From: Actinobacteria bacterium HGW-Actinobacteria-6
GTDB lineage: Bacteria; Actinomycetota; Coriobacteriia; Anaerosomatales; Anaerosomataceae
Assembly: GCA_002841295.1 (NCBI GenBank)
Contig: PHEU01000011.1
Span: 1-63,804, forward strand
Length of the DNA: 63,804 nucleotides
Reading direction: 5' to 3'
A model generated the notes under the pieces. It ran no database searches, was not told where the DNA came from, and saw nothing but the letters and a program-made list of their open reading frames with translations. Shown one piece after another: positions 1-63,804 of the stretch. A program made the translations under genes and the position numbers. Numbering within the stretch: position 1 is the first letter of the stretch; each line of letters begins with the position of its first letter.

Positions 1-72
1 CTTCTTGCTCAGTTGTACGAGCTGGAAGACATCGGGTAGCGAGAAGTCCCTGAGATTGCCGCGAAGTGCCAT
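1..72 (-). CDS. DUF4388 domain protein, N-terminal fragment
   Basis: Reading leftward from an ATG at 72, 24 codons are visible before the window ends. They begin MALRGNLRDFSLPDVFQLVQ, the typical opening of DUF4388 (PatA N-terminal-like) domains, with the GNL..FSL.D..QL pattern. Such proteins occur in bacterial gene sets for polarity, gliding and pilus regulation, often beside roadblock/LC7 proteins, and one lies just upstream here. The C-terminal part lies outside the window, so the full architecture is unknown. It is likely co-transcribed with the roadblock gene, which ends 39 bases upstream. Confidence 0.7.
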   Translation of the reverse strand, partial: MALRGNLRDFSLPDVFQLVQLSKK

Positions 73-111
73 CGGCCTGGTACTTGCCTTTCCCCCGGAG
101 AGCCGGGCGTT

Positions 112-720
112 TTAGCCGAGGACCTCGGCGATATTTGCAGCAGCGGCCCGCATGTCGTAAATGACGAGGCCAAGTTTTGCATTGGCGTCGGCCATCACCG
201 TAAGAACGGCTCGATCCCCTGCCGCCATCAAAAGCACGTAGCCGTTGTCACCTTCGATAAACACCTGTGAGAGATGTCCTCGGCCAAGTTCAGCGGCGGC
301 CCGCTCGCCAAGCCCGAGAATCGCTGCGGACATCGCGCCCACTCGATCAGGCTGCATGCTCGCTGGCAGCGCTGATGCCATCGTGAAACCGTCGAGGCTT
401 ACCAGCGCTGCGGCCTGGATATCGGTATCTTCCTGCATGAGGTGATTCAAGGCCGAGGCAAGACGCTCCTCGCGAGTCGCCTGACGAACAGTGGCGTCCG
501 GCCTGGCAACGACCACTGGCGACGGAGCGACGGGTGCGTCCTGGGGCGCGAACGTCGAATGAGGCACCGAGGCAGGCGCCACTGGCGCCATGGGTGCAGG
601 CGCAGAAGGCTGTAGTACTTGAGTAGGAGGTACGACAACCGGTGCGGTCAGCAAATCGTCGTCGAGCGAGTCATCGTCCGCGTCTGAGATGAAGTAGTCC
701 CCGATACCCTTATCCACCAT
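112..720 (-). CDS. Roadblock/LC7 domain protein
   Basis: This 202-residue protein has a low-complexity Pro/Ala/Val-rich stretch at about residues 25-75 and a C-terminal roadblock/LC7 domain at about 80-200. The domain follows the usual pattern, with LVSLDGF at its first strand, SAAILGLGERAAAELGRG along its helix and VIYDMRAAAANIAEVL at the end. Roadblock proteins in bacteria commonly act as partners of small MglA-type GTPases or as regulators of motility and polarity. No GTPase gene is visible in the window. The neighbours (a DUF4388 protein after it, the PilB ATPase gene before it) suggest a role in controlling type IV pili; that is inference. The start at 720 has an AGGAG-type site about 10 bases upstream. 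Confidence 0.85.
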   Translation of the reverse strand: MVDKGIGDYFISDADDDSLDDDLLTAPVVVPPTQVLQPSAPAPMAPVAPASVPHSTFAPQDAPVAPSPVVVARPDATVRQATREERLASALNHLMQEDTDIQAAALVSLDGFTMASALPASMQPDRVGAMSAAILGLGERAAAELGRGHLSQVFIEGDNGYVLLMAAGDRAVLTVMADANAKLGLVIYDMRAAAANIAEVLG

Positions 721-861
721 CGATCTTCAACTCCTGTTGCGTCTGGCGCACGTAAGCGCCCTGATGGCACGCGACGGAAGTCCTGATGGACCCCCGGCCC
801 CCTCAGTTTCGCACGTCACGCACACTGGCACAACACGAAAGGCGTGCGTGCGCTATATGAA

Positions 862-2535
862 TCACACAACAACTCGAAGTACTTCTTCGATAGACGTCAC
901 ACCCGTGAGGACTTTGGCGAAGGCGTCGTCGCGAAGCGTGCGCATCCCGCCCGCAATCGCAATGCGCTTGATATCGTCACCTGAGGCATGATTCACGCAC
1001 GCGCGCTCGATCTCTTCGCTAACAGTCATGACTTCGTGGATTCCCATTCGACCTTTGTATCCGATGCCGCCACACCTCTTGCAGCCGACTGCGCGATAGA
1101 GTGTGGGTATCTTGTCTGGATCGTACGGGAATCCGACTCGATCAAGCGCCTCCGGCGTGGGGGTGTACGCCTCTTTGCACTCAGGGCAGAGACGACGCCC
1201 GAGGCGCTGTGCCAGCACACAGTTGATCGCAGACGCCGAGAGAAACGGCTCCACACCCATCTCGGTCAGGCGGGTCAGCGCTGACGGCGCGTCGTTGGTA
1301 TGCAACGTGGAGAGCACGAGGTGACCGGTTAGAGCAGCCTCAATGGCAATGGTGGCGGTCTCCTTGTCTCGAATCTCACCGATCATGACGACGTCGGGGT
1401 CCTGACGAAGGATCGACCGCAAAGCCGCCGCGAACGTAAGTCCCGCCTTCTCGTTCACGTGCACCTGCGACAGTCCCTCAAGCCGATACTCAACCGGGTC
1501 TTCAACGGTGATGAGGTTGACCGTCGGACTGGTCGTCTTATTGATCGCGGCGTACAGCGTAGTGGACTTACCTGAACCGGTAGGACCGGTTACGAGGATG
1601 CAGCCGTACGGCTTGTCAAGTGCGGCGAGCAACCGCGTAATCGGCTCTTCCGAGAATCCAAGATCCTCAAGCGACAACATGATCGAGTCTTTGCGCAGCA
1701 GACGCATAACACACATCTCGCCGTTGACGGCAGGCAACACGGCCACGCGGAAGTCGACTGACTTTCCCTCAAGAACGACACCAAATCGGCCGTCTTGCGG
1801 GACGCGCTTCTCGGCGATATCCATTCCCGAGGCAATCTTGATTCGACTGAGTAGCTGCCGGTGGAGTTTTCCCGGGCTCCGCATGACTTCCTGGCACACA
1901 CCGTCAATGCGATAGCGAACCCGGAGTTCGTCCTCGAGCGGCTCGACGTAGATATCGCCGGCTCCCTGTCGAATCGCCTCCGTGATGATCAGGTTCATCA
2001 ACTTGGCGACAGGCGCCTCTTCTTCCTCGGCGGCTTCCTCTGCTTCCCTATCGGCTTCCGCAGATCCACCATCGATATCGCCGACCATCTGATCGACGTT
2101 CTGGTTCATGGTGGCGAACTTCTCAACGATAGCGATGACATCGCTCTCAGTTGCCACAACCGGACGAATTTCATAGCCGGTAACGATTCTCAGGTCGTCG
2201 ATGGCAAAGATGTTAGCCGGGTCTGCCATCGCGACAACAAGCTCGTCGTCTTGAATCTTGATTGGCAGAACCATATGACGGCGTGCGAGATCGTTCGACA
2301 GGAGCATCGCGGCGGCGGGATCGATCTCATAGCCCGCGAGATCCACAAAATCGAGTCCCATACTGGTCGCAACCGCTTGAGCGACTTCAGTTTCAGTCGT
2401 GATCTTCTGATCAACCAATACCGCAGTGAGCGACCGTCCGTCCGTCACCGCAACGGCCGTCTCCATCTGTTCTTGTGTGATCAAACCCGACTGGACAAGC
2501 ACCTTGCCAAGTCGCTTGCCCGAGGCAGCGGTCAC
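862..2535 (-). CDS. pilB: Type IV pilus assembly / type II secretion ATPase (PilB/GspE family)
   Basis: This 557-residue hexameric ATPase drives extension of type IV pili or pseudopili at the inner membrane. An N-terminal MshEN/GspE-N domain spans about residues 5-140 and an acidic linker 155-173 joins it to the ATPase core. Walker A is GPTGSGKST at about 317-325, the Asp box includes EDPVEY, Walker B is IGEIRD at 385-390, and a His box follows (GHLVLSTLHTND). A zinc-binding tetracysteine is present as CPEC (450-453) and CKRC (485-488), typical of PilB/GspE and absent from PilT. The GTG start lies in a GTGA overlap with the stop of aroE, so the two are translationally coupled. No pilT, pilC or pilin gene follows in this window. 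Confidence 0.93.
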   Translation of the reverse strand: MTAASGKRLGKVLVQSGLITQEQMETAVAVTDGRSLTAVLVDQKITTETEVAQAVATSMGLDFVDLAGYEIDPAAAMLLSNDLARRHMVLPIKIQDDELVVAMADPANIFAIDDLRIVTGYEIRPVVATESDVIAIVEKFATMNQNVDQMVGDIDGGSAEADREAEEAAEEEEAPVAKLMNLIITEAIRQGAGDIYVEPLEDELRVRYRIDGVCQEVMRSPGKLHRQLLSRIKIASGMDIAEKRVPQDGRFGVVLEGKSVDFRVAVLPAVNGEMCVMRLLRKDSIMLSLEDLGFSEEPITRLLAALDKPYGCILVTGPTGSGKSTTLYAAINKTTSPTVNLITVEDPVEYRLEGLSQVHVNEKAGLTFAAALRSILRQDPDVVMIGEIRDKETATIAIEAALTGHLVLSTLHTNDAPSALTRLTEMGVEPFLSASAINCVLAQRLGRRLCPECKEAYTPTPEALDRVGFPYDPDKIPTLYRAVGCKRCGGIGYKGRMGIHEVMTVSEEIERACVNHASGDDIKRIAIAGGMRTLRDDAFAKVLTGVTSIEEVLRVVV

Positions 2536-3428
2536 GATTGATCCCCACCTTCGGATTCATACCGTGCAAGCGCGGCCTCGGCAGCCTGCCGCATCAAAGT
2601 GCGTGGTGCTCTCAACTGCGCGTTCTCGGTCCAGATGTCGATTGCCAAAGCCCCCTGAGCGACGAGCATGCCGAGTCCCCCGACCGCATGACTACCAGCG
2701 GCCTCAGCACCGGCAATCAATGCGGTGCGAGATGTGCAATAGACCATGTCGTAGACGGTCAGTCCCGAATGCAGCCACTCCACCGGCACCGGACTCTCGT
2801 CATCCGGCTTCATTCCCAAGGAGGTTGCATTCACGACGAGGTCGGCCTGGGCGATTGCAGCCTCGGCGCCTGTCGTTGGCGTTGTCGTTTCAAGCTCCAT
2901 GCCTCGCAGATAACGCGACACTCGCTCTTGAAGTACGCCCGCACGCTCCAAGTCCCGGTTCACGACTGTCAGGTGAGCAGCTTTGCCAAGAATGAAGCTA
3001 GCCACCGCAGCTCCAGCGGCACCCCCTGCCCCTAGGAGCACGACTCTCTTACCTTCCGGAACAAATTCCGTTTCTTCCGCAAGGGACTCAAGCAGGCCGC
3101 GGCTATCAGTGTTATAGCCGATGAGACGGCCATCAACGCAATGCACCGCATTAACCGCTCCAGCCATCTGCGCAAGCATCGCGACCTCGTCGCAAAGCTG
3201 GAGGATAGATTGCTTGTGCGGCATCGTCACGTTGAAGCCCACGAATGACAACGACCGAGCGGCGTCGGTGAAACGCACAAGGGCACCAGCATCGGGAACC
3301 GCCAAGGGAAGGTAGACCCAGTTGAGGCCCATCTCTTCGTAGGCAGCGTTGTGCATCGCCGGGGAAAGAGTGTGGTCGATCGGCCACCCGACGACACCGG
3401 CAGGGCGCGTACGTCCGTCGATCATCAC
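2532..3428 (-). CDS. aroE: Shikimate dehydrogenase
   Basis: This enzyme reduces 3-dehydroshikimate to shikimate with NADPH, the fourth step of the chorismate pathway. The 298-residue length is usual. The substrate-binding N-terminus reads GWPIDHTLSPAMHN, and the catalytic Lys lies in GFNVTMPHK. NTDSRG carries the catalytic Asp, and the Rossmann glycine motif is LLGAGGAAGAA. The start is either the GTG at 3428 or the ATG directly after it; AGGAG lies about 10 bases before the GTG. The gene overlaps yqeG upstream and pilB downstream. No other aro genes are in the window. Confidence 0.95.
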   Translation of the reverse strand: MMIDGRTRPAGVVGWPIDHTLSPAMHNAAYEEMGLNWVYLPLAVPDAGALVRFTDAARSLSFVGFNVTMPHKQSILQLCDEVAMLAQMAGAVNAVHCVDGRLIGYNTDSRGLLESLAEETEFVPEGKRVVLLGAGGAAGAAVASFILGKAAHLTVVNRDLERAGVLQERVSRYLRGMELETTTPTTGAEAAIAQADLVVNATSLGMKPDDESPVPVEWLHSGLTVYDMVYCTSRTALIAGAEAAGSHAVGGLGMLVAQGALAIDIWTENAQLRAPRTLMRQAAEAALARYESEGGDQS

Positions 3429-3952
3429 GTCGGGTCAACTCCTCTGTCTATGCGCTGCGATCCATCGGCTCGAGCGCCCCTCATTATCCTCGCCTCGAGC
3501 CTTCGCAGCAAAAGTGTGTGTGGGAGGTCGGTCTCAGAGAGCGGCAGCACCATGATCGTCATTGCGCCGACGATCTTCCCACCGAGCACATCCGTGAACA
3601 ACTGATCCCCAATGACAGCGCACCTGCGCGCCCGGACTCCGAGCTTGCGCGTCGCGAGCCAGAATGCGAACGGCAGCGGTTTGATTGCCTTGGCCACCAG
3701 GTCGAGTCCCAGCTCAGTGGCGACTATTCGAACCCGCTCATGCCAGTTGTTCGACACCAGACAGACTTTGAACCCGCGCTGCGACAAGCCGACAACCCAC
3801 TCGATAAGCTCCGGCGGAACCGAGTTGGTGTCTCTCGGCAGAATCGTGTTGTCGATGTCCAGTAGTAGCGCCTCGATCCCATCCGCCGCGAGCGCGTCCA
3901 GGTCGATGGCGTGCACGTCCGTGAGGTATCGATCGGGCGCAAGTAGCGGCAT
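3425..3952 (-). CDS. YqeG family HAD IIIA-type phosphatase
   Basis: This 175-residue protein is a cytoplasmic HAD-superfamily phosphatase of the YqeG type. Motif I is DIDNT, with the nucleophile and acid Asp residues, in the context ALLLDIDNTILPRD. Motif II Ser/Asn lies in VCLVSNNW, the conserved Lys in KAIKPLPFAF, and motif III in VIGDQLFTD. In Firmicutes YqeG commonly sits beside aroE and yqeH, and the aroE linkage is kept here. The physiological substrate is not known from sequence. The start ATG has GGAG 5 bases upstream, and the stop overlaps the aroE start. Confidence 0.9.
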   Translation of the reverse strand: MPLLAPDRYLTDVHAIDLDALAADGIEALLLDIDNTILPRDTNSVPPELIEWVVGLSQRGFKVCLVSNNWHERVRIVATELGLDLVAKAIKPLPFAFWLATRKLGVRARRCAVIGDQLFTDVLGGKIVGAMTIMVLPLSETDLPHTLLLRRLEARIMRGARADGSQRIDRGVDPT

Positions 3953-3963
3953 ATGACTCCGGT

Positions 3964-4557
3964 CTATTCCTCGTGTTCGAGGGGCTGGTCTCCAACAAGT
4001 GCATCCAGGCGATCGATCTCGGGCTGCAACTGCCGGGAGAGTTCAGTCTCGTCGGCAATGACGAAGATATTGTTGATGGCAGCGTAACCGTTGAGCTTCT
4101 CGAGGTCATCCGTCCAGCGCATCCCGGGCTGAATCGCAAGCTTCGCATAATCGACGGCACCCTTGTTGTCCTTCTTCAAGACAAGCAGCATCTGTGCATA
4201 GGACATGTGGAGAGTCCCGGAGTCTGGGACGTTCTCTGTCCCGACGCGGGCCATCGTGAGGCCCTCTTCAACCTTGCCGTTGCGCGCAAGAATCCATGCG
4301 CCGACATAGTACGGCTGGTCGAAAGTCGGATCCAGCCACTCGACCGCCGCGATAGAGCTCAACATGTAGCGCTGATCGTCTAGCGGGACATCGTGATAGT
4401 AGCCATGCAGAAGCGGGTCAATCCGGTTCCATAGCAGTGCGCCTGCGTAGCGCCGAACACCGGTCAGGTACGAAAGCGACGCACGGCCGACAACGGCGGT
4501 AGTATCAAACGCCGCTGCAAGGGCGATTTGAGCCCACTTCTCTTGTCGCATACTCAT
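3964..4557 (-). CDS. Hypothetical protein with TPR-like helices
   Basis: This is a protein of about 197 residues that I do not recognise as a named family. I chose the ATG at 4557 because it begins two bases after the stop of the upstream ABC permease; an in-frame extension to 4605 would overlap that gene. The middle and C-terminal parts read like tetratricopeptide helices: FDQPYYVGAWILARNGKVEEGL, then TLHMSYAQMLLVLKKDNKGA with alternating small and large residues. The N-terminus (ALAAAFDTTAVVGRAS) is modestly hydrophobic and could be a membrane anchor. Its place directly behind an ABC-2 exporter suggests an accessory role for that transporter, but this is inference. Confidence 0.7.
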   Translation of the reverse strand: MSMRQEKWAQIALAAAFDTTAVVGRASLSYLTGVRRYAGALLWNRIDPLLHGYYHDVPLDDQRYMLSSIAAVEWLDPTFDQPYYVGAWILARNGKVEEGLTMARVGTENVPDSGTLHMSYAQMLLVLKKDNKGAVDYAKLAIQPGMRWTDDLEKLNGYAAINNIFVIADETELSRQLQPEIDRLDALVGDQPLEHEE

Positions 4558-4559
4558 CG

Positions 4560-5297
4560 CTAGAGGTCCCGCCTGGAGAGGAGCAGCACGCCGACGCTCA
4601 GGCATGCGCCGGCGAAACCAACGAACACCACGACCATGCTCAGCATATAGACGAGCGGGACTCCACTGCCGTGGGCAACGGGATTGACCACATTGAACGC
4701 GTCAAGTGATGGATAGAACGGTCGCAGAGCCATTGCTCCCTCGCCACCTAGCAGTGTGCTCCTTGAGTGCCCGATGAAGAGCGCCGCAAGTGCCGCCGTA
4801 ACGACGACTACGGGGCCGGTCACCGACGACACTGCAACTGCGAACGCAGAGACGACTCCCATCTCAAACCACGTTGCGAGCGCACCCTCCCACAGTCGCC
4901 ACATGAGTTCGCCGTACGTGAAGTAGCCGACAACCATCTCGATCGCGGTGAACGCGACGATAGCGCCCGCCATTACTCCGAGAATTCCAAGCCAGGTGCC
5001 CACAAGATACTCCCACCGACTCACGCCCTTTGCGAGGACGTTGTACACGGTGCGCTTCTCCAACTCGGCAGGCACCCTGTTCGCAGCAAGAGACAGGACC
5101 ACTACGAGACCCGTGACGTACGACAGCGCAAGCGCAACCTCACGGAAAACTGCGCTCTCAACACCAAGACCGTAGTCGGGCAGCGAAGGAATCGCAAGCA
5201 CCAGCAGTGCCGCAAACCCGAGCACCACGTAGACGACCTTTCGGCGGAGACTGTCCATCATGACGGCTGTGGCGATAGGCCAGATACGCTTCATCAT
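4560..5297 (-). CDS. ABC-2 type transporter permease
   Basis: This 245-residue integral membrane protein has about six predicted hydrophobic segments, including VVYVVLGFAALLVLAI, VALALSYVTGLVVVLSLAA, LGILGVMAGAIVAFTAIEMV and a final MLSMVVVFVGFAGACLSVGV. The segment order resembles ABC-2 (NatB/CcmB-like) permeases. Its ATG overlaps the stop of the ATP-binding subunit, so the two form an exporter. The motif PAELEKRTVYNVLAKGVSRWEYLVG near residue 80 is typical of this family. The substrate cannot be told from sequence. Confidence 0.85.
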   Translation of the reverse strand: MMKRIWPIATAVMMDSLRRKVVYVVLGFAALLVLAIPSLPDYGLGVESAVFREVALALSYVTGLVVVLSLAANRVPAELEKRTVYNVLAKGVSRWEYLVGTWLGILGVMAGAIVAFTAIEMVVGYFTYGELMWRLWEGALATWFEMGVVSAFAVAVSSVTGPVVVVTAALAALFIGHSRSTLLGGEGAMALRPFYPSLDAFNVVNPVAHGSGVPLVYMLSMVVVFVGFAGACLSVGVLLLSRRDL

Positions 5298-6229
5298 GAC
5301 GCCACATCCTCTGTGTGCGCTGCCAGAAGGGCGGCGAAGTAGTCATCAAGCGACTCACGCTTTGGCGTAATCGCGGCAATCGTTCCGCCGGCCTCATCGA
5401 TAGCGTCGACGACGGCTCGCGTCTGCTCGGTCGGCATTGAGAAGACCCACATTCCGCCGGAAACCGCTATCTCCTCAGCGACAGAGACCACTTGAGGCGG
5501 GAGTTCCGCCATGTTCATCGCACGAACCGAAGTACGCCCGTCGACGTTGAGAAGCGCGTTTATGTCACCCTCGGCAGCAACCGAACCGCGATTGAGAATC
5601 GTGACCTGGTCGCAAACGGCCTCGACCTCGGAGAGCTGATGCGATGAGAGCAGCACCGTCACGCCCCTATCGCGAAGCTCGAGCATCAGGTTCCTGACAT
5701 CTCTCTGCCCCACCGGATCGAGCCCGGATGCTGGCTCGTCGAGGATGACAACCTCAGGATCGCCGAGCAATGCCTGGGCGATACCCAGGCGCTGAAGCAT
5801 GCCACGTGAGAACTTCGAGAGTTCGGTGCGCTCGGCGTCGGCCAGGCCAACGCGTGCGAGCAGCGCGGTCGTTCGCTCCGGTATCCGGGCAGCATCAACG
5901 CCCCCAAGCGACCCATAGAAGCGCATCGCTTGACGCGCGGTGAGATTGACCGGGAAGTACGGCTGTTCGGGCAGAAAACCAACACGACGCCTACCGGACG
6001 GACGAGTCGAGTCCATCCCGAGGACCTCGAACGTTCCGCCCGTTGGCCTTACGAGACCCAAGAGCATCTTCAGCGTTGTCGTCTTCCCGGCTCCATTCGG
6101 GCCAAGGAGCCCGTGAATCGTCCCAGACTCGACTTGGATGGAGACGTTCGACACCGCAGTGCGCTTAGGCTTCCCCGGTGTCGAGTACACCTTGCGAGCG
6201 CCCTGCACGCTGATAGCAGCATCCGCCAT
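5294..6229 (-). CDS. ABC transporter ATP-binding protein
   Basis: This is the 311-residue nucleotide-binding subunit paired with the permease that follows it. Walker A is GPNGAGKTT near residue 42, the Q-loop lies around VGFLPEQPYF, the signature is LSKFSRGMLQR, Walker B is VVILDEPASGLDP, and the switch His is in LLSSHQLSEVEAVCDQ. After the ATPase core, about 90 C-terminal residues (from DVDGRTSVRA onward) form the extension common to DrrA/CcmA-like ABC-2 exporters. It sits between mltG and the permease and probably belongs to the same transcription unit. Confidence 0.92.
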   Translation of the reverse strand: MADAAISVQGARKVYSTPGKPKRTAVSNVSIQVESGTIHGLLGPNGAGKTTTLKMLLGLVRPTGGTFEVLGMDSTRPSGRRRVGFLPEQPYFPVNLTARQAMRFYGSLGGVDAARIPERTTALLARVGLADAERTELSKFSRGMLQRLGIAQALLGDPEVVILDEPASGLDPVGQRDVRNLMLELRDRGVTVLLSSHQLSEVEAVCDQVTILNRGSVAAEGDINALLNVDGRTSVRAMNMAELPPQVVSVAEEIAVSGGMWVFSMPTEQTRAVVDAIDEAGGTIAAITPKRESLDDYFAALLAAHTEDVAS

Positions 6230-6233
6230 GGAC

Positions 6234-7406
6234 TTACGGCACCACCTCTCGTGACTTCTCTTTAGCTTCCAGAAAATCTTTCAGATTGGTTGTGAACGTA
6301 TGTGAGCCGTCCGTATCGGTCAGGACGTAGTACAAGTACTTGGTATCGGCCGGCCGCGCTGCTGCCTCAAGCGAAGCCAGCCCGGGGCTGGAAATCGGGC
6401 CCACGGGAAGACCATCGTACATGTACGTATTGTACGGGCTGTCGATACGAAGATGTCGGTTCAGAAGGCGTGGACGCGTACCCGGAAGGATGTACTCGAT
6501 CGTTGCGTCGATTTCCAGGCGCATGCCCTTCGCAAGCCTGTTGTAGATGACCGAGGACACAAGCGCTCTCTCATCAGCGACACGGGCTTCTCTCTCGATC
6601 ATCGATGCCAGGATCACTACATCGTGAGGGCTCAGGTTCTTACTCGCAGCGTACGACAGGTCAACGGTGGCGAATTCCCTCGCAAACTGCGAGAGCATCA
6701 TCGCGATCACTTCGCGGGGAGTTGCATTCTCCGGTATCTGATAAGTCTTTGGGAACAGATAGCCCTCAAGTGAACCTGTCTGGACGTCTTCAAGGAATGG
6801 GTAGTCGGCAGTGAACTCAGCTGCCTTCTTGAGCGCCAACTCGCTGAACTCAGCCGCAGGGATTCCGGCGCTGGTATCAAGCCGCTCAGCAATCTGCTCG
6901 ACCGTGAATCCCTCGGGAATAGTGACCTTCGTGTACTCGATACCGGGTCCGACAACAAGCACCTCGATGACCGAGCTGATAGACATACCGGTCTCGAATT
7001 CATAAACGCCCGGGCGCAGCTTGCCATCTACACCTTCGATGCGAGCACGGAGCCTGAACATGGAGGAGTTGTCGATAACGGCGGTGCTCGCAAGCAGGTT
7101 CGCGATGGTCTTGGTGTCTGAACCATCCAAGACCTCGACTTGTACCGGCAGACCAGCGGCTACAGACGATTGCGGTCGGATGAGCAAACTCCAGACACCA
7201 TATGCAGGAATACCAATCGCTATGAGAATACCGACCGTGATAGCGACCGCACGAAGTGTCCACGTTCGATTGCGGATGTCTTCGGGTGTCACAACTGCCG
7301 AGACTCCGGGCCCGGGCGCTGACGGTACCTCAACAGGAATATCCCGGTCGCGCTGGGACGGCGAAGGATTACCTCGAGTCGCGCCTTTGCCACCTCGAGC
7401 GCTCAT
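6234..7406 (-). CDS. mltG: Endolytic murein transglycosylase MltG
   Basis: This enzyme cleaves nascent peptidoglycan glycan strands and is thought to end strand elongation at the membrane. The 390-residue protein has a cytoplasmic tail of about 50 residues rich in Pro and charged residues. One membrane segment follows at about 51-73 (LRAVAITVGILIAIGIPAYG), then a YceG domain. GYLFPKTY is the conserved core motif, and ASMIERE carries the catalytic Glu (about residue 271 by comparison with E. coli MltG). YNRLAKGMRL and PYNTYMYDGLPVGPISSPG complete the signature. The ATG overlaps the ruvX stop (ATGA). The mltG-ruvX-alaS neighbourhood is common in Gram-positive bacteria. Confidence 0.95.
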   Translation of the reverse strand: MSARGGKGATRGNPSPSQRDRDIPVEVPSAPGPGVSAVVTPEDIRNRTWTLRAVAITVGILIAIGIPAYGVWSLLIRPQSSVAAGLPVQVEVLDGSDTKTIANLLASTAVIDNSSMFRLRARIEGVDGKLRPGVYEFETGMSISSVIEVLVVGPGIEYTKVTIPEGFTVEQIAERLDTSAGIPAAEFSELALKKAAEFTADYPFLEDVQTGSLEGYLFPKTYQIPENATPREVIAMMLSQFAREFATVDLSYAASKNLSPHDVVILASMIEREARVADERALVSSVIYNRLAKGMRLEIDATIEYILPGTRPRLLNRHLRIDSPYNTYMYDGLPVGPISSPGLASLEAAARPADTKYLYYVLTDTDGSHTFTTNLKDFLEAKEKSREVVP

Positions 7407-7828
7407 TGATCCTCAGACCTCCGCAAGCCATCAAGATACGACTGCAAAATGATAGATGCTGCGACCATATCAAGCTTCCCTCGTTGCCGTTTCGTGTTGA
7501 CTCCGGCGTCTCCCATTGCGCGGGAGGCTGTTGCCGAGGATAGACGCTCATCGACATACGTCACACTCAGAGCGAGTGTCTTGCCAAGCCGATCCCCCAC
7601 GGCGCGCACCGACGCCGCCTGCGGGCCCTCTGATCCGTTCATGCTGAGTGGCAATCCAACGACGAGCCCACCGACTTCGTAGTCATCAACAATCATCTTT
7701 AGGGGGCGCACGTCGCGGTTAAGAGCGCGCGCGTCGAGAACAGCCACCGGAGAAGCAATTGTCTGCGCGGGGTCGGAAACCGCGACTCCCACGCGTGCTT
7801 TGCCTATATCGAGGCCAATAAGCCTCAT
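7403..7828 (-). CDS. ruvX: Holliday junction resolvase-like RuvX (YqgF)
   Basis: This 141-residue protein has an RNase H fold. Family members have been linked to pre-16S rRNA 5-prime end maturation and to Holliday junction resolution. The start ATG at 7828 gives the usual opening MRLIGLDIGKARVGVAVSD, with the first catalytic Asp in LDIGKARVG. GLPLSMNGSEGP and VDERLSSATASRAM are the other family motifs, and KLDMVAASIILQ carries the final Asp. A longer in-frame reading upstream would run into alaS and is unlikely. It lies 4 bases after alaS and overlaps mltG. Confidence 0.93.
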   Translation of the reverse strand: MRLIGLDIGKARVGVAVSDPAQTIASPVAVLDARALNRDVRPLKMIVDDYEVGGLVVGLPLSMNGSEGPQAASVRAVGDRLGKTLALSVTYVDERLSSATASRAMGDAGVNTKRQRGKLDMVAASIILQSYLDGLRRSEDQ

Positions 7829-7832
7829 GACG

Positions 7833-10457
7833 CTACCGTGCGCCGAGCAGCCCGCGCGCAGCGTCGAGGGCCGCGTCAATGCCTGACGCGTCCTTGCCAC
7901 CAGCCTGGGCCATCGTCGGCTTGCCGCCTCCCCCGCCACCAACACGCGGAGCAATCTCACGAATCACGGCTCCGGCATCGAAGCCTGCTGCAACGGCCGC
8001 AGTGGATCCCGCAGCGAGCAACAGGGCCTTACCCGACACTTCGGCGGCCAATACGACGGCGCCGCCCGACAACTTCGTGCGAACCGTATCTGCAATCTCA
8101 CGAATCGCCGCACCGTCAGAAATCTCCACGCGAGCCACCACGAGCGGGTAGCCAACATCGACCGCAGTCGCCACCAGTGCGTCAAGCTCCCCTGTTCCGC
8201 CTCGGCGCTTCGCCTCGGCCAGCGCGGCCTCGGTTTCCTTCAAGCGTCTCTGAAGCGCTTCGACCTTGACTGGAATCTCGGCGGGGCGACACCTGAGAGC
8301 GTCGGAGAGGCCGGAGAGCGTGGCCTCCTCGGCATAGACGTAATCGAGGGCACCGAAGGACGTGACGGCCTCAATGCGGCGGAGGTTCGCGCCAACGCTG
8401 CCTTCAGAGACTATCTTGACGAACCCAATCTCACTCGAACGGCCAACATGGGTGCCACCGCAGAGCTCCTTGCTGAAGTTGCCGACCTCGAGCACGCGGA
8501 CGATGTCGCCGTACTTCTCGCCGAAGAGCGCGGTCACACCCATCTCTCGGGCGCTAGCGAGCGAGGTTTCGTAGTTACGAACCGGGTGGTTCTCCATGAT
8601 CTTCGCGTTCACGAGCCGCTCGACTCGCTCAAGCTGCTCGATGCCTGGCGCCTCAAAGTGAGTGAAGTCGAAGCGCAGGCGATCCGGGGTCACGAGTGAA
8701 CCGGACTGGTGCACATGCTCACCGATTACCTTGCGAAGCGCCCAGTGCAGGATATGCGTGGCCGTGTGATTGCGCCTGATGCGCTCACGGCGCGGAACGT
8801 CGATGGTCGCGTGCACGGTATCGCCAACAGCGAGCGAGCCTGACCGTAGCGTGCCCACGTGTGAAACGAGGCCGGACATCGGGATACGTGTGGCGCTCAC
8901 CTCGAAGAGCGCGTCATCTGCCGAGATGGTCCCGGCGTCGCCGACCTGCCCGCCCTGCTCGCCGTAGAATGGCGTCACGGCCAACACGATGTCCGCCTGC
9001 ACACCGGTGTCGAGCCGTTCAACAGCCTCACCGTTCGCAATGATGCCGACAACCGTCGAGTCGATCTCGTTCTTGCTGTAGCCAACAAACTCGACGCCGC
9101 CCTGAAGTTGCTTGCTCACCTCGGCGAACGCATTCCCAAAGGCACTCCAGGAGTCGTCCTTAACAGCAGCCCGGGCGCGGTCGCGCTGAGCGGTCATTTC
9201 GATATCGAATACGGCCTGGTCGGCCTCTAGGCCAGCCTCGGCGGCAATCTCGGCGGTGAGCTCGTACGGGAAGCCGTACGTGTCATGCAGCGCGAAGGCA
9301 AGTTTGCCATCGAGGACGGCAGAGCCTTCGGCCTGCGCACGCTCGATCTCCTCGGCAAGGAAAATCAGTCCCTGGCGAAGCGTCGCGCCGAAGCGCTCTT
9401 CTTCGCTCACAACGATGCGACTCACCAGGTCGTGATGCTCGTGAATCTCGGGATACGCATCGCCCATACGCGTAACGACCTCATCGACGAGTCTGCCGAG
9501 GAACGGCTTCTCGACGCCGAGCAAACGTCCGTGGCGCACGGCGCGGCGCAAGATGCGGCGCAGCACGTAGCCACGACCCTCGTTCGACGGTAGCACGCCA
9601 TCGGAGATGAGGAACGTCACTGCTCGGGCATGGTCCGCGATGATACGCAGCGACGTGTCGGTCTTCTCAGAAGCACCGTACTTCGCTCCGGTGATATCCT
9701 CGGCCACTTCCATGATGCCGCGAACGATGTCGGTCTCAAAGTTGGAGTGAACGCCCTGCATGATGGCGGCAACGCGCTCCAGTCCCATACCAGTGTCGAT
9801 GTTCTGTTTCGGTAGCGGCGTGAGCGTGCCATCCTCGGCACGGTCGTACTGCATGAAGACGAGGTTCCAGTACTCGAGGAACCGATCGCAATCGCAGCCG
9901 GGCGCGCAATCAGCCGAGCCACAACCGACGTCCGGGCCCTGGTCGTAATAGAGTTCCGAGCACGGCCCGCACGGACCAGTGGGGCCGGCGGACCAAAAGT
10001 TGTCCTTGGCGCCCATGCGCACGATCCGATTAGCCGGAACGCCGACCTCGTCGCGCCAGATCGCCTCGGCCTCATCATCGTCCTCGTAGATCGAGAACCA
10101 GAGACGGTCGACGTCAAGCTTGAGGACCTGTGTTGAGTACTCGAACGCCCAGGCACACGCTTCACTCTTGAAGTAGTCGCCGAAGCTGAAGTTGCCGAGC
10201 ATCTCGAAGAAGCTGTGATGGCGCCCGGTGGTACCGATGATGTCGATGTCGGTGGTACGCGCGCACTTTTGGCATGTGGTGGCACGCGTGAAACCAAGAT
10301 CGCGGAGACCAAGGAAGACCGGCTTGAACTGAACCATGCCGGCCGACGTCAGTAGCAGCGACGGATCGTCGGGAATGAGCGACGAGGACGGCAGACGATG
10401 GCAGCCCTTGCTCTCGAAGAAGGACAGATAACTCTCACGAATCTCGGCGGCCTTCAC
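7833..10457 (-). CDS. alaS: Alanyl-tRNA synthetase
   Basis: This enzyme charges tRNA-Ala and has the normal length of 874 residues. I chose the GTG at 10457, which gives VKAAEIRESYLSFFESKGC and has GAGGAG 5-10 bases upstream; it sits in a GTGA overlap with the preceding permease gene. The class II aminoacylation core spans about 1-250 (GRHHSFFEMLGNFSFGDYFK). The editing domain has HTATHILHWAL and the zinc motif CGGTHVGRSSEIGF. The C-terminal glycine-rich C-Ala/DHHA1 region ends VGGGGGGKPTMAQAGGKD. A cysteine-rich patch (CGPCSELYYDQGPDVGCG and following) lies in the catalytic half, as in many bacterial AlaRS. Confidence 0.97.
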   Translation of the reverse strand: MKAAEIRESYLSFFESKGCHRLPSSSLIPDDPSLLLTSAGMVQFKPVFLGLRDLGFTRATTCQKCARTTDIDIIGTTGRHHSFFEMLGNFSFGDYFKSEACAWAFEYSTQVLKLDVDRLWFSIYEDDDEAEAIWRDEVGVPANRIVRMGAKDNFWSAGPTGPCGPCSELYYDQGPDVGCGSADCAPGCDCDRFLEYWNLVFMQYDRAEDGTLTPLPKQNIDTGMGLERVAAIMQGVHSNFETDIVRGIMEVAEDITGAKYGASEKTDTSLRIIADHARAVTFLISDGVLPSNEGRGYVLRRILRRAVRHGRLLGVEKPFLGRLVDEVVTRMGDAYPEIHEHHDLVSRIVVSEEERFGATLRQGLIFLAEEIERAQAEGSAVLDGKLAFALHDTYGFPYELTAEIAAEAGLEADQAVFDIEMTAQRDRARAAVKDDSWSAFGNAFAEVSKQLQGGVEFVGYSKNEIDSTVVGIIANGEAVERLDTGVQADIVLAVTPFYGEQGGQVGDAGTISADDALFEVSATRIPMSGLVSHVGTLRSGSLAVGDTVHATIDVPRRERIRRNHTATHILHWALRKVIGEHVHQSGSLVTPDRLRFDFTHFEAPGIEQLERVERLVNAKIMENHPVRNYETSLASAREMGVTALFGEKYGDIVRVLEVGNFSKELCGGTHVGRSSEIGFVKIVSEGSVGANLRRIEAVTSFGALDYVYAEEATLSGLSDALRCRPAEIPVKVEALQRRLKETEAALAEAKRRGGTGELDALVATAVDVGYPLVVARVEISDGAAIREIADTVRTKLSGGAVVLAAEVSGKALLLAAGSTAAVAAGFDAGAVIREIAPRVGGGGGGKPTMAQAGGKDASGIDAALDAARGLLGAR

Positions 10458-11647
10458 TCGTTCTCCTCGGCGTCTTTGGGTTCGGTCACGCAATCACATG
10501 TCGTGGGGTCCTCGTCCGGCCCGAACACAGGCTTCTTCTCCTTGAAGAACACGCCCTGTTCGGTGGTGAGCTTCGAGTCCGTCCACTTCTCAAAGTAATA
10601 GACGAAGATTCCCTTGCCGATAGCAGCCACCGGGATGGCAAGCAGGAGCCCGACAAACCCGGCAAGCGTGCTGCCAACGAGGAGCGAGAATATCACGAGC
10701 AGCGGATGCAGGTCGACTTGCTCAGACATGACCCGCGGCGTGATGAACATGTCGGTGATTTGCTGCGTAGCGACGATCCAAAGAACCGCGAACAGCGCAA
10801 GCCATGGGCTCACAAACGCGGCCGCGATACCAGCGACGATCTCACTCACGATCGGACCGAACCACGGGATGATATTCAACACGCCGGCAAGCAAGCCGAG
10901 CACAAGCGCGTACGGGACGCCCATGATGCTCAGACCAATAGCGACAAGCACCGCCGTGGATGCGGACACTACCAGCTGTCCGCGCAGATATCCGCCCAGC
11001 ACGTTCGAGACCTTTGCCGAGAGAATCCCGGCCTCTTCCTTGCGTCTTGGACCGGCAAGGAGGACGACTTCATGCTTGATAGCATCGAGATCCTTCAGAA
11101 TCCAGAAACCGGCAACGAGGGCCAGGAACGAGTTGAAGAGGAATGACACCGCGCCGCTTCCCACCGAGAAGACCGTGCTCGCGAGCGCGCTTGACCACTC
11201 CATGACCTGCTTCGAGATGCTGTCACTCAAGCTCAAAAGCGCGTCGTTGACCCAGGTGGGCATCGTAACCGCGTTGTACTCCGCCTGCATCTGCTGCCAC
11301 AGCGCGTACGCCTTATCGTAGTAACCAGGGAAGGCCATTAAGAATTGGCGAACCTGTTCGGCCAGCGGCGGGATAATGAACAATCCAGCGACGACGAGCG
11401 CACCGACCGCGATGAGATAGCACAGGCCAACCGCAAGTCCCCGCTTGAGACCCCGTCGCTCAAGTGCGGAGACAGGGCCACGGAACACGTACACGATCAC
11501 GATCGCCATGGCGAACGGAACGAGTGCCGGCGCGACCTTGAGCAGTGCCACGAACGCTGCTGACACGAGAATCAGCACGCCGATGAGAGCCCATGCGGTG
11601 GTGAACAGGCGACGCCAACTGTCTTCTCTTACACGCGCGTCGGTCAT
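10454..11647 (-). CDS. AI-2E family transporter (PerM/YdiK-like)
   Basis: This 397-residue polytopic membrane protein of the AI-2E transporter family has about eight hydrophobic segments. The set begins with LFTTAWALIGVLILVSAAFVA and LVPFAMAIVIVYVFRGPV and later includes the family hallmark PYALVLGLLAGVLNIIPWFGPIVSEI. Members are annotated as autoinducer-2 exporters, but most are of unknown substrate, some acting as Na+/H+ antiporters. The start ATG at 11647 has GAGGAGG upstream and lies one base after the sigma factor stop, so it belongs to the same operon. A cytoplasmic acidic tail contains CDCVTEPKDAEENE. Confidence 0.9.
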   Translation of the reverse strand: MTDARVREDSWRRLFTTAWALIGVLILVSAAFVALLKVAPALVPFAMAIVIVYVFRGPVSALERRGLKRGLAVGLCYLIAVGALVVAGLFIIPPLAEQVRQFLMAFPGYYDKAYALWQQMQAEYNAVTMPTWVNDALLSLSDSISKQVMEWSSALASTVFSVGSGAVSFLFNSFLALVAGFWILKDLDAIKHEVVLLAGPRRKEEAGILSAKVSNVLGGYLRGQLVVSASTAVLVAIGLSIMGVPYALVLGLLAGVLNIIPWFGPIVSEIVAGIAAAFVSPWLALFAVLWIVATQQITDMFITPRVMSEQVDLHPLLVIFSLLVGSTLAGFVGLLLAIPVAAIGKGIFVYYFEKWTDSKLTTEQGVFFKEKKPVFGPDEDPTTCDCVTEPKDAEENE

Positions 11648-11648
11648 C

Positions 11649-12434
11649 TCAGGCCTCCTCGGAAACCAGGTTCTCACGGAGAACGCGGAGCGTCTTCCTG
11701 AGCAGGCGCGAGACTTGCATCTGCGAAATCTCCAGCTTTGTCGCGATTTCCGTTTGGGTCAATCCCTGGAAGAAGCGCAGATACAGCACACGCTGCTCCT
11801 GCGGCGTAAGGAACTTGAGCGCTTTGGCAAGCGTAGTCCGGTCATCGACTATCGACATGAGTTGATCATCTTTGCCGATGTACTCAAGGATGCTGAAGGA
11901 ATCGCTTCCATCGCTGTTGCGATCGGTCTCAAGCGACACGAAGTTGTACGCCTCAGACGTCTCCATCGCCTCAAGGACCTCTTCGGATGTCACGCCAAGA
12001 TACTCCGCGATCTCAAGGATCGTGGGTGATCGCTGAATCTGCTGGGTGAGTTGGTCGACGGCCTGGTTCACCCGGAATGAAAGCTCCTGGAGTCGCCTCG
12101 GCACCTTGATGGCCCAGCCCTTATCGCGGAAGTAACGCTTGAGTTCGCCCACGATCGTCGGCGTGGCGTACGTGGTGAACTCCACCTCCCTGGCGGTGTC
12201 GAAACGGTCAATCGCCTTGATGAGGCCAATCGTTCCGACCTGGATGAGGTCATCAATCGGCTCACCACGGTTCCTGAAGCGGCTAGCAAGGTATTTGACC
12301 AAGTTGAGGTACATCGTGATGAGCTCATCACGCGATTCCTCATCCTGGAACTCGCGATAATGCAAGAAGAGCTCGCGTGTTCGCTTCTTGTCCCAGACGA
12401 GTCGCCGACCAGGCTTCTTTGCTGCTCGAGGCAC
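11649..12434 (-). CDS. SigB/SigF-type alternative RNA polymerase sigma factor
   Basis: This 261-residue sigma-70 protein of the SigB/SigF/SigG group usually governs general stress or differentiation. Region 2 reads YLNLVKYLASRFRNRGEPIDDLIQVGTIGLIKAIDRFD with the FTTYATPTIVGELKRYFRDK extension, region 3 covers VPRRLQELSFRVNQAVDQL, and region 4 has FFQGLTQTEIATKLEISQMQVSRLLRK. The start is the GTG at 12434, with GGAGGGG 5-11 bases upstream. It follows a gene for an RsbW-like kinase by two bases, the usual anti-sigma/sigma order. No anti-anti-sigma (RsbV) gene is seen here. Confidence 0.93.
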   Translation of the reverse strand: MPRAAKKPGRRLVWDKKRTRELFLHYREFQDEESRDELITMYLNLVKYLASRFRNRGEPIDDLIQVGTIGLIKAIDRFDTAREVEFTTYATPTIVGELKRYFRDKGWAIKVPRRLQELSFRVNQAVDQLTQQIQRSPTILEIAEYLGVTSEEVLEAMETSEAYNFVSLETDRNSDGSDSFSILEYIGKDDQLMSIVDDRTTLAKALKFLTPQEQRVLYLRFFQGLTQTEIATKLEISQMQVSRLLRKTLRVLRENLVSEEA

Positions 12435-12436
12435 GT

Positions 12437-12829
12437 CTACCCCTCCACAGCAGCAAGCGAGCGCTTCACGAGTCTCAGGGTACAAAGACCGCTCTCGCGA
12501 GTGATTGTGAATTCATCGCAGACTGATTCAAGAATGAACGCTGCATAGCGATCCTCCGGCTCGGCACCGGGCTCCTCGGCGGAATCAGGAAACGGACCCA
12601 CTGTGATCGCGAGAAGCTCATCGCTGACTTCGAAGGAGAATGTGATCTCCCCTTCGCACTCATGGTGCCCACATGCGTAGACGAACGCCTCTTCTGCTGC
12701 CATGCGCACATCATCGATATGGTCGAACGACATGCCGATTCGACCTGCCAACTCAGCAGCTGTCATTCGGGCAGTCTTGGCATAGTCGCTGCGAGCGGGA
12801 ACTGTGAGCGTAATGCGATCTGAAGCCAT
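12437..12829 (-). CDS. RsbW/SpoIIAB-like anti-sigma kinase (ATP-binding)
   Basis: This 130-residue GHKL-fold protein is probably the anti-sigma factor that holds the sigma factor encoded next to it. The N-box helix shows DHIDDVRMAAEEAFVYAC with the conserved Glu, and the second half reads EPEDRYAAFILESVCDEFTI. The G1 box is degenerate compared with SpoIIAB: GPFPDSAEEPGAEPED replaces a clear DxGxG, so ATP binding or kinase activity may be changed. The ATG at 12829 has GGAGG 5 bases upstream. Partner switching with the adjacent sigma factor is inference from family and position. Confidence 0.85.
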   Translation of the reverse strand: MASDRITLTVPARSDYAKTARMTAAELAGRIGMSFDHIDDVRMAAEEAFVYACGHHECEGEITFSFEVSDELLAITVGPFPDSAEEPGAEPEDRYAAFILESVCDEFTITRESGLCTLRLVKRSLAAVEG

Positions 12830-12860
12830 TATTCCTCCGGGTGGGTAGAGGTTCTGCCGC

Positions 12861-13202
12861 TCACGACCTGCGAGCGCGCGAGAAGGATCGGGCGATGCGT
12901 CCCCCGAGGCCAGCAAGCGCATCAACGGGGGTTCGAATGATATCGGTCGCGGAGCTGACGGCGCCTGAGACTTCTTCGAAGTCAGTCACGATACCGTCGA
13001 CGCGAAGCAGCTCTGCGTTGATCGCGTCGATCGTCACGTCCACTTTCTCAAGCAGTGGCACCGAACGATCGTGGAAATCGGCAAGCGTGCCCCGAACTTC
13101 ACGAAGTGTGGTGATGAACGAGACGACAGCATAGATGCCAGCACCCGCGAGGATGATGCCGAGTACGATGAGCACGACTTCGAGCCAGGATCGCAGGTTC
13201 AT
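12861..13202 (-). CDS. DUF948-like membrane protein
   Basis: This 113-residue protein has one N-terminal membrane segment (LEVVLIVLGIILAGAGIYAVVS, residues 6-27). A helical region follows with heptad-like spacing (TLADFHDRSVPLLEKVDVTIDAINAELLRVDGI), then a basic tail (RIARSFSRARRS). This is the layout of DUF948 proteins, found near general-stress genes in Gram-positive bacteria; their function is unknown. The ATG at 13202 has GGAGGG upstream. It precedes the anti-sigma gene by 31 bases and may be in the same operon. Confidence 0.8.
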   Translation of the reverse strand: MNLRSWLEVVLIVLGIILAGAGIYAVVSFITTLREVRGTLADFHDRSVPLLEKVDVTIDAINAELLRVDGIVTDFEEVSGAVSSATDIIRTPVDALAGLGGRIARSFSRARRS

Positions 13203-13292
13203 TGCAGCCCTCCGAGAGTGCGGGGATGTACCATCGTAGTGTAACAAAGCGCGAGCACTCGCGGCGCCTGAGAAAAGCTGCTCCGGCAGTGC

Positions 13293-14555
13293 TCACTCTC
13301 CTCCCGGGCGGAAGAATCGGGTGCCCTCCAGACCGTCAGGAAGATACTGCTGTTCGACGGTGGCTCCGGGGTAGCCGTGGGGGTACTTGTACGCCGGGTA
13401 CTCGTCTGCGCCGGGACGACGACGATCTCGCAGATGATCCGGCACGGCGCGCGCGGGGCCCTGACGCACTTCGGTGAGCGCCTCGTTGATCGCGACGTAC
13501 GCGGCATTGGACTTAGGTGCCAGCGCCAGATAGACAACCGCATGCGCGAGATTGATGCGGCACTCCGGCCAGCCGATGAACTCGGCTGCTTTCACCGCTG
13601 CGTGCGCAATCAGAAGCGCTTGAGAATCGGCCATCCCCACGTCCTCAGACGCAAATATGAGCATCCGGCGTGCAATGAACTTCGGGTCCTCTCCGCCGTC
13701 GATCATTCGGGCAAGCCAGTACACCGCCGCGTCGGGGTCACTCCCCCTCATCGACTTGATGAACGCCGAGATAACGTCATAGTGCACGTCGCCGCTCTTG
13801 TCGTATGCCAGCTGGCGCGTCTGTGTGACTTCCGCGACATGCTCGAAAGTGACATGCCGCATGCCAGACTCGTCAATCACAGCAACGCTCGCCGCCAGTT
13901 CCAGCGACGTGAGAGCTGCGCGCGCGTCGCCGCCGGCGCTGAGAACGATGCGGTCCTCGGCCTCTGTAGCAAGCGTTGCGCGGCCGCCCAAACCGCGGTC
14001 AGTATCAGCGAGCGCCTCGTGGACGATCTCACGAATATCGTCGTCGGTCAGCGGACTCAGACTCACAACGCGTGAGCGGCTGATGAGCGGGGCATTCACC
14101 TCGAAGAACGGGTTCTCGGTGGTCGCCCCGATGAGGGTGATGAGCCGATCTTCAACTGCGTGCAGCAGTGCGTCTTGCTGCGATTTGCTGAATCGATGAA
14201 TCTCATCGATGAACACGATTGTCCGCCTGCCGGACTGTCCCAGACGATCGCGCGCTGCTTCAATCGCCGAGCGAACCTCTTTCACCCCGGCGCTCACCGC
14301 TGAGAGTTCAGTGAAGTGTGCCATCGTGACACCCGCGATGATTCTGGCAAGGCTCGTTTTCCCGCAGCCCGCAGGACCGTACAGGATCACCGACGACAGC
14401 GCATCTAGCTCGATTGCGCTGCGAAGCATCGTCCCGGGGCCGAGTACGTCTCGCTGTCCGACAAATTCGTCGAGCGTACGCGGACGCATGCGGGCGGCAA
14501 GCGGCGCTGTACGCTCGAGTGATCGTTCTGCTGCTTCAGAGAAGAGGTCTTCCAT
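13293..14555 (-). CDS. rarA: Replication-associated recombination protein A (RarA/MgsA)
   Basis: This 420-residue AAA+ ATPase of the RarA/WRNIP1/Mgs1 family acts at stalled replication forks with SSB. Walker A is YGPAGCGKTS, Walker B is VFIDEIHRFSKSQQDALLHAVED, and sensor 1 is IGATTENPFFEVN. The C-terminal MgsA domain has YDKSGDVHYDVISAFIKSMRGSDPDAAVYWLARMI and the conserved DEYPAYKYPHGYPG. The ATG lies two bases after the lipoprotein gene stop. In Gram-positive bacteria rarA is often near aspS and a 6S RNA gene, and the same order is seen here. Confidence 0.96.
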   Translation of the reverse strand: MEDLFSEAAERSLERTAPLAARMRPRTLDEFVGQRDVLGPGTMLRSAIELDALSSVILYGPAGCGKTSLARIIAGVTMAHFTELSAVSAGVKEVRSAIEAARDRLGQSGRRTIVFIDEIHRFSKSQQDALLHAVEDRLITLIGATTENPFFEVNAPLISRSRVVSLSPLTDDDIREIVHEALADTDRGLGGRATLATEAEDRIVLSAGGDARAALTSLELAASVAVIDESGMRHVTFEHVAEVTQTRQLAYDKSGDVHYDVISAFIKSMRGSDPDAAVYWLARMIDGGEDPKFIARRMLIFASEDVGMADSQALLIAHAAVKAAEFIGWPECRINLAHAVVYLALAPKSNAAYVAINEALTEVRQGPARAVPDHLRDRRRPGADEYPAYKYPHGYPGATVEQQYLPDGLEGTRFFRPGGE

Positions 14556-14557
14556 AG

Positions 14558-15106
14558 CTACTCGGTAGCGCGAAGCACCTCTCGGTCGATGACATCGCGA
14601 TCCACGTAGCCCCTAAAGCGCCACGTGATGTTCTGCTTGCTATCAACCAAGATGATGTATGGCGGACGGTCAGCGTTGAGTTCGGACGCCAGTACCGCGC
14701 CGAGCAGAGCCCCTTCGGTATAGGCTCCGGCCTTCTTGGCGCCAAGATCGAATGTGACCAGGTCGATGAGGCCCCGGTTATCCGAGAGCACAACATCAAT
14801 CTCGGTACGAACAATCGCCGATTCCGGCAGCGTACTGTCATAGAAGTAGATCAGCAACGGACGCTTTGCATCCAACTTGCTCTGGAGTGCAGTCGGCATC
14901 GTTGTTGATTCAATGGCAGGGAACTGCGCCGGAAACCCGGATTCAATCTGCGAGCGGTCTGTGACTGCTACCGGCACGGCAACCGCAGGTGCGGGTGCAT
15001 CGACGGCCGGGGTTTCCGTGGTGGCTGTTTCATCAGTGCCACCACCACAACCGGCCAAGACGAATGCCAGCATTGCTACGACGAGTACTGCGGCGATCTT
15101 GCGCAT
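14558..15106 (-). CDS. Thioredoxin-fold-like lipoprotein
   Basis: This lipoprotein of about 182 residues has signal peptide MRKIAAVLVVAMLAFVLAGC with lipobox LAGC, so it should be lipidated and membrane-anchored on the outside. A Thr/Pro/Ala-rich linker (about 25-50) leads to a domain that looks like a thioredoxin fold: KRPLLIYFYDSTLPESAIVRTEID, then PYIILVDSKQNITWRFRGYVD. The usual CxxC is replaced by DSTLPES, so it is unlikely to be a disulfide oxidoreductase. I chose the ATG at 15106 with GGAGGATGGGG just before it. Function is unknown. Confidence 0.75.
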   Translation of the reverse strand: MRKIAAVLVVAMLAFVLAGCGGGTDETATTETPAVDAPAPAVAVPVAVTDRSQIESGFPAQFPAIESTTMPTALQSKLDAKRPLLIYFYDSTLPESAIVRTEIDVVLSDNRGLIDLVTFDLGAKKAGAYTEGALLGAVLASELNADRPPYIILVDSKQNITWRFRGYVDRDVIDREVLRATE

Positions 15107-15137
15107 CTCCCCATCCTCCAACTCAGTGACAACCTAC

Positions 15138-15308
15138 GAACCCCGCCTCGCGCGCTCCAGCGCGGTGAACCTGCCTCAGCAGGTGGGTGCCCGCAGGTAG
15201 ACTTCCTGCTTCCCCTTACGGGGATTCCATTCCGTCGACCAATAATAGAGCTCCCGGTAAAGAAGTGTTGGTTCGACCGTTAGTGCCGAAGCAACGCAAG
15301 GCGAAGCC
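15138..15308 (-). ncRNA. ssrS: Probable 6S RNA
   Basis: The gap between the lipoprotein gene and the small membrane protein gene encodes an RNA that can close a long terminal stem. The 5-prime segment GGCUUCGCCUUGCG pairs over 14 positions (including G-U) with CGCGAGGCGGGGUU near the 3-prime end. Inside are short hairpins: CCCC-GUAA-GGGG, ACCUGC-UGAG-GCAGGU, and GUCG(A)ACCAA with UUGGUCGAC. A -10 hexamer TACGAT lies 6 bases before the 5-prime end. The length of about 170 nt, long-rod closure and placement between rarA and aspS fit 6S RNA. Both ends are estimates, and no covariance search was run. Confidence 0.58.
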
Positions 15309-15314
15309 AAACTC

Positions 15315-15320
15315 ATCGTA
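15315..15320 (-). promoter_or_regulatory. -10 element of the probable 6S RNA promoter
   Basis: TACGAT on the minus strand, 6 bases before the predicted 5-prime GG of the RNA. No good -35 hexamer is visible at 16-18 bases. Confidence 0.45.
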
Positions 15321-15340
15321 GCATCAGCGGTCGTCTGCGG

Positions 15341-15640
15341 CTACAACGGTGATTCAACGCCCGCATCGCTCAGCTTCTTGGTCAGTCTCATATGGAGCCA
15401 CAAATAGCCGACTGCCAGCGCGAAACCCCCGACAACGATAAGCACGACCGCGACGGTATCGTCGGACCGAGTCCACGCAGTGACTGCCGTGAGCGCGAGG
15501 ACCGTCGCCACTCCGACGATGCGCATTCCAGTGATGTATCCCTTGCTGGTGACCTGCCACTTATAAGCCGCAGATACCGCTATCGTGGCTGCCGAGGAGA
15601 TTACGACAACAGCAACAGCGATCATGAGTGCTGGGGTCAT
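15341..15640 (-). CDS. Small membrane protein of unknown function
   Basis: This 99-residue protein has three predicted membrane segments: ALMIAVAVVVISSAATIAVSA, MRIVGVATVLALTAVTAW and TVAVVLIVVGGFALAVGYLWLH. It ends in a basic and polar tail (MRLTKKLSDAGVESPL). I recognise no family. It starts 11 bases after aspS and probably reads from the same transcript. The 6S-like RNA follows it. Confidence 0.7.
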   Translation of the reverse strand: MTPALMIAVAVVVISSAATIAVSAAYKWQVTSKGYITGMRIVGVATVLALTAVTAWTRSDDTVAVVLIVVGGFALAVGYLWLHMRLTKKLSDAGVESPL

Positions 15641-15651
15641 TGAGCCTTCTC

Positions 15652-17421
15652 CTACTCCGACCGCAAGTGCACTTCGCGAAGCTGACGCGCGCTAACGGTA
15701 CCAGGCGCGCCGGTGAGCGGACATGACCCCGAAGATGTCTTTGGGAACGCGATGACGTCGCGGATGGACTGCTTGCCAGCCAGAAGCATGATCAGCCGAT
15801 CAAGACCAAGCGCGATTCCACCGTGGGGTGGTGCGCCCAGCGAGAGTGCCTCAAGCAAGAACCCAAACTGCTCGTCAGCATCATCGCCCTCGATACCGAT
15901 GGCAGCGAGAGCCTGTCGCTGAATCGCCTCTTCGTGGATACGGAGAGTGCCGCCGCCGATCTCAAGCCCGTTGAGCACGAGGTCGTACGAGTACGACAGC
16001 GCAGCACCAGGATCGGACTGTAGCAACTCGACGTGCTCATCGAACGGGCGTGTGAACGGGTGATGGTTCGCACTCCAGCGCTTCTCCTCGGCATCCCACT
16101 TGAACATCGGGAAGTCCACGACCCACAGCGCCACGAACCCGCTGCGCGGGACATCGAGTTCGTCAGCCATCCGTAGACGAAGCGTGCCAAGAACCTCGTT
16201 GGCGACATCGGTGGCATCGGCGATCATGAGGAGCAGGTCTCCGGGCTCGACCGCCATGGCCTCGCGAAGCGCAGACATCTCGGCCTCGGTGAAGAACTTC
16301 GCGATCGGTGATCGTACGTCGCCCTCGGTCGGGAATGCGACCCACGCAAGACCCTTGGCACCTGAGTCGAGCGCGACTTGGTTGAGCGCGTCGATCTTGC
16401 TGCGGCTCCAGTCGCCCGCACCCTTCGCGTTGATGCCCTTGATCACGCCGCCGCCGCCGAGCGCACCGGCAAAGACCTTGAACTCGCTTGCGGCGAAGAC
16501 AGCGCTGACATCAACGAGCTCCATACCAAAGCGCAGGTCGGGACGGTCGGAGCCGAAGCGCGACATCGCCTCGGCATAGGTGAGGCGGCGAAGCGGGGTG
16601 TGCAAGTCGACATCGGCTTCGCGCATGACCTCATGCATGATCTCTTCCATCATGCCGAGGATGTCCTCTTGCGTGATGAACGACATCTCGATGTCGATCT
16701 GCGTGAATTCGGGCTGACGATCCGCACGCAGGTCCTCGTCGCGGAAGCAGCGGGCGATCTGGTAGTAACGCTCGACGCCGCCGACCATGAGCAGCTGCTT
16801 GAAGAGCTGCGGTGACTGTGGCAGCGCGTAGAACTCGCCCGGGCTCATCCGGCTCGGCACGATGAAGTCGCGCGCGCCCTCGGGCGTAGACTTGCCGAGA
16901 ATGGGAGTCTCGATCTCAAGGAACCCACGGTGCTCAAGCGACTTACGGAAGCGCTGGGTCACGCGATCGCGGAGCAGGAATGCATCCAGAACCTCGGGGC
17001 GCCGCAAGTCGATATAGCGGTACTTGAGCCGCAGAGTCTCGTCGGTCTCGATGGCCGAGTCGATCTCGAACGGGGGCGTCTCGGACATGTTCAGAACCTC
17101 GGCCGAGGTGATGATGACCTCCACCTCGCCGGTGGTCAGGTTCGAGTTCACGGTGCCCTCTGGGCGTGGGCGCACGGTGCCGGTGAGCTTCACGACCCAC
17201 TCCGGACGGACGCGCTCGGCGGTGACGAACGCGACGCCAGAAGCGTCGGGGTCAAAGACGCACTGCACAAGACCACTGCGGTCACGGATGTCTATGAAGA
17301 TGAGGCCGCCGTGGTCGCGCCTGCGGTGTACCCAACCCGCCAGCGTGACGGTCTCTCCCACGTCGGTGGAGCGGAGCGAGCCGGCAACGTGCGTACGGAT
17401 CGAATAGCGTGCGTCGAACAT
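15652..17421 (-). CDS. aspS: Aspartyl-tRNA synthetase
   Basis: This is a 589-residue class IIb synthetase of the bacterial type with the GAD insertion. The anticodon-binding OB fold is at the N-terminus ([21 protein letters not shown]). Motif 2 reads [23 protein letters not shown], and motif 3 is [28 protein letters not shown]. The His in RRRDHGG is where discriminating AspRS usually have Leu; this matches the non-discriminating type that charges both tRNA-Asp and tRNA-Asn and needs GatCAB. It lies 22 bases after hisS, with AGGAAAGG before the ATG. Confidence 0.97.
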
Positions 17422-17443
17422 GCGGTTCCTTTCCTCGCCCGGT

Positions 17444-18715
17444 TTACCCGAGCAGCTGCTTGATCCGGTCGGCTATGTCGCCGAGCGGGATTCTTGTCTC
17501 ATCCTTCGTCGTCATGTCGCGGAGCTTGACCTCGCCAGCGGCGAGTTCATCGGGACCGGCGATGACGACGATACGTGCGCCAAGGCGATCCGCTTGCTTG
17601 AACTGTGACTTCAGGCTGCGCGACTGGTAGTCGGTCTCGGTCGCAATTCCCGCGTCACGCAGCTCCTGCACGATTGCAAAGACCGCGCCGCCAAGCGAAG
17701 TATCAACGCGAGCGACGTACACCTCGGCCACGGGATTGCCGAGAACCGCGACGCCCGCCGCCTCAAGCGCGAGAAGCGTGCGCTCGAAGCCGAGCGCAAA
17801 GCCCAGACCGGGCGTAGGTGCGCCGCCGTACTCCTCCATGAGTCGATCGTACCTGCCGCCGCCCCCGATGGCATTCTGCGAGCCCAGGCCAGCGTCGACC
17901 TGCACCTCGAAGACGGTGCGCGTGTAGTAGTCGAGGCCGCGCACGAGCGAAGGATCCTCAACGTACGGTATAGCCAGGTCGTCCAGGTGGCCCTTCACTG
18001 CCGAGTAGTGCTCGGCGCACTCATCGCAGAGCTCGTCACGAAGAAGTGGTGCCGAAGACATAACGTCCTTGCAGCCGGGATTCTTGCAGTCGAACGCCCG
18101 CAGCGGGTTGGTCTCGGCCCGGCGATTACACTCTTCGCAGAGCGCCTCGGAGTGACCGCGAATGAACCCAGCGATCTTCTCGCGGTACGCGGGACGACAC
18201 ACCTGGTCGCCCATGGTGTTGATCAACAGGCGCATGCTCTGTCGAGGAAGGCCAAGCTCCTCGAAGTAGCGCATCAGCATGACGATGACCTCGGCGTCGA
18301 TGCCCGGCTCGGCCATGCCGATCGCCTCGGCGCCGATCTGCCAGAACTGCCGCATGCGGCCCTTCTGCGGGCGCTCATAACGAAACATCGGACCGGCGTA
18401 GTAGAGCTTTGCCGACTGTCCGTTAGTGGCAAGATTGTGCTCGAGCGTGGCTCGTACGACGCTCGCAGTTCCCTCCGGGCGAAGCGTCAGCGATCGGCCG
18501 CCTTTGTCCTCGAAGCTGTACATCTCTTTGGAGACGATGTCGGTCGCCTCGCCGATTCCGCGGGTGAATACCTCGGTGTGCTCGAAAGTCGGCGTGTAGA
18601 TGGGTGCGTAGCCGTATCTCGCGAACAGGCGCTGCGCAGTTCGCTGCATATGCTCCCAAGCCCGTGCGACATCGGGAAGCATATCGGCGGTGCCTTTGGG
18701 AGCGCGAGCATTCAT
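17444..18715 (-). CDS. hisS: Histidyl-tRNA synthetase
   Basis: This 423-residue class II synthetase charges tRNA-His. Motif 2 is [15 protein letters not shown] with the downstream [20 protein letters not shown]. The histidine-specific motif is [16 protein letters not shown], and the glycine-rich motif is [17 protein letters not shown]. The C-terminal anticodon-binding domain covers about 325-420. A four-Cys patch, [25 protein letters not shown], is common in this family in Gram-positive bacteria. The promoter 18751-18779 precedes it, and the Shine-Dalgarno AAAGG lies inside a small inverted repeat just before ATG. Confidence 0.97.
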
Positions 18716-18750
18716 CGAAAGCCTTTCGGGAAGGTTTCTACGGCTAAAGA

Positions 18751-18779
18751 ACTATACGCCAAGCACGGAGCGCGACCAA
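18751..18779 (-). promoter_or_regulatory. Promoter of hisS-aspS
   Basis: On the minus strand TTGGTC (18774-18779) and TATAGT (18751-18756) are separated by 17 bases, a good housekeeping-sigma spacing. The predicted transcription start leaves a leader of about 30 bases before the hisS ATG. Confidence 0.6.
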
Positions 18780-18799
18780 CCCTGGGTGCAGCTCGGCGC

Positions 18800-19417
18800 C
18801 TACGCTCTTGGAAAGAACGGGTTCACCTTGCGCTCTCGACCAATCGACGAATCGGGGCCATGTCCACTGTGAACACGGGTCTCATCCGGCAACTGAGAGA
18901 GCCGTGCGATCGAACGGCGCATGGCCTGCGGGTCGCCACCGGGAAAGTCCGTACGACCGACGCTTCCCGCAAACAGCGTGTCCCCGGCAAACAGATGCCC
19001 GTCGCCGAGAAGACACATGCTGCCGAGTGTGTGCCCCGGCGTGTGCAGCACCGTGAACCGCAGCTCGCCAGCGACGATCTCGTCCCCATCCTCAAGCGTG
19101 CGGTCCGCGCGCGGGGCAGAGTAGTCAAACCCGAACGGTGCGCCGCCTGCGCCAGCGGCAGTCGTGATAGCAGCTGCATCAGCAGCATGCACGAGCAGCG
19201 GCGCGCCGGTGGATGCGAGCACCTCACGCGCGGCGCCGAGGTGGTCGAAGTGACCGTGAGTCAGCACGACAGCAGCGACAGCCCGTTCGCCGATCTCTGC
19301 GAGCAGCTGTGCTGCATCGCCTGCGGGATCGATCACGATGGTCGGCCCACCACAGTCGTCACCGACAAGAAAGCAGTTGGTCTCCAGCGCGCCGAGAATC
19401 AGACGCTCGACTCTCAT
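18800..19417 (-). CDS. MBL-fold metallo-hydrolase (glyoxalase II-like)
   Basis: This 205-residue cytoplasmic hydrolase has a metallo-beta-lactamase fold. The metal motif is THGHFDHLG. Further ligands are likely in VLHTPGHTLGSM and FAGDTLFAGSVGRTDFPGGD, with a last His in VHSGHGPDSSIGRE. This short form without the C-terminal glyoxalase II helices is widespread, and its substrate is not known. The ATG at 19417 forms an ATGA overlap with the rel stop, so it is translationally coupled to Rel; an upstream in-frame extension into rel is rejected. Such an MBL gene after rel is common in Gram-positive bacteria. Confidence 0.92.
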   Translation of the reverse strand: MRVERLILGALETNCFLVGDDCGGPTIVIDPAGDAAQLLAEIGERAVAAVVLTHGHFDHLGAAREVLASTGAPLLVHAADAAAITTAAGAGGAPFGFDYSAPRADRTLEDGDEIVAGELRFTVLHTPGHTLGSMCLLGDGHLFAGDTLFAGSVGRTDFPGGDPQAMRRSIARLSQLPDETRVHSGHGPDSSIGRERKVNPFFPRA

Positions 19418-21630
19418 TTCGCGCCCTTGGCGCGCGGGCCAACGTCTGGCATCGCGCGCCGCGCTTCGAAGACTCCACTCACACCGCGAACCGCACTGAG
19501 CACCTTCGTGAGCTGATCCATACTGCCAAGCTCCAGCAAGAAGCGCATCGTCGCAATCCCCTGTCGATCGGTCGAGACCGATGCCGACAAAACATTGACG
19601 CCCGAATCCGCGAGAACCACCGACACATCCTGCAGCAGCCTGGTTCGATCGAGCGCTTCCAGCACGACCTCGACCTGATACGTCGAGGCGGCACCCGAGT
19701 CCCATTCGACCGCGATGATCCTCTCAGGCTGCGCAACCAGCTCCTTGGCGTTCGGGCAGTCGCTCCTGTGAACCGAAACACCCCTGCCTCGGGTCACGAA
19801 CCCGACGATTTCATCGCCCGGCACCGGGTTGCAGCAGTGCCCGAGCCGCACCAACAGGTCGTCCATGCCAACGACACGCACACCGCCACCGCTCTTGCGA
19901 CGCTTCCCACGCGGAGCAACCATGGGCGTGGTGGGCAGGAACGTCTTCAGCTCTTCCTCGGCTTTGACGGGAACACCGGTCGCCACCGAGATCAACTTGA
20001 TGAGCTTGGTCACGACCTGCTTCGCGCTCGTCTTCCCGCCACCGATCGACGCGAGAATGTCATCCGAGGACTGAAGGTTCATCTCCTTGGCGACTGCCTC
20101 AAGCGCCTTAGGCATCCCCTGACTCCCAAGTCCGAGGCCGTTCTTGCGCAGGACCTTCAGCAGCTCGTCGCGCCCGGATTGAAGGTCGTCCTCTCTGTTG
20201 ACCTTTGAGAAGTGCGACCGGATCTTGCTTCGCGCCGAAGACGTCTTGACGATGTTCATCCAGTCCCGCGACGGGGTACCCGTCTTGGAAGTGAGGATCT
20301 CCACCCGGTCGCCCATCTGGAGTTCGTAGCTCAGTGGAACAATCGAACCGTTCACCTTTGCACCCACACAGTGATGACCGACTTCTGTGTGGATGGCATA
20401 CGCGAAGTCGATCGGCGTCGAGCCGCGCCTGAGTGACTGAACATCACCTTTTGGCGTGAAGACGAACACCTCGTCTTCGAACAGGTCGATCTTGAGCGCC
20501 TCCATAAACTCCCGCGGATCCTTGAGCTCGGTCTGCCACTCAAGCATCTGACGCAGCCACGCAAGCCGCTCGTCGAACGCCTCATCAGTGCGCCCGCCCT
20601 CCTTATACCGCCAGTGAGCGGCGATACCGTACTCAGCGGTGCGGTGCATGTCCTCGGTGCGCATCTGGATTTCGAGCGGCCGCCCGGCGGGACCGATGAC
20701 GGTCGTGTGCAGCGACTGGTACATGTTGAACTTGGGCATCGCGACATAGTCTTTGAAGCGCCCGGGCATTGGCTTCCAGATGCTGTGCACCGTCCCAAGT
20801 GCACCGTAGACGTCCTTCACAGAATCGACGATCACCCGAAGTGCGATCAGGTCATAGATTTCCGAGAAGTCCTTACCACGCTGCGACATCTTCTGATAGA
20901 TGCTGTACAAGTGCTTGGGGCGACCTGAGATATCTGACTGGATTCCGACCGCTTCAAGCTCGGTGGTGAGCTGGTCGATTACCTGGTGCAGGTACGCCTC
21001 GCGGGCGGCGCGGCTCTCGGCGACCATGCGCTGTATCTGGTTGAACTTCTTGGGCTCAAGATAGAAGAATGCCAGATCCTCAAGTTCCCACTTGATCTGA
21101 GAGATGCCAAGCCGGTTCGCAAGCGGCGCGTAGATCTCGATGGTCTCCATCGCCTTCTCGTGCTGCTTCTCAATCGGCAGGGCAGAAAGCGTCCGCATGT
21201 TGTGCAACCGATCAGCAAGCTTGATCAGGATGACCCGAATATCCTTGGCCATGGCAATCAGCATCTTGCGAAGGTTGTGGCTTTGCGCCTCAGCCAGGGA
21301 GGTAAACTTTATACGGCCAAGTTTGGTGACACCGTCAACGAGCGCCGCGACTTCTTCACCGAAGCGGTCCTTGATCTCTTTGAGCGGAACTCCGCTATCC
21401 TCGACAACATCATGCAGAAGTGCCGCCTGGAGCGTGCCCGTGTCGAGGTTGAGTCCCGCGAGAATCATGGCCACCTCGAGCGGGTGGCTGATGTACGGCT
21501 CGCCGGACTTGCGCATCTGGCCGGCATGCTTCTCCAGAGCGAAGCTGTACGCCTCCTCAAGACCGCTGGTGTCAGCAAGGGGGTTGTACGTCTTGAGCTG
21601 CGCCTCAATACCTTCGAGCGTTGCGGACAT
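19414..21630 (-). CDS. rel: (p)ppGpp synthetase/hydrolase Rel
   Basis: This 738-residue RelA/SpoT homologue makes and degrades the alarmone (p)ppGpp in the stringent response. The hydrolase HD domain has YISHPLEVA and LLHDVVEDS (His73-Asp74), so hydrolase activity should be intact. The synthetase domain includes RFKDYVAMPKFNMYQSLHTT. A TGS domain (VFVFTPKGDVQSLRRGSTPIDFAYAIHTEVGH) and a helical/zinc-finger region with LGHCCNPVPGDEIVGF follow. The ACT domain at about 665-735 ends the protein. The start at 21630 gives MSATLEGIEAQLKTY and has GAAAGG upstream. It overlaps the MBL gene downstream. Confidence 0.96.
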   Translation of the reverse strand: MSATLEGIEAQLKTYNPLADTSGLEEAYSFALEKHAGQMRKSGEPYISHPLEVAMILAGLNLDTGTLQAALLHDVVEDSGVPLKEIKDRFGEEVAALVDGVTKLGRIKFTSLAEAQSHNLRKMLIAMAKDIRVILIKLADRLHNMRTLSALPIEKQHEKAMETIEIYAPLANRLGISQIKWELEDLAFFYLEPKKFNQIQRMVAESRAAREAYLHQVIDQLTTELEAVGIQSDISGRPKHLYSIYQKMSQRGKDFSEIYDLIALRVIVDSVKDVYGALGTVHSIWKPMPGRFKDYVAMPKFNMYQSLHTTVIGPAGRPLEIQMRTEDMHRTAEYGIAAHWRYKEGGRTDEAFDERLAWLRQMLEWQTELKDPREFMEALKIDLFEDEVFVFTPKGDVQSLRRGSTPIDFAYAIHTEVGHHCVGAKVNGSIVPLSYELQMGDRVEILTSKTGTPSRDWMNIVKTSSARSKIRSHFSKVNREDDLQSGRDELLKVLRKNGLGLGSQGMPKALEAVAKEMNLQSSDDILASIGGGKTSAKQVVTKLIKLISVATGVPVKAEEELKTFLPTTPMVAPRGKRRKSGGGVRVVGMDDLLVRLGHCCNPVPGDEIVGFVTRGRGVSVHRSDCPNAKELVAQPERIIAVEWDSGAASTYQVEVVLEALDRTRLLQDVSVVLADSGVNVLSASVSTDRQGIATMRFLLELGSMDQLTKVLSAVRGVSGVFEARRAMPDVGPRAKGAK

Positions 21631-21723
21631 CGAAACCTTTCGGGACGGAATCACCGTGCCTTGGTGTATATGCGGGCAAGAATCCCGCTGCAACTTTGGC
21701 ACGAATGTGTACCTGACAGTCGT

Positions 21724-21729
21724 AGTATA
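21724..21729 (-). promoter_or_regulatory. Candidate -10 element for rel
   Basis: TATACT on the minus strand, about 94 bases before the rel start codon, in the 193-base gap after the recJ fusion gene. No convincing -35 hexamer is seen at the normal distance. Nothing else was recognised in this gap. Confidence 0.35.
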
Positions 21730-21823
21730 CGTTCCCGCCTCGTTCTAGATGCGTACTAGCGCCGCAAAATCGAGTCTGTAATCGTGTCACTACGCAACCG
21801 CGAACCACAACCCCAGCCAACTA

Positions 21824-24800
21824 TTACTGAGCCAACGTCCCGTCAGATGGACTATCGTCTTCCGGCAGTATCGGACGGTTCACGCGAGCGAGAAGCACAT
21901 CCGGCTGAGATTCCAGTGCCCACACCTTGAAATCGCTGAATTCAGCGATTTCCTCAAGCCCTTCTGCGTACCTGACCGAGGAATCAAGCGCCAGCTTGCC
22001 GCCTGGAGCCGGAAGGAGCTGAAGTCGGCGATATGCGCCTGTGCCTTCGCTCGACACAAGTCCCAGCTCTCTGAACACACCCACAGACGCCGAAACACCC
22101 TTATCGTTCATTGAGGTCTTCGGCCGACGCCGCTTCACTTGATCGGCCAACTCAGCGTTGGTTACCTCGATACTGCCACCGCTCTCGGCAGCGCAATCCC
22201 GAAGCGCAAGATAGAGCGCGGCGAGATCGTCGCGACTCGGCGCAACAGACTCCAGGATCATCGAATTGATTCGCGCATCCTTCGCGCTGAAGAGCAGGTG
22301 GATTCGAGCAGCTGCGCCATCGCGTCCGGCGCGTCCACACATCTGATTGAACTCGACCGCATTAAAAGGCAGGTGGTAGAGGACGACGTGACGCACGTCG
22401 GGGATATTGACCCCCTCGCCGAAGGCGCTTGTCGCAACAACGACGCGCACCGCCCCATCGCGAAAGGCATGCTCGACAGCATGCCGGGAATCACGGGTCA
22501 TCCCGCCGTTGTAGAACGCGACCGCATGAAGAAGCTGTGGCACACGCGAGCGAACCTGACGCGCCAACTGGACGCTCGTGTCGCGGGAGTTGACGTACAC
22601 GATCACTTTGTCTCCCGATGCGGCGAGCGCCGAGACGACCGCTACCTTATCAGCGGACGCACGCCTGTCCTCAATGAGCAGGTTCTCGCGAATCGTTGGG
22701 TCCAAGACGACGGTCTGGGTCCCGAGCACGGAGCAAATGGAAGCCGCAACAGCGGAGTCTGCGGTCGCCGTGACTGCGAGGACCACGGGATGACTGAGCT
22801 CCTCGAGCGCAGAGCCGAGACGCGCATACGCGGGACGATGACCCGCCCGCGAGAGTCCAACATGATGCGCCTCATCAACCACCACGAACCGCACGCGACC
22901 CGTCGCCGCAAAACGTGCGGCGTGATGATCAAGGAACTCCGGCGTCGTAAGAATGACATCGCACGTGCCACCGCTGAGCGCTTCAAAGGCATCGTCACGC
23001 GCGCCGGGCGAGGTTTCACCGGTGACAGTCCTGACGCTCAATCCCAACTCGGCGAAGGCATCGCGCAGATGAAAAGCCTGGTCTGCGACAAGCGCCCGAA
23101 GCGGATATACGAACACGCTCGCTTCGCCATCCACGATTGCCCGTCTGGCCGCGTGCATATGGAAGATCAGCGACTTGCCTCGGCCAGTCGCCATCACGAC
23201 GAGCGTGCTCTCCCCCGCCGAGAGATGCTCCAGAGCATCTGACTGGGCCTTGTGAAGTTCACGTTCGCCGATGAAGTGGCGCACGAGACGCGTATCGAGT
23301 TCTGCTTGCGAGAGCGATGCGAGCGCCGCACGAGTGGCAGCGGCCGCTTCAGCCATCGCCTCGTCCGCGCCTGTAGCGCCGCGACGGGACACAAGCACAT
23401 TCACACCAAGGCTTTCGCCGTCGGTGCCGCCTGTCACCTCGGTGACAGCAATATCGTATTCGACACCAGAATCGACGAACGGAGCGAGCGCAGCGGCAAG
23501 ACGACGATTGAAGAAGCCGACCTGATTGCCAAACGGGTCGTACAACGCGCACGCATTCGGGTCGTACAGATTGTCAGGTTGCCGCTCGAGCCTGAGCGGC
23601 GTGCCCGATGCAAGGCGCGCCACGGTATCCTGCCGACCTTCAAAGGTGACACCAGCGAGCTTCGTGTGGAAGGCATCCGTCTCGCCGATGCCCGAATACT
23701 CGCCACGTGCCAGAATCTCGTCGGCGTGCTCGAAAAGGTCATCGACCAGAGCGGCGGCTGGTGCATCGTCGGGAGCCTGTTGCACTCGCATGTCACGGGC
23801 TAGCAGCTGCATCCGCTCCACGCCTTGCCACGTGTTCACTTCTACCTCGTAGGCGATATCCACAGCCGACTCCGTGCCGAGCATGTCGTCGATGTCCGGG
23901 GACCTGAACATGATGCCCGGCATGGACGCAACGCCGTCGAATGCCGTGAACTTGAGATGTTCCCCGCTCTTGCCGACTGCGCGGCGACCACTCAAGAAGA
24001 CCCCTCGCGTCCCAAAACTCGGACGTGGATTACTGAAGCCGAACGGTTCGAGCTGAGACAGCTCGGCCGCAAGTTCCCTATTGAGGCTGTCGAGCGTTAC
24101 TTCCGCGTCAACACGAACGGCCTGCACGAAGGCGTCTTCAGGCACAGATGACATCCATGCCTGAAGCGCCGAGGTGAATTCTCCCAGACGATCCGCAGGC
24201 AGCGTGACACCGACGGCAGCGGCGTGCCCCCCGAACCTGATCAGCATCTCGGACGCCGAGGAAACAGCCGCAAAGAGATCGACTCCGGGTACTGAGCGAC
24301 CAGAACCCTGCGCCTGACCATCCTCGACGCAGAACAGCAGCGCGGGAATCCCGTAGCGGGAGACAACACGCGAGGCGACGATACCTCTCACACCTTCATG
24401 CCAGCCCTCCCCGGCAAGTACGAGCACACGCGCGCCCTCGCGATGCACGCGTTCTGCCTCGGCAAGCGCAAGGTCCATAAGATCCGCTTCGGCGGACTGC
24501 CGGAGTCGATTATGCTCGTCAAGCGATAACGCCAGTTCGCTTGCGCGGCCGGGATCCTCTGCAACGAGCAATTCAAGCGCGAGCGCCGGGTCCGCCATCC
24601 TGCCGGCTGCGTTCAGGCGAGGCGCCAGACCGAAGGCGATTCGCTCGGCACTCATCGTCTGCGTGTCAACGGTTGCGACAGTCGCGAGCGCGGCTATGCC
24701 CGTGCGAGCCGAGCGTCGCATCTGAGCGAGACCCTCCGTTACGAGCGCCCGGTTCGCGCCAGTGAGCGGAACGATGTCGGCGACCGTGCCGAGCGTCGCG

Positions 24801-25477
24801 AGGTCCGCGAGCTGCAGCCAGACGTCGCTCCTGCCGAGTAGTTCTCCGACAGCGCGAACAAGCGCAAGCGCTACTCCCGCTCCAGCGAGCTCAAGCGCAC
24901 CCTCCCCTGCAAGTTTGGGATTGGCAACGGGGACTCCCTCGGGCACCAGATCGCCCGGTTCATGATGATCGGTGATGACCACATCGACGCCATGCTCGCG
25001 AAGCTGCGCAACCTCAGCAGCGGCAGACACACCGGTATCGACAGTGACGACCAGCTGTGGGGCCATCCCGAGCAGCCGCTCGATTGCCGGCGGTGTCAGC
25101 CCATACCCTTCGCGAAAGCGATGCGGAACCGTCGCCTCAACGACCGCCCCCATCTCGCGGAGTCCGAGCAGCGCAAGTGCCGCCGAGGAGATACCGTCCA
25201 GGTCAAAGTCGCCGAAGACCACGATGCGCTCGGCCTCGCGGACCGCACGCGCCACCCGCTCGGCCGCTTCTTGCATGCCGGGTATATCCGAAGTCGCAGG
25301 CCAATCACGCTCGAGAGACGGCGCGAGGAACTCACGAGCCTGCTCAACGGTCGCTATGCCTCGAGCGGCAAGTATCCTTGCAGTCACGGTCGAGAGCCCG
25401 AGCCCTACCGCAAGCGCATGTACAACCATTGCATCGGGCTTGGCTATCGCCCATTCGGTTCTCGTTGAGTTTGTCAT
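21824..25477 (-). CDS. recJ: RecJ exonuclease - HIRAN - RecQ-like helicase fusion
   Basis: This is a 1217-residue single-chain fusion. Residues 1-565 are a RecJ 5-prime to 3-prime single-strand exonuclease: DHH motif I VVFGDFDLDG (86-95), VTVDTG (144-149), TDHH (169-172), GTVADIVPL, DHHA1 with SGRSVPG (392-398) and GGH (416-418), then the RecJ OB fold. Residues 605-685 form a HIRAN domain (GVTFEGRQDTVARLASGTPL, DNLYDPNACALYDPFG). Residues 735-1070 are a superfamily 2 RecQ-like helicase: GRGKS (765-769), DEAHH (868-872), TATA (903-906), and QMCGRAGRDG at 1045-1054. A winged-helix-like tail follows. The RecQ zinc tetracysteine and HRDC domain are absent. The start lies 6 bases after a TAGAAT hexamer. 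Combined helicase-nuclease resection is inference. Confidence 0.93.
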   Translation of the reverse strand: MTNSTRTEWAIAKPDAMVVHALAVGLGLSTVTARILAARGIATVEQAREFLAPSLERDWPATSDIPGMQEAAERVARAVREAERIVVFGDFDLDGISSAALALLGLREMGAVVEATVPHRFREGYGLTPPAIERLLGMAPQLVVTVDTGVSAAAEVAQLREHGVDVVITDHHEPGDLVPEGVPVANPKLAGEGALELAGAGVALALVRAVGELLGRSDVWLQLADLATLGTVADIVPLTGANRALVTEGLAQMRRSARTGIAALATVATVDTQTMSAERIAFGLAPRLNAAGRMADPALALELLVAEDPGRASELALSLDEHNRLRQSAEADLMDLALAEAERVHREGARVLVLAGEGWHEGVRGIVASRVVSRYGIPALLFCVEDGQAQGSGRSVPGVDLFAAVSSASEMLIRFGGHAAAVGVTLPADRLGEFTSALQAWMSSVPEDAFVQAVRVDAEVTLDSLNRELAAELSQLEPFGFSNPRPSFGTRGVFLSGRRAVGKSGEHLKFTAFDGVASMPGIMFRSPDIDDMLGTESAVDIAYEVEVNTWQGVERMQLLARDMRVQQAPDDAPAAALVDDLFEHADEILARGEYSGIGETDAFHTKLAGVTFEGRQDTVARLASGTPLRLERQPDNLYDPNACALYDPFGNQVGFFNRRLAAALAPFVDSGVEYDIAVTEVTGGTDGESLGVNVLVSRRGATGADEAMAEAAAATRAALASLSQAELDTRLVRHFIGERELHKAQSDALEHLSAGESTLVVMATGRGKSLIFHMHAARRAIVDGEASVFVYPLRALVADQAFHLRDAFAELGLSVRTVTGETSPGARDDAFEALSGGTCDVILTTPEFLDHHAARFAATGRVRFVVVDEAHHVGLSRAGHRPAYARLGSALEELSHPVVLAVTATADSAVAASICSVLGTQTVVLDPTIRENLLIEDRRASADKVAVVSALAASGDKVIVYVNSRDTSVQLARQVRSRVPQLLHAVAFYNGGMTRDSRHAVEHAFRDGAVRVVVATSAFGEGVNIPDVRHVVLYHLPFNAVEFNQMCGRAGRDGAAARIHLLFSAKDARINSMILESVAPSRDDLAALYLALRDCAAESGGSIEVTNAELADQVKRRRPKTSMNDKGVSASVGVFRELGLVSSEGTGAYRRLQLLPAPGGKLALDSSVRYAEGLEEIAEFSDFKVWALESQPDVLLARVNRPILPEDDSPSDGTLAQ

Positions 25478-25483
25478 AGCACC

Positions 25484-25489
25484 ATTCTA
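25484..25489 (-). promoter_or_regulatory. -10 element of recJ fusion gene, leaderless start
   Basis: TAGAAT on the minus strand is followed by exactly 6 bases and then the ATG at 25477. A transcript starting 6-7 bases after the -10 would begin at or next to the start codon. No Shine-Dalgarno site is present. Confidence 0.6.
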
Positions 25490-25494
25490 TACAA

Positions 25495-25527
25495 CGGGAC
25501 CGACACGCTTGCTGCGCATCGGTCCCG
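25495..25527 (-). terminator. Hairpin terminator after secF
   Basis: CGGGACCGA and TCGGTCCCG form a perfect 9-bp stem with a 15-base loop, followed on the minus strand by TTGTATAG. It lies 28 bases after the secF stop and immediately before the -10 of the recJ fusion. The U-tract is poor, so it may act only in part. Confidence 0.5.
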
Positions 25528-25554
25528 GCTTGAATACATGTCACAGCTGCAGTG

Positions 25555-26478
25555 CTACGACGCCTTCACTGTGATCTTCGCGTACTTCTTCTTGAGCGCC
25601 TGGAACTTCGGCTCACGCTCTTTCCACATCGCATAGACCGGGCTCGCCACGCCTACCGATGAGTACGCGCCTGAGAGCATGCCGATCATGAGCGCGAATG
25701 CGAAGTCCTTCAGCGTCTCGCCGCCGAAGAAGAACAGGCATGCGACCGGAATGACGGACGTCAGGCTCGTGTTCACCCAGCGCATGAGCACCTGGTTGAT
25801 CGACTCGTTCGCCATCTGCATGAACGTCTGCTTCTGCAGATTGCGCGAGTTCTCGCGAATACGATGGAACACGACGATCGTGTCATACAGCGAGTATCCA
25901 AGGATCGTCAGCAGTGCCGCCATGGTGTTCGGCGTCACCTCGCGTCCCGACAGGGAGTACACGCCGAGTACGATGATCGTGTCGTGAACAAGCGCGAGCA
26001 CCGCGGTCAACGACATCTTGTACTCGAATCGCAGTGAGATGTAGATCAGGATCGCAAGAATCGAAATCGCCAGCGCGAGGAGCGCCGAATTGGTGACGCT
26101 GGCGCCCCAGCCCGGTCCGATCGTCGTGACCGTGACGTCTTGCTCAGGAAGCGCGAGTTCCTGCACGACCGCGCGGAACGCAGCAGTAGACTTCTCCGAG
26201 TCACCCTCGGAAGTCCGGACGAGGAACATGTTGTTCTCAGTCGGCTGGATGGTCGCGTTACGTGCGTCCGAAACACCGGCCGTATCGAGCGCCCCGCGGA
26301 TGTCCTCTGCTGTGGTGTTGCCCGAGGTCTGGAATGTCATGACGGTACCACCCTGGAACTCAATACCGAACACAAGTCCCTTGGTGAGCAGCGAGCCGAT
26401 TCCTATGAGTAGGACGACCGCCGAGATCGCAAAGAATATCTTGCGCTTACCCATGAAGTCGATAACGGTTCTACGCAT
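25555..26478 (-). CDS. secF: Protein translocase subunit SecF
   Basis: This 307-residue membrane protein forms, with SecD, the proton-driven pulling complex on the Sec translocon. Membrane segment 1 is IFFAISAVVLLIGIGSLL. The periplasmic P1 domain follows (FGIEFQGGTVMTFQT). Segments 2-6 include the conserved VLALVHDTIIVLGVYSL and ALLTILGYSLYDTIVVFHRIREN, and the last segment has IGMLSGAYSSVGVASPVY. The start overlaps the secD end by 8 bases. A hairpin follows it. Confidence 0.95.
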   Translation of the reverse strand: MRRTVIDFMGKRKIFFAISAVVLLIGIGSLLTKGLVFGIEFQGGTVMTFQTSGNTTAEDIRGALDTAGVSDARNATIQPTENNMFLVRTSEGDSEKSTAAFRAVVQELALPEQDVTVTTIGPGWGASVTNSALLALAISILAILIYISLRFEYKMSLTAVLALVHDTIIVLGVYSLSGREVTPNTMAALLTILGYSLYDTIVVFHRIRENSRNLQKQTFMQMANESINQVLMRWVNTSLTSVIPVACLFFFGGETLKDFAFALMIGMLSGAYSSVGVASPVYAMWKEREPKFQALKKKYAKITVKAS

Positions 26479-27775
26479 TGATATCGCCGCCCTTCAGGCC
26501 GAAGAGCCAGGGCGCCTTGGGAATTACATTCTCGGCAAGCAGGATGACGGCCGTCCGAGTGAACAGAATCGCCACGGTGAGGTCACACGCGATACCGAGC
26601 ATGAGGGTGAGTGCGAATCCCTTGACCGGGCCGATTGCGACGATGAACAGCACGATCGCGCTCACGAATGTCACGAGGTCGGCATCGAGGCTCGTACCGA
26701 TTGCGTGGCGGGTACCCGACTTCGCAGCGGTGCGGTACGTCTTGCCCATACGAACCTCTTCTTTGAAACGCTCGAAGATGAGAATCGATGAGTCAGCCGC
26801 AAGGCCGACCGTAAGAACAAGACCGGCGATGCCCGGCAGCGTGAGCGCGAAAGCACCCATGCGTGAGAGCAGCGCGACCACGCCGAAGAGGAGCGAAAGG
26901 TACGTACCAAGCGAGAGCAGCGACAGAATGCCGAGCCCCCGGTAGTAGACGATCATGAAGACGATCACAAGCCCGAGCCCGATGAGGCCGGCCAGCAGGC
27001 CCTGCCTGAGGGACTCGCCACCGAGGGTCGGGCCGACGATCTGTGTGGACGATGGCTCAAGTTCAACCGGCAGCGCACCGGCCTGAAGAACCGCCGAGAG
27101 ACGCTTCGCCTCTGCGGCATCGAAGCTGCCGGAAATCTGCGTCGAGCCGTCGATGATGGGTTCACGAATCTGCGCGACCGACTGCACGACGTTGTCGAGT
27201 AGAATCACGACGTACTGGCCAACGTTTGCAGTGGTGTACGCGCCCCACGCGTCCGTGCCAGTCTTGTCGAACTCAACAGAGACCGCAGGCTGATTCTGGG
27301 CATCGATGCTGGCGCCGGCGCTCTTCACGCTTGAACCGGCAACAACCACAGACGAGGCGTCGTAGCTGGCCACAGGGACCTTCACGCCATACGCGAGATT
27401 CTCACTCGTGGCGATACTGCGAAGGTCGACGAAATCAAGGCGACCGGTAGATCCGAGAGCCGCAAGCGCGTCCTCGGAGTTCTTGATGCCCGGCAACTGC
27501 ACCAGCATGGAGTCGTTCCCCTGGCGCTGAACGCTGGCTTCGCTCACTCCAAGGCCATTGACCCGCTCGGTCAGAATCGCCTCTGTGCGGCTCATGGCTG
27601 ATTCATCAAGCGTGTTGTTTCCGATCGGTTTTGCCGTCAGGATAACCTGAACGCCACCTTTGATATCGAGTCCCTGGGTGACTTTCGTATTGAGCGGCCA
27701 GAAGAGCCACCACGACACCGCCACCAAGGCGATGATCGTGGCCAGTGCCACGACATTACGTGTCTTCGGATCCAT
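26471..27775 (-). CDS. secD: Protein translocase subunit SecD
   Basis: This 434-residue partner of SecF has an N-terminal membrane segment (VVALATIIALVAVSWWLFWPL), then the large extracellular P1 domain with GLDIKGGVQVILTAKP and the base motif TERVNGLGVSEASVQRQG. Five further membrane segments follow with the proton-path motif TLPGIAGLVLTVGLAADSSILIFERFKEE. The length is on the short side for SecD but complete. It precedes secF, with yajC 45 bases upstream, the usual yajC-secD-secF operon. Confidence 0.95.
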   Translation of the reverse strand: MDPKTRNVVALATIIALVAVSWWLFWPLNTKVTQGLDIKGGVQVILTAKPIGNNTLDESAMSRTEAILTERVNGLGVSEASVQRQGNDSMLVQLPGIKNSEDALAALGSTGRLDFVDLRSIATSENLAYGVKVPVASYDASSVVVAGSSVKSAGASIDAQNQPAVSVEFDKTGTDAWGAYTTANVGQYVVILLDNVVQSVAQIREPIIDGSTQISGSFDAAEAKRLSAVLQAGALPVELEPSSTQIVGPTLGGESLRQGLLAGLIGLGLVIVFMIVYYRGLGILSLLSLGTYLSLLFGVVALLSRMGAFALTLPGIAGLVLTVGLAADSSILIFERFKEEVRMGKTYRTAAKSGTRHAIGTSLDADLVTFVSAIVLFIVAIGPVKGFALTLMLGIACDLTVAILFTRTAVILLAENVIPKAPWLFGLKGGDINA

Positions 27776-27820
27776 GTCTGTGTCTCGTCCTGCCTTCCGG
27801 TCGTTGGTTCCGTACGAGAT

Positions 27821-28084
27821 CTACTCTTCGATCTTACGTGCCACAGCCGAGCGGGCCATCGTGATGGTCACTCCCTCGGCAACCTCAAGCTGTACTGTCT
27901 CGTCATCGAGGATGCGTATCGTGCCGTAGATTCCTCCGATGGTAATCACTCGATCGTCCACTGCAAGCGAGGCCATCAGAGTCTTCTGGTCCTTCTGGCG
28001 CTTCATCTGCGGGCGGATGATAAGCAAGTAGAACGCGGCAATGAGCACCACAAACGAAATGATCGAACCCTGAGAGCCATCCAT
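27821..28084 (-). CDS. yajC: Preprotein translocase subunit YajC
   Basis: This 87-residue single-pass accessory protein belongs to the SecDF complex. The membrane segment IISFVVLIAAFYLLIIRPQM ends in the family motif RPQMKRQKDQ. The cytoplasmic part has the typical LAVDDRVITIGGIYGTI. I chose ATG at 28084 with GGAGG 5 bases upstream rather than a GTG 12 bases earlier that overlaps that site. Confidence 0.93.
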   Translation of the reverse strand: MDGSQGSIISFVVLIAAFYLLIIRPQMKRQKDQKTLMASLAVDDRVITIGGIYGTIRILDDETVQLEVAEGVTITMARSAVARKIEE

Positions 28085-28202
28085 GAAAACCTCCACTGCG
28101 CTTTTGTCCGATCACAGAGCGACCGGGAGCATACACGGCCACTAATCATAGCACCACACATGCCAGACGGAATCCATCAAATCGAGGCACATGTGCAGGC
28201 CT

Positions 28203-29363
<1,161 letters not shown>

Positions 29364-29404
29364 TCAGCGAACCTCGACGGTGTCCGCGGCGTCTTAAGGG
29401 GCAG

Positions 29405-29956
29405 ATGGTGAGTGCTATCGCGCTTTCGGACCAGGAACTCGTCCGCGCAGCCCTCTCGGGAGATGACCGGGCATTCGAGACGCTCGTACGCACCCACGCT
29501 GACGCAGTATACGGGCATGCGTTCCGCTTTTTCGGTGACCAGGCCTCGGCGGAAGACGCGACGCAGGAGGTTTTCATCAAGATGTTCCGATCGCTGGCCA
29601 CATTCGACGGCAGATCGGCCTTCTCCACATGGCTCTTCCGCGTGACGCGCAATGTCTGTCTAGACATCGCGCGCGCCGGCAAGAAGCATCCGGTGCCAAC
29701 CGACCTCGCACAGATCGAAGCGCCGACAACTCGAGATTTCTCTGACGATGTCGTGATGACGAACGTGGTTGAAGCCGCGATTCGCGCGCTTCCTCCCGAA
29801 GAACGCGACGCCCTCGGTGCGGTAACACTGTACGGCATGAGCTATCAGGAGGCAGCGGAGACATTCGAGGTTCCCGTCGGCACTGTGAAGTCTCGCGTCT
29901 TTCGCGCCAGGAGAACGCTTGCACACATACTTGAACCAGCGGAAGGAGGTGCGTGA
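29405..29956 (+). CDS. ECF-type RNA polymerase sigma factor
   Basis: This 183-residue sigma factor has only regions 2 and 4. Region 2 reads FETLVRTHADAVYGHAFRFFGDQASAEDATQEVFIKMFRS with STWLFRVTRNVCLDIAR; region 4 reads LPPEERDALGAVTLYGMSYQEAAETFEVPVGTVKSRVFRARR. The ATG at 29405 has AAGGGG 4-9 bases upstream. The stop TGA overlaps the next ATG by one base, coupling it to an anti-sigma gene. It lies divergent from tgt. Confidence 0.93.
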   Translation: MVSAIALSDQELVRAALSGDDRAFETLVRTHADAVYGHAFRFFGDQASAEDATQEVFIKMFRSLATFDGRSAFSTWLFRVTRNVCLDIARAGKKHPVPTDLAQIEAPTTRDFSDDVVMTNVVEAAIRALPPEERDALGAVTLYGMSYQEAAETFEVPVGTVKSRVFRARRTLAHILEPAEGGA

Positions 29957-30969
29957 TGGAGTGTCTGAAGGCACAACAGCTGCTCTCGGAGTCAATTGAG
30001 GGCGGCGTAGATGAAGCCGAACTCGCAGAGGCCAGCGCGCACTGTGCCGACTGCCGGGAATGCGCGCAATTCCTGCGCATGACTACGCGCCTCGCTGGGC
30101 TTCCGACCCCAAAGGCCTCGACCGACCTCATCGATCGCCTCATCTGCCTGGGTGCCAAAGAGGCGATTCTACTCCGTGAAAGTGTGGCGTCCGTTGAGGA
30201 GTCGATAGAGGCCGGGAGTATCACTCACGCCGAGAAGACCACGCGCTTCCTGCCGACCTGGTGGGCCCCGCGTCTCACGGCGTTCGCAGCGGCTGCGGCC
30301 GTGCTGCTCGTTGCGCTTGTCGCTACCGGCATCGGGCTCGGAGGACTACTCGGTCAACAAGCCGCGACTGAGACGCTCTCGCGCAACGACACCGAGTCCG
30401 AAGCGCTCAAGGACTCACCAGTCGCAACAGCGCCAAGCGCGGCCGATAGCACCCAGGGGTCAGCTGAGCTCAGCCAACGAGCGGCTCCTCCCTACATCGT
30501 CATCGACGGCCTCGTCTACGCTCCGACCGGGCCGCGCACAGTTGCCCCAGCCTCGCTCATAACGGCGACGCCGGTTCTCACTGCGCTCGACACGGGAGGC
30601 GACCCCATGACGCTACAGTCGTATCGCGTTGACAACGCACCTCTCACTGCAATTCTTCAGCAGGCTGACGGGACGTACCTCGGCTTCTCTGCGGTCACGC
30701 GCAGCTTTGGCGGCGCCACATTCGTACTGGAGAGCGGATCGCTACTCACCGCATACGGGCAGTGGCCAACGCTGCCCGCGAGATTCCAGACACCGAGTTC
30801 GCCGGATGGCTCCCCCACGTTCTCCTTCTTCGGGAAGGACGACGCCAGGGTTCTCGTCTACGTGCCGGCCGGCGGGGAAGCCTCGACAGGCTTCGCTGTG
30901 GCGCCGGGAACGGCGCCAGACGATCCGGCCGTGGGCAATCCGAACTGGACGTGGTGGCGACCCGAGTAG
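29956..30969 (+). CDS. Membrane anti-sigma factor with zf-HC2 domain
   Basis: This 337-residue protein probably inhibits the ECF sigma factor made by the gene before it. The N-terminal zinc-binding anti-sigma motif is His29-x3-Cys33-x2-Cys36 (SAHCADCREC). One membrane segment at about 107-130 (LTAFAAAAAVLLVALVATGI) follows. The outer 200 residues include YIVIDGLVYAPTG and a stretch of beta-rich repeats (YLGFSAVTRSFGG, FVLESGSLLTAYG). The external domain is not one I recognise and may be the sensor. AAGGAGG lies 7 bases before ATG. Confidence 0.85.
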   Translation: MECLKAQQLLSESIEGGVDEAELAEASAHCADCRECAQFLRMTTRLAGLPTPKASTDLIDRLICLGAKEAILLRESVASVEESIEAGSITHAEKTTRFLPTWWAPRLTAFAAAAAVLLVALVATGIGLGGLLGQQAATETLSRNDTESEALKDSPVATAPSAADSTQGSAELSQRAAPPYIVIDGLVYAPTGPRTVAPASLITATPVLTALDTGGDPMTLQSYRVDNAPLTAILQQADGTYLGFSAVTRSFGGATFVLESGSLLTAYGQWPTLPARFQTPSSPDGSPTFSFFGKDDARVLVYVPAGGEASTGFAVAPGTAPDDPAVGNPNWTWWRPE

Positions 30970-30972
30970 CCG

Positions 30973-32007
30973 CTAGAGAATCAGCATCGCATCGCCGAAG
31001 CTCAAGAAGCGGTACTTCTCGGCAAGGGCGGTGTGGTACGCATTCATGATCTGGTCCCGGCCAGCAAACGCGCTCACCATCATGAGCAGCGTCGAGCGCG
31101 GCACGTGGAAGTTCGTGATCAAACCATCAACAGCACCGAAGCTGAAGCCGGGCAAGATGAACAGGTCGGTGAGCCCCTCGGCAGCCTCCACGAGGCCGGT
31201 GCGCTCGTTGAACGCACTTTCCAGAGCCCGAACCGATGTGGTTCCCACAGCAATGACGCGTCCGCCCCGCTCGCGGGTGGAGTTCACCACGTCCGCAGTG
31301 TACGACGGCACGCGATAGTGTTCGGTGTGAATGTGATGGTTTTCCGGGTCATCCTCCGAGACGGGCCGGAACGTGTCCAGACCAACGTCGAGCTCAACCC
31401 TGGCGATATGCACGCCAGCATGCTGGATGGTGTCGAGCATCTCTTGCGTGAAGTGCAACCCGGCAGTCGGCGCAGCAACGCTGTGTTCCTCGGCCGAGTA
31501 GACGGTCTGGTAGAGCTCCGGGTCATCTAGCCGAGACGTGATGTACGGTGGAAGCGGCACTTCGCCCAGGGTGTGGACGGCATCCATAAAGCTGCCCTGC
31601 TTCGCCGTGAAGCGTACGAGTCGACCACCCGACTCCTCCAGTATGTCGACCACGAGCCCCGTGAGCATTCCGTCGCCGAACACGACGCGCGCACCCGGCT
31701 TGAGACGCCTGCCGGGCTTGACCAGGCACTCCCAGGTGTCTTCGTAGCGCGGGCGCAGCAAGAGTATCTCGGCTGCCCCGCCGGTCTCGTCCTTCGCACC
31801 GATCAAACGCGCCGGAAGCACACGCGTCTCATTCACGACAAGCAGATCGCCCGCCCTAAGATACTCGGGAAGGTCTTTGAATGTACGGTGCTCGACCATG
31901 CCGCTCGTGCGCTCAAGGGTGAGAAGACGACATGAATCCCGGGGTTCAGCGGGGTGCTGGGCGATAAGACCGGTCGGCAATTCGTAGTCGAAGTCGTCTG
32001 TGCGCAC
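30973..32007 (-). CDS. queA: S-adenosylmethionine:tRNA ribosyltransferase-isomerase QueA
   Basis: This enzyme transfers and rearranges the ribosyl group of SAM onto preQ1-modified tRNA, giving epoxyqueuosine. The length of 344 residues is normal. Motifs include YELPTGLIAQHPAEPRDSCRLL, GDLLVVNETRVLPARLIG, EEHSVAAPTAGLHFT and LITNFHVPRSTLLMMVSAFAG. I chose the GTG at 32007 with AGAGGA upstream; longer in-frame readings run into the divergent PHP gene. The stop is 3 bases from the convergent anti-sigma gene stop. Confidence 0.96.
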   Translation of the reverse strand: MRTDDFDYELPTGLIAQHPAEPRDSCRLLTLERTSGMVEHRTFKDLPEYLRAGDLLVVNETRVLPARLIGAKDETGGAAEILLLRPRYEDTWECLVKPGRRLKPGARVVFGDGMLTGLVVDILEESGGRLVRFTAKQGSFMDAVHTLGEVPLPPYITSRLDDPELYQTVYSAEEHSVAAPTAGLHFTQEMLDTIQHAGVHIARVELDVGLDTFRPVSEDDPENHHIHTEHYRVPSYTADVVNSTRERGGRVIAVGTTSVRALESAFNERTGLVEAAEGLTDLFILPGFSFGAVDGLITNFHVPRSTLLMMVSAFAGRDQIMNAYHTALAEKYRFLSFGDAMLIL

Positions 32008-32073
32008 GTATGAGTCCTCTTCTCGCGTCGATGAATCACTCGGTAATAGTGTACCTCTATGGCCAGCATCAGG

Positions 32074-32079
32074 TACCAT
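32074..32079 (+). promoter_or_regulatory. -10 element of the PHP gene, leaderless start
   Basis: TACCAT followed by 6 bases and the ATG at 32086. This supports the downstream ATG over an in-frame ATG at 32059. Neither has a clear Shine-Dalgarno site. Confidence 0.45.
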
Positions 32080-32085
32080 CGCGTC

Positions 32086-32799
32086 ATGCTCGAAACGTGG
32101 TCTGCCGCCGACATACACATTCACACTTCAATCTCAGACGGTCTCGCCTCACCGGCGGCCGTTATTGAGTGGGTTTCCGAGAACACAGATCTCTCGGTAA
32201 TCGCTATCACCGACCACAACGCGGTCGAGGGGGCGCTCGAGGCAGCCGAGCTCGCGAAGGACCTGCCGCTTGAGGTCATCGTCGGCCAAGAGGTCGACAC
32301 GGTCAGCGGTCACATCATCGGTCTATGGGCGAGCGAGCGCATCGAGCCCGGCGGCACAGCGCAACAGACTGTGGACGCAATCCATGCCCAAGGAGGAATC
32401 GCGGTCGTCGCGCATCCTTTCGCTCCGCGCTGGTGGGCCAAACATGGCCTGTGCCGGGGCGATGCCAACGTGTACGACTGCGTGAACTTCGACGCGTTCG
32501 AGATCTCGAACTCCACCCCGCTCATCTTTCATGCGAACTGGCTGGCGCGCAGGTACATGCGAGATCACGGGCACCGCTTCGCCGTGACGGGAGGCAGCGA
32601 CGCACACATCCTGTCGGCGATCGGCGCGAGCCGCACGGTCTTCCCGGGGAGCACAGCCGCTGACTTGCGACGTGCCATCGAAGAGCGCACAACGAAGGCC
32701 GACGTCGGGAGCTTCTGGCTGGCGCGCAACCTGCGATACGCGCGCAACCTGCCAGGAATCATGCGGCGCGACCCCGATCAGGGCCCGGCCCGCCGCTAG
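32086..32799 (+). CDS. PHP domain phosphoesterase
   Basis: This 237-residue PHP-family metal-dependent phosphoesterase has metal motif I ADIHIHTSISDG, motif II AITDHN, GQEVDTVSGHIIGL (motif III-like), GGIAVVAHPFAP, and GGSDAHILSAIG for the last ligands. Relatives act on nucleoside 3-prime,5-prime-bisphosphates, AMP or trinucleotides; the substrate here is unknown. The start at 32086 fits a leaderless transcript. Its stop overlaps the convergent queH stop in CTAG. Confidence 0.9.
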   Translation: MLETWSAADIHIHTSISDGLASPAAVIEWVSENTDLSVIAITDHNAVEGALEAAELAKDLPLEVIVGQEVDTVSGHIIGLWASERIEPGGTAQQTVDAIHAQGGIAVVAHPFAPRWWAKHGLCRGDANVYDCVNFDAFEISNSTPLIFHANWLARRYMRDHGHRFAVTGGSDAHILSAIGASRTVFPGSTAADLRRAIEERTTKADVGSFWLARNLRYARNLPGIMRRDPDQGPARR

Positions 32800-33380
32800 C
32801 TGCCTGAGCGATCCTCGCGACGGGCTCGTCGCTCTTGTCGCCGCGCTTCACGCTCACTCTGTGCTTCGATGTCAGAGAGCATGCACCCGCAGTAGTTCTG
32901 CCGGTACATCCCGAGATCGCGTGAGCGCCGTGTCGCCTCCGGGTACCTCTCGCGAAAGTCTTGATCCAGGTAGGCGATGCCCGCCTCCGCAGCCGCTGCC
33001 TCCCCCGCCTCCGCAACCGCAGCTTGATCCTGATATGGACTCACCGTCAGCGTCGTTGCGATCGCCTCGAAGCCGAGTGATGCTGCAGTCTTCGCCGCAA
33101 TGCCGAGCCTCAGCCCGAAACACGCTCGGCACCGCTCGGCAGGTGTGCGCTCCAGACCTGCGACCGCTTGCATCCACACAACCGGGTCGTACGGCTCCTC
33201 GATGACGTCGATGCCGCTGGCAGACGTGTACTCGAGGAGCGTGTCGCGGCGGTGGCGGTACTCCTCGGCAGGATGGATGTTCGGGTTGGCATAAAGCACG
33301 GTCACGTCATGCTCGGCCACGAGCGCGTCAAACGGCTCGAGCAGGCACGGACCACAGCATGCATGCAGCAGGACTCTCAC
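32796..33380 (-). CDS. queH: Epoxyqueuosine reductase QueH
   Basis: This 194-residue enzyme is the non-cobalamin epoxyqueuosine reductase (QueH, formerly DUF208), which completes queuosine after Tgt and QueA. The Fe-S/metal cysteine pairs are HACCGPC at the N-terminus, ERCRACFGLRL in the middle and NYCGC near residue 165. NPNIHPAEEYRHRRDTLLEY is the typical substrate loop. The C-terminus is Arg/Glu-rich. The start is GTG at 33380 with GGAGG 7 bases upstream. QueH is usual in anaerobes in place of QueG. Confidence 0.94.
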   Translation of the reverse strand: MRVLLHACCGPCLLEPFDALVAEHDVTVLYANPNIHPAEEYRHRRDTLLEYTSASGIDVIEEPYDPVVWMQAVAGLERTPAERCRACFGLRLGIAAKTAASLGFEAIATTLTVSPYQDQAAVAEAGEAAAAEAGIAYLDQDFRERYPEATRRSRDLGMYRQNYCGCMLSDIEAQSEREARRQERRARREDRSGS

Positions 33381-33403
33381 GTCACACCTCCGGGGACATC
33401 GCG

Positions 33404-33409
33404 ATTCTA
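33404..33409 (-). promoter_or_regulatory. Candidate -10 element for queH
   Basis: TAGAAT on the minus strand 23 bases before the queH GTG, between queH and the GDT1-type gene. A Shine-Dalgarno site lies between it and the start, so this would be a leadered mRNA. Confidence 0.4.
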
Positions 33410-33413
33410 CCCC

Positions 33414-34091
33414 TTAGCGCACGAGGTAGGGCGCGGCGATGGTGAATACGCCAAAAGCTATGAAGGCGAATCCGGAGATGCGCGTCAGGAGCCGTTCGGG
33501 CAGCCGCTTGCCGAGAAGAGCCCCCACGCCGATGGCGACAGCGTCCGCGAGCACCATGCCGAAAGTAGACCCAAGTGTCACACCCCAGAATCGGGCCGAC
33601 TGCGAGAGTCCGGTACCGTTGCCGATACCGAGCGCCGAGAGCATCTCCTGCACCGCAGCGCCGGAACCCTTGAGGATATGAAGCAGCGCCCCACCGGGAT
33701 CGGCTGCGATGGTGATCGTCATTATCTGGGTCTTGTCGCCAAGCTCGGCGAAGAAGAACGCGACAGCCACCGCGAGAATCGGTCCGAAGCGTGCGCCTCG
33801 GCCTACTGCCGCGTCTTCGTCATCGACCTTGTCGCCCCGGAGTGTCCAGGCGCCGAAGAACAGGAAGAGCAGTCCACTCACCCAGGGCAGCACACCTTCA
33901 GGAATGAGTCCCCCGGCGAGCATCCCAAAGCCCGCCGAGACGAAGTGCACCGTGAACGTGGCCATGAAGATGCCGAGGAGCACATGGGAGGCTTTGTAGC
34001 GCGTGGCAAGCACCAGCGCGAGGAGCTGCGACTTGTCGGCAAGCTCACCCACCATGATGAGGACGAACGAGACTATAAACGTATAGAGCAA
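33414..34091 (-). CDS. TMEM165/GDT1 family cation transporter (UPF0016)
   Basis: This 225-residue membrane protein has six hydrophobic segments and the two signature motifs of the family: MVGELADKSQLLAL in the first half and AFFFAELGDKTQIMTI in the second. Family members (Gdt1, MneA) carry Mn2+ or Ca2+ across membranes. The start codon appears to be TTG, with GGAGG 5 bases upstream. I looked for a yybP-ykoY Mn2+ riboswitch before it; the 82-base gap holds only the cold-shock gene hairpin and no such fold. Confidence 0.92.
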   Translation of the reverse strand: MLYTFIVSFVLIMVGELADKSQLLALVLATRYKASHVLLGIFMATFTVHFVSAGFGMLAGGLIPEGVLPWVSGLLFLFFGAWTLRGDKVDDEDAAVGRGARFGPILAVAVAFFFAELGDKTQIMTITIAADPGGALLHILKGSGAAVQEMLSALGIGNGTGLSQSARFWGVTLGSTFGMVLADAVAIGVGALLGKRLPERLLTRISGFAFIAFGVFTIAAPYLVR

Positions 34092-34119
34092 GCGTGCCTC
34101 CGCACTGTCCGGGTAACGC

Positions 34120-34147
34120 GGAAGGGCGACCCTGAAGTCGCCCTTCC
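34120..34147 (-). terminator. Hairpin after the cold-shock gene
   Basis: GGAAGGGCGAC and GTCGCCCTTCC form an 11-bp perfect stem with a 6-base loop, 27 bases beyond the cold-shock gene stop. There is no clear U-tract on the minus strand, so termination may be weak or the hairpin may protect the 3-prime end. Confidence 0.55.
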
Positions 34148-34173
34148 GTTGCGTGCTATTTGTTCCGCGAAGA

Positions 34174-34377
34174 CTAGATCTTGCGGACGTTGCTCGCCTG
34201 CAGCTTGCCGTTCTGACCAGTGGTCACGTCGAACTCGACAGCCTGGCCCTCATCGAGGGTCTTGAAGCCATCGCCCTGGATCTCGGAGAAGTGGACGAAC
34301 AAATCGTCGCCATCCTCGCGCGATACGAAGCCATAGCCCTTGTCCGGATTGAACCACTTGACGGTACCCTGTGCCAT
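34174..34377 (-). CDS. Cold-shock domain protein (CspA family)
   Basis: This 67-residue single OB-fold RNA chaperone has both RNP motifs: KGYGFVSRE (RNP1) and [10 protein letters not shown] (RNP2). It opens [14 protein letters not shown], typical of the family. The Shine-Dalgarno GGAAGGA precedes ATG by about 9 bases. The gap upstream (34378-34617) has a candidate promoter at 34552, which implies a leader of about 165 bases, as in cold-shock mRNAs. Confidence 0.96.
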
Positions 34378-34551
34378 GCCGATCCGTCCTTCCCCCCCGC
34401 GTACTTATCGCGGGCTCACACTCGTGCGACGTGCTTGTCGTGCTTTTTGCGTCTCTTGCCACACGTCAATGACGGGGTGGATCGATGGCGCCTTTCGTAC
34501 CGACAAACCGTTTCGCAGCCTATCTGGGGCTTGTGCCCCCGACCGATGCCA

Positions 34552-34557
34552 ATATTA
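34552..34557 (-). promoter_or_regulatory. Candidate promoter -10 of the cold-shock gene
   Basis: TGATAATAT on the minus strand gives an extended -10 (TGnTAATAT-like). A weak -35, ACTTGC, lies 17-18 bases upstream. The transcript would have a leader of about 165 bases with no gene in it. Nothing else was recognised in 34378-34617. Confidence 0.45.
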
Positions 34558-34617
34558 TCACAACGTCAGGTAGCGCAAGTATTCAGCACAACCGCGCAGA
34601 ACAGGCACGATATGCGC

Positions 34618-35466
34618 CTACTCCCAGGTAAACGCCTCGTCATCATTCTCCGGCTCGACATCCTTAGCCGCTGCATCCACCGAGGACCGCCTGCCCCCGC
34701 CCGACACGGGCGTCGGAATCTTGGCCGAGGACTCAACCGATGCTGATTGATTCTGGCGAACAACCACGACGATAAGAGCTGCTACGGCAACCACAAGGAG
34801 TCCAACAGCGATGATCAGGATCGGCGACAGCGCGCCGCCAGAGCCCGTCGCTGCCCCACCCCTGCTGTACGCGACCTCAATGTCGAAGGTGCCATCCTTC
34901 TCAAGCCGCAATGGGGTAAGCGTGTACAGCGACTCACCATCGGCGTTGGTCTGCGGAAGTCCTTCAGGCGCTGGAGTGATCTTGATATCAGCGATCTTCG
35001 GCTCAAGCCTTACCGAGAACGTGTACGTACCGGCGTCGGTCGTGTTCAGCCAGGTGAGATTCGCGTTGACCTTGTCCCCGGAGGCTACGGACTGAGGTAG
35101 TTCTGCCTCCACTTGCGCGATACGCACCTGCTCCAGCGTGAACTCCGCATACTGCCCGTCGCCAGACTTTGTGAGCGTAACCTCACGCTGGGGGTCGTCA
35201 TCCGGGATGCCGCCAAGAATCTCGCCTGCCCACACCACGGTGGCACCTGCCGGCAGCGGTACGCGGACCTTAGCCGGGAGCTCGGTATCAGGTGACAGAA
35301 CAACGTTGACAATCAGATCCATCCGGCCATTGAGTCCGACTGGAGCGAACTGCACCTGGTATTCACTTACGCCCGCGTACGCCAGTGCTGGCACACACAG
35401 GATCATCATCAAGAGAAGCAGCACCGATGAAACGGCGCGCATGCGGAACCGGGACATACGATTCAC
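34618..35466 (-). CDS. Secreted, membrane-anchored protein of unknown function
   Basis: This 282-residue protein has a signal peptide (VSSVLLLLMMILCVPALAYAG, cleavage likely after AYA). A beta-rich outer region of about 170 residues is followed by a C-terminal membrane helix (LSPILIIAVGLLVVAVAALIVVVV) and a short acidic cytoplasmic tail. The outer part contains strands such as TELPAKVRVPLPAGATVVWAG and TYTFSVRLEPKIADIKI that look like an Ig-like or NEW3-type sandwich. I do not recognise the family. Start could be at 35466 or the ATG three codons later. A -10 TACAAT at 35498 on the minus strand may serve it. Confidence 0.75.
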   Translation of the reverse strand: MNRMSRFRMRAVSSVLLLLMMILCVPALAYAGVSEYQVQFAPVGLNGRMDLIVNVVLSPDTELPAKVRVPLPAGATVVWAGEILGGIPDDDPQREVTLTKSGDGQYAEFTLEQVRIAQVEAELPQSVASGDKVNANLTWLNTTDAGTYTFSVRLEPKIADIKITPAPEGLPQTNADGESLYTLTPLRLEKDGTFDIEVAYSRGGAATGSGGALSPILIIAVGLLVVAVAALIVVVVRQNQSASVESSAKIPTPVSGGGRRSSVDAAAKDVEPENDDEAFTWE

Positions 35467-35505
35467 CTGCCGGGGTTCGGAAACATGTCGAAGCCGTATT
35501 GTAAC

Positions 35506-36354
35506 TTACAGACCGGCGCTCTCAGCGGCAGCAACCGTATTCTTCAACAAAACCGCACGAGTCATCGGACCGACACCGCCGGGAACCGGGGTGATTGCCG
35601 AGGCGAGCGGCTCGACTTCCGCGTACGCCACGTCGCCGACGAGCTTGTCGCCCACACGATTGATGCCGACGTCGATGACGACCGCGCCGGGCTTGATGTA
35701 GCTAGCATCGATCATGTGCGGACGTCCGATCGCGGCAACGAGAATATCAGCTTCACGACACACGCCAGGCAGATCCTGCGTACGCGAGTGGCAAACTGTG
35801 ACCGTCGCATTCGCCTCTATCAGCAACAGCGCCATCGGCTTGCCGACGAGAACTGAACGTCCAATCACGACGGCCCGCTTGCCTGATGGGTTGATGTCGT
35901 ATGCCCGGAGCAGCTCCATGACACCCTCCGGAGTACAGGCATGCGCCGCGGGAAGTCCACGAACAAGCCGCCCGATGCTGACCGGATGAAAGCCGTCTAC
36001 GTCCTTGTCTGGTTGAATCCGCGCGATAGCCGACTCGGCATCGAGGTTCGCGGGGAGCGGCAGCTGCAAGAGAATGCCGTGGACAGCGGGATCGGCATTG
36101 AAGCCGTCGATGATTGCCTCGAGATCAGCCTGCGATGTATCAGCAGGAAGCCGGGTGTCGAAAGAACGGATTCCCACCTCTTCGCAGTCGCGCTCCTTCA
36201 TCCCCACATACGACTGCGATGCTGGATCCTCGCCAACGAGGATGACCGCCAGTCCAGGCTCGATGCCCCGGCCGCGAAGAACCGCGACCTCCTCGGCCAC
36301 CTCTGAACGCACGCGCGATGCTACTGCCTTGCCGTCGATGATGATTTCAGCCAT
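35506..36354 (-). CDS. folD: Methylene-THF dehydrogenase / methenyl-THF cyclohydrolase FolD
   Basis: This bifunctional enzyme of one-carbon metabolism (282 residues) interconverts methylene-, methenyl- and 10-formyl-THF. Conserved motifs include [17 protein letters not shown] with the catalytic Lys (YxxxK), [44 protein letters not shown] and [15 protein letters not shown]. It starts one base after fhs, so the two enzymes are co-expressed and share 10-formyl-THF. Confidence 0.96.
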
Positions 36355-36355
36355 A

Positions 36356-38050
36356 TCAGAACAACCCCACTACGTTGCCGTCGGAATCGATGTCGATCTT
36401 CTCTCCCGCAGGTCTGCTCGGCAGACCGGGCATTGTGAGAATGTCGCCGCACAAAGCGTACAGGAAGCCGGCGCCAGCCGCGAGACGTACGTCGCGCACG
36501 GGCAGTCGCCACCCGCTTGGGCACCCGGTAAGCGCAGGGTCATGCGAAAGGGACAGTGGCGTCTTTGCCATGCAGACAGGAATCCGATCGAAGCCCATGC
36601 CGGTCAGCACCTGCATCGCACGCACCGCGGCGGGCGCGAAATCCACGCCATCAGCGCCATACACCTTCGCAGCGATGGCCTCGATCTTCGCCGAGATCGG
36701 GTCGGTCGTCTCGTACGTGAACGTGAAGTCGTGCTCACGCTCACACGCGCTCACAATCGCCGAGGCAAGATCGACGCCACCCGCGCCTCCGTCACTGTGC
36801 ATCGTGTGACTGAGCGCCGCAACCGCGCCGGACTCGAGTGCGATATCTCTGATGAGTTCATGCTCGGCCGGTGTGTCGGTCGGGAAATGATTGATCGCGA
36901 CGACTACCGGCACCCCGAAAGCACGCACGTTGGCTATCTGCTTCACCAGGTTGCAGGAACCCTCACGAAGCACGTCCAGGTCCTCCTCGGCCAACGCAGG
37001 ATCAAGCGGACGCCCGGGCTTGATTGAGAAGCGTCCGGAGTGCATCTTGAGCGCACGCACCGTACACACGAGCACCGCGCAATCCGGCTCAAGCCCGGAT
37101 GTGCGACATTTCACGTTCGCGAACTTCTCGAAGCCCATGTCCGCTCCGAACCCAGCCTCGGTAATGACGTAGTCGGCAAGTTTCAGGCCGAGTCTATCCG
37201 CAATAACGGAGCTATTGCCGTGCGCGATGTTCGCGAACGGCCCCGCGTGCACGAGAACCGGGCCGCCCTCAAGGTTCTGAAGGAGATTGGGCTTGATTGC
37301 ATCGCGCATGAGAACGGTCATCGCGCCGGCAACCTGCAGGTCCTCGGTCGTGACCGGGCGCCCGTCGCGAGTCGTGGCGACGACGATACGTCCAATGCGG
37401 GCCCTAAGGTCATGGAGGTCCTCCGCGAGGGCGAGAATCGCCATCAGCTCGCTTGCCGCAACGATGTCGAAACCGCTCTCTCTCGGCATGCCGTTCGCGC
37501 GGCCGCCAAGTCCGACAACTATCCCGCGCAGCGCTCTGTCGGACACGTCAACGACATGACGCCATGTAACCGAATGGGTGTCTATGCCAAGCGTGTTGCC
37601 GTGGTGCAGGTGGTTGTCGAGGAATGCGGCACAGAGATTGTGCGCCGCAGAGATCGCGTGGGCATCACCGGTCAGGTGAAGGTTGAAGTCCTCCATCGGT
37701 AGCACCTGCGAGTAGCCGCCGCCCGCCGCGCCACCCTTGATGCCGAAGACCGGCCCGAGGGACGGCTGACGGATGGTTGTGATCGCGGTGTGACCGATAT
37801 GAGCGAACGCCTGTCCGAGGCCGACCGTAGTGAGCGTCTTACCCTCGCCGAGCGGTGTGGGCGTGATCGCCGAAACAACCACGTACTTCCCGGACAGTCG
37901 ACCAGCGCGCGCTTTAATCGCCGAAAGTTCCACCTTGGCCTTCGTGGAGCCGAAGAGTTCGATCTCGTCGGGCATGAGTCCCAACCCGGCGGCTACGTCG
38001 CTAATAGGACGCGGCGTCGCACGTTGTGCGATCTCGATGTCTGAAAGCAT
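36356..38050 (-). CDS. fhs: Formate-tetrahydrofolate ligase
   Basis: This enzyme makes 10-formyl-THF from formate, THF and ATP, and has the standard length of 564 residues. The ATP-binding loop is [19 protein letters not shown], followed by [23 protein letters not shown]. Further signatures are [30 protein letters not shown] and [18 protein letters not shown]. With FolD it forms the first half of the methyl branch of the Wood-Ljungdahl pathway, though it also serves purine and fMet synthesis; no CODH/ACS genes lie here. GGAGTGACGC precedes ATG. Confidence 0.97.
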
Positions 38051-38114
38051 GCGTCACTCCAATCGAAGAACCGCGCCTAGCGCGCAGCGAGAGATGTACG
38101 TGAGAGCGAGGCTG

Positions 38115-38693
38115 CTAGGTTGCCGCGTCCAGTGCTTTGACGAGGCCGAGGACCGCCCGGAACTCATCGGTTCCGGCAACGCCGAGGGCTTCATAGAGCA
38201 GCGCCTCGGTGGAGGTAACGGCCACGCCCGCAAAGCGCAACCGGTCAAAGGCAATCCCGGCGTCACTGTCGCGGCGCGAGCAGCATGCGTCCGCCACGAC
38301 ATGAACACGGTAGCCATCCTCGACAAGCGCAAGCGCAGTCTGCGTGATGCAGATATGCGTCTCCATGCCCGCGAGCACCACCTGACCCCGCCACGTGGCA
38401 GCGAGCTCGTCAGAGAAGCTGGAGTCCTCGCGGCAGCAGAACTCCATCTTGTCGATCGGTGAATGCTCCCCCATGGCTTCAGCGACTTCTGGAAGCGTAT
38501 CGCCTAGACCCGCCGGGTTCTGACGCGTCACGAGAATCGGCATGCCGAGAATCCTCGCGGCCTTCACCAGTGCGACTATCCTTGCGACCACCTGGTCCCG
38601 ATGCGGCATTGCCGACGCAAGTCGTTCCTGCACGTCAACAACAACCAAGACCGCATCCGCACGATCCGCAAGCCACGGGCTCAAAGCCGACAT
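38115..38693 (-). CDS. Isochorismatase-family cysteine hydrolase
   Basis: This 192-residue hydrolase has the isochorismatase fold. The catalytic Asp is in VLVVVDVQERLA, the Lys in SPIDKMEFCC, and the nucleophile Cys in VLAGMETHICITQTALAL, where ETHIC keeps the cis-peptide/Cys motif. Substrates of relatives include nicotinamide, ureidoacrylate and isochorismate; the small YcaC-like form is unassigned. I chose the ATG at 38693 with GAGGAGGAG directly upstream. TACAAT at 38723-38728 is a fitting -10. Confidence 0.9.
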   Translation of the reverse strand: MSALSPWLADRADAVLVVVDVQERLASAMPHRDQVVARIVALVKAARILGMPILVTRQNPAGLGDTLPEVAEAMGEHSPIDKMEFCCREDSSFSDELAATWRGQVVLAGMETHICITQTALALVEDGYRVHVVADACCSRRDSDAGIAFDRLRFAGVAVTSTEALLYEALGVAGTDEFRAVLGLVKALDAAT

Positions 38694-38722
38694 ACGCTCC
38701 TCCTCAAGTGAAGTCGTCATGG

Positions 38723-38728
38723 ATTGTA
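38723..38728 (-). promoter_or_regulatory. -10 element of the isochorismatase-like gene
   Basis: TACAAT on the minus strand, 29 bases before the chosen ATG, with the Shine-Dalgarno site between. No clear -35 was found. Confidence 0.4.
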
Positions 38729-38822
38729 CCCTCGCGAGCGTCGCAGGTGAGCGTAATCGGGTATGTAACATCGTGCATGACCCACGAAATTGACTCAATC
38801 ACGCCTTCCGAGGAGGACGAAC

Positions 38823-39170
38823 ATGCCCGAATCCCCAATGCTTGGCCCCGTGAACTTCATGGCAGACCTGGAGTCCGCCGGCGACTTTGAGAAGAAGCAC
38901 ACCCCGCACATCGAGCTCAGCTCTTCCGGTGACGTCACTGTTGTGACGGTTACGGTCGGCTGGGATGTCCCACACCCAAACCAGCCCGATCACTTCATCG
39001 CCTGGATCGAACTCTACGCGGGCGAAGCATCAATCGCACGCTTCGATCTGTCACCTGTTCTCACAGCTCCCATCGTGTCGGTCGCGGTCAGCCTCGAGCC
39101 TGGAACAGTCGTCAGAGCAGTCGAGCACTGCAACCTTCACGGACTCTGGGCAGCCGAAGCCATCATCTGA
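38823..39170 (+). CDS. Superoxide reductase (neelaredoxin type)
   Basis: This 115-residue, one-iron superoxide reductase turns superoxide into hydrogen peroxide without making oxygen, as in anaerobes. All five ligands of the catalytic iron are present: His in KKHTPHIEL, the pair spaced by six in VPHPNQPDHFI, and Cys-x2-His in EHCNLHGLW. The N-terminal desulforedoxin-like Cys4 site is missing, so this is the neelaredoxin form. The ATG at 38823 has GAGGAGG upstream. It is followed by a strong terminator and diverges from the isochorismatase-like gene. Confidence 0.92.
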   Translation: MPESPMLGPVNFMADLESAGDFEKKHTPHIELSSSGDVTVVTVTVGWDVPHPNQPDHFIAWIELYAGEASIARFDLSPVLTAPIVSVAVSLEPGTVVRAVEHCNLHGLWAAEAII

Positions 39171-39190
39171 TTGTATCTACGAGTGACAAG

Positions 39191-39218
39191 AGAAAGCCCC
39201 GCAACCGCGGGGCTTTCT
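39191..39218 (+). terminator. Rho-independent terminator after the superoxide reductase gene
   Basis: AGAAAGCCCCGC and GCGGGGCTTTCT form a 12-bp stem with a 4-base loop, 20 bases after the stop. The A-rich and T-rich arms allow it to act on either strand, so it also may end the minus-strand transcript carrying the 35-residue peptide. Confidence 0.85.
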
Positions 39219-39245
39219 GCATTCCAGCTTTGAGTAGAACGGACG

Positions 39246-39353
39246 CTACTCCTCTTCTCGGCGGCGCATCGTTGAACGTACGCCGAGGAACGTACCGATG
39301 CCGATGACGAGCAGGCCCAGTACCATTCCAAGCACCGTTTCTACAGTGAACAT
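39246..39353 (-). CDS. Small single-pass membrane protein (35 aa)
   Basis: This short reading frame encodes 35 residues: a short polar start (MFTVETV), one hydrophobic helix LGMVLGLLVIGIGTFLGVRS, and a strongly charged end MRRRE followed by EE. GGGAAGGA lies 5 bases before ATG. It follows the giant subtilase gene by 19 bases and ends before the shared terminator, so it is probably co-transcribed. The membrane-helix-then-charged-tail layout is that of true small membrane peptides. Function is unknown. Confidence 0.65.
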   Translation of the reverse strand: MFTVETVLGMVLGLLVIGIGTFLGVRSTMRRREEE

Positions 39354-39372
39354 CAACGTCCTTCCCTCGCCG

Positions 39373-42300
39373 CTACCAGATCAGAGCACCGATGCTGGAA
39401 GCGACACCCGATGACACAACTGTTGTCCCGCCGAAGATGTCCACTCGCACAATCGAGCTCGCGTGTTGCACGAACTTAGCACGAGTGGCCGGACTCAGCA
39501 CGGCAGCGTCAGTCATGAGCAACACGCTGCCCTGCCGTCCGCACGCCGGACCTCCGGCAACCGCATCCGGGAAGTTGCGGCCGGTCGCAATGCCAACGCG
39601 CTCCCATGCGGCCCACCCGCGAGTGACCGCATCCTCGGCGACCAAACCGGCGGTCTCGTAGCGATTCGCACCAGCAAACCGGGCAACGCTCACGTCCGGC
39701 AACGCGTCGATCGCACTTGAGACATATCCAGAAATCGCGGACGTGGCACCGGGGATAAGCACGGTCTTGACGCCCAGACTCGTGATAGCGTTCTTGGTGT
39801 AGCCCGGCAGACTGGTCGGCCTGGTCAGAAGCACCGGCATCTTGTTGGCGAATGCGTAAGGCGAACACGCCAGTGCATCAGGGAAGTTATCACCTCTCGC
39901 AACATACGCAATCGGAGCGCCTCCCTCTCGCGCAGCGATCTCAGCTGCGATCTTGGCTGCAGTCTCGTAGCGGTCCTTTCCAGCAATCCGGCTGACGGCC
40001 ACGCCGGGTAGGCCCCCAACCGCGGTCATGACTCCAGACGAGACGGCGGAGGTTCCTCCGACTACGATTACGCGGGTGGCCCCGAGGCGCACGATTTCGT
40101 CTCGAACTGAATTGAGGAGTACGTCCGGCCTGGTTAACAGAACAGGGGCGTCATAACTACCGGCGAGTCCCGATGCCGAGAGCGCATCCGGGAACTGCAC
40201 GCCTGTCGCAAGGAGCACAACATCCGAGGTGTCCCAGTTCTGTCTACTGATCTGCGCGGCTGTCTGATAGCGATCGCTGCCAGCCAATCGCTGCAATGCA
40301 TCGATCGTCGAGAACGTCCACGAGGTGGTGAGCGCGTCCCCGTCGAGAGAAGCCAAGTCATCAACGAACACCGTATATTCCGTGCCGGACGCAAGTGGCT
40401 CATCGAGAGACAGCTCGACCGTCGCCGTGGCTGCGTCGTACTCGAGGGCGGCACCAAGACGGTCCGATCCATCAGTCACGTAGAGCGACTGCGAAGTGAG
40501 CGAAGCGGCATCCAGGCTCTTGGAGAACCTGATCGAGATCGGCGGGTTCGCCGTATCCACGGTATCGGACCCGGTCGGCGTCGCGTACTCCACCTCAAAC
40601 GGATAACGCAATGTCACCGGCACCTGAATCGCCGAGGGAGCCTCGGTCGGCCCCAGAACCACGAGACCTTCAAAGGTTCCGTTGCGATCAGCCAGCGTGC
40701 CTGACCTGGCCTTCGTCCAGTCGACGTCGAGCGCGAACCCACCTCCAGCGGAAATGGAGCCTGCCGGCACACCCGAGAGACTAAGCTCGTTGCCCATCGG
40801 TGCACTGATTTCAACGTCGAAGTCATCCGTGCCGCCCACAACGCTGTACCCATAGACCTCGACCGTAAATGTACCGTCGGTTGGCGAGTCGACCCTGACG
40901 TATTCATCGCCGGATCCCGATTCAGAAGCACCGACCAGCCGACCGCCTCCGTCATAGACATACAAATCGATATCCGACGAAGTCCCAGACGTAGACACCT
41001 CAAGGTACGCGGCGTCGGTAAGCGCAATATTGTGCCACCACGACGCACCCTGAATGACGGGGAACGATCCTTCGAACCGACGCGACAGACCATAGGCGCG
41101 TGCATGCGCACCGGTGAGTGCAAGCGACGTCGAGAAGTCGATCGTCGCGGTGCCGGAGTCAGCAGTGTCAACGATGGCAATTCGCGAAGGCACGACGGTA
41201 GCCAAACCGGCCTCGCCTGTAAACGGCAGCTCGCTGACCGAACCAGGCCAGACGACGTTATGAATCAACAACTGGTTCAGTCCGCTGCCGATCGGTCCCG
41301 CTACCCACTCCGATGTTCCGCCCGTATTTGTCTGAGGCAGCCAGAGTCCACCTGAGATGTTCGTGTTAGTCGACCCGCCGACATACGAGAGACCGCTAGG
41401 CCCAAAGACGGCTGGATTGTTCTTGGAGAATGCGTCAGCTGCGGTACCGTAGACCAGGGTGTCATTGTCTGCCTGAACCGATGTCGGTAATCCGGTGTCT
41501 GGCCAGTCTGTGTGGACAAGCCAGTACGCGCCGTCAGGAAGGGCCTCCTGCACGTCGGTTGTGAAGAAGCGCCAGTCGCCGGACTCGGCACGCCAGCTCC
41601 AATCTTGATACCCGAACATCTTCCCGTTCGGCATCAGGGTCTCCGGCGCAGCCGGGTCGTCTCCAAACTCGAAGTTCGCGCCCGACGCGGCGACGTTCAT
41701 ATGCACGGGAACGACCGTGATGTTCAGGCCGTCATCGATGCGATACTCACCCTCATAGACGCCGACAGGTGCGCTGGCCGGGACAGAGACACTGATAGGG
41801 ACCTGCTGAGTGGCGCCCGCCTGAAGCGTGAAGTTCTGCACACCCTCGGAAAGCCAAGGCTGGTCAGAGCGGGACCAGAACTCGACCCTTATCTGAACCG
41901 CCACGACGGGCGACACTGTAGCGCGTCTGCTGTGCTGCAGGCCGAGGAAGACACCGTCGATCTGGCGATCCTGGGGTCGCTGAACCCGAACCTGCTGGCT
42001 GTCGGCAAAGTTGCTCGCGTAGGTGAACCGCATGTATTCGCCCGCATCGATCTCTCCAGCGTTGACGAATCCGTTGGAATTCCCGTCTGACCAGAGCACT
42101 CCGTCGCCGTCCTGATCTTTCCAGTTATAGACAAGCAGCCGGGGAACATTGTGGTTGGTCACTCCGGTACTAAACGCGCCTGTGGGCGCGAATTCCGAAA
42201 ATGCCTCATGGGCCTTGATGACCATGAGATCCGCATCTGCTGCCTCAACGAGCGCGGTAATGTCGCGTACGGCATCCGGACGATTGAAGTCATACGCAGA

Positions 42301-44712
42301 TTCACCGGAGGCATTGAGCGTTATGGTCATCGTGGTGACGCTGTCCAATTGCAGCCACGAATCGCTCACAGCCACGTTGGCCGCGGTGCCTCCACTGTTC
42401 GTAATGCCAAGAGTGCCCGCGTGCGTCTCGCCAGGATGAACGAGGTTCACGTACGAGACATACTTCGTCCCCCGGTAGTCTCCGGGATACCAGACTGCCG
42501 GCGATACCCGCAGGCCAGCGCTGTCCGAGGCGAGCGCAACTGCCCGAGCGGCATTGATCATTCCCGCACCCTGCGTGAACGTGTCGTAGTTGAGGTCGGT
42601 CGCACCGTTCATGAGCAGATCGCGAGCAGCGCTCCAGTCGGGCCACGAACCGTGGGCGTCTTTGTACGCCTCGAACACCAACGCAAGGTTGCCGGTCGCC
42701 ACGGGGCACGAACGGCTCGTGCCGCCCCATACCGCCCAGGATCTCCAGCCATCGCCCGAGCCTTGGTTGAGCGCCAACGCACCCGAGGAGTAGGCACCAT
42801 CCGCAACGACTGCCGGGCCGAGATGGCCGGCGGCCGATGGGCCACGATTAGACCAAGGGATAACGTCGCCAACGTTGATTTGCTGCGCATCGAAAATAGA
42901 GTCCCAGCCACCGCACGCGCCCATCTGCGTGGACGCCCCAACGCCGATTCCGGTCGCTGGAGTCGGCGAACCGCTCGTTCCATAGCCCGGAGCCCCGTTG
43001 CCGGTCGAGAACAGGTACGAGACATCGGGGTTGTACTCGGTGTTCAGAAGCGCGACATAGCGAGAGCGGTAGTCCCACTCGTCTGCGTCATCTTCAGAAT
43101 CACCGTAGCTGTTTGAGACACACTGGATGTCGTCGGCGGTACCAGCGATCTCGTCGAGGCCAAAGGCCGCATAATCGTACGCGACCAACGTCGATGAGAA
43201 GTGGTTCCAGTAGATGTCGGACATCGCGACCAGCTCGGCATTCGGGGCTGCACCCTGGACTACGCCTGATCCATCTCCTTCCGGAGCCTTGAACGACGGG
43301 TAGACGCCGCCATCGACCCAGTAATCCGAAGCGCCGTCCGTGATGCCTCGGCCAACGACATTCGAAGCGCACAGCGTGCCGTGATTCTCATCGTAATTCA
43401 GCGCGCCCATGAAGCTGACCATCATGCCCGCACCCGGAGGTGTTACAGGCTCACCGATCATGAAGTCGTAGCCGGGAGGCTGGTTGACGCCGTCCGATAT
43501 CCAATACACCATGCCGCCAGACATGTCAGCGTAGCCGTCCGTGCCAGGCGCATCCACTTCACTGTCCCAATAGTCGAGATACGAGACCGGGTCCGACTTC
43601 GTGCACGGCTTGTCATTCGTGAAGTCATGATCCATATCGAGGTCGACATACACCGTGTCGTATACGCCCGACGTGTGTTCGTCCGAGACGAGCACCGCTG
43701 GATAACCCCACCACCATGCGTCGAGGTTCTCATCCCACAGGTAGCCCATGTGATAGACGCCTGAGACGCTACTCCCGGGAAACACCCAGTCCGAGGCGCC
43801 ATCAAAAACGGGCGAACCGGCCGTGACAGTTGCCGAACAATCTGTGAACCACGAATCGCCGTCGGCTACAAAGCTTGTGCCATAGATTCCGTCGTACGCA
43901 TACAGCAGGACGGAATACGGATCCAGCGCCTCCGGCCATCCGTAGTACGGAGATGCTGGATCCGTCACGGTGGCCTGCGTACCCATGAGGTCGGGATGGG
44001 CGAAATCAACACTGTCATCAGCCACGGCCACACGCACACCGGTGCCTGTATAACCCTGCGCCCACGCGCCCGCCGAGTTGTGACCGCTGGCGCTGACATC
44101 CCACCAACCTGTGGCGGCACCCCCATCAATGCCGGGAATGCTCACGGGTGTCGATCCATCAAACTGAGCCGCGAAATCATCGAGTACGCCAGCAGAACGG
44201 GCCGAGTCAATCCGCTGCTTCGCCTTGAGTGCCGCGGTCCGACGCGTGACCTTGGTTGGCTTCGACTTCTCCGGAATCGGTGGCGCCTCGCGTCGACCGT
44301 TCTCGAACACTCGGGTGACCTGCTTTTGCGAGGCCATCTTGACCAGATTGCCGACTTTGACTCGACCGACCCACAACTCATCTGTGTTCTCAGCTCGGAG
44401 CTTGATCTTCACGCTCCGCTCAAGCCCCTTGGGTGCCTTCATCCCATTGGACACCAGAACGGCAACATCAACGTACTTCGCCTTCGTGGTCTTATCTCTT
44501 GCTGTGCCCACCACGTTGGACAACCGCGAGTCCAGCTTGGTGCCAGCAATGTCCCCGGAGCCCGACGAGACCTTCATCGAGTCGGCCCTGGGAATCGAGG
44601 CTGACGTGGTCGGTTTGGCGGCGGCCGGCGCAGATCCTGACATGCCTGCGATCAACGCAACACAAACAAGACCGCTCCCTAAACGACGTGCGCCACGCGA
44701 CCGGTTCAACAT
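39373..44712 (-). CDS. Giant secreted subtilisin-like (S8) protease with cell-wall-binding repeats
   Basis: This 1779-residue surface or secreted serine protease has signal peptide LGSGLVCVALIAGMSGSAPAA. An N-terminal propeptide-like region (about 35-200) is followed by an S8 domain with Asp232 (VAVADDSVDFAHPD), His444 (DENHGT), oxyanion Asn572 (STGNGAPG) and Ser666 (WGGTSRSCP). The Asp-His distance of about 210 residues is far above the usual and holds a Trp/Tyr/Asp-rich insert with a Ca-binding-like DLDMDHDFTND. Later come beta-sandwich regions, a PPC-like domain (DIDLYVYDGGGRLVG), a Big_5-type Ig domain (about 1380-1470) and three CWB2 repeats (1473-1779). It should bind the wall through the repeats. 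A 20-base palindrome lies in its leader. Confidence 0.93.
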   Translation of the reverse strand: MLNRSRGARRLGSGLVCVALIAGMSGSAPAAAKPTTSASIPRADSMKVSSGSGDIAGTKLDSRLSNVVGTARDKTTKAKYVDVAVLVSNGMKAPKGLERSVKIKLRAENTDELWVGRVKVGNLVKMASQKQVTRVFENGRREAPPIPEKSKPTKVTRRTAALKAKQRIDSARSAGVLDDFAAQFDGSTPVSIPGIDGGAATGWWDVSASGHNSAGAWAQGYTGTGVRVAVADDSVDFAHPDLMGTQATVTDPASPYYGWPEALDPYSVLLYAYDGIYGTSFVADGDSWFTDCSATVTAGSPVFDGASDWVFPGSSVSGVYHMGYLWDENLDAWWWGYPAVLVSDEHTSGVYDTVYVDLDMDHDFTNDKPCTKSDPVSYLDYWDSEVDAPGTDGYADMSGGMVYWISDGVNQPPGYDFMIGEPVTPPGAGMMVSFMGALNYDENHGTLCASNVVGRGITDGASDYWVDGGVYPSFKAPEGDGSGVVQGAAPNAELVAMSDIYWNHFSSTLVAYDYAAFGLDEIAGTADDIQCVSNSYGDSEDDADEWDYRSRYVALLNTEYNPDVSYLFSTGNGAPGYGTSGSPTPATGIGVGASTQMGACGGWDSIFDAQQINVGDVIPWSNRGPSAAGHLGPAVVADGAYSSGALALNQGSGDGWRSWAVWGGTSRSCPVATGNLALVFEAYKDAHGSWPDWSAARDLLMNGATDLNYDTFTQGAGMINAARAVALASDSAGLRVSPAVWYPGDYRGTKYVSYVNLVHPGETHAGTLGITNSGGTAANVAVSDSWLQLDSVTTMTITLNASGESAYDFNRPDAVRDITALVEAADADLMVIKAHEAFSEFAPTGAFSTGVTNHNVPRLLVYNWKDQDGDGVLWSDGNSNGFVNAGEIDAGEYMRFTYASNFADSQQVRVQRPQDRQIDGVFLGLQHSRRATVSPVVAVQIRVEFWSRSDQPWLSEGVQNFTLQAGATQQVPISVSVPASAPVGVYEGEYRIDDGLNITVVPVHMNVAASGANFEFGDDPAAPETLMPNGKMFGYQDWSWRAESGDWRFFTTDVQEALPDGAYWLVHTDWPDTGLPTSVQADNDTLVYGTAADAFSKNNPAVFGPSGLSYVGGSTNTNISGGLWLPQTNTGGTSEWVAGPIGSGLNQLLIHNVVWPGSVSELPFTGEAGLATVVPSRIAIVDTADSGTATIDFSTSLALTGAHARAYGLSRRFEGSFPVIQGASWWHNIALTDAAYLEVSTSGTSSDIDLYVYDGGGRLVGASESGSGDEYVRVDSPTDGTFTVEVYGYSVVGGTDDFDVEISAPMGNELSLSGVPAGSISAGGGFALDVDWTKARSGTLADRNGTFEGLVVLGPTEAPSAIQVPVTLRYPFEVEYATPTGSDTVDTANPPISIRFSKSLDAASLTSQSLYVTDGSDRLGAALEYDAATATVELSLDEPLASGTEYTVFVDDLASLDGDALTTSWTFSTIDALQRLAGSDRYQTAAQISRQNWDTSDVVLLATGVQFPDALSASGLAGSYDAPVLLTRPDVLLNSVRDEIVRLGATRVIVVGGTSAVSSGVMTAVGGLPGVAVSRIAGKDRYETAAKIAAEIAAREGGAPIAYVARGDNFPDALACSPYAFANKMPVLLTRPTSLPGYTKNAITSLGVKTVLIPGATSAISGYVSSAIDALPDVSVARFAGANRYETAGLVAEDAVTRGWAAWERVGIATGRNFPDAVAGGPACGRQGSVLLMTDAAVLSPATRAKFVQHASSIVRVDIFGGTTVVSSGVASSIGALIW
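39376..40296 (-). repeat. Three cell-wall-binding type 2 (CWB2) repeats in the subtilase
   Basis: Three tandem units of about 102 residues start at RLAGSDRYQTA (about 1475), RIAGKDRYETA (1575) and RFAGANRYETA (1678). Each has the FPDAL or FPDAV motif and a GGTSAVS-like turn. Three such units form the trimeric wall-anchoring module known from clostridial S-layer proteins. Confidence 0.92.
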
Positions 44713-44730
44713 AAGACACCCCTTCAGACC

Positions 44731-44750
44731 CGACCGCCAATAGGCGGTCG
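44731..44750 (-). other. Palindrome in the subtilase leader
   Basis: CGACCGCC-AATA-GGCGGTCG, an 8-bp perfect stem 19 bases before the subtilase ATG. It may be a terminator for the upstream gene, an operator or an mRNA hairpin. There is no T-run next to it. Confidence 0.5.
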
Positions 44751-44819
44751 CACAACGACGCGCTACATCCTCACTCGCTCCCCCTCAGTATGCTCCTCCG
44801 GCGACGCTCGCGACGACCC

Positions 44820-45929
44820 TCAGACCGGCTCGCTAGAAAGACCATCTGTACCGAGTACCTCCCGCAACCGATCAAAACGCCGTCGCTCGGAGCGCTCCAC
44901 CGTCGGCTTCCCGCTTGTCGAGACGTAGAAGATGCCGTCATACGATGCATCACCGTCTGCGATCTCGTTCGACGACGTGATCGCTTTGCGCAACGCTGAG
45001 AGCATGGGTGCGGAGTCCTTAAGCAACAACATTCCCTCTGCATCCGCTTTTTCGTGTCCCGATCGGTGAATAGCACGGCCCCAGGCCGTCACAAGCCAGG
45101 CGGCCGAGACCACGGCTAGATAGGTGAGCGCGATGACCACTGCCGCGAATACCGCCAGGCCGATGGCCGTAAGACACCCGCCCGCCGAATCGGCATCGCC
45201 GAAGCCGTCGAACAGGCACCCACAGCCCTCGTCCGCGCACCCCGGACTTGAGCAGCCAGCATCCGCGCACCCTGCAGCGATACCGCCCGCCGAGCCTCTC
45301 GAGTCTCGAATAGCCTTCAGTGGCCCCATGAGCGCTGCCATCGCAGTACCGATGAGAATATCGCCGCTGCGGATGCGCGCGACAAGTGTGGCCAAGACCG
45401 CACGTTGCTCGTCCACATCGAGTGTACCGAGCAATCCACGCGTGACGCCGATGACCGGGCGTGCGCGGCTCAGTCCAATGGCACACGCATTGACACTATC
45501 GGAGTCGAGGACGATAAGCCTTGGAGCCGCGGGGAGTCCCGACGCGAGCGTCATGTCTTCAAGCGCCTGCGACAGGCCGACTTCCGCGCCAGACTCAAGA
45601 TCGATGCCGCCGAATCTGCCCCGAACCCAATCCTCGGCGTTGGCGAGCTGTACTGCGGCGATGACCGCGCCAAGCGCAAGCATGAGGGCGAGCGTGCCCA
45701 GGAATACCCTGAGAATCCAGAGCCAGTAGCCAGAAGGATCGCCTGCTTCGCCGAACTCCAGCGCCCAGCCGATCAATGCGCCGGGTACGCCGATGAACGC
45801 GAGTGAAAGCAAGAACGCGGAACCAACCACGAACGACACCACAAATACAGCGAGTCTGACCCGATTCTGGTCAACGCGCACCCAGAGAGGCTGCGGCTTT
45901 ATCGCGCGCGGATGCCGAGTGCGCTCCAT
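44820..45929 (-). CDS. HtpX/M48-like membrane protein without the HExxH motif
   Basis: This 369-residue membrane protein resembles M48 HtpX proteases in layout. Two N-terminal membrane segments (LAVFVVSFVVGSAFLLSLAF; LRVFLGTLALMLALGAVIAA) are followed by LSQALEDMTLASGLPAAPRL and DSDSVNACAIGLSRARPVIGVTRGLLGTLD, matching the HtpX strand-helix region. The helix that should carry HExxH reads DEQRAVLATLVARI, so both zinc His residues and the catalytic Glu are gone. A Cys-rich insert (about 220-252, nine Cys) separates it from further membrane helices, and EKADAEGMLLLKD resembles the third-ligand helix. It begins 3 bases after ruvB. It is probably a pseudoprotease with a scaffold or regulatory role. 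Confidence 0.75.
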   Translation of the reverse strand: MERTRHPRAIKPQPLWVRVDQNRVRLAVFVVSFVVGSAFLLSLAFIGVPGALIGWALEFGEAGDPSGYWLWILRVFLGTLALMLALGAVIAAVQLANAEDWVRGRFGGIDLESGAEVGLSQALEDMTLASGLPAAPRLIVLDSDSVNACAIGLSRARPVIGVTRGLLGTLDVDEQRAVLATLVARIRSGDILIGTAMAALMGPLKAIRDSRGSAGGIAAGCADAGCSSPGCADEGCGCLFDGFGDADSAGGCLTAIGLAVFAAVVIALTYLAVVSAAWLVTAWGRAIHRSGHEKADAEGMLLLKDSAPMLSALRKAITSSNEIADGDASYDGIFYVSTSGKPTVERSERRRFDRLREVLGTDGLSSEPV

Positions 45930-45932
45930 GCG

Positions 45933-46997
45933 CTACAGCAGGCTTTCCTGGCCAGGCTCGCCCGCCGGAGGACGCAAGCCGAGGTGCTGATACGCACGCG
46001 CAGTCGCCTGCCGACCTTTCGGGGTGCGGATGATGAATCCGAGTTGAAGTAGGTACGGCTCGTACACATCCTCGAGCGTATCAGTCTCCTCGCTCACAGC
46101 CGCCGCGAGCGTGTTCAAGCCAACCGCACGCCCACCAAACTTTGTCGTGAGCGTCTCCAGGATCGAGATGTCCATACGATCCAGCCCAACATGGTCGACC
46201 TCAAAGAACGCGAGGGCCTCGGCAGCGATATCCTCGGTGATCTGACCGTCATGCCGCACCTGTGCGTAGTCGCGAACACGCTTGAGCAAGCGGTTGGCTA
46301 GCCGTGGGGTCCCGCGCGAACGCCGCGAAATCTCATTGGCGCCGTCATCTGTTATCGGCACAGACAGAATGCTCGCCGAGCGACGCACGATGTCCGAGAG
46401 TTCAAGTGGGGTGTAGTAGTCCAACCGGAATGCCATGCCGAATCGGTCGCGCAGAGGGCCCGTGAGCAGCCCTGTTCGAGTCGTAGCACCGATTAATGTG
46501 AAGCGCGGCAAATCAAGCCTGAGCGAGCGTGCAGCCGGACCCTTCCCGATGATGATGTCCAGTGAGAAGTCCTCCATCGCGGGATAGAGAACCTCCTCCA
46601 CGGCACGATTGAGGCGATGGATCTCATCGATGAAGAGGACGTCGCGCTCCTCAAGGTTAGTGAGAATCGCCGCGAGGTCACCCGCCCTCTCGATCGCAGG
46701 TCCACTCGTGGTCTTCAGCTGAACGTCGAGCTCAGCCGCTACAACTCCCGCAAGCGTCGTCTTGCCTAATCCGGGAGGTCCAGACAGCAAGATGTGGTCG
46801 AGCGGCTCGTCGCGTGCTCGTGTGGCCTCGATGAGCACGCTGAGGTTCTCTTTCACGCGCGTCTGACCCAGATAATCCTGCAGTCGCTTCGGGCGCAGGT
46901 TTCGGTCAATCTCAAGGTCGTCCTCGGTATGCTCCGCCGAGACCAGCCGCTCCGCATCGGGCGATGACCACTGGTCGTCTTCCCATACAGTGCTCAT
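45933..46997 (-). CDS. ruvB: Holliday junction branch migration ATPase RuvB
   Basis: This 354-residue hexameric AAA+ motor drives branch migration with RuvA. Walker A is [12 protein letters not shown], Walker B is [25 protein letters not shown], and sensor 1 is [20 protein letters not shown]. The C-terminal winged helix ends [23 protein letters not shown]. The ATG at 46997 overlaps the ruvA stop (TGATG), with GGGGGAGG upstream. Confidence 0.97.
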
Positions 46998-47584
46998 CAC
47001 ACACCTCCCCCGAGACGGCGAAGCGCATGCCTCAGCAGCGACTGGCTGTCATCAGGAGCGCCATCGTACTTGTCGAGAGCCGTTGCGACCTCGGCTGCCG
47101 AGAACCCCATGCTGAGCAGCGCGTCGCGGGCCTCGGCATGGACGCTAGCTCCGGCGCGTGCGCCACCGGTTGTCAGATCAGGAACCCCGAGCTTGTCCTT
47201 GAGTTCAATGATGACCCGCTGGGCGGTCTTCTTGCCGACACCGGGAATCGAGCTCAAGAGTGCAACATCCTCATGCGCCACCGCTTCCGCGAATGCTGAA
47301 GGGCGGAACGACGACAGTGCTGAAAGCGCAACCCTGGGACCGATACCACTCACTGTTATGAGCTTCTCGAAAAGTGTCTTCTCGTCCGAACTCTCGAAGC
47401 CGTAAAGCGAGAGCTCGTCTTCGCGAACCTGGAGGTGTGTCCTGACCGTCACAGAATCACCCTCGGCAGGGAGTGATGCAAGTGAACCCGTGGACATTGC
47501 AATGTGCAGACCAATGCCGCCCACGTCGAGAACCACATGACCTGCGCCCTTTTCGGCTATGCGACCGGTCACGAAATCTATCAC
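46997..47584 (-). CDS. ruvA: Holliday junction DNA helicase subunit RuvA
   Basis: This 195-residue junction-binding subunit has the N-terminal OB fold ([21 protein letters not shown]). Helix-hairpin-helix motifs follow ([44 protein letters not shown]). A C-terminal domain that contacts RuvB ([19 protein letters not shown]) ends the protein. It is coupled to ruvC (ATGA overlap) and ruvB. Confidence 0.96.
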
Positions 47585-48072
47585 AGCGCGGCCCTCGCCA
47601 GCGCGACACCAGTACGCGCGTTCGCGTGGCAGATCGCAGCCGCAAGCGCGTCCGCAGCGTGGTCGGGCTTGGGTTCATCCTTCAGGCCGAGTACGATTCG
47701 CACCATGTACTGCACCTGGTGCTTATCGGCATCACCCGCGCCCACGACCGCGAGCTTGATCTCACCTGGACCATACTCCCCGACCGGGATGCCCTTGGCA
47801 GCAAGTATCGCCACACCACGCGCCTGCCCGGTCGCAAATGCCGTCTTGGCATTATTGGAGAAGTACACGCTCTCCACAGATGCCTCAACGGGTCGGTAGC
47901 GCTCAACGACCCCGCACAGTGACTCGTGGATGCGAGCAAGCCTCTCAGGAAGCGGCATCGCACTCTCAGTTGTGATGCACCCATACGCCACACAACGAAA
48001 GTGCGAGCCGGACGTCTCTATGACGCCCCACCCCGTATTTGCGAGACCTGGATCGATGCCGAGGATGATCAC
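47581..48072 (-). CDS. ruvC: Crossover junction endonuclease RuvC
   Basis: This 163-residue Holliday junction resolvase has catalytic acids in LGIDPGLANTGWG, the Glu in ASVESVYFSNN, and the Asp pair in KPDHAADALAAAICH. The GTG start at 48072 has GAGAGGA upstream. A LexA-type box and promoter lie just before it, so the ruvCAB unit is likely SOS-induced. Confidence 0.96.
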   Translation of the reverse strand: MIILGIDPGLANTGWGVIETSGSHFRCVAYGCITTESAMPLPERLARIHESLCGVVERYRPVEASVESVYFSNNAKTAFATGQARGVAILAAKGIPVGEYGPGEIKLAVVGAGDADKHQVQYMVRIVLGLKDEPKPDHAADALAAAICHANARTGVALARAAL

Positions 48073-48097
48073 GCGCTTCCTCTCCCACGTGGTGAAT

Positions 48098-48110
48098 CGA
48101 ACATATGTTC
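48098..48110 (-). promoter_or_regulatory. LexA (SOS) box before ruvCAB
   Basis: CGAACATATGTTC (next base A on the plus strand) matches the Gram-positive/actinobacterial LexA consensus CGAACnnnnGTTCG in 13 of 14 positions. It lies directly after the -10 of the ruvC promoter, where bound repressor would block RNA polymerase. Confidence 0.75.
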
Positions 48111-48139
48111 AGGATAGCACCACGTACTGACACCGTGAA
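48111..48139 (-). promoter_or_regulatory. Promoter of ruvCAB
   Basis: On the minus strand TTCACG (48134-48139) and TATCCT (48111-48116) are spaced by 17 bases. The LexA box follows immediately. Confidence 0.55.
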
Positions 48140-48143
48140 GGAA

Positions 48144-48896
48144 CTACGCGTCGAGAGCTGCCACGATCTCCTCGGTCATCTCCATGTTGTGATAGACCTC
48201 TTGAACATCGTCGTTATCCTCAAGGACATCAACGAGGCGCATGACCTTCTTGGCGGTCTCTGCGGTGACTGTCACCGGGGTGAGCGCGCGCATCGTGAGT
48301 TCGGCGCCCTTCACCGTAACTCCTGCAGCAACGAGCGCGTCTTTCACTTTGTTCATGTCGGACGCACCGGTGACGATAACGAAGTCCTCGTCGGTGTCTT
48401 CGATATCGTCGCCCCCGGCGTCGGCGACAAGCATCATAAGCTCTTCTTCATCAGGGGCATCGGCTTTGTCCACAAGAATCTCGCCGTTGCGCACGAACTG
48501 GAATGCAACGGCACCGGTTGCGGCCAGATTGCCACCTGCCCGGGTGAACGCCGAACGGACATCGGCTGCAGTGCGGTTGCGGTTGTCGGTCAGCGCCTCG
48601 ATGTAGATCGCCACACCGCTGGAGCCATAGCCCTCGTACACGATCTCTTCGTACTGCTCGCCCTCGCCGGCGCCGGCCGCCTTCTTGATGGCAGCATCGA
48701 TCTTGTCTTTCGGAAGGCTGTACGATCTGGCCTTATCCATAGCCGCAGCCAGTGAAGCGTTGTTCGCGGGATCAGGGCCACCGGTCTTAGCGGCGACATA
48801 GACGATGCGCGAGAGCTTTGAGAACATCGCGCTGCGCTTCTTGTCCTGCGCGGCCTTGCGATGCTTCGTGGTCGCCCACTTTGAATGTCCTGACAT
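48144..48896 (-). CDS. yebC: YebC/PmpR family (TACO1-like) protein
   Basis: This 250-residue cytoplasmic protein belongs to a family first called transcription regulators and now linked to translation of difficult (for example proline-rich) sequences. The start MSGHSKWATTKHRKAAQDKKR is diagnostic, with ARSYSLPKDKIDAAIKKAAG and YEGYGSSGVAIYIEALTDNRNRTAADVR next. It lies between pdxT and ruvC; the yebC-ruvC link is widely conserved. Confidence 0.95.
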   Translation of the reverse strand: MSGHSKWATTKHRKAAQDKKRSAMFSKLSRIVYVAAKTGGPDPANNASLAAAMDKARSYSLPKDKIDAAIKKAAGAGEGEQYEEIVYEGYGSSGVAIYIEALTDNRNRTAADVRSAFTRAGGNLAATGAVAFQFVRNGEILVDKADAPDEEELMMLVADAGGDDIEDTDEDFVIVTGASDMNKVKDALVAAGVTVKGAELTMRALTPVTVTAETAKKVMRLVDVLEDNDDVQEVYHNMEMTEEIVAALDA

Positions 48897-48918
48897 ACTG
48901 GCTCCCTTTGCCGCTGCT

Positions 48919-49497
48919 TTACGCCCCTACCACCGAATCCAGGAAGTATCGGTGGAGACGGGGATCGCCTGTCAGTTCAGGATGAAACGTCGTGGCCATG
49001 AGATCTGCCTGGCACGCCGCGACGATATGACCGTCATGCCGAGCGAGAACCTCAACCCCATCGCCGACAGACTCAATCCACGGTGCACGGATGAAGACGC
49101 CCCTGAAGGTGCCATCATCGACGCCGCTCACATCAAGGTCCGCTTCGAAGGAGTCGACCTGCCGCCCGTACGCATTGCGCCTGATGGCGATATCCATCAG
49201 TCCGAGCGCCTCTTGATCCGGCAGCGCATCGAGGACTTCCGTGGCCATCAGAATCGCACCGGCGCACGTACCCCAAACGGCCATGCCCGCGCCGTGCTGC
49301 TGTCGAATCGCATCGTAGAAGCCGTACGTTCTCATCAGCTTCCCGATGGCCGAGGACTCCCCTCCAGGGATGATCAGACCGGAAAGATCCCCGAGCTGCT
49401 CGGGCAGCCTGACCGCCACGCCCGACGCGCCGAGGGCCTCAAGCGTCACGATATGCTCCCTGAACGCCCCCTGAAGGGCCAGAACGCCGATTCTCAC
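48919..49497 (-). CDS. pdxT: Pyridoxal 5-phosphate synthase glutaminase subunit PdxT
   Basis: This 192-residue glutamine amidotransferase feeds ammonia to PdxS. The nucleophile Cys lies in VWGTCAGAILMA, and the His-Glu pair in TTFHPELTGD. PGGESSAIGKLM and IRAPWIESVG are further family motifs. I chose the GTG at 49497, one base after the pdxS stop; longer readings overlap pdxS. Confidence 0.95.
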   Translation of the reverse strand: MRIGVLALQGAFREHIVTLEALGASGVAVRLPEQLGDLSGLIIPGGESSAIGKLMRTYGFYDAIRQQHGAGMAVWGTCAGAILMATEVLDALPDQEALGLMDIAIRRNAYGRQVDSFEADLDVSGVDDGTFRGVFIRAPWIESVGDGVEVLARHDGHIVAACQADLMATTFHPELTGDPRLHRYFLDSVVGA

Positions 49498-49498
49498 C

Positions 49499-50398
49499 CT
49501 ACCAGCCTCGCTCCTGCATGCGCTCCGCGTCAGGAATGTCCGAGATGTTGATGCCGACCATCGCCTCGCCAAGATCGCGCGAAACACGAGCGAGGATATC
49601 GGCGTCCTCGAAATGCGTTGTCGCCTCAACGATCGCCTTCGCGCGTTTCGCCGGGTCGCCGCTCTTGAAGATGCCGCTACCGACGAACACGCCGTCGCAA
49701 CCAAGCTGCATCATGAGCGCGGCGTCCGCAGGCGTAGCGATACCACCGGCCGAGAAGTTCACGACCGGAAGCTTGCCGTTCTCGGCAATCCACTTCACGA
49801 GGTCGTACGGAGCCTGAAGGTCCTTGGCCGCCGTGAAGAGCTGCTCGGGACGCAGGCCCGTGAGCCATGCAATCTCGTCGTGAACTGCGCGAATGTGACG
49901 AACAGCCTCGACAACGTTGCCCGTACCTGGCTCGCCCTTGGTGCGGACCATCGCGGCGCCTTCGGAGATGCGGCGAAGAGCCTCGCCAAGGTTGCGGCAG
50001 CCACAGACGAAGGGAACAGAGTACTCCCATTTGTTCACATGATGCTCTTCGTCAGCAGGCGTGAGCACCTCGGATTCATCGATGTAGTCAACGCCGAGGG
50101 ACTGCAGGATCTGCGCCTCAACGAAATGCCCGATGCGGCACTTGGCCATAACGGGGATGGAAACCGATTTGACGACCTGCTCGACGATGGTCGGATCGGC
50201 CATGCGCGCCACGCCGCCCGCGGCCCGAATGTCAGCTGGGACGCGCTCGAGCGCCATGACGGCGACCGCACCGGCGTCCTCAGCGAGCTTTGCCTGCTCG
50301 GCATTGACAACGTCCATGATGACGCCGCCTTTGAGCATCTCGGCGAGACCGGTCTTGACCCGCAGGGTGCCCGTGGTGGTTGTGCCGTTCTCTGTCAC
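49499..50398 (-). CDS. pdxS: Pyridoxal 5-phosphate synthase subunit PdxS
   Basis: This 299-residue synthase makes PLP from ribose 5-phosphate, glyceraldehyde 3-phosphate and PdxT-supplied ammonia. [20 protein letters not shown] opens the barrel, the first imine Lys is in [19 protein letters not shown], and [20 protein letters not shown] and [11 protein letters not shown] form the phosphate site. The start appears to be GTG at 50398 with GAGGAG upstream. The deoxyxylulose-independent route is the norm in Actinobacteria and Firmicutes. Confidence 0.96.
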
Positions 50399-50467
50399 GA
50401 TGGTCGTCGCTCCTCGTATCGGGGGTTTGGCCGCACTAATGCGACCGGCTGGCGGTGTGACCTACAG

Positions 50468-50496
50468 ATTCTACCCGCACGGCAGGATGCGAACAA
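50468..50496 (-). promoter_or_regulatory. Promoter of pdxST
   Basis: TTGTTC (50491-50496) and TAGAAT (50468-50473) on the minus strand with 17 bases between. The leader is about 60 bases. Confidence 0.55.
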
Positions 50497-50517
50497 CCGG
50501 ACCGACAGGCTCTAATG

Positions 50518-51573
50518 TCACTTCATTGTGATGTTCACGCTCGGCTGTATCACCTGGAACCAGGTGTTGCCGGGGCTCAGCTTGATAAGCGTACCGTCTT
50601 GGGACTTGAACGAAGGCGGCTTGGTGCCATCGGTCGCCCACGTTCCGTCGAAGCGCTGTCCATCACGAAAGACAGCGCATTGCCCTGATCCACTGAGGAC
50701 GATCTCATACGTCGTTGAGCCAACCTTGTCTTGGCTCGCCGACTTATGCTGCGCCCACACCACAACCACATTGCGCGCCGAGATCTGCTTGTTGGTGGCG
50801 GCATCCATGAACTTCTTGCCGTTGTTCACGCGCAGATAGGTCTTGCTTGCAGCATCATAGGTCCACTCGACTTTGTTCGCAGTCGAGAACGGGATTGAAA
50901 CACTCGTAATGGCCGAGGTGGACTCACTTGAGACGCGCTCGAACGTGAAGCCTGCCAGGGACTGTGTCTGGTCCATTTTGCGCTTCACCGATTCCTCGCG
51001 GAGCTTGGCGAGCGACAGGTAGAGGTTGTGTGGAGCCGAGCGGCTGCTCGAGCGAGAGAACGGGTAGGAGATGCCGGCGTCCTCGCTCAGATTGTCGATA
51101 CCCGCCTTCTTCACCCGAGCATTCACGGTGCTGCTCGCACCCGAGAACACGAAGAGCGCGTTGTACTCGGGAACGATGTACACATCCGACAGACGCGCGC
51201 TGCGAACGGGACCGATGGTGTCAGGACTCTGTGATTGGAAGATGGCATTGAACCTCGTGATACCACCCTCGGTCACGCTCTCGTACACGACGTCGGCCAT
51301 CTGCATGTTGGTCTGCGGTCGAGCCGCCGCAGAGTTCTCGATTTTAACCGAGACGACGCGCAACTTGATCGCCTCGGCGCTCGGCGCATCAAGGCCGGTC
51401 AGCGGCCACCTGGGTGGCTCAGCCGGCTTCGGAACGACCCGCTCCTTGTCTGCCTTCGGCCAATACGAGACCAAAGACTGCTCGCCTTTCTTGCAGCCAG
51501 CCATGAGCAAGGCGACCGACAACAGCGAGACCACGAGCAAAGCAGCAAGAACCCGGGAACGACGAAGATGCAT
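50518..51573 (-). CDS. DUF3048 lipoprotein (YerB-like)
   Basis: This 351-residue lipoprotein has signal peptide LAALLVVSLLSVALLMAGC with the Cys in MAGC. The DUF3048 domain follows (ARPQTNMQMADVVYESVTEGGITRFNAIF; IGPVRSARLSDVYIVPEYNALFVFSGAS), and a second part covers about 240-345 (NVVVVWAQHK; YEIVLSGSGQCAVFRDGQRFDGTW). The family is common in Gram-positive bacteria and its function is not settled. GGAGG precedes the ATG by 6 bases. Confidence 0.92.
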   Translation of the reverse strand: MHLRRSRVLAALLVVSLLSVALLMAGCKKGEQSLVSYWPKADKERVVPKPAEPPRWPLTGLDAPSAEAIKLRVVSVKIENSAAARPQTNMQMADVVYESVTEGGITRFNAIFQSQSPDTIGPVRSARLSDVYIVPEYNALFVFSGASSTVNARVKKAGIDNLSEDAGISYPFSRSSSRSAPHNLYLSLAKLREESVKRKMDQTQSLAGFTFERVSSESTSAITSVSIPFSTANKVEWTYDAASKTYLRVNNGKKFMDAATNKQISARNVVVVWAQHKSASQDKVGSTTYEIVLSGSGQCAVFRDGQRFDGTWATDGTKPPSFKSQDGTLIKLSPGNTWFQVIQPSVNITMK

Positions 51574-51596
51574 GAGAGACCTCCTTGGTCCCGCCT

Positions 51597-51626
51597 AGTC
51601 TACGGATAGCACGCCAAAAGGGTCAA
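51597..51626 (-). promoter_or_regulatory. Promoter of the DUF3048 lipoprotein gene
   Basis: TTGACC (51621-51626) and TAGACT (51597-51602) on the minus strand, spacer 18 bases. Confidence 0.55.
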
Positions 51627-51684
51627 TGCGCAAGCGCAACACGTAATAAGAACGATGCTGACGCACTAATCACAAGAAAGCCGC

Positions 51685-51690
51685 TACAAT
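51685..51690 (+). promoter_or_regulatory. Candidate -10 for the 51706 gene
   Basis: TACAAT 15 bases before the ATG at 51706, giving a leader of about 9 bases. No clear -35. Confidence 0.35.
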
Positions 51691-51705
51691 CGAATCAGAA
51701 CCCGA

Positions 51706-51930
51706 ATGAGAGGCCGCTTCGTGCCCTGTTATCTGCTGCACATACTCGAGCAGCCCGACGAGGAGCCGTACGCCGACGAGGATGTGAAGGACGTCGTTGG
51801 ACGGCTGCCACAGTTCTACTGCGCGTACTGCGACCCGCTCATACGGCTCAAGCCGTCGGAAGGGTTCAGGTGCGTGCAACGCGAAGCGCCGTGCTGGAAG
51901 CCTGTGGACCGTATCTGCAAGCCGGAGTAG
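51706..51930 (+). CDS. Cys-rich small hypothetical protein
   Basis: This 74-residue protein is of unknown family. The first half is acidic (LEQPDEEPYADEDVKDVVG). The second half holds CAYC followed by Cys at spacings that could bind zinc or an Fe-S cluster (FRCVQREAPCWKPVDRIC). It stands alone on the plus strand between two minus-strand genes and ends 3 bases from lgt. The start at 51706 follows a TACAAT -10; a GTG at 51721 is an alternative. Confidence 0.6.
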   Translation: MRGRFVPCYLLHILEQPDEEPYADEDVKDVVGRLPQFYCAYCDPLIRLKPSEGFRCVQREAPCWKPVDRICKPE

Positions 51931-51933
51931 CCC

Positions 51934-52761
51934 TCAGGCTTCGGATTCACTCTCGGCAGAACCCGCGGAGGTCTTCCCGGCCCTGAGGGCACGCCAGACG
52001 ACCCACACTCCCACCGCCAGCATCGGCAAGCTGAGAAGCTGCCCCATGGTGAACGGCCCTGCGATAAACCCGAGCTGCAAGTCGGGCTCTCGCACAAACT
52101 CAACGAGAATGCGGGAAACCGCATAACCGGAGAGCAGCACACCGAAAATCACCCCTTCGGGTCGCTTGCGCCGAGAGAGCCATAGCAGCACAAGAAAGAG
52201 CACGAGACCTTCAAGGAACGCCTCGTAGAGCTGCGATGGATGCCGCGGAAGTGGACCGCCGGTCGGAAACACCATCCCCCACGGCGCGTCCGTGGTTCGA
52301 CCCCAGAGCTCGCCGTTCACGAAGTTCGTGATGCGGCCGAGCAAGAATCCGATCGGCGCGCCGACAGCACCCAGGTCTGCAAGGCGAAGGAACGAGGCGC
52401 CGATGCGTTTCGACACAATCCAGCCGGCGATGAGAATACCTGCAAGGCCACCGTGGAACGACATACCGCCGTCCCATGTCGCGAAGACCTTCAGCGGCTC
52501 ACGCAGATACTCGGATCCGCCGTAGAAGAGCACGTAGCCCAGGCGCCCGCCAACAATGACACCGATGATCGAGGCAAGGACAATATCGATCTGCTGATCA
52601 TCTGTGATGCCGATCTTCCATGAGCGGTTAAGGTTTCGCAGGATGAGCGCAGCGGCAACGAACCCAGCAACATACGCGAGTCCGTACCACCTGATTACAA
52701 GCGGGCCAAGCCGCAGTGCAACGGGATCGAGCACAGGATACACGAGAGTAGCGAGCGACAC
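51934..52761 (-). CDS. lgt: Phosphatidylglycerol-prolipoprotein diacylglyceryl transferase
   Basis: This 275-residue membrane enzyme adds diacylglyceryl to the lipobox Cys of prolipoproteins. It has about seven membrane segments and the Lgt signature GRITNFVNGELWGRTTDAPWG. The catalytic-site regions are MSFHGGLAGILIAG and HPSQLYEAFLEG. It would process the lipoproteins encoded at 14558 and 50518. It lies one base after htpX. Confidence 0.96.
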   Translation of the reverse strand: MSLATLVYPVLDPVALRLGPLVIRWYGLAYVAGFVAAALILRNLNRSWKIGITDDQQIDIVLASIIGVIVGGRLGYVLFYGGSEYLREPLKVFATWDGGMSFHGGLAGILIAGWIVSKRIGASFLRLADLGAVGAPIGFLLGRITNFVNGELWGRTTDAPWGMVFPTGGPLPRHPSQLYEAFLEGLVLFLVLLWLSRRKRPEGVIFGVLLSGYAVSRILVEFVREPDLQLGFIAGPFTMGQLLSLPMLAVGVWVVWRALRAGKTSAGSAESESEA

Positions 52762-52762
52762 G

Positions 52763-53656
52763 TCACATTCCTTCCAGTCGCGCGATGCGCTCGTCGAGCG
52801 GCGGATGCGTGTTGAATAGTGAATTCATCCCCGCGCGGTAGTCCTTGAGCGGGTTGTAGATGTACATCGAAGCGGTCGCCTTGTTCGCCGAGCGGAGCTT
52901 GTTGTTGTCCGCGGCTATCTTCTTGAGCGCGCCCGCAAGTCCCGCCGGGTACCGCGTGAGAAGTGCGCCGTTCGCGTCTGCCAGGAACTCACGCTTCCGG
53001 GAGATGGCCATCTGGATGAGCAGCGCAAATATCGGCGCCAGAAGCGCCAGCACGAGCCCGACGACCATGAAGATGATCTGGATCTGGCCTCCGCCCTCGT
53101 TGCTGCTGCGACGCCTGCCCCCGCCCCACCAAAACGAGTGAAGCATCCAATCCGAGAGAAGCACTACGGTGCCCGCAAGCACTGCGGCGAGCGTCTGCAC
53201 CAGCGTGTCGTAGTTCTTAACGTGCGACAGCTCGTGAGCTATAACGCCTTCGAGTTCCAGGCGATCCAGCTTCTCAACCAGGCCGGTCGTCACCGCTATG
53301 GCCGCGTGCTCAGGGTTCCTGCCAGTGGCGAAGGCATTCGGCGCAGGGTCATCGATCACATACGCCTTGGGGACCGGCAGTCCAGCCGCGATGGCGAGGC
53401 CCTCGACCGTGTTGACGATATATGGCTCACGATCGCGATCAACGAGTCGCGCCCGGCTCATCGAAAGCACAATTTTGTCCGAGTACCAGTAAGAACCCCA
53501 CGCCATGGCGAACGAGACACCGATGGCGGCGAGCAGCCCCCAGTAGCTCCACCCCATCGCTTCACCGAACACATAGCCGATGCCCACGACAAGCAGAACG
53601 AAGACGCCCATGAGCGCCGCGCTGCGAAACTTGTTGGAAGATATTTGGTCGTACAC
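52763..53656 (-). CDS. htpX: M48 membrane zinc protease HtpX
   Basis: This 297-residue membrane protease for quality control of membrane proteins has two N-terminal membrane segments. Its zinc motif is intact: LEGVIAHELSHVKN has HELSH, and the third ligand lies in SRKREFLADANGALLTRYP. THPPLDERIARLEGM ends the protein as usual. It is followed by lgt and preceded by a lemA-like gene, a frequent pairing. It offers a useful comparison for the HExxH-less homologue at 44820. Confidence 0.95.
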   Translation of the reverse strand: MYDQISSNKFRSAALMGVFVLLVVGIGYVFGEAMGWSYWGLLAAIGVSFAMAWGSYWYSDKIVLSMSRARLVDRDREPYIVNTVEGLAIAAGLPVPKAYVIDDPAPNAFATGRNPEHAAIAVTTGLVEKLDRLELEGVIAHELSHVKNYDTLVQTLAAVLAGTVVLLSDWMLHSFWWGGGRRRSSNEGGGQIQIIFMVVGLVLALLAPIFALLIQMAISRKREFLADANGALLTRYPAGLAGALKKIAADNNKLRSANKATASMYIYNPLKDYRAGMNSLFNTHPPLDERIARLEGM

Positions 53657-53674
53657 GATGTGACGTCTCGGCGC

Positions 53675-54235
53675 CTAGAACTGCACCTTGACGGGCTCCT
53701 TTGCTACTTCCTCGATCTCAAAGTACTCGCGCTCGGTGAATCCGAACATACCAGCAAGGATGTTCGAGGGGAACGTCTGGGTCGAGGTGTTATACGACAT
53801 GACAGAGTCGTTGTAGAACTGTCGGGCGTACGCAATCTTGGACTCGGTGCCCGAGAGCTCTTCTTGTAGCATCATGAAGTTCTGGTTGGCCTTCAGATCC
53901 GGGTAGCTCTCGGCCAGCGCGAAGAGGCTCTTGAGCGTACCGCTGAGCATGTTCTCTGCTTCGCCCTGAGCGGCAACGCCCGTGGCGCTCATCGCGAGAT
54001 TGCGCGCCTGGATGACCTTCTCCAGCGTCTCCTGCTCATGCTTCGCGTATCCCTTGACCGTCTCAACGAGGTTCGGGATCAAGTCATAGCGACGACGCAA
54101 TTGGACGTCAATCTGCGACCAGGCGTTGTCCACCCGGTTCCTGAGAGTGACTAAACGGTTGTAGATACCGATTGCAGCGAAGACCGCCACAAGCAGCACT
54201 AACCCTGCAGCACCAAGACATCCTATGAGCGGCAT
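53675..54235 (-). CDS. LemA family protein
   Basis: This 186-residue protein has an N-terminal membrane segment ([21 protein letters not shown]) and the LemA helical body: [42 protein letters not shown] and [29 protein letters not shown]. Function is unclear; LemA genes often precede htpX as here. GGAGGG precedes the ATG. Confidence 0.94.
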
Positions 54236-54388
54236 GCGGGCTCCCTCCGTTTCTCGAAGCCGTACTGGCTTCGGTCGATTCTCATTCTAACGAGTCTACC
54301 CTTCGTGCGCCGTGCAAGCGAGTCGCCTAGACTACACTTCTGTGAATATGCCCATTTGACACTTCACCGCTCGCCCGGAGGCAGCACC

Positions 54389-55087
54389 GTGATACCTATC
54401 AAAGATGACAACCCCACGCGGGGCTTCCCTGTTCTGACAACGATGCTCATCCTCATGAACATAGCAGTGTTCATGTACGAGGTGTCGCTCGGCAACGCAG
54501 GGTATGCGCAGTTCATCACAACATGGAGTGTGGTCCCCGCCCGACTTCTGGCCAACCCTCTATCTCTCCGCGAGATCGCAACCGTATTCACGTCGATGTT
54601 CATGCATGCCGGCTGGCTGCACGTCGGCGGCAACATGCTGTACCTATGGATCTTCGGCAACAACGTCGAGGATAGATTCGGCAAGGTCGGCTTCCTCGGC
54701 TTCTACCTGGTGTCGGGAGTCATCGCGACCGCAGCGCAAATCGCCGTCGGCGGTGCTATCGACATCCCGTCCCTCGGCGCCAGCGGCGCGGTCGCAGGCG
54801 TGCTAGCTGCATATGTCGTCTTGTACCCGGGCGCATCGATAGTCACCATTATCCCGATCTTCTTCTTCATCGAAGTCGCGCGCATCCCGGCGATACTCGT
54901 GATCGGGTTCTGGTTCCTACTGCAAGTCGGCAACGGCTTCGCGTCTCTCGCACCAGGAGTTACCGAGACCGGCGGCGTCGCATGGTTCGCCCATCTCGGC
55001 GGATTTGGCGCGGGGCTCACCATCGCGCTAGTGTTCAGGGCGTGGGAAAGCGTCGGCAAGCGATACCGGGGGGCCGGCTGGCGCTAG
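54389..55087 (+). CDS. Rhomboid family intramembrane serine protease
   Basis: This 232-residue polytopic protein cleaves membrane helices. The catalytic Ser is in SLGASGAVAGVLAAY and the catalytic His in VAWFAHLGGFGAGL; MHAGWLHVGGNMLYLWIFGNNVED is the L1/helix-2 signature. I chose the GTG at 54389 (VIPIKDDNPTRGFPVLT, the usual opening) with GGAGG 8 bases upstream. Its stop overlaps that of the next, convergent gene in CTAG. Confidence 0.94.
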   Translation: MIPIKDDNPTRGFPVLTTMLILMNIAVFMYEVSLGNAGYAQFITTWSVVPARLLANPLSLREIATVFTSMFMHAGWLHVGGNMLYLWIFGNNVEDRFGKVGFLGFYLVSGVIATAAQIAVGGAIDIPSLGASGAVAGVLAAYVVLYPGASIVTIIPIFFFIEVARIPAILVIGFWFLLQVGNGFASLAPGVTETGGVAWFAHLGGFGAGLTIALVFRAWESVGKRYRGAGWR

Positions 55088-55455
55088 GGTGAGTCGATCT
55101 CTGCGAGCAGGTCTTCGACGCACTCAACGTGCGCCAGCTGGCGACGGAAGTACTCGCAGTACGACTCCTCCAGCCGATCGCGCTCCGTACGGCTCTCGCC
55201 AGGCTCAGACACGAAACCGAAAGCGTACGCCCGTGCCTCGCCATCAACCACGGATTCTTCTTCGGCGAAACGGGCAAGCTCCATCGCCGCTGCAAGCATG
55301 TTGGGAACCCGGAGAGAAGCGCGCAAGATGTCTCCGCACTTCGGACACACAAAAGCGACCTCGACGGTTTCTTGGTCCCTGAACGCGACAGCGCTGATAT
55401 CCTCGAGGCTCAGCTCGACCTGTCCGTCGTTGGGGCATATGAGCGAGAATTCCAT
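55084..55455 (-). CDS. Hypothetical protein with a possible zinc-ribbon-like Cys site
   Basis: This 123-residue protein has CPND at residue 7 and CPKC near residue 41 (FVCPKCGDILRAS), which could give a partial zinc ribbon. A helical, Glu-rich second half (LEESYCEYFRRQLAHVECVEDLLAEID) follows. I do not recognise the family; it is reminiscent of CpXC-type proteins but does not clearly match. The ATG at 55455 has GAGGAGG upstream. Confidence 0.7.
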   Translation of the reverse strand: MEFSLICPNDGQVELSLEDISAVAFRDQETVEVAFVCPKCGDILRASLRVPNMLAAAMELARFAEEESVVDGEARAYAFGFVSEPGESRTERDRLEESYCEYFRRQLAHVECVEDLLAEIDSP

Positions 55456-55526
55456 CTGGGATCGCCTCCTCGCCAAACATCCGCTACGTTCATTGTACCG
55501 CGTCTCTGGCGCGTCGAACCCTATGC

Positions 55527-55532
55527 TACGAT
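55527..55532 (+). promoter_or_regulatory. -10 element of azlC, leaderless start
   Basis: TACGAT followed by 7 bases and the ATG at 55540; no Shine-Dalgarno site. Confidence 0.45.
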
Positions 55533-55539
55533 GAGCGGC

Positions 55540-56247
55540 ATGCCATCACCCGTAGTCAAGCAATCTCCGTGCCCGACCGCGCGCTCCAGCTTCTTTCGGG
55601 GCGTGAAACTTGGGCTGCCGATCTTCCTCGGGTATGTGCCTGTCGGTGCCGCATTCGGCGTGCTGGCCACGACCCAGGGGTTCACGGCTCTGCAAGCGGT
55701 CGTCAACTCCGCGACCGCGCTAGCGGGAGCCGGTCAGTTCATCGGCCTGTCGCTCATGCACGCTGGCGCGAGCATCGTCACGGTACTCCTGGCAACCACG
55801 ATTGTGAATCTCAGGTACGTGCTGTTTGGTGCGACCTTATCCACACACCTCCAAGCGACGCCGTTGGCCGGACAAGCCGCGCTCGCCTTCTCGCTTACAG
55901 ACGAAACCTTCGCCGTGAACATCGACGATCAGCGTCGCGGCAACGCGACCGGACTCTCCATGGCTGGCGTCGGTGCCATCTCATGGGTGGGCTGGGTGTC
56001 GGGTACCCTTCTTGGCGCAACCGCATCGTCACTGATCGGTGACCCGTACCGATTCGGAGTCGCGTTCGCCATGCCCGCAATGTTCACTGCACTACTCGTT
56101 GCGCAGGCCGACGATAGGCGCCACATCACTATCGCCGTGGTTGCGGCGGTGCTCGCAGTGGTCTTTGCCCTCCTATTGCCCGGGAAGTGGTACATCGTCG
56201 CCGCATCTGTCTCTGCGGCCGGTATCGGTGCGGCGGTGTACAAGTGA
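55540..56247 (+). CDS. azlC: AzlC family branched-chain amino acid exporter, large subunit
   Basis: This 235-residue membrane protein, together with AzlD, exports branched-chain amino acids or analogues. Family motifs are LPIFLGYVPVGAAFGVLA, SATALAGAGQFIGLSLM, TTIVNLRYVLFGATLS and AFSLTDETFAVN. The start at 55540 is 7 bases after TACGAT. The stop forms a GTGA overlap with azlD. Confidence 0.93.
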   Translation: MPSPVVKQSPCPTARSSFFRGVKLGLPIFLGYVPVGAAFGVLATTQGFTALQAVVNSATALAGAGQFIGLSLMHAGASIVTVLLATTIVNLRYVLFGATLSTHLQATPLAGQAALAFSLTDETFAVNIDDQRRGNATGLSMAGVGAISWVGWVSGTLLGATASSLIGDPYRFGVAFAMPAMFTALLVAQADDRRHITIAVVAAVLAVVFALLLPGKWYIVAASVSAAGIGAAVYK

Positions 56248-56570
56248 CGGAGAAGTACGTCTGGATAGTAGTCATCGGCATGGCGCTTGCGAACTTCGCG
56301 CTAAGGTTCATCCCGATCGCCCTCTTGTCGCAACTCAAACTCCCCCGACCGATCGAACGCTGGCTGTCTTTCATCCCGGTGTCCGTCATGTCCGCACTCG
56401 TCGTTGGAGAGGTCCTGCGCCCCGACGGCGTCTGGCTGCCGCCACTCTCGAACCCATACCTGTTTGCGGCAATTCCAACGGCACTCGTCTACTACAAATG
56501 GCGCAGCTTCCTTGGCACGACTGTCGCCGGCATCCTCTTCTTCCTGGTCTTCCGGGCGCTGCTCGGCTAG
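56244..56570 (+). CDS. azlD: AzlD family exporter, small subunit
   Basis: This 108-residue membrane protein is the partner of AzlC. Four hydrophobic segments are visible, with the family pattern ALANFALRFIPIALLSQLKLPRPIERWLSFIPVSVMSALV and LFAAIPTALVYYKWRSFLGTTVAGI. The GTG start at 56244 overlaps the azlC stop. Confidence 0.92.
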   Translation: MTEKYVWIVVIGMALANFALRFIPIALLSQLKLPRPIERWLSFIPVSVMSALVVGEVLRPDGVWLPPLSNPYLFAAIPTALVYYKWRSFLGTTVAGILFFLVFRALLG

Positions 56571-56615
56571 ACTGTCCGCGCACGCACCGACCACTCCTGC
56601 CGAGAGGACCGTCCC

Positions 56616-57914
56616 GTGGCCTTCATCAAGCCGTTCGCAGCTACCATGTACCGGCACACCGCCGATTCCGACATCAGCGCACTCACGGCGCCGCCGTACG
56701 ACGTCATCGGGCCGGAGTTGCGTGCGCGTCTGATCGAGGGCGACAATCACAACGTCGTCGCAATCGACCTGCCTGAAGGTCCATCAGATCCGACCGTACC
56801 GGGCAACCGCTACGAGAACGCTGCGGCTACCTGGCGCAACTGGCGCTCGGCAGGGATTCTTGTCGATGACGAGACCGAAGCGTTCTACGTCCTCGAGCAG
56901 ACGTGGGAATACGCCGGCAAACAGGTGCGCCGCCGCGCCTTCGTCACCGCCGTGGAGCTTCACGCGTTCTCCGAGGGCATTGTGCTTCCCCATGAGCGCA
57001 CAATGCCAAGACACGTGGCAGACCGCCTCGACCTCACAAGGACCTGCTCGGCGAACCTGAGCCAGGTATTCTGCCTCTTCAGCGACCCCGCAGGCGAGAC
57101 CGACGGCATGTTCGACGCTGCGGTTCGCGGCGAAGTCGTACTCTCAGCAACCGATGCCGATGGCGTGGTGAGCCGCGTATGGGCAATCCGCGATGCCGGG
57201 ACTATCGCCGCGCTTCAGGCCTTCATGACCGAGAAGCAGCTCTTCATCGCAGACGGGCATCACCGCTACACGACCGCCCTCGCATACCGGGACGAGCGCC
57301 GTGCCGCGGACGCCGCGGCCGGCACCGAACACATCGGACGCCCCGACTATGACTTCACGATGATGGCGCTCGTGAACATGGACGATCCCGACCTCATCGT
57401 CCTTCCGACGCACCGCCAGGTCCGTGCCGAGACGACCTTCGACGCAGACGAGTTCTGGCAGGAGCTGGCGCGCTACTTCGACATCACCACACCCCCTGCA
57501 GGACACCCCGCAGCTGCGCTCACCGCCGCAACCACGACGAGCTTTCTCGTGAAGACGGCGGACGGCACCATCAAGCTCGCTACGCTGCGCGCTGATATCG
57601 ATGTCGCCGAGGCGATCCCCGGCGATGCATCCATCGCATGGAAGCGCCTCGATGTGACGGTGCTCCAGGAGCTCATCCTCGGCCCGCTCTTCGGGATAAT
57701 CCCGGGGGAAATGAGCACACTCGAGCGCCTTACCTTCGTCAAGGACGCGCACGAAGCCCTCAAGGTCGAGAACGCGGATGTCGCATTCATCATGAATTCG
57801 ACTCGAATGGAACAGCTGCGTGAGGTCGCTCTCGGCGGCGAAACGATGCCGCAGAAGTCGACGTACTTTTACCCCAAGCTGCTCTCAGGCCTGTTCTTCC
57901 GCTCGATGGCCTAA
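56616..57914 (+). CDS. DUF1015 family protein
   Basis: This 432-residue soluble protein of the DUF1015 family shows the opening IKPFAATMYRHTADSDISALTAPPYDVIGP. ERTMPRHVADRLDL and KQLFIADGHHRYTTALAYRDE are the most conserved blocks, and FVKDAHEALKVENADVAFIMN lies near the end. Family members are often linked to serine metabolism or chromosome-partition-like genes, but function is not established. The start is GTG at 56616. The stop overlaps the convergent glycosylase gene stop. Confidence 0.92.
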   Translation: MAFIKPFAATMYRHTADSDISALTAPPYDVIGPELRARLIEGDNHNVVAIDLPEGPSDPTVPGNRYENAAATWRNWRSAGILVDDETEAFYVLEQTWEYAGKQVRRRAFVTAVELHAFSEGIVLPHERTMPRHVADRLDLTRTCSANLSQVFCLFSDPAGETDGMFDAAVRGEVVLSATDADGVVSRVWAIRDAGTIAALQAFMTEKQLFIADGHHRYTTALAYRDERRAADAAAGTEHIGRPDYDFTMMALVNMDDPDLIVLPTHRQVRAETTFDADEFWQELARYFDITTPPAGHPAAALTAATTTSFLVKTADGTIKLATLRADIDVAEAIPGDASIAWKRLDVTVLQELILGPLFGIIPGEMSTLERLTFVKDAHEALKVENADVAFIMNSTRMEQLREVALGGETMPQKSTYFYPKLLSGLFFRSMA

Positions 57915-58705
57915 CGGGGGCCCTTCCGGGCGCCAACGCCACTCACTGAACGGCTCGTGAGCCTGGGGCACACATTGCGGAGGCGGCACGCATCGCAGTC
58001 GGGACTCTTGGGCCTACATGTCTCACGACCGATGAGCCACGCGGGCAAATCGAGCATCCCCGGCTCGTCGGGATATGCGGCTGATGCTGCTCGTCGCACC
58101 TCAACGGGCGTGTCAGCATCCACCAGACCGCTTCTCAGGAACACACGGCGGACATGGACGTCATATGCGACGCTGCCGCACTCCATACCCTCCAGGCAAA
58201 CGCCACGGTTTCGGACGAGCAGCTCGACGGCCATGGTTGCCTTCTTGGGACCGATGCCATCGAACTCGAGGAGTCGCCGGGTCACCTCGGTCACGTGCGC
58301 TCCATCGGGCCAGATGGTCGCAGCGTCGCCGTCGTACTCGGCAATCAAACGGCGTGCTGCCGAGGAGACCCACACAGGCAGCGTCTTGACGAAGCGATGG
58401 AGCGCGGGAGGCTGCGCGAAAGCCGCCACAACGCTGTCGGGCTCCGCTGCGATGCGGGCTAGATCGAAGTGGCCCAGCCGCTGAGCGAGCCGATACGGGC
58501 CCGCCCACGCTCGCTCGGCGGGCATCCCCTGTGTGAACAACATGCCGATAAGGAAGGCTTCGGCTGAACACTTGATGAACTCGTCAGCAGCGATGTCATC
58601 GGTGAACGCATCGCCGACCTGAACAGCACCGGATTCCGCGAGCTCGAGTGCATAGCGAATCAGCTCCGCAGCAACTGCATCACGCTCAGCAACAGTGGCA
58701 CGCAC
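57911..58705 (-). CDS. HhH-GPD DNA glycosylase with 4Fe-4S site (EndoIII-like)
   Basis: This 264-residue base-excision repair enzyme has the helix-hairpin-helix motif LLEFDGIGPKKATMAVELL with a candidate catalytic Lys, and VAYDVHVRRVFLRSGL with the conserved Asp. The iron-sulfur site is CRPKSPDCDACRLRNVC (Cys-x6-Cys-x2-Cys-x5-Cys). An N-terminal extension of about 90 residues and the Cys-bearing RNRGVCLEGMECG loop set it apart from E. coli Nth, so lesion specificity is open. I chose the GTG at 58705, one base after the preceding gene. Confidence 0.85.
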   Translation of the reverse strand: MRATVAERDAVAAELIRYALELAESGAVQVGDAFTDDIAADEFIKCSAEAFLIGMLFTQGMPAERAWAGPYRLAQRLGHFDLARIAAEPDSVVAAFAQPPALHRFVKTLPVWVSSAARRLIAEYDGDAATIWPDGAHVTEVTRRLLEFDGIGPKKATMAVELLVRNRGVCLEGMECGSVAYDVHVRRVFLRSGLVDADTPVEVRRAASAAYPDEPGMLDLPAWLIGRETCRPKSPDCDACRLRNVCPRLTSRSVSGVGARKGPR

Positions 58706-58706
58706 G

Positions 58707-58910
58707 TCAGACCAGCCTCGGACCCTTCGTGAGGAAGTACGCACAGTAGACGCACTGCTGCTTCCTTGCAGCCGAGCGATCCGCGTATGGATCGAAGATC
58801 AGCGCTGGATCTCCCGTTGGCGAGTGCGTCACATTTCCGCATTTTGCGTAGTAGCACTCGACGGGACACTTCTCTTCCGGATCGATGGCATGCGGACACG
58901 CCGCCTGCAT
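58707..58910 (-). CDS. Cys-rich small hypothetical protein
   Basis: This reading frame of about 67 residues begins MQAACPHAIDPEEKCPVECYYAKCG and has CVYC near its end. Seven Cys residues suggest binding of metal or an Fe-S cluster. The stop is one base before the glycosylase start, so the two are likely co-transcribed. The start is uncertain: the Shine-Dalgarno (GGATGAG) is weak, and the frame is open further upstream to 59087. Confidence 0.55.
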   Translation of the reverse strand: MQAACPHAIDPEEKCPVECYYAKCGNVTHSPTGDPALIFDPYADRSAARKQQCVYCAYFLTKGPRLV

Positions 58911-59008
58911 CTCATCCGAGCAACCACGCCTCGACCAACATCCCGCCACGAAAAGTCCTCCTTGGAATATCGAATCAAAATCGTGCGACCACGCGCGCAC
59001 TAGGGTAC

Positions 59009-59014
59009 CATGCT
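59009..59014 (+). promoter_or_regulatory. Candidate -10 for the flavoprotein gene
   Basis: TACCAT in the 217-base gap before 59128. If used, it leaves a leader of about 105 bases. I searched this leader for cobalamin and c-di-GMP riboswitch cores and saw none. Confidence 0.3.
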
Positions 59015-59127
59015 GCATCAGTCGCGCAATCACAACAACGCGCAAAGGGAAACCACCCGGCAGTGGCGAATCTCTAACAGACGACACGAGCGGCCACCCG
59101 GCCGAGAACGGGGTACTGAGTCAAGCC

Positions 59128-60207
59128 ATGCCGATTTCAGAACGCTATACCACGATTATCGCCGGAGCGGGTCCTGCAGGCGTGCTCGCCGCCTATCACG
59201 CGGCAGTCAGAGGACCGGTCCTACTGGTTGAGTCTATGTCACTTCCACGCTACAAAAGCTGTGGCGGAATGCTGCACCACCACACGCTCAAGACCCTTGA
59301 GAGCTACGGCAAGATCCCCGAAAGCATCGTCCTTGAGCCGCGTACCGTCAGGTTCAGGTATCACGATTGGGACCGACGGGTGCTCAAGCCCACCGACCTC
59401 GAGTTCCTGAACGTCGACCGTGCGCGTTTCGACGAGTGGCTGACGACGCTGCTCCCTGACACAGTCGAACTTGTCGGAAACTGCGCACTGCGCGACGTCA
59501 CTCAAGATGATACCGGGGTTCGCGTCACCCTGCGTCTCGGCGGCGAGGACATCGAGGTCGAGTGCGACAACCTCATAGGCGCCGACGGAGGACGCTCGCA
59601 GGTACGCCGCGCGCTCGGCGTGGACAGTACAGCGACCTACGTGACGCTGCAGGACTTCGTTAAGCTCGAAGGTCCGATCGAGCCCTACTTCGACTGCATC
59701 TACATGCGTGACATCGGGGACGAGTACGCGTACTCGTACGTGGTCCCGAAGGGCGATGTAGCAATCGTCGGCTCCGTCTACTATCCGCACACCAAGCGTC
59801 CCTGGGAGAAGCAAGATCTGACGCTCGACATCTTGCGCTCGGCGCTACCGGAACTCGGTGAGTCCGTCTCACGCGAAGCCGCCGCCGCGCTGTACCTTCG
59901 TTCGCGTGCTGACGTCGTCCCGGGCCGTGGTCGGGTCCTCCTCGCCGGAGAAGCAGGTGGCTTCATGTCGCCGAGCTCTGGCGAAGGCATCTCGTACGCG
60001 GTCAACAGCGGCCGCCTTGCTGGACTAGCCGTCGCTCAGAGCGGCGGCGCTTCGGCGCTGGACGCCTACACGGCGCTCACAGTCGACATCCGGGCGAACC
60101 TCTTCCGGAAGATGCGCTGGCTGCCCGTGATGGAGTCGCCAATCGCGAAACTCTGCGCAGGCTTCGTGCCGACCTCTATCGTCAGTAAGGTGACACAGGG
60201 CCTCTAG
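59128..60207 (+). CDS. Geranylgeranyl reductase family flavoprotein
   Basis: This 359-residue FAD-dependent oxidoreductase has the dinucleotide motif IIAGAGPAGVLAAYHAA at the N-terminus. A Cys-Gly-Gly substrate-loop motif follows (YKSCGGML), then LIGADGGRSQVRRALG and GRVLLAGEAGGFMSPSSGEGISYAV (FAD-binding GD-like motif, here GEAGG). Relatives reduce isoprenoid chains of quinones or lipids, or oxidise halogenated substrates; reduction of a menaquinone or polyprenyl side chain is a fair guess. The ATG at 59128 was chosen because homology to the FAD motif begins there. Its stop overlaps that of dcd in CTAG. Confidence 0.87.
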   Translation: MPISERYTTIIAGAGPAGVLAAYHAAVRGPVLLVESMSLPRYKSCGGMLHHHTLKTLESYGKIPESIVLEPRTVRFRYHDWDRRVLKPTDLEFLNVDRARFDEWLTTLLPDTVELVGNCALRDVTQDDTGVRVTLRLGGEDIEVECDNLIGADGGRSQVRRALGVDSTATYVTLQDFVKLEGPIEPYFDCIYMRDIGDEYAYSYVVPKGDVAIVGSVYYPHTKRPWEKQDLTLDILRSALPELGESVSREAAAALYLRSRADVVPGRGRVLLAGEAGGFMSPSSGEGISYAVNSGRLAGLAVAQSGGASALDAYTALTVDIRANLFRKMRWLPVMESPIAKLCAGFVPTSIVSKVTQGL

Positions 60208-60764
60208 GAGCGCTTGAAGCTCCGACTCGGCGTAGGGTCGACCTGTCCTTGGTATCGAGAGCCAAGTCCCGGCGTGCCATAGGGCCTGTCGACCGGCGTC
60301 GTCATCTTCGAGAAAGATATCTGCCCTATTGGCATTCCTGGCGTCAGCACGATCGGCAAGTTCGCAACATTGCTGAGTTCGAGCGTCAGGGTTCCGTCCC
60401 AGCCCGGATCGACGTACCCGGCCGTCGAATGGATGAGCAGCCCAAGGCGACCGAGCGACGACTTGCCCTCAAGGCGAGCGACTATGTCATCCGGCAAAAC
60501 GATGCGCTCTATCGTGGCGCCGAGAACGAACTCGCCCGGATGAAGTACGAACGGCTCCCCCTCGGTCGCACTCACCAGCTCCATGAGGCCAGCTTGCTCT
60601 CTCGTCGGGTCGATATACGGGTAACGCGAATTACGAAACACCTGGAATCCCGAACTAAGATGAAGATCGACGCTGGACGGCTGGATGTCATCCGGATCGA
60701 AAGGCTCGATCCGGATGCGTCCGGTCATCATCTGCTCTTTGATCGAGCGATCCGAGAGAACCAC
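60204..60764 (-). CDS. dcd: dCTP deaminase, probably bifunctional (dUMP-forming)
   Basis: This 186-residue trimeric enzyme has core EGKSSLGRLGLLIHSTAGYVDPGW with the catalytic Glu/Arg region, followed by LTLELSNVANLPIVLTPGMPIGQ and YGTPGLGSRYQGQVDPTPSRS. The sequence is close to the mycobacterial DCD:DUT enzyme, which makes dUMP directly from dCTP. That activity is therefore likely but not proven from sequence. The start is GTG with GGAGGA 5-7 bases upstream, 14 bases after the nrdJ stop, so both genes probably share a transcript. Confidence 0.94.
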   Translation of the reverse strand: MVLSDRSIKEQMMTGRIRIEPFDPDDIQPSSVDLHLSSGFQVFRNSRYPYIDPTREQAGLMELVSATEGEPFVLHPGEFVLGATIERIVLPDDIVARLEGKSSLGRLGLLIHSTAGYVDPGWDGTLTLELSNVANLPIVLTPGMPIGQISFSKMTTPVDRPYGTPGLGSRYQGQVDPTPSRSFKRS

Positions 60765-60778
60765 AGACTATTCCTCCG

Positions 60779-63055
60779 CTACGCGCACTTGCTGTAGCCG
60801 CAAGAGCGGCACACAGCACAACCGGACTCATGCTCAAGTGAGCTACCACACTCAGGACACGCGCCTGAGAGGCTGTCGAGACTATCCGGGTTCTTTGAAA
60901 CCGTGGTCGATGCAGTGCCAGTCTCCACCCACTCAAGGTAGTGCTCCATCGCAATACCCACGGCGTCGGCGCACGACAGCACCTTGCCTCCCTGAGCCCA
61001 TGCAGGACTCGGGCAGCGGATACCGCGAAGATGCTTCAGAATCGCCTGTGGATCAACGCCCGCCCTCAGTGAGACCGAGATCATGCGCGACAGGGCCTCG
61101 GACTGCGAGGCTGCACAACCACCGGACTTGCCCATCTGTGTGAATACCTCGCACAGACCAGCCTCATCTGAGTTGATCGTCACGTACAGATTGCCGCAAC
61201 CGGTCTGGATCTTCTCGGTACGTCCAATGGTGACCCCGGGCCGTGGCCGGGGTTCGATCTCGCCATGACGTCCCTCGGATTGCGGCGTGGTGGCCGCAGT
61301 CTTACCCGTGGTGAGCACTTGGTTCTGCTTCGACCCGTCGCGGTAGATGGTGACACCCTTAACACCGAGCTCGTGAGCGAGGTCGTATACCGTGCGCACG
61401 TCTTCGATAGTCGCATCGCTCGAGAAGTTCACGGTCTTAGAAACCGCGTTGTCTGTGAAACGCTGGAACGCTGCCTGCATACGAACGTGCCACACGGGCT
61501 CGATATCATGCGCGGTTACGAAGGTCCGCTGCACATCCTCCGGGACTGCATCGATACCGTGAACCGTGCCATGCTCGGCAATCAGCGCCATCAGGTCGCG
61601 ATTGTAGAAGCCCTGCTTAACTGCAAGATCCTCAAAAAGTGGATTGACCTCGATGAGGCGATCGTTATCCATGACGGTCCGAACGTAACTGACCGCGAAG
61701 AGCGGCTCTACGCCGGACGAGCAGTTCGCGATTATGGAGAGCGTTCCAGTCGGGGCGATGGTGGTGACAGTCGCGTTGCGCACCCGCATGCCTTCGGGCT
61801 TGTCGAAGATCGACCCCTCGAAGTTCGGGAACACACCGCGCTCATCGGCAAGACGTGCCGAGGCGTGCCGACCTTCGGCCTGGATGAAGCCCATGACCTT
61901 CTCGCCGAGCGCGATCGCCTCATCACTGTTGTATGCGACGTTCATCATAATGAGCATGTCAGCCCAGCCCATGACTCCGAGCCCGATCTTGCGGTTACCG
62001 CGCGCCAGGTCGCCAATTCGATCCAATGGGTACTTGTTCACGTCGATGACATCGTCAAGGAACCGCACACCACGGTGCACGACGTCAGCAAGTCGATCCC
62101 AGTCCAGATCAGGACCGGCTTCGGCATAGCGAACAAACCTGGCGAGGTTCACGGAACCGAGGTTGCATGCCTCATATGGAAGCAAGGGCTGCTCGCCGCA
62201 CGGATTAGTGGACTCGATCTCGCCGAGCGCCGGCGTCGGGTTGTCGCGATTCATGCGGTCGATGAAGATGATGCCAGGATCGCCCGTCGCCCACGCCATC
62301 TCGACTATGAGCTCATAGACCTCGCGAGCATCAAGCGAGCTGTGCTTCTCCTTGTTGTGCGGGTTGATGAGGTCGTACTCCCGACCCTCGGCAACCGCGT
62401 CCATGAACTCTTCAGTCAGCGCGACAGAGATGTTGAAGTTGCTGAAGTCGCCATCGCTCTTGCATTTGATGAAGGTCAGGATATCGGGATGATCAATTCG
62501 AAGCACGCCCATGTTCGCGCCGCGGCGGGTGCCACCCTGCTTGACGGCTTCCGTTGCCTGATTGAACACGCGCATGAAAGAAACCGGACCGGAAGAAACA
62601 CCCTGGGTGCTCTTGACGGTATCACCAGCCGGACGCAGACGAGAGAATGAGAACCCGGTGCCCCCGCCTGACTTGTGGATCATGGCAGTGTCGCGGACTG
62701 CACCGAAGATCGAATCCATTGAATCCTCGATCGGCAGCACGAAACACGCCGAGAGTTGCTGGATCTCTCGACCGGCGTTCATCAGCGTCGGAGAGTTCGG
62801 CAGGAACTCAAGTGAGGTCATGAGGTCGTAGAAGTCCGCTGCGACAGCCTCGACTTGATCCGGAGTGGCACCATAGCGCGTTTCAGCCGATGCGACGTTG
62901 TTGGCGACACGAAGGAACATGTCCGAAGGCATCTCGACGGGATTCCCGTCATCATCTTTGCAGAGGTACCGCTTCTGAAGGACCTTGAGGCTGTTCGGAG
63001 ACAGCACCTCATCGATCGTTCTCGGATATGCGGTGCTCTCTTTCGCGTCGGCCAT
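60779..63055 (-). CDS. nrdJ: Adenosylcobalamin-dependent (class II) ribonucleotide reductase
   Basis: This 758-residue enzyme makes dNTPs in an oxygen-independent way using vitamin B12. Motifs include LMNAGREIQQLSACFVLPIED, HKSGGGTGFSFSRLRP, TRRGANMGVLRIDHPDI and the active-site Cys/Glu region STNPCGEQPLLPYEACNLGSVNL. A TSCPD domain (about 640-715; GCGNLYVTINSDE) and a Cys-rich tail (CPECGSSLEHESGC; CRSCGYSKC) for reduction follow. The ATG at 63055 has GAGGAGG upstream. Tandem NrdR boxes overlap its promoter. No B12 riboswitch was seen. Confidence 0.97.
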   Translation of the reverse strand: MADAKESTAYPRTIDEVLSPNSLKVLQKRYLCKDDDGNPVEMPSDMFLRVANNVASAETRYGATPDQVEAVAADFYDLMTSLEFLPNSPTLMNAGREIQQLSACFVLPIEDSMDSIFGAVRDTAMIHKSGGGTGFSFSRLRPAGDTVKSTQGVSSGPVSFMRVFNQATEAVKQGGTRRGANMGVLRIDHPDILTFIKCKSDGDFSNFNISVALTEEFMDAVAEGREYDLINPHNKEKHSSLDAREVYELIVEMAWATGDPGIIFIDRMNRDNPTPALGEIESTNPCGEQPLLPYEACNLGSVNLARFVRYAEAGPDLDWDRLADVVHRGVRFLDDVIDVNKYPLDRIGDLARGNRKIGLGVMGWADMLIMMNVAYNSDEAIALGEKVMGFIQAEGRHASARLADERGVFPNFEGSIFDKPEGMRVRNATVTTIAPTGTLSIIANCSSGVEPLFAVSYVRTVMDNDRLIEVNPLFEDLAVKQGFYNRDLMALIAEHGTVHGIDAVPEDVQRTFVTAHDIEPVWHVRMQAAFQRFTDNAVSKTVNFSSDATIEDVRTVYDLAHELGVKGVTIYRDGSKQNQVLTTGKTAATTPQSEGRHGEIEPRPRPGVTIGRTEKIQTGCGNLYVTINSDEAGLCEVFTQMGKSGGCAASQSEALSRMISVSLRAGVDPQAILKHLRGIRCPSPAWAQGGKVLSCADAVGIAMEHYLEWVETGTASTTVSKNPDSLDSLSGACPECGSSLEHESGCAVCRSCGYSKCA

Positions 63056-63137
63056 GACGGCAGTCCTCCTCGGATACTGTGCGTGCTTCGCAGGTGGTGG
63101 ATGAATCAATGCGGCAGCAGGAGAAAAGCCCCCACAG

Positions 63138-63153
63138 CCACAACATGTAGCGT
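63138..63153 (-). promoter_or_regulatory. NrdR box 2 (nrdJ)
   Basis: Minus strand ACGCTACATGTTGTGG, close to the NrdR consensus ACACwATATnTwGTGT. It is offset 31 bases (three helical turns) from box 1. Confidence 0.65.
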
Positions 63154-63161
63154 CCCATCAG

Positions 63162-63189
63162 TCTATAGATGCAACATATAGTGCGTCAA
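63162..63189 (-). promoter_or_regulatory. Promoter of nrdJ-dcd
   Basis: TTGACG (63184-63189) and TATAGA (63162-63167) on the minus strand with a 16-base spacer. The leader is about 100 bases. NrdR box 1 lies within the spacer. Confidence 0.65.
63169..63184 (-). promoter_or_regulatory. NrdR box 1 (nrdJ)
   Basis: Minus strand GCACTATATGTTGCAT, an excellent match to the NrdR consensus core CwATATnTwG. It overlaps the promoter spacer, so repressor binding would block polymerase. Confidence 0.72.
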
Positions 63190-63264
63190 TCGTATTTGGA
63201 CGAGCGGTCAGGATTACTACGCGACCGGCGCCAAACGGACACACAAACGCTCGAAAGACGCAGA

Positions 63265-63295
63265 CGAGCGCCGCCCGCATGACGGGCGGCGCTCG
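63265..63295 (-). terminator. Hairpin terminator after the Nfu gene
   Basis: CGAGCGCCGCCCG and CGGGCGGCGCTCG form a perfect 13-bp stem with a 5-base loop, 22 bases after the Nfu gene stop. No long U-tract follows. Confidence 0.65.
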
Positions 63296-63317
63296 CAGAA
63301 TTCCGTGCTCTGAACGA

Positions 63318-63536
63318 CTAAACGGCCTCGACGCGATCGACCTCAGGAATCTGCTCCTTAAGGACACGCTCAACACCGTTCGTCAGCGTAAGCTGTGACA
63401 TCGGGCAACCAGCGCAAGCGCCGACAAGCCGAACCTTCACAACGCCACCTTCGATATCGACCAATTCCACATCGCCGCCGTCGGCCTGAAGCGCCGGCCG
63501 AATGCGATCGAGAACTTCCTGTACGCGCTCTTTCAC
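63318..63536 (-). CDS. Nfu-type iron-sulfur scaffold protein (NifU C-terminal domain)
   Basis: This 72-residue protein consists of just the NFU domain. It opens VKERVQEVLDRIRPALQADGGDVELVDI and holds the cluster ligands in GACAGCPMSQLTL (Cys-x2-Cys). It hands 4Fe-4S or 2Fe-2S clusters to apoproteins. I chose the GTG at 63536 with GAGGAG 7 bases upstream; an extension to 63587 is less likely. Confidence 0.93.
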   Translation of the reverse strand: MKERVQEVLDRIRPALQADGGDVELVDIEGGVVKVRLVGACAGCPMSQLTLTNGVERVLKEQIPEVDRVEAV

Positions 63537-63658
63537 AAGCAACTCCTCTCTGACCACGCAGACGTCTCCCGACATCGCGCGTTGCATACCGTACCGGGCA
63601 TTCGCCCCAGAAGCATGATAGTAGCACTAAGCATGCCGGGCGACCCAGGGAAACAGAA

Positions 63659-63804
63659 AGAGCCGTCGGATGTGTTCAGCGGCGTCCTACTCTCCCACCC
63701 TCTAAAGGGCAGTACCATCGGCGCTGGAGGGCTTAACTTCCGAGTTCGGAATGGGATCGGGTGTACCCCCTCCGCCAAAACCACTGAACACATCCGACGG
63801 CTCT
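63659..63804 (-). repeat. Inverted repeat around 5S rRNA (processing stem)
   Basis: The plus strand AGAGCCGTCGGATGTGTTCA at 63659 and its exact complement ending at 63804 bracket the 5S gene. With helix I they make a stem of at least 21 bp that could be the substrate for an RNase M5- or RNase III-type nuclease. The right arm reaches the window edge, so it may extend further. Confidence 0.7.
63674..63789 (-). rRNA. rrf: 5S ribosomal RNA
   Basis: The minus strand shows the 5S core, with CCCGATCCCATTCCGAACTC followed by GGAAGTTAAGCCCTCCAGCG and GGTACTGCC. Helix I is closed by GTTCAGTGG and CCGCTGAAC at the two ends. The flanking 63659-63673 and 63790-63804 sequences extend this helix by perfect base pairing, presumably the precursor stem. 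The 23S gene would lie beyond the right edge of the window if the operon is normal. Confidence 0.95.

Follow-up and report, generated by a model that had tools for sequence, protein, structure and literature searches.

Membrane pseudoproteases are well studied among rhomboids, and pseudoenzymes often regulate their active relatives. In the M48 protease BepA, the edge strand, which begins at Asn-105 to Phe-110, serves both cutting and a chaperone-like function, and the latter is enabled once the protease is switched off (PMC8423444). The role of ZMPSTE24 in viral restriction does not depend on catalysis, and IFITM3 is bound more strongly by its dead mutant (PMC9601121). The bacterial YqgP works as an adaptor of FtsH independently of its own protease activity (PMC7231995). 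Our literature search, which did not reach most subscription journals, returned no paper with both HtpX and 'pseudoprotease', and HtpX, M48, ruv and SOS are all unmentioned in the paper describing the Anaerosomatales.

Here we characterise a putative HtpX-derived pseudoprotease encoded in a window of 63,804 nt, by which we mean the whole stretch of DNA that was analysed (Table 1). The open reading frame, for which the original prediction had given no strand, is real and lies on the minus strand. It starts 3 nt past the ruvB stop and is, as had been proposed, the last gene of the ruvCAB unit, preceded on the same strand by ruvC, ruvA and ruvB in this order, the three ruv genes overlapping at their ends. 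No promoter-like site was found in the region between ruvB and the pseudoprotease gene. Two terminator-like matches between the two genes were at the level of shuffled sequence and are not convincing as a terminator of the gene's own. The true HtpX with HELSH that had been claimed for the same window is indeed present. Just downstream of the pseudoprotease gene there is a minus-strand open reading frame of 1779 aa (39373-44712), which by eye looks like a subtilisin-like protein that is secreted and whose C-terminal end has repeats of the cell-wall-binding type.

Table 1. Coordinates of the genes, the operator and the protein segments discussed in the text, in positions of the window
Feature	Position	Strand	Remarks
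Putative HtpX-derived pseudoprotease, subfamily A	44820..45929	-	369 aa, ATG start at 45929
ruvB	45933..47000	-	immediately upstream of the pseudoprotease gene
ruvA	46997..47584	-	named from sequence and synteny
ruvC	47581..48072	-	named from sequence and synteny
LexA-type operator GAACATATGTTC	48099..48110	.	yebC-ruvC gap, upstream of ruvC
HtpX, comparison protein	52763..53656	-	complete active site (HELSH, REFLAD)
Edge-strand start, residues 147-152, NACAIG	45474..45491	-	at the NAFATG position of HtpX
Helix that carries HExxH in HtpX, here residues 172-188, VDEQRAVLATLVARIRS	45366..45416	-	TLVAR (181-185) replaces HExxH
Gly/Cys/Asp-rich insert, residues 209-252, six Cys	45174..45305	-	just before the last hydrophobic segment
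Residues 289-305, RSGHEKADAEGMLLLKD	45015..45065	-	aligns with HtpX REFLADANG, home of the third zinc ligand

That the protein is by fold and ancestry a true relative of M48/HtpX is strongly supported. The Pfam model Peptidase_M48 (PF01435) matched it with 36.2 bits (E 6.8e-9), above the curated cut-off of 20.3, which places it in this family. The NCBIfam HtpX models gave partial matches, and the best score, 64 bits, stayed below the equivalog cut-off of 355 that marks active HtpX. The solved HtpX domain 3cqb was matched with an E value of 8.9e-6, or 5.3e-10 when the family profile was used. An AlphaFold2 model computed from 52 family sequences reached a mean pLDDT of 83.9 and a pTM of 0.78, and the only segment below 50 was residues 223-245 within the Cys-rich loop. 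As Foldseek alone gave only an E value of about 3e-3, a second alignment by VIA-align was needed. Its best match was the HtpX domain 3cqb_B (Z 12.8, 2.9 A over 97 residues with 30% identity), followed by BepA 6sar (Z 12.2), Ste24 (Z 11.7), ZMPSTE24, other M48 proteins and BlaR1, which indicates an M48 fold for the predicted model. On its own, a Z near 12 would be a modest value when the model is helical, but M48 relatives head the list, in agreement with the sequence evidence. Hydrophobic segments at residues 22-59, 67-99 and 246-284, together with a weaker helix at 190-223, put predicted membrane segments on both sides of the former catalytic helix. The HtpX-like fold of the original prediction, for which a profile search and a structure prediction had been suggested as checks, is borne out by both.

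In both alignments to 3cqb (single sequence and family profile), the HExxH helix of HtpX lies opposite QRAVLATLVARI, and the helix DEQRAVLATLVARI occupies its place. The loss of HExxH had been claimed already, and TLVAR does stand at the aligned position. Among the 52 aligned family sequences, the first His column carries Asn, Thr or Ala and rarely Met or Pro, the catalytic Glu column is an invariant Leu182 and the second His column an invariant Arg185. The third zinc ligand of active HtpX, a Glu four residues before the conserved Asp, is replaced by His, Tyr, Ala or Ser in all 52. Glu293, one residue after this column, is invariant, as is Asp296, so that R176, L182, R185, E293 and D296 are each found in 52/52. 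None of the 52 has HExxH at the aligned position, and the motif is absent elsewhere in the window protein and in every relative, which rules out its relocation, whereas all 37 HtpX proteins examined keep it. An altered motif common to all 52 sequences is more than chance. Among the closest subfamily A genes, the pairs with finite dS gave dN/dS values of 0.076-0.102, dS being high for some pairs; values of about 0.08-0.10 indicate purifying selection, and together with the invariant columns they rule out gene decay. The sequences thus strongly support the loss of all three zinc ligands and of the catalytic Glu, in other words a catalytically dead M48 pseudoprotease. The missing third ligand, the family-wide dead state and the second paralogue behind the his operon go beyond what had been predicted. 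A salt bridge between the invariant Arg185 and Glu293 may have replaced the zinc, and some other new function of the remodelled site is possible.

Among the genomes of relatives, 59 of 61 gave matches, ordinary HtpX included. The pseudoproteases fall into two main subfamilies, A (with the Cys insert, 54-75% identity) and B (without it, mostly 26-37%), beside a few divergent C members; subfamily A was found in 21 of the 61 genomes. In a tree rooted on HtpX, in which L046_C2 forms a long branch, A, B and C together separate from HtpX with an SH-aLRT of 100 (A clade 99, B 92). A monophyletic, order-wide pseudoprotease family is strongly supported by this sequence tree, and the simplest way to read it is that an ancestor within the order lost catalysis once and that duplication followed. 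Across 248 genomes of the class, strong full-length matches came from the same order only, and two genomes of other families gave weak and partial ones. Across 296 genomes of the phylum, matches from beyond the order had scores like those of HtpX, and HExxH is kept in all eight that were fetched; a wider spread was rejected on these grounds. In the searches made, the family turned up in a single order of Coriobacteriia, probably Anaerosomatales/OPB41.

Several members deserve separate mention. The genome of the window also encodes a sister B pseudoprotease without the Cys insert, located behind histidine biosynthesis genes (G000:C36:8487-9563; L031:4976-6067). C-type members occur as tandem pairs in two genomes (L042:4055-6313 and L048:4161-5840), and some B proteins have C-terminal extensions to about 560 aa (L026, L028, L029, L030). 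The subfamily A gene of G035 is split across two frames (L020:1495-2608) by a frameshift or an assembly error. Three B-type members (L080, L098 and L103) come from MAGs titled Slackia, Geobacter and Aeromicrobium, titles which look misnamed.

SOS control of the operon, only asserted in the original prediction, is well supported by a conserved LexA-type box upstream of ruvC. The string GAACNNNNGTTC has a single exact occurrence in the window, at 48099-48110; the operator sits at the operon promoter, as in members of the LexA (SOS) regulon. The sequence GAACATA(T/C)GTTCGAT was found 36-62 nt 5' of the ruvC start in all 11 relatives with subfamily A whose ruvC promoter was read. Of 26 ruvB loci from genomes that lack A, 22 have the GAACNNNNGTTC box as well, so ruvCAB appears to be generally LexA-controlled in the order, and A would inherit this control.

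Regarding function, Asn147-Ala148 is invariant across the family and aligned with the NAF of HtpX. From this NA motif and the structural match, residues 147-152 would correspond to the BepA edge strand. An M48 protein that is dead but keeps its membrane helices and the edge strand is most likely to bind clients and leave them uncut. Our preferred reading, to which we assign a probability of roughly 0.45, is that a membrane-anchored dead descendant of HtpX is expressed with ruvCAB from a LexA-controlled promoter and binds membrane-protein clients uncut. The retained edge strand and membrane helices would bind unfolded or unassembled segments of membrane proteins, and the bound clients would be held, as by a chaperone, or handed over, as by an adaptor for another membrane protease such as FtsH. 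DNA damage would derepress ruvCAB so that more of the pseudoprotease is made, the ruv link setting the timing; direct contact with RuvAB would not be needed and is thought unlikely.

The ruvB link, whose conservation had been left to be checked, holds in related genomes: all 18 informative ones have ruvB upstream of A and in the same orientation. The distance between the two genes is 0-4 nt in ten genomes and 102 nt in another, and it amounts to 375-2569 nt in the other seven; in L007 the gap contains a cold-shock gene. In 26 genomes without A, unrelated sequence follows ruvB, and the neighbourhood of A showed no chaperone or protease gene that recurs consistently. Since A is missing from many genomes of the order, its function is dispensable. 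For subfamily B, 34 of 35 informative loci have the gene behind hisE or hisI, where it closes a hisB-H-A-F-I-E run, as a rule no more than 100 nt away. Of the original interpretation, the last place behind ruvCAB, the SOS control and the conserved ruvB link are supported. A functional tie to DNA repair is weakened because sister B holds the same end-of-operon position behind hisE/hisI, because most genomes of the order are without A yet have the same LexA-controlled ruvCAB, and because 7 of 18 genomes have 375-2569 nt between ruvB and A. For co-expression the SOS link is good evidence, for a function shared with RuvAB it is weak evidence. With a sister copy at the end of the histidine operon, the role is probably in binding membrane proteins rather than in DNA repair.

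The same observations would suit a membrane pseudoprotease without any role in DNA damage, whose paralogues settled behind strong operons (ruvCAB and his) and whose LexA control is incidental. The his location of B, the widened gap and the frequent loss or absence of A where LexA-controlled ruvCAB stays all fit this; however, the ruvB linkage is unbroken in all 18 informative genomes, down to 54-56% identity, and the short gap is kept in ten, and we regard such an incidental placement as unlikely. Another explanation takes the SOS link at face value: under DNA damage, the protein would bind a division or envelope protein and delay division or remodel the membrane. YneA, SosA and DivS are SOS-induced membrane division inhibitors of other Gram-positives, unrelated to the pseudoprotease, and a membrane protein in a LexA-controlled operon with the 18/18 ruvB linkage could be of this kind. 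Nevertheless, the known inhibitors are, to our knowledge, all small proteins and none is M48-like, most genomes of the order have a working LexA-controlled ruvCAB and no A, and sister B sits behind the his operon, all of which makes a checkpoint effector quite improbable.

The Cys-rich insert was described in the original prediction as having nine Cys, which was a miscount: there are six in the insert (221, 226, 231, 236, 238 and 252) and seven in the whole protein. Residues 223-245 of the insert are modelled with low confidence, and the loop is predicted to be disordered. The inserts of orthologues contain 4 to 8 Cys with varying spacing, and the columns 226, 231, 238 and 252 hold Cys in 18-19 of 19 subfamily A sequences. 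The loop could be a flexible redox- or metal-responsive element particular to subfamily A. A sensor role, in which metal binding or disulfide formation in the loop would be signalled through the M48-like domain, is suggested by the four columns; given the variable Cys content, the predicted disorder and a sister subfamily without the loop, we consider this very unlikely.

A regulator or decoy of active HtpX, as had also been proposed, would agree with the habit of pseudoenzymes to control active relatives and with the fact that in several genomes A and HtpX share a contig, no more than about 8-12 kb apart, but it is highly improbable and disfavoured as a general role, because protein and Pfam searches detected no catalytic HtpX in six A-bearing genomes (G027, G042, G048, G049, G056 and G036) and HtpX occurs without A in many others. 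These six are at least 95% complete, G056 showing further weak matches in the class-wide search; a gene may be lacking from a draft assembly, but for this to happen six times at 95-100% completeness is unlikely.

Returning to client binding without cutting, a wider formulation would be that one subfamily of an order-specific, monophyletic family of M48 pseudoproteases became a DNA-damage-induced membrane client-binder, linking the RuvCAB response with the quality control of membrane proteins or with cell division; in this full form we hold it to be doubtful. A conserved family of dead HtpX proteins that spans an order and has one LexA-controlled branch would be a case in which nature has parted client binding from cutting in the M48 fold. 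It would also point to a membrane function linked to SOS in a lineage of which few members are in culture.

Compared with HtpX (PF01435; 3cqb and the HtpX of the window), the pseudoprotease has in common the M48 domain fold, the N-terminal membrane segments, a hydrophobic segment before the C-terminal motif, the ADAEGMLL/ADANGALL segment and the C-terminal helix. It differs in lacking HExxH and the third-ligand Glu, in its Gly/Cys loop and invariant Arg185/Glu293, and in being about 70 residues longer, with about 30% identity over the domain. With the E. coli M48 protein BepA (6ait/6sar) it shares the M48 core (Z about 12), and BepA is the precedent for a chaperone-like function through the edge strand with proteolysis off; BepA, however, is active as a protease in the periplasm and has a TPR domain, whereas the pseudoprotease has neither TPR domain nor zinc site. 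Ste24/ZMPSTE24 are likewise membrane M48 proteins, with a catalysis-independent role reported for ZMPSTE24, but have a multi-helix membrane chamber and an active zinc site. The rhomboid pseudoproteases (iRhoms and Derlins) and YqgP as FtsH adaptor belong to an unrelated serine protease family and offer an analogy in the way of working, a membrane protease fold that binds clients uncut.
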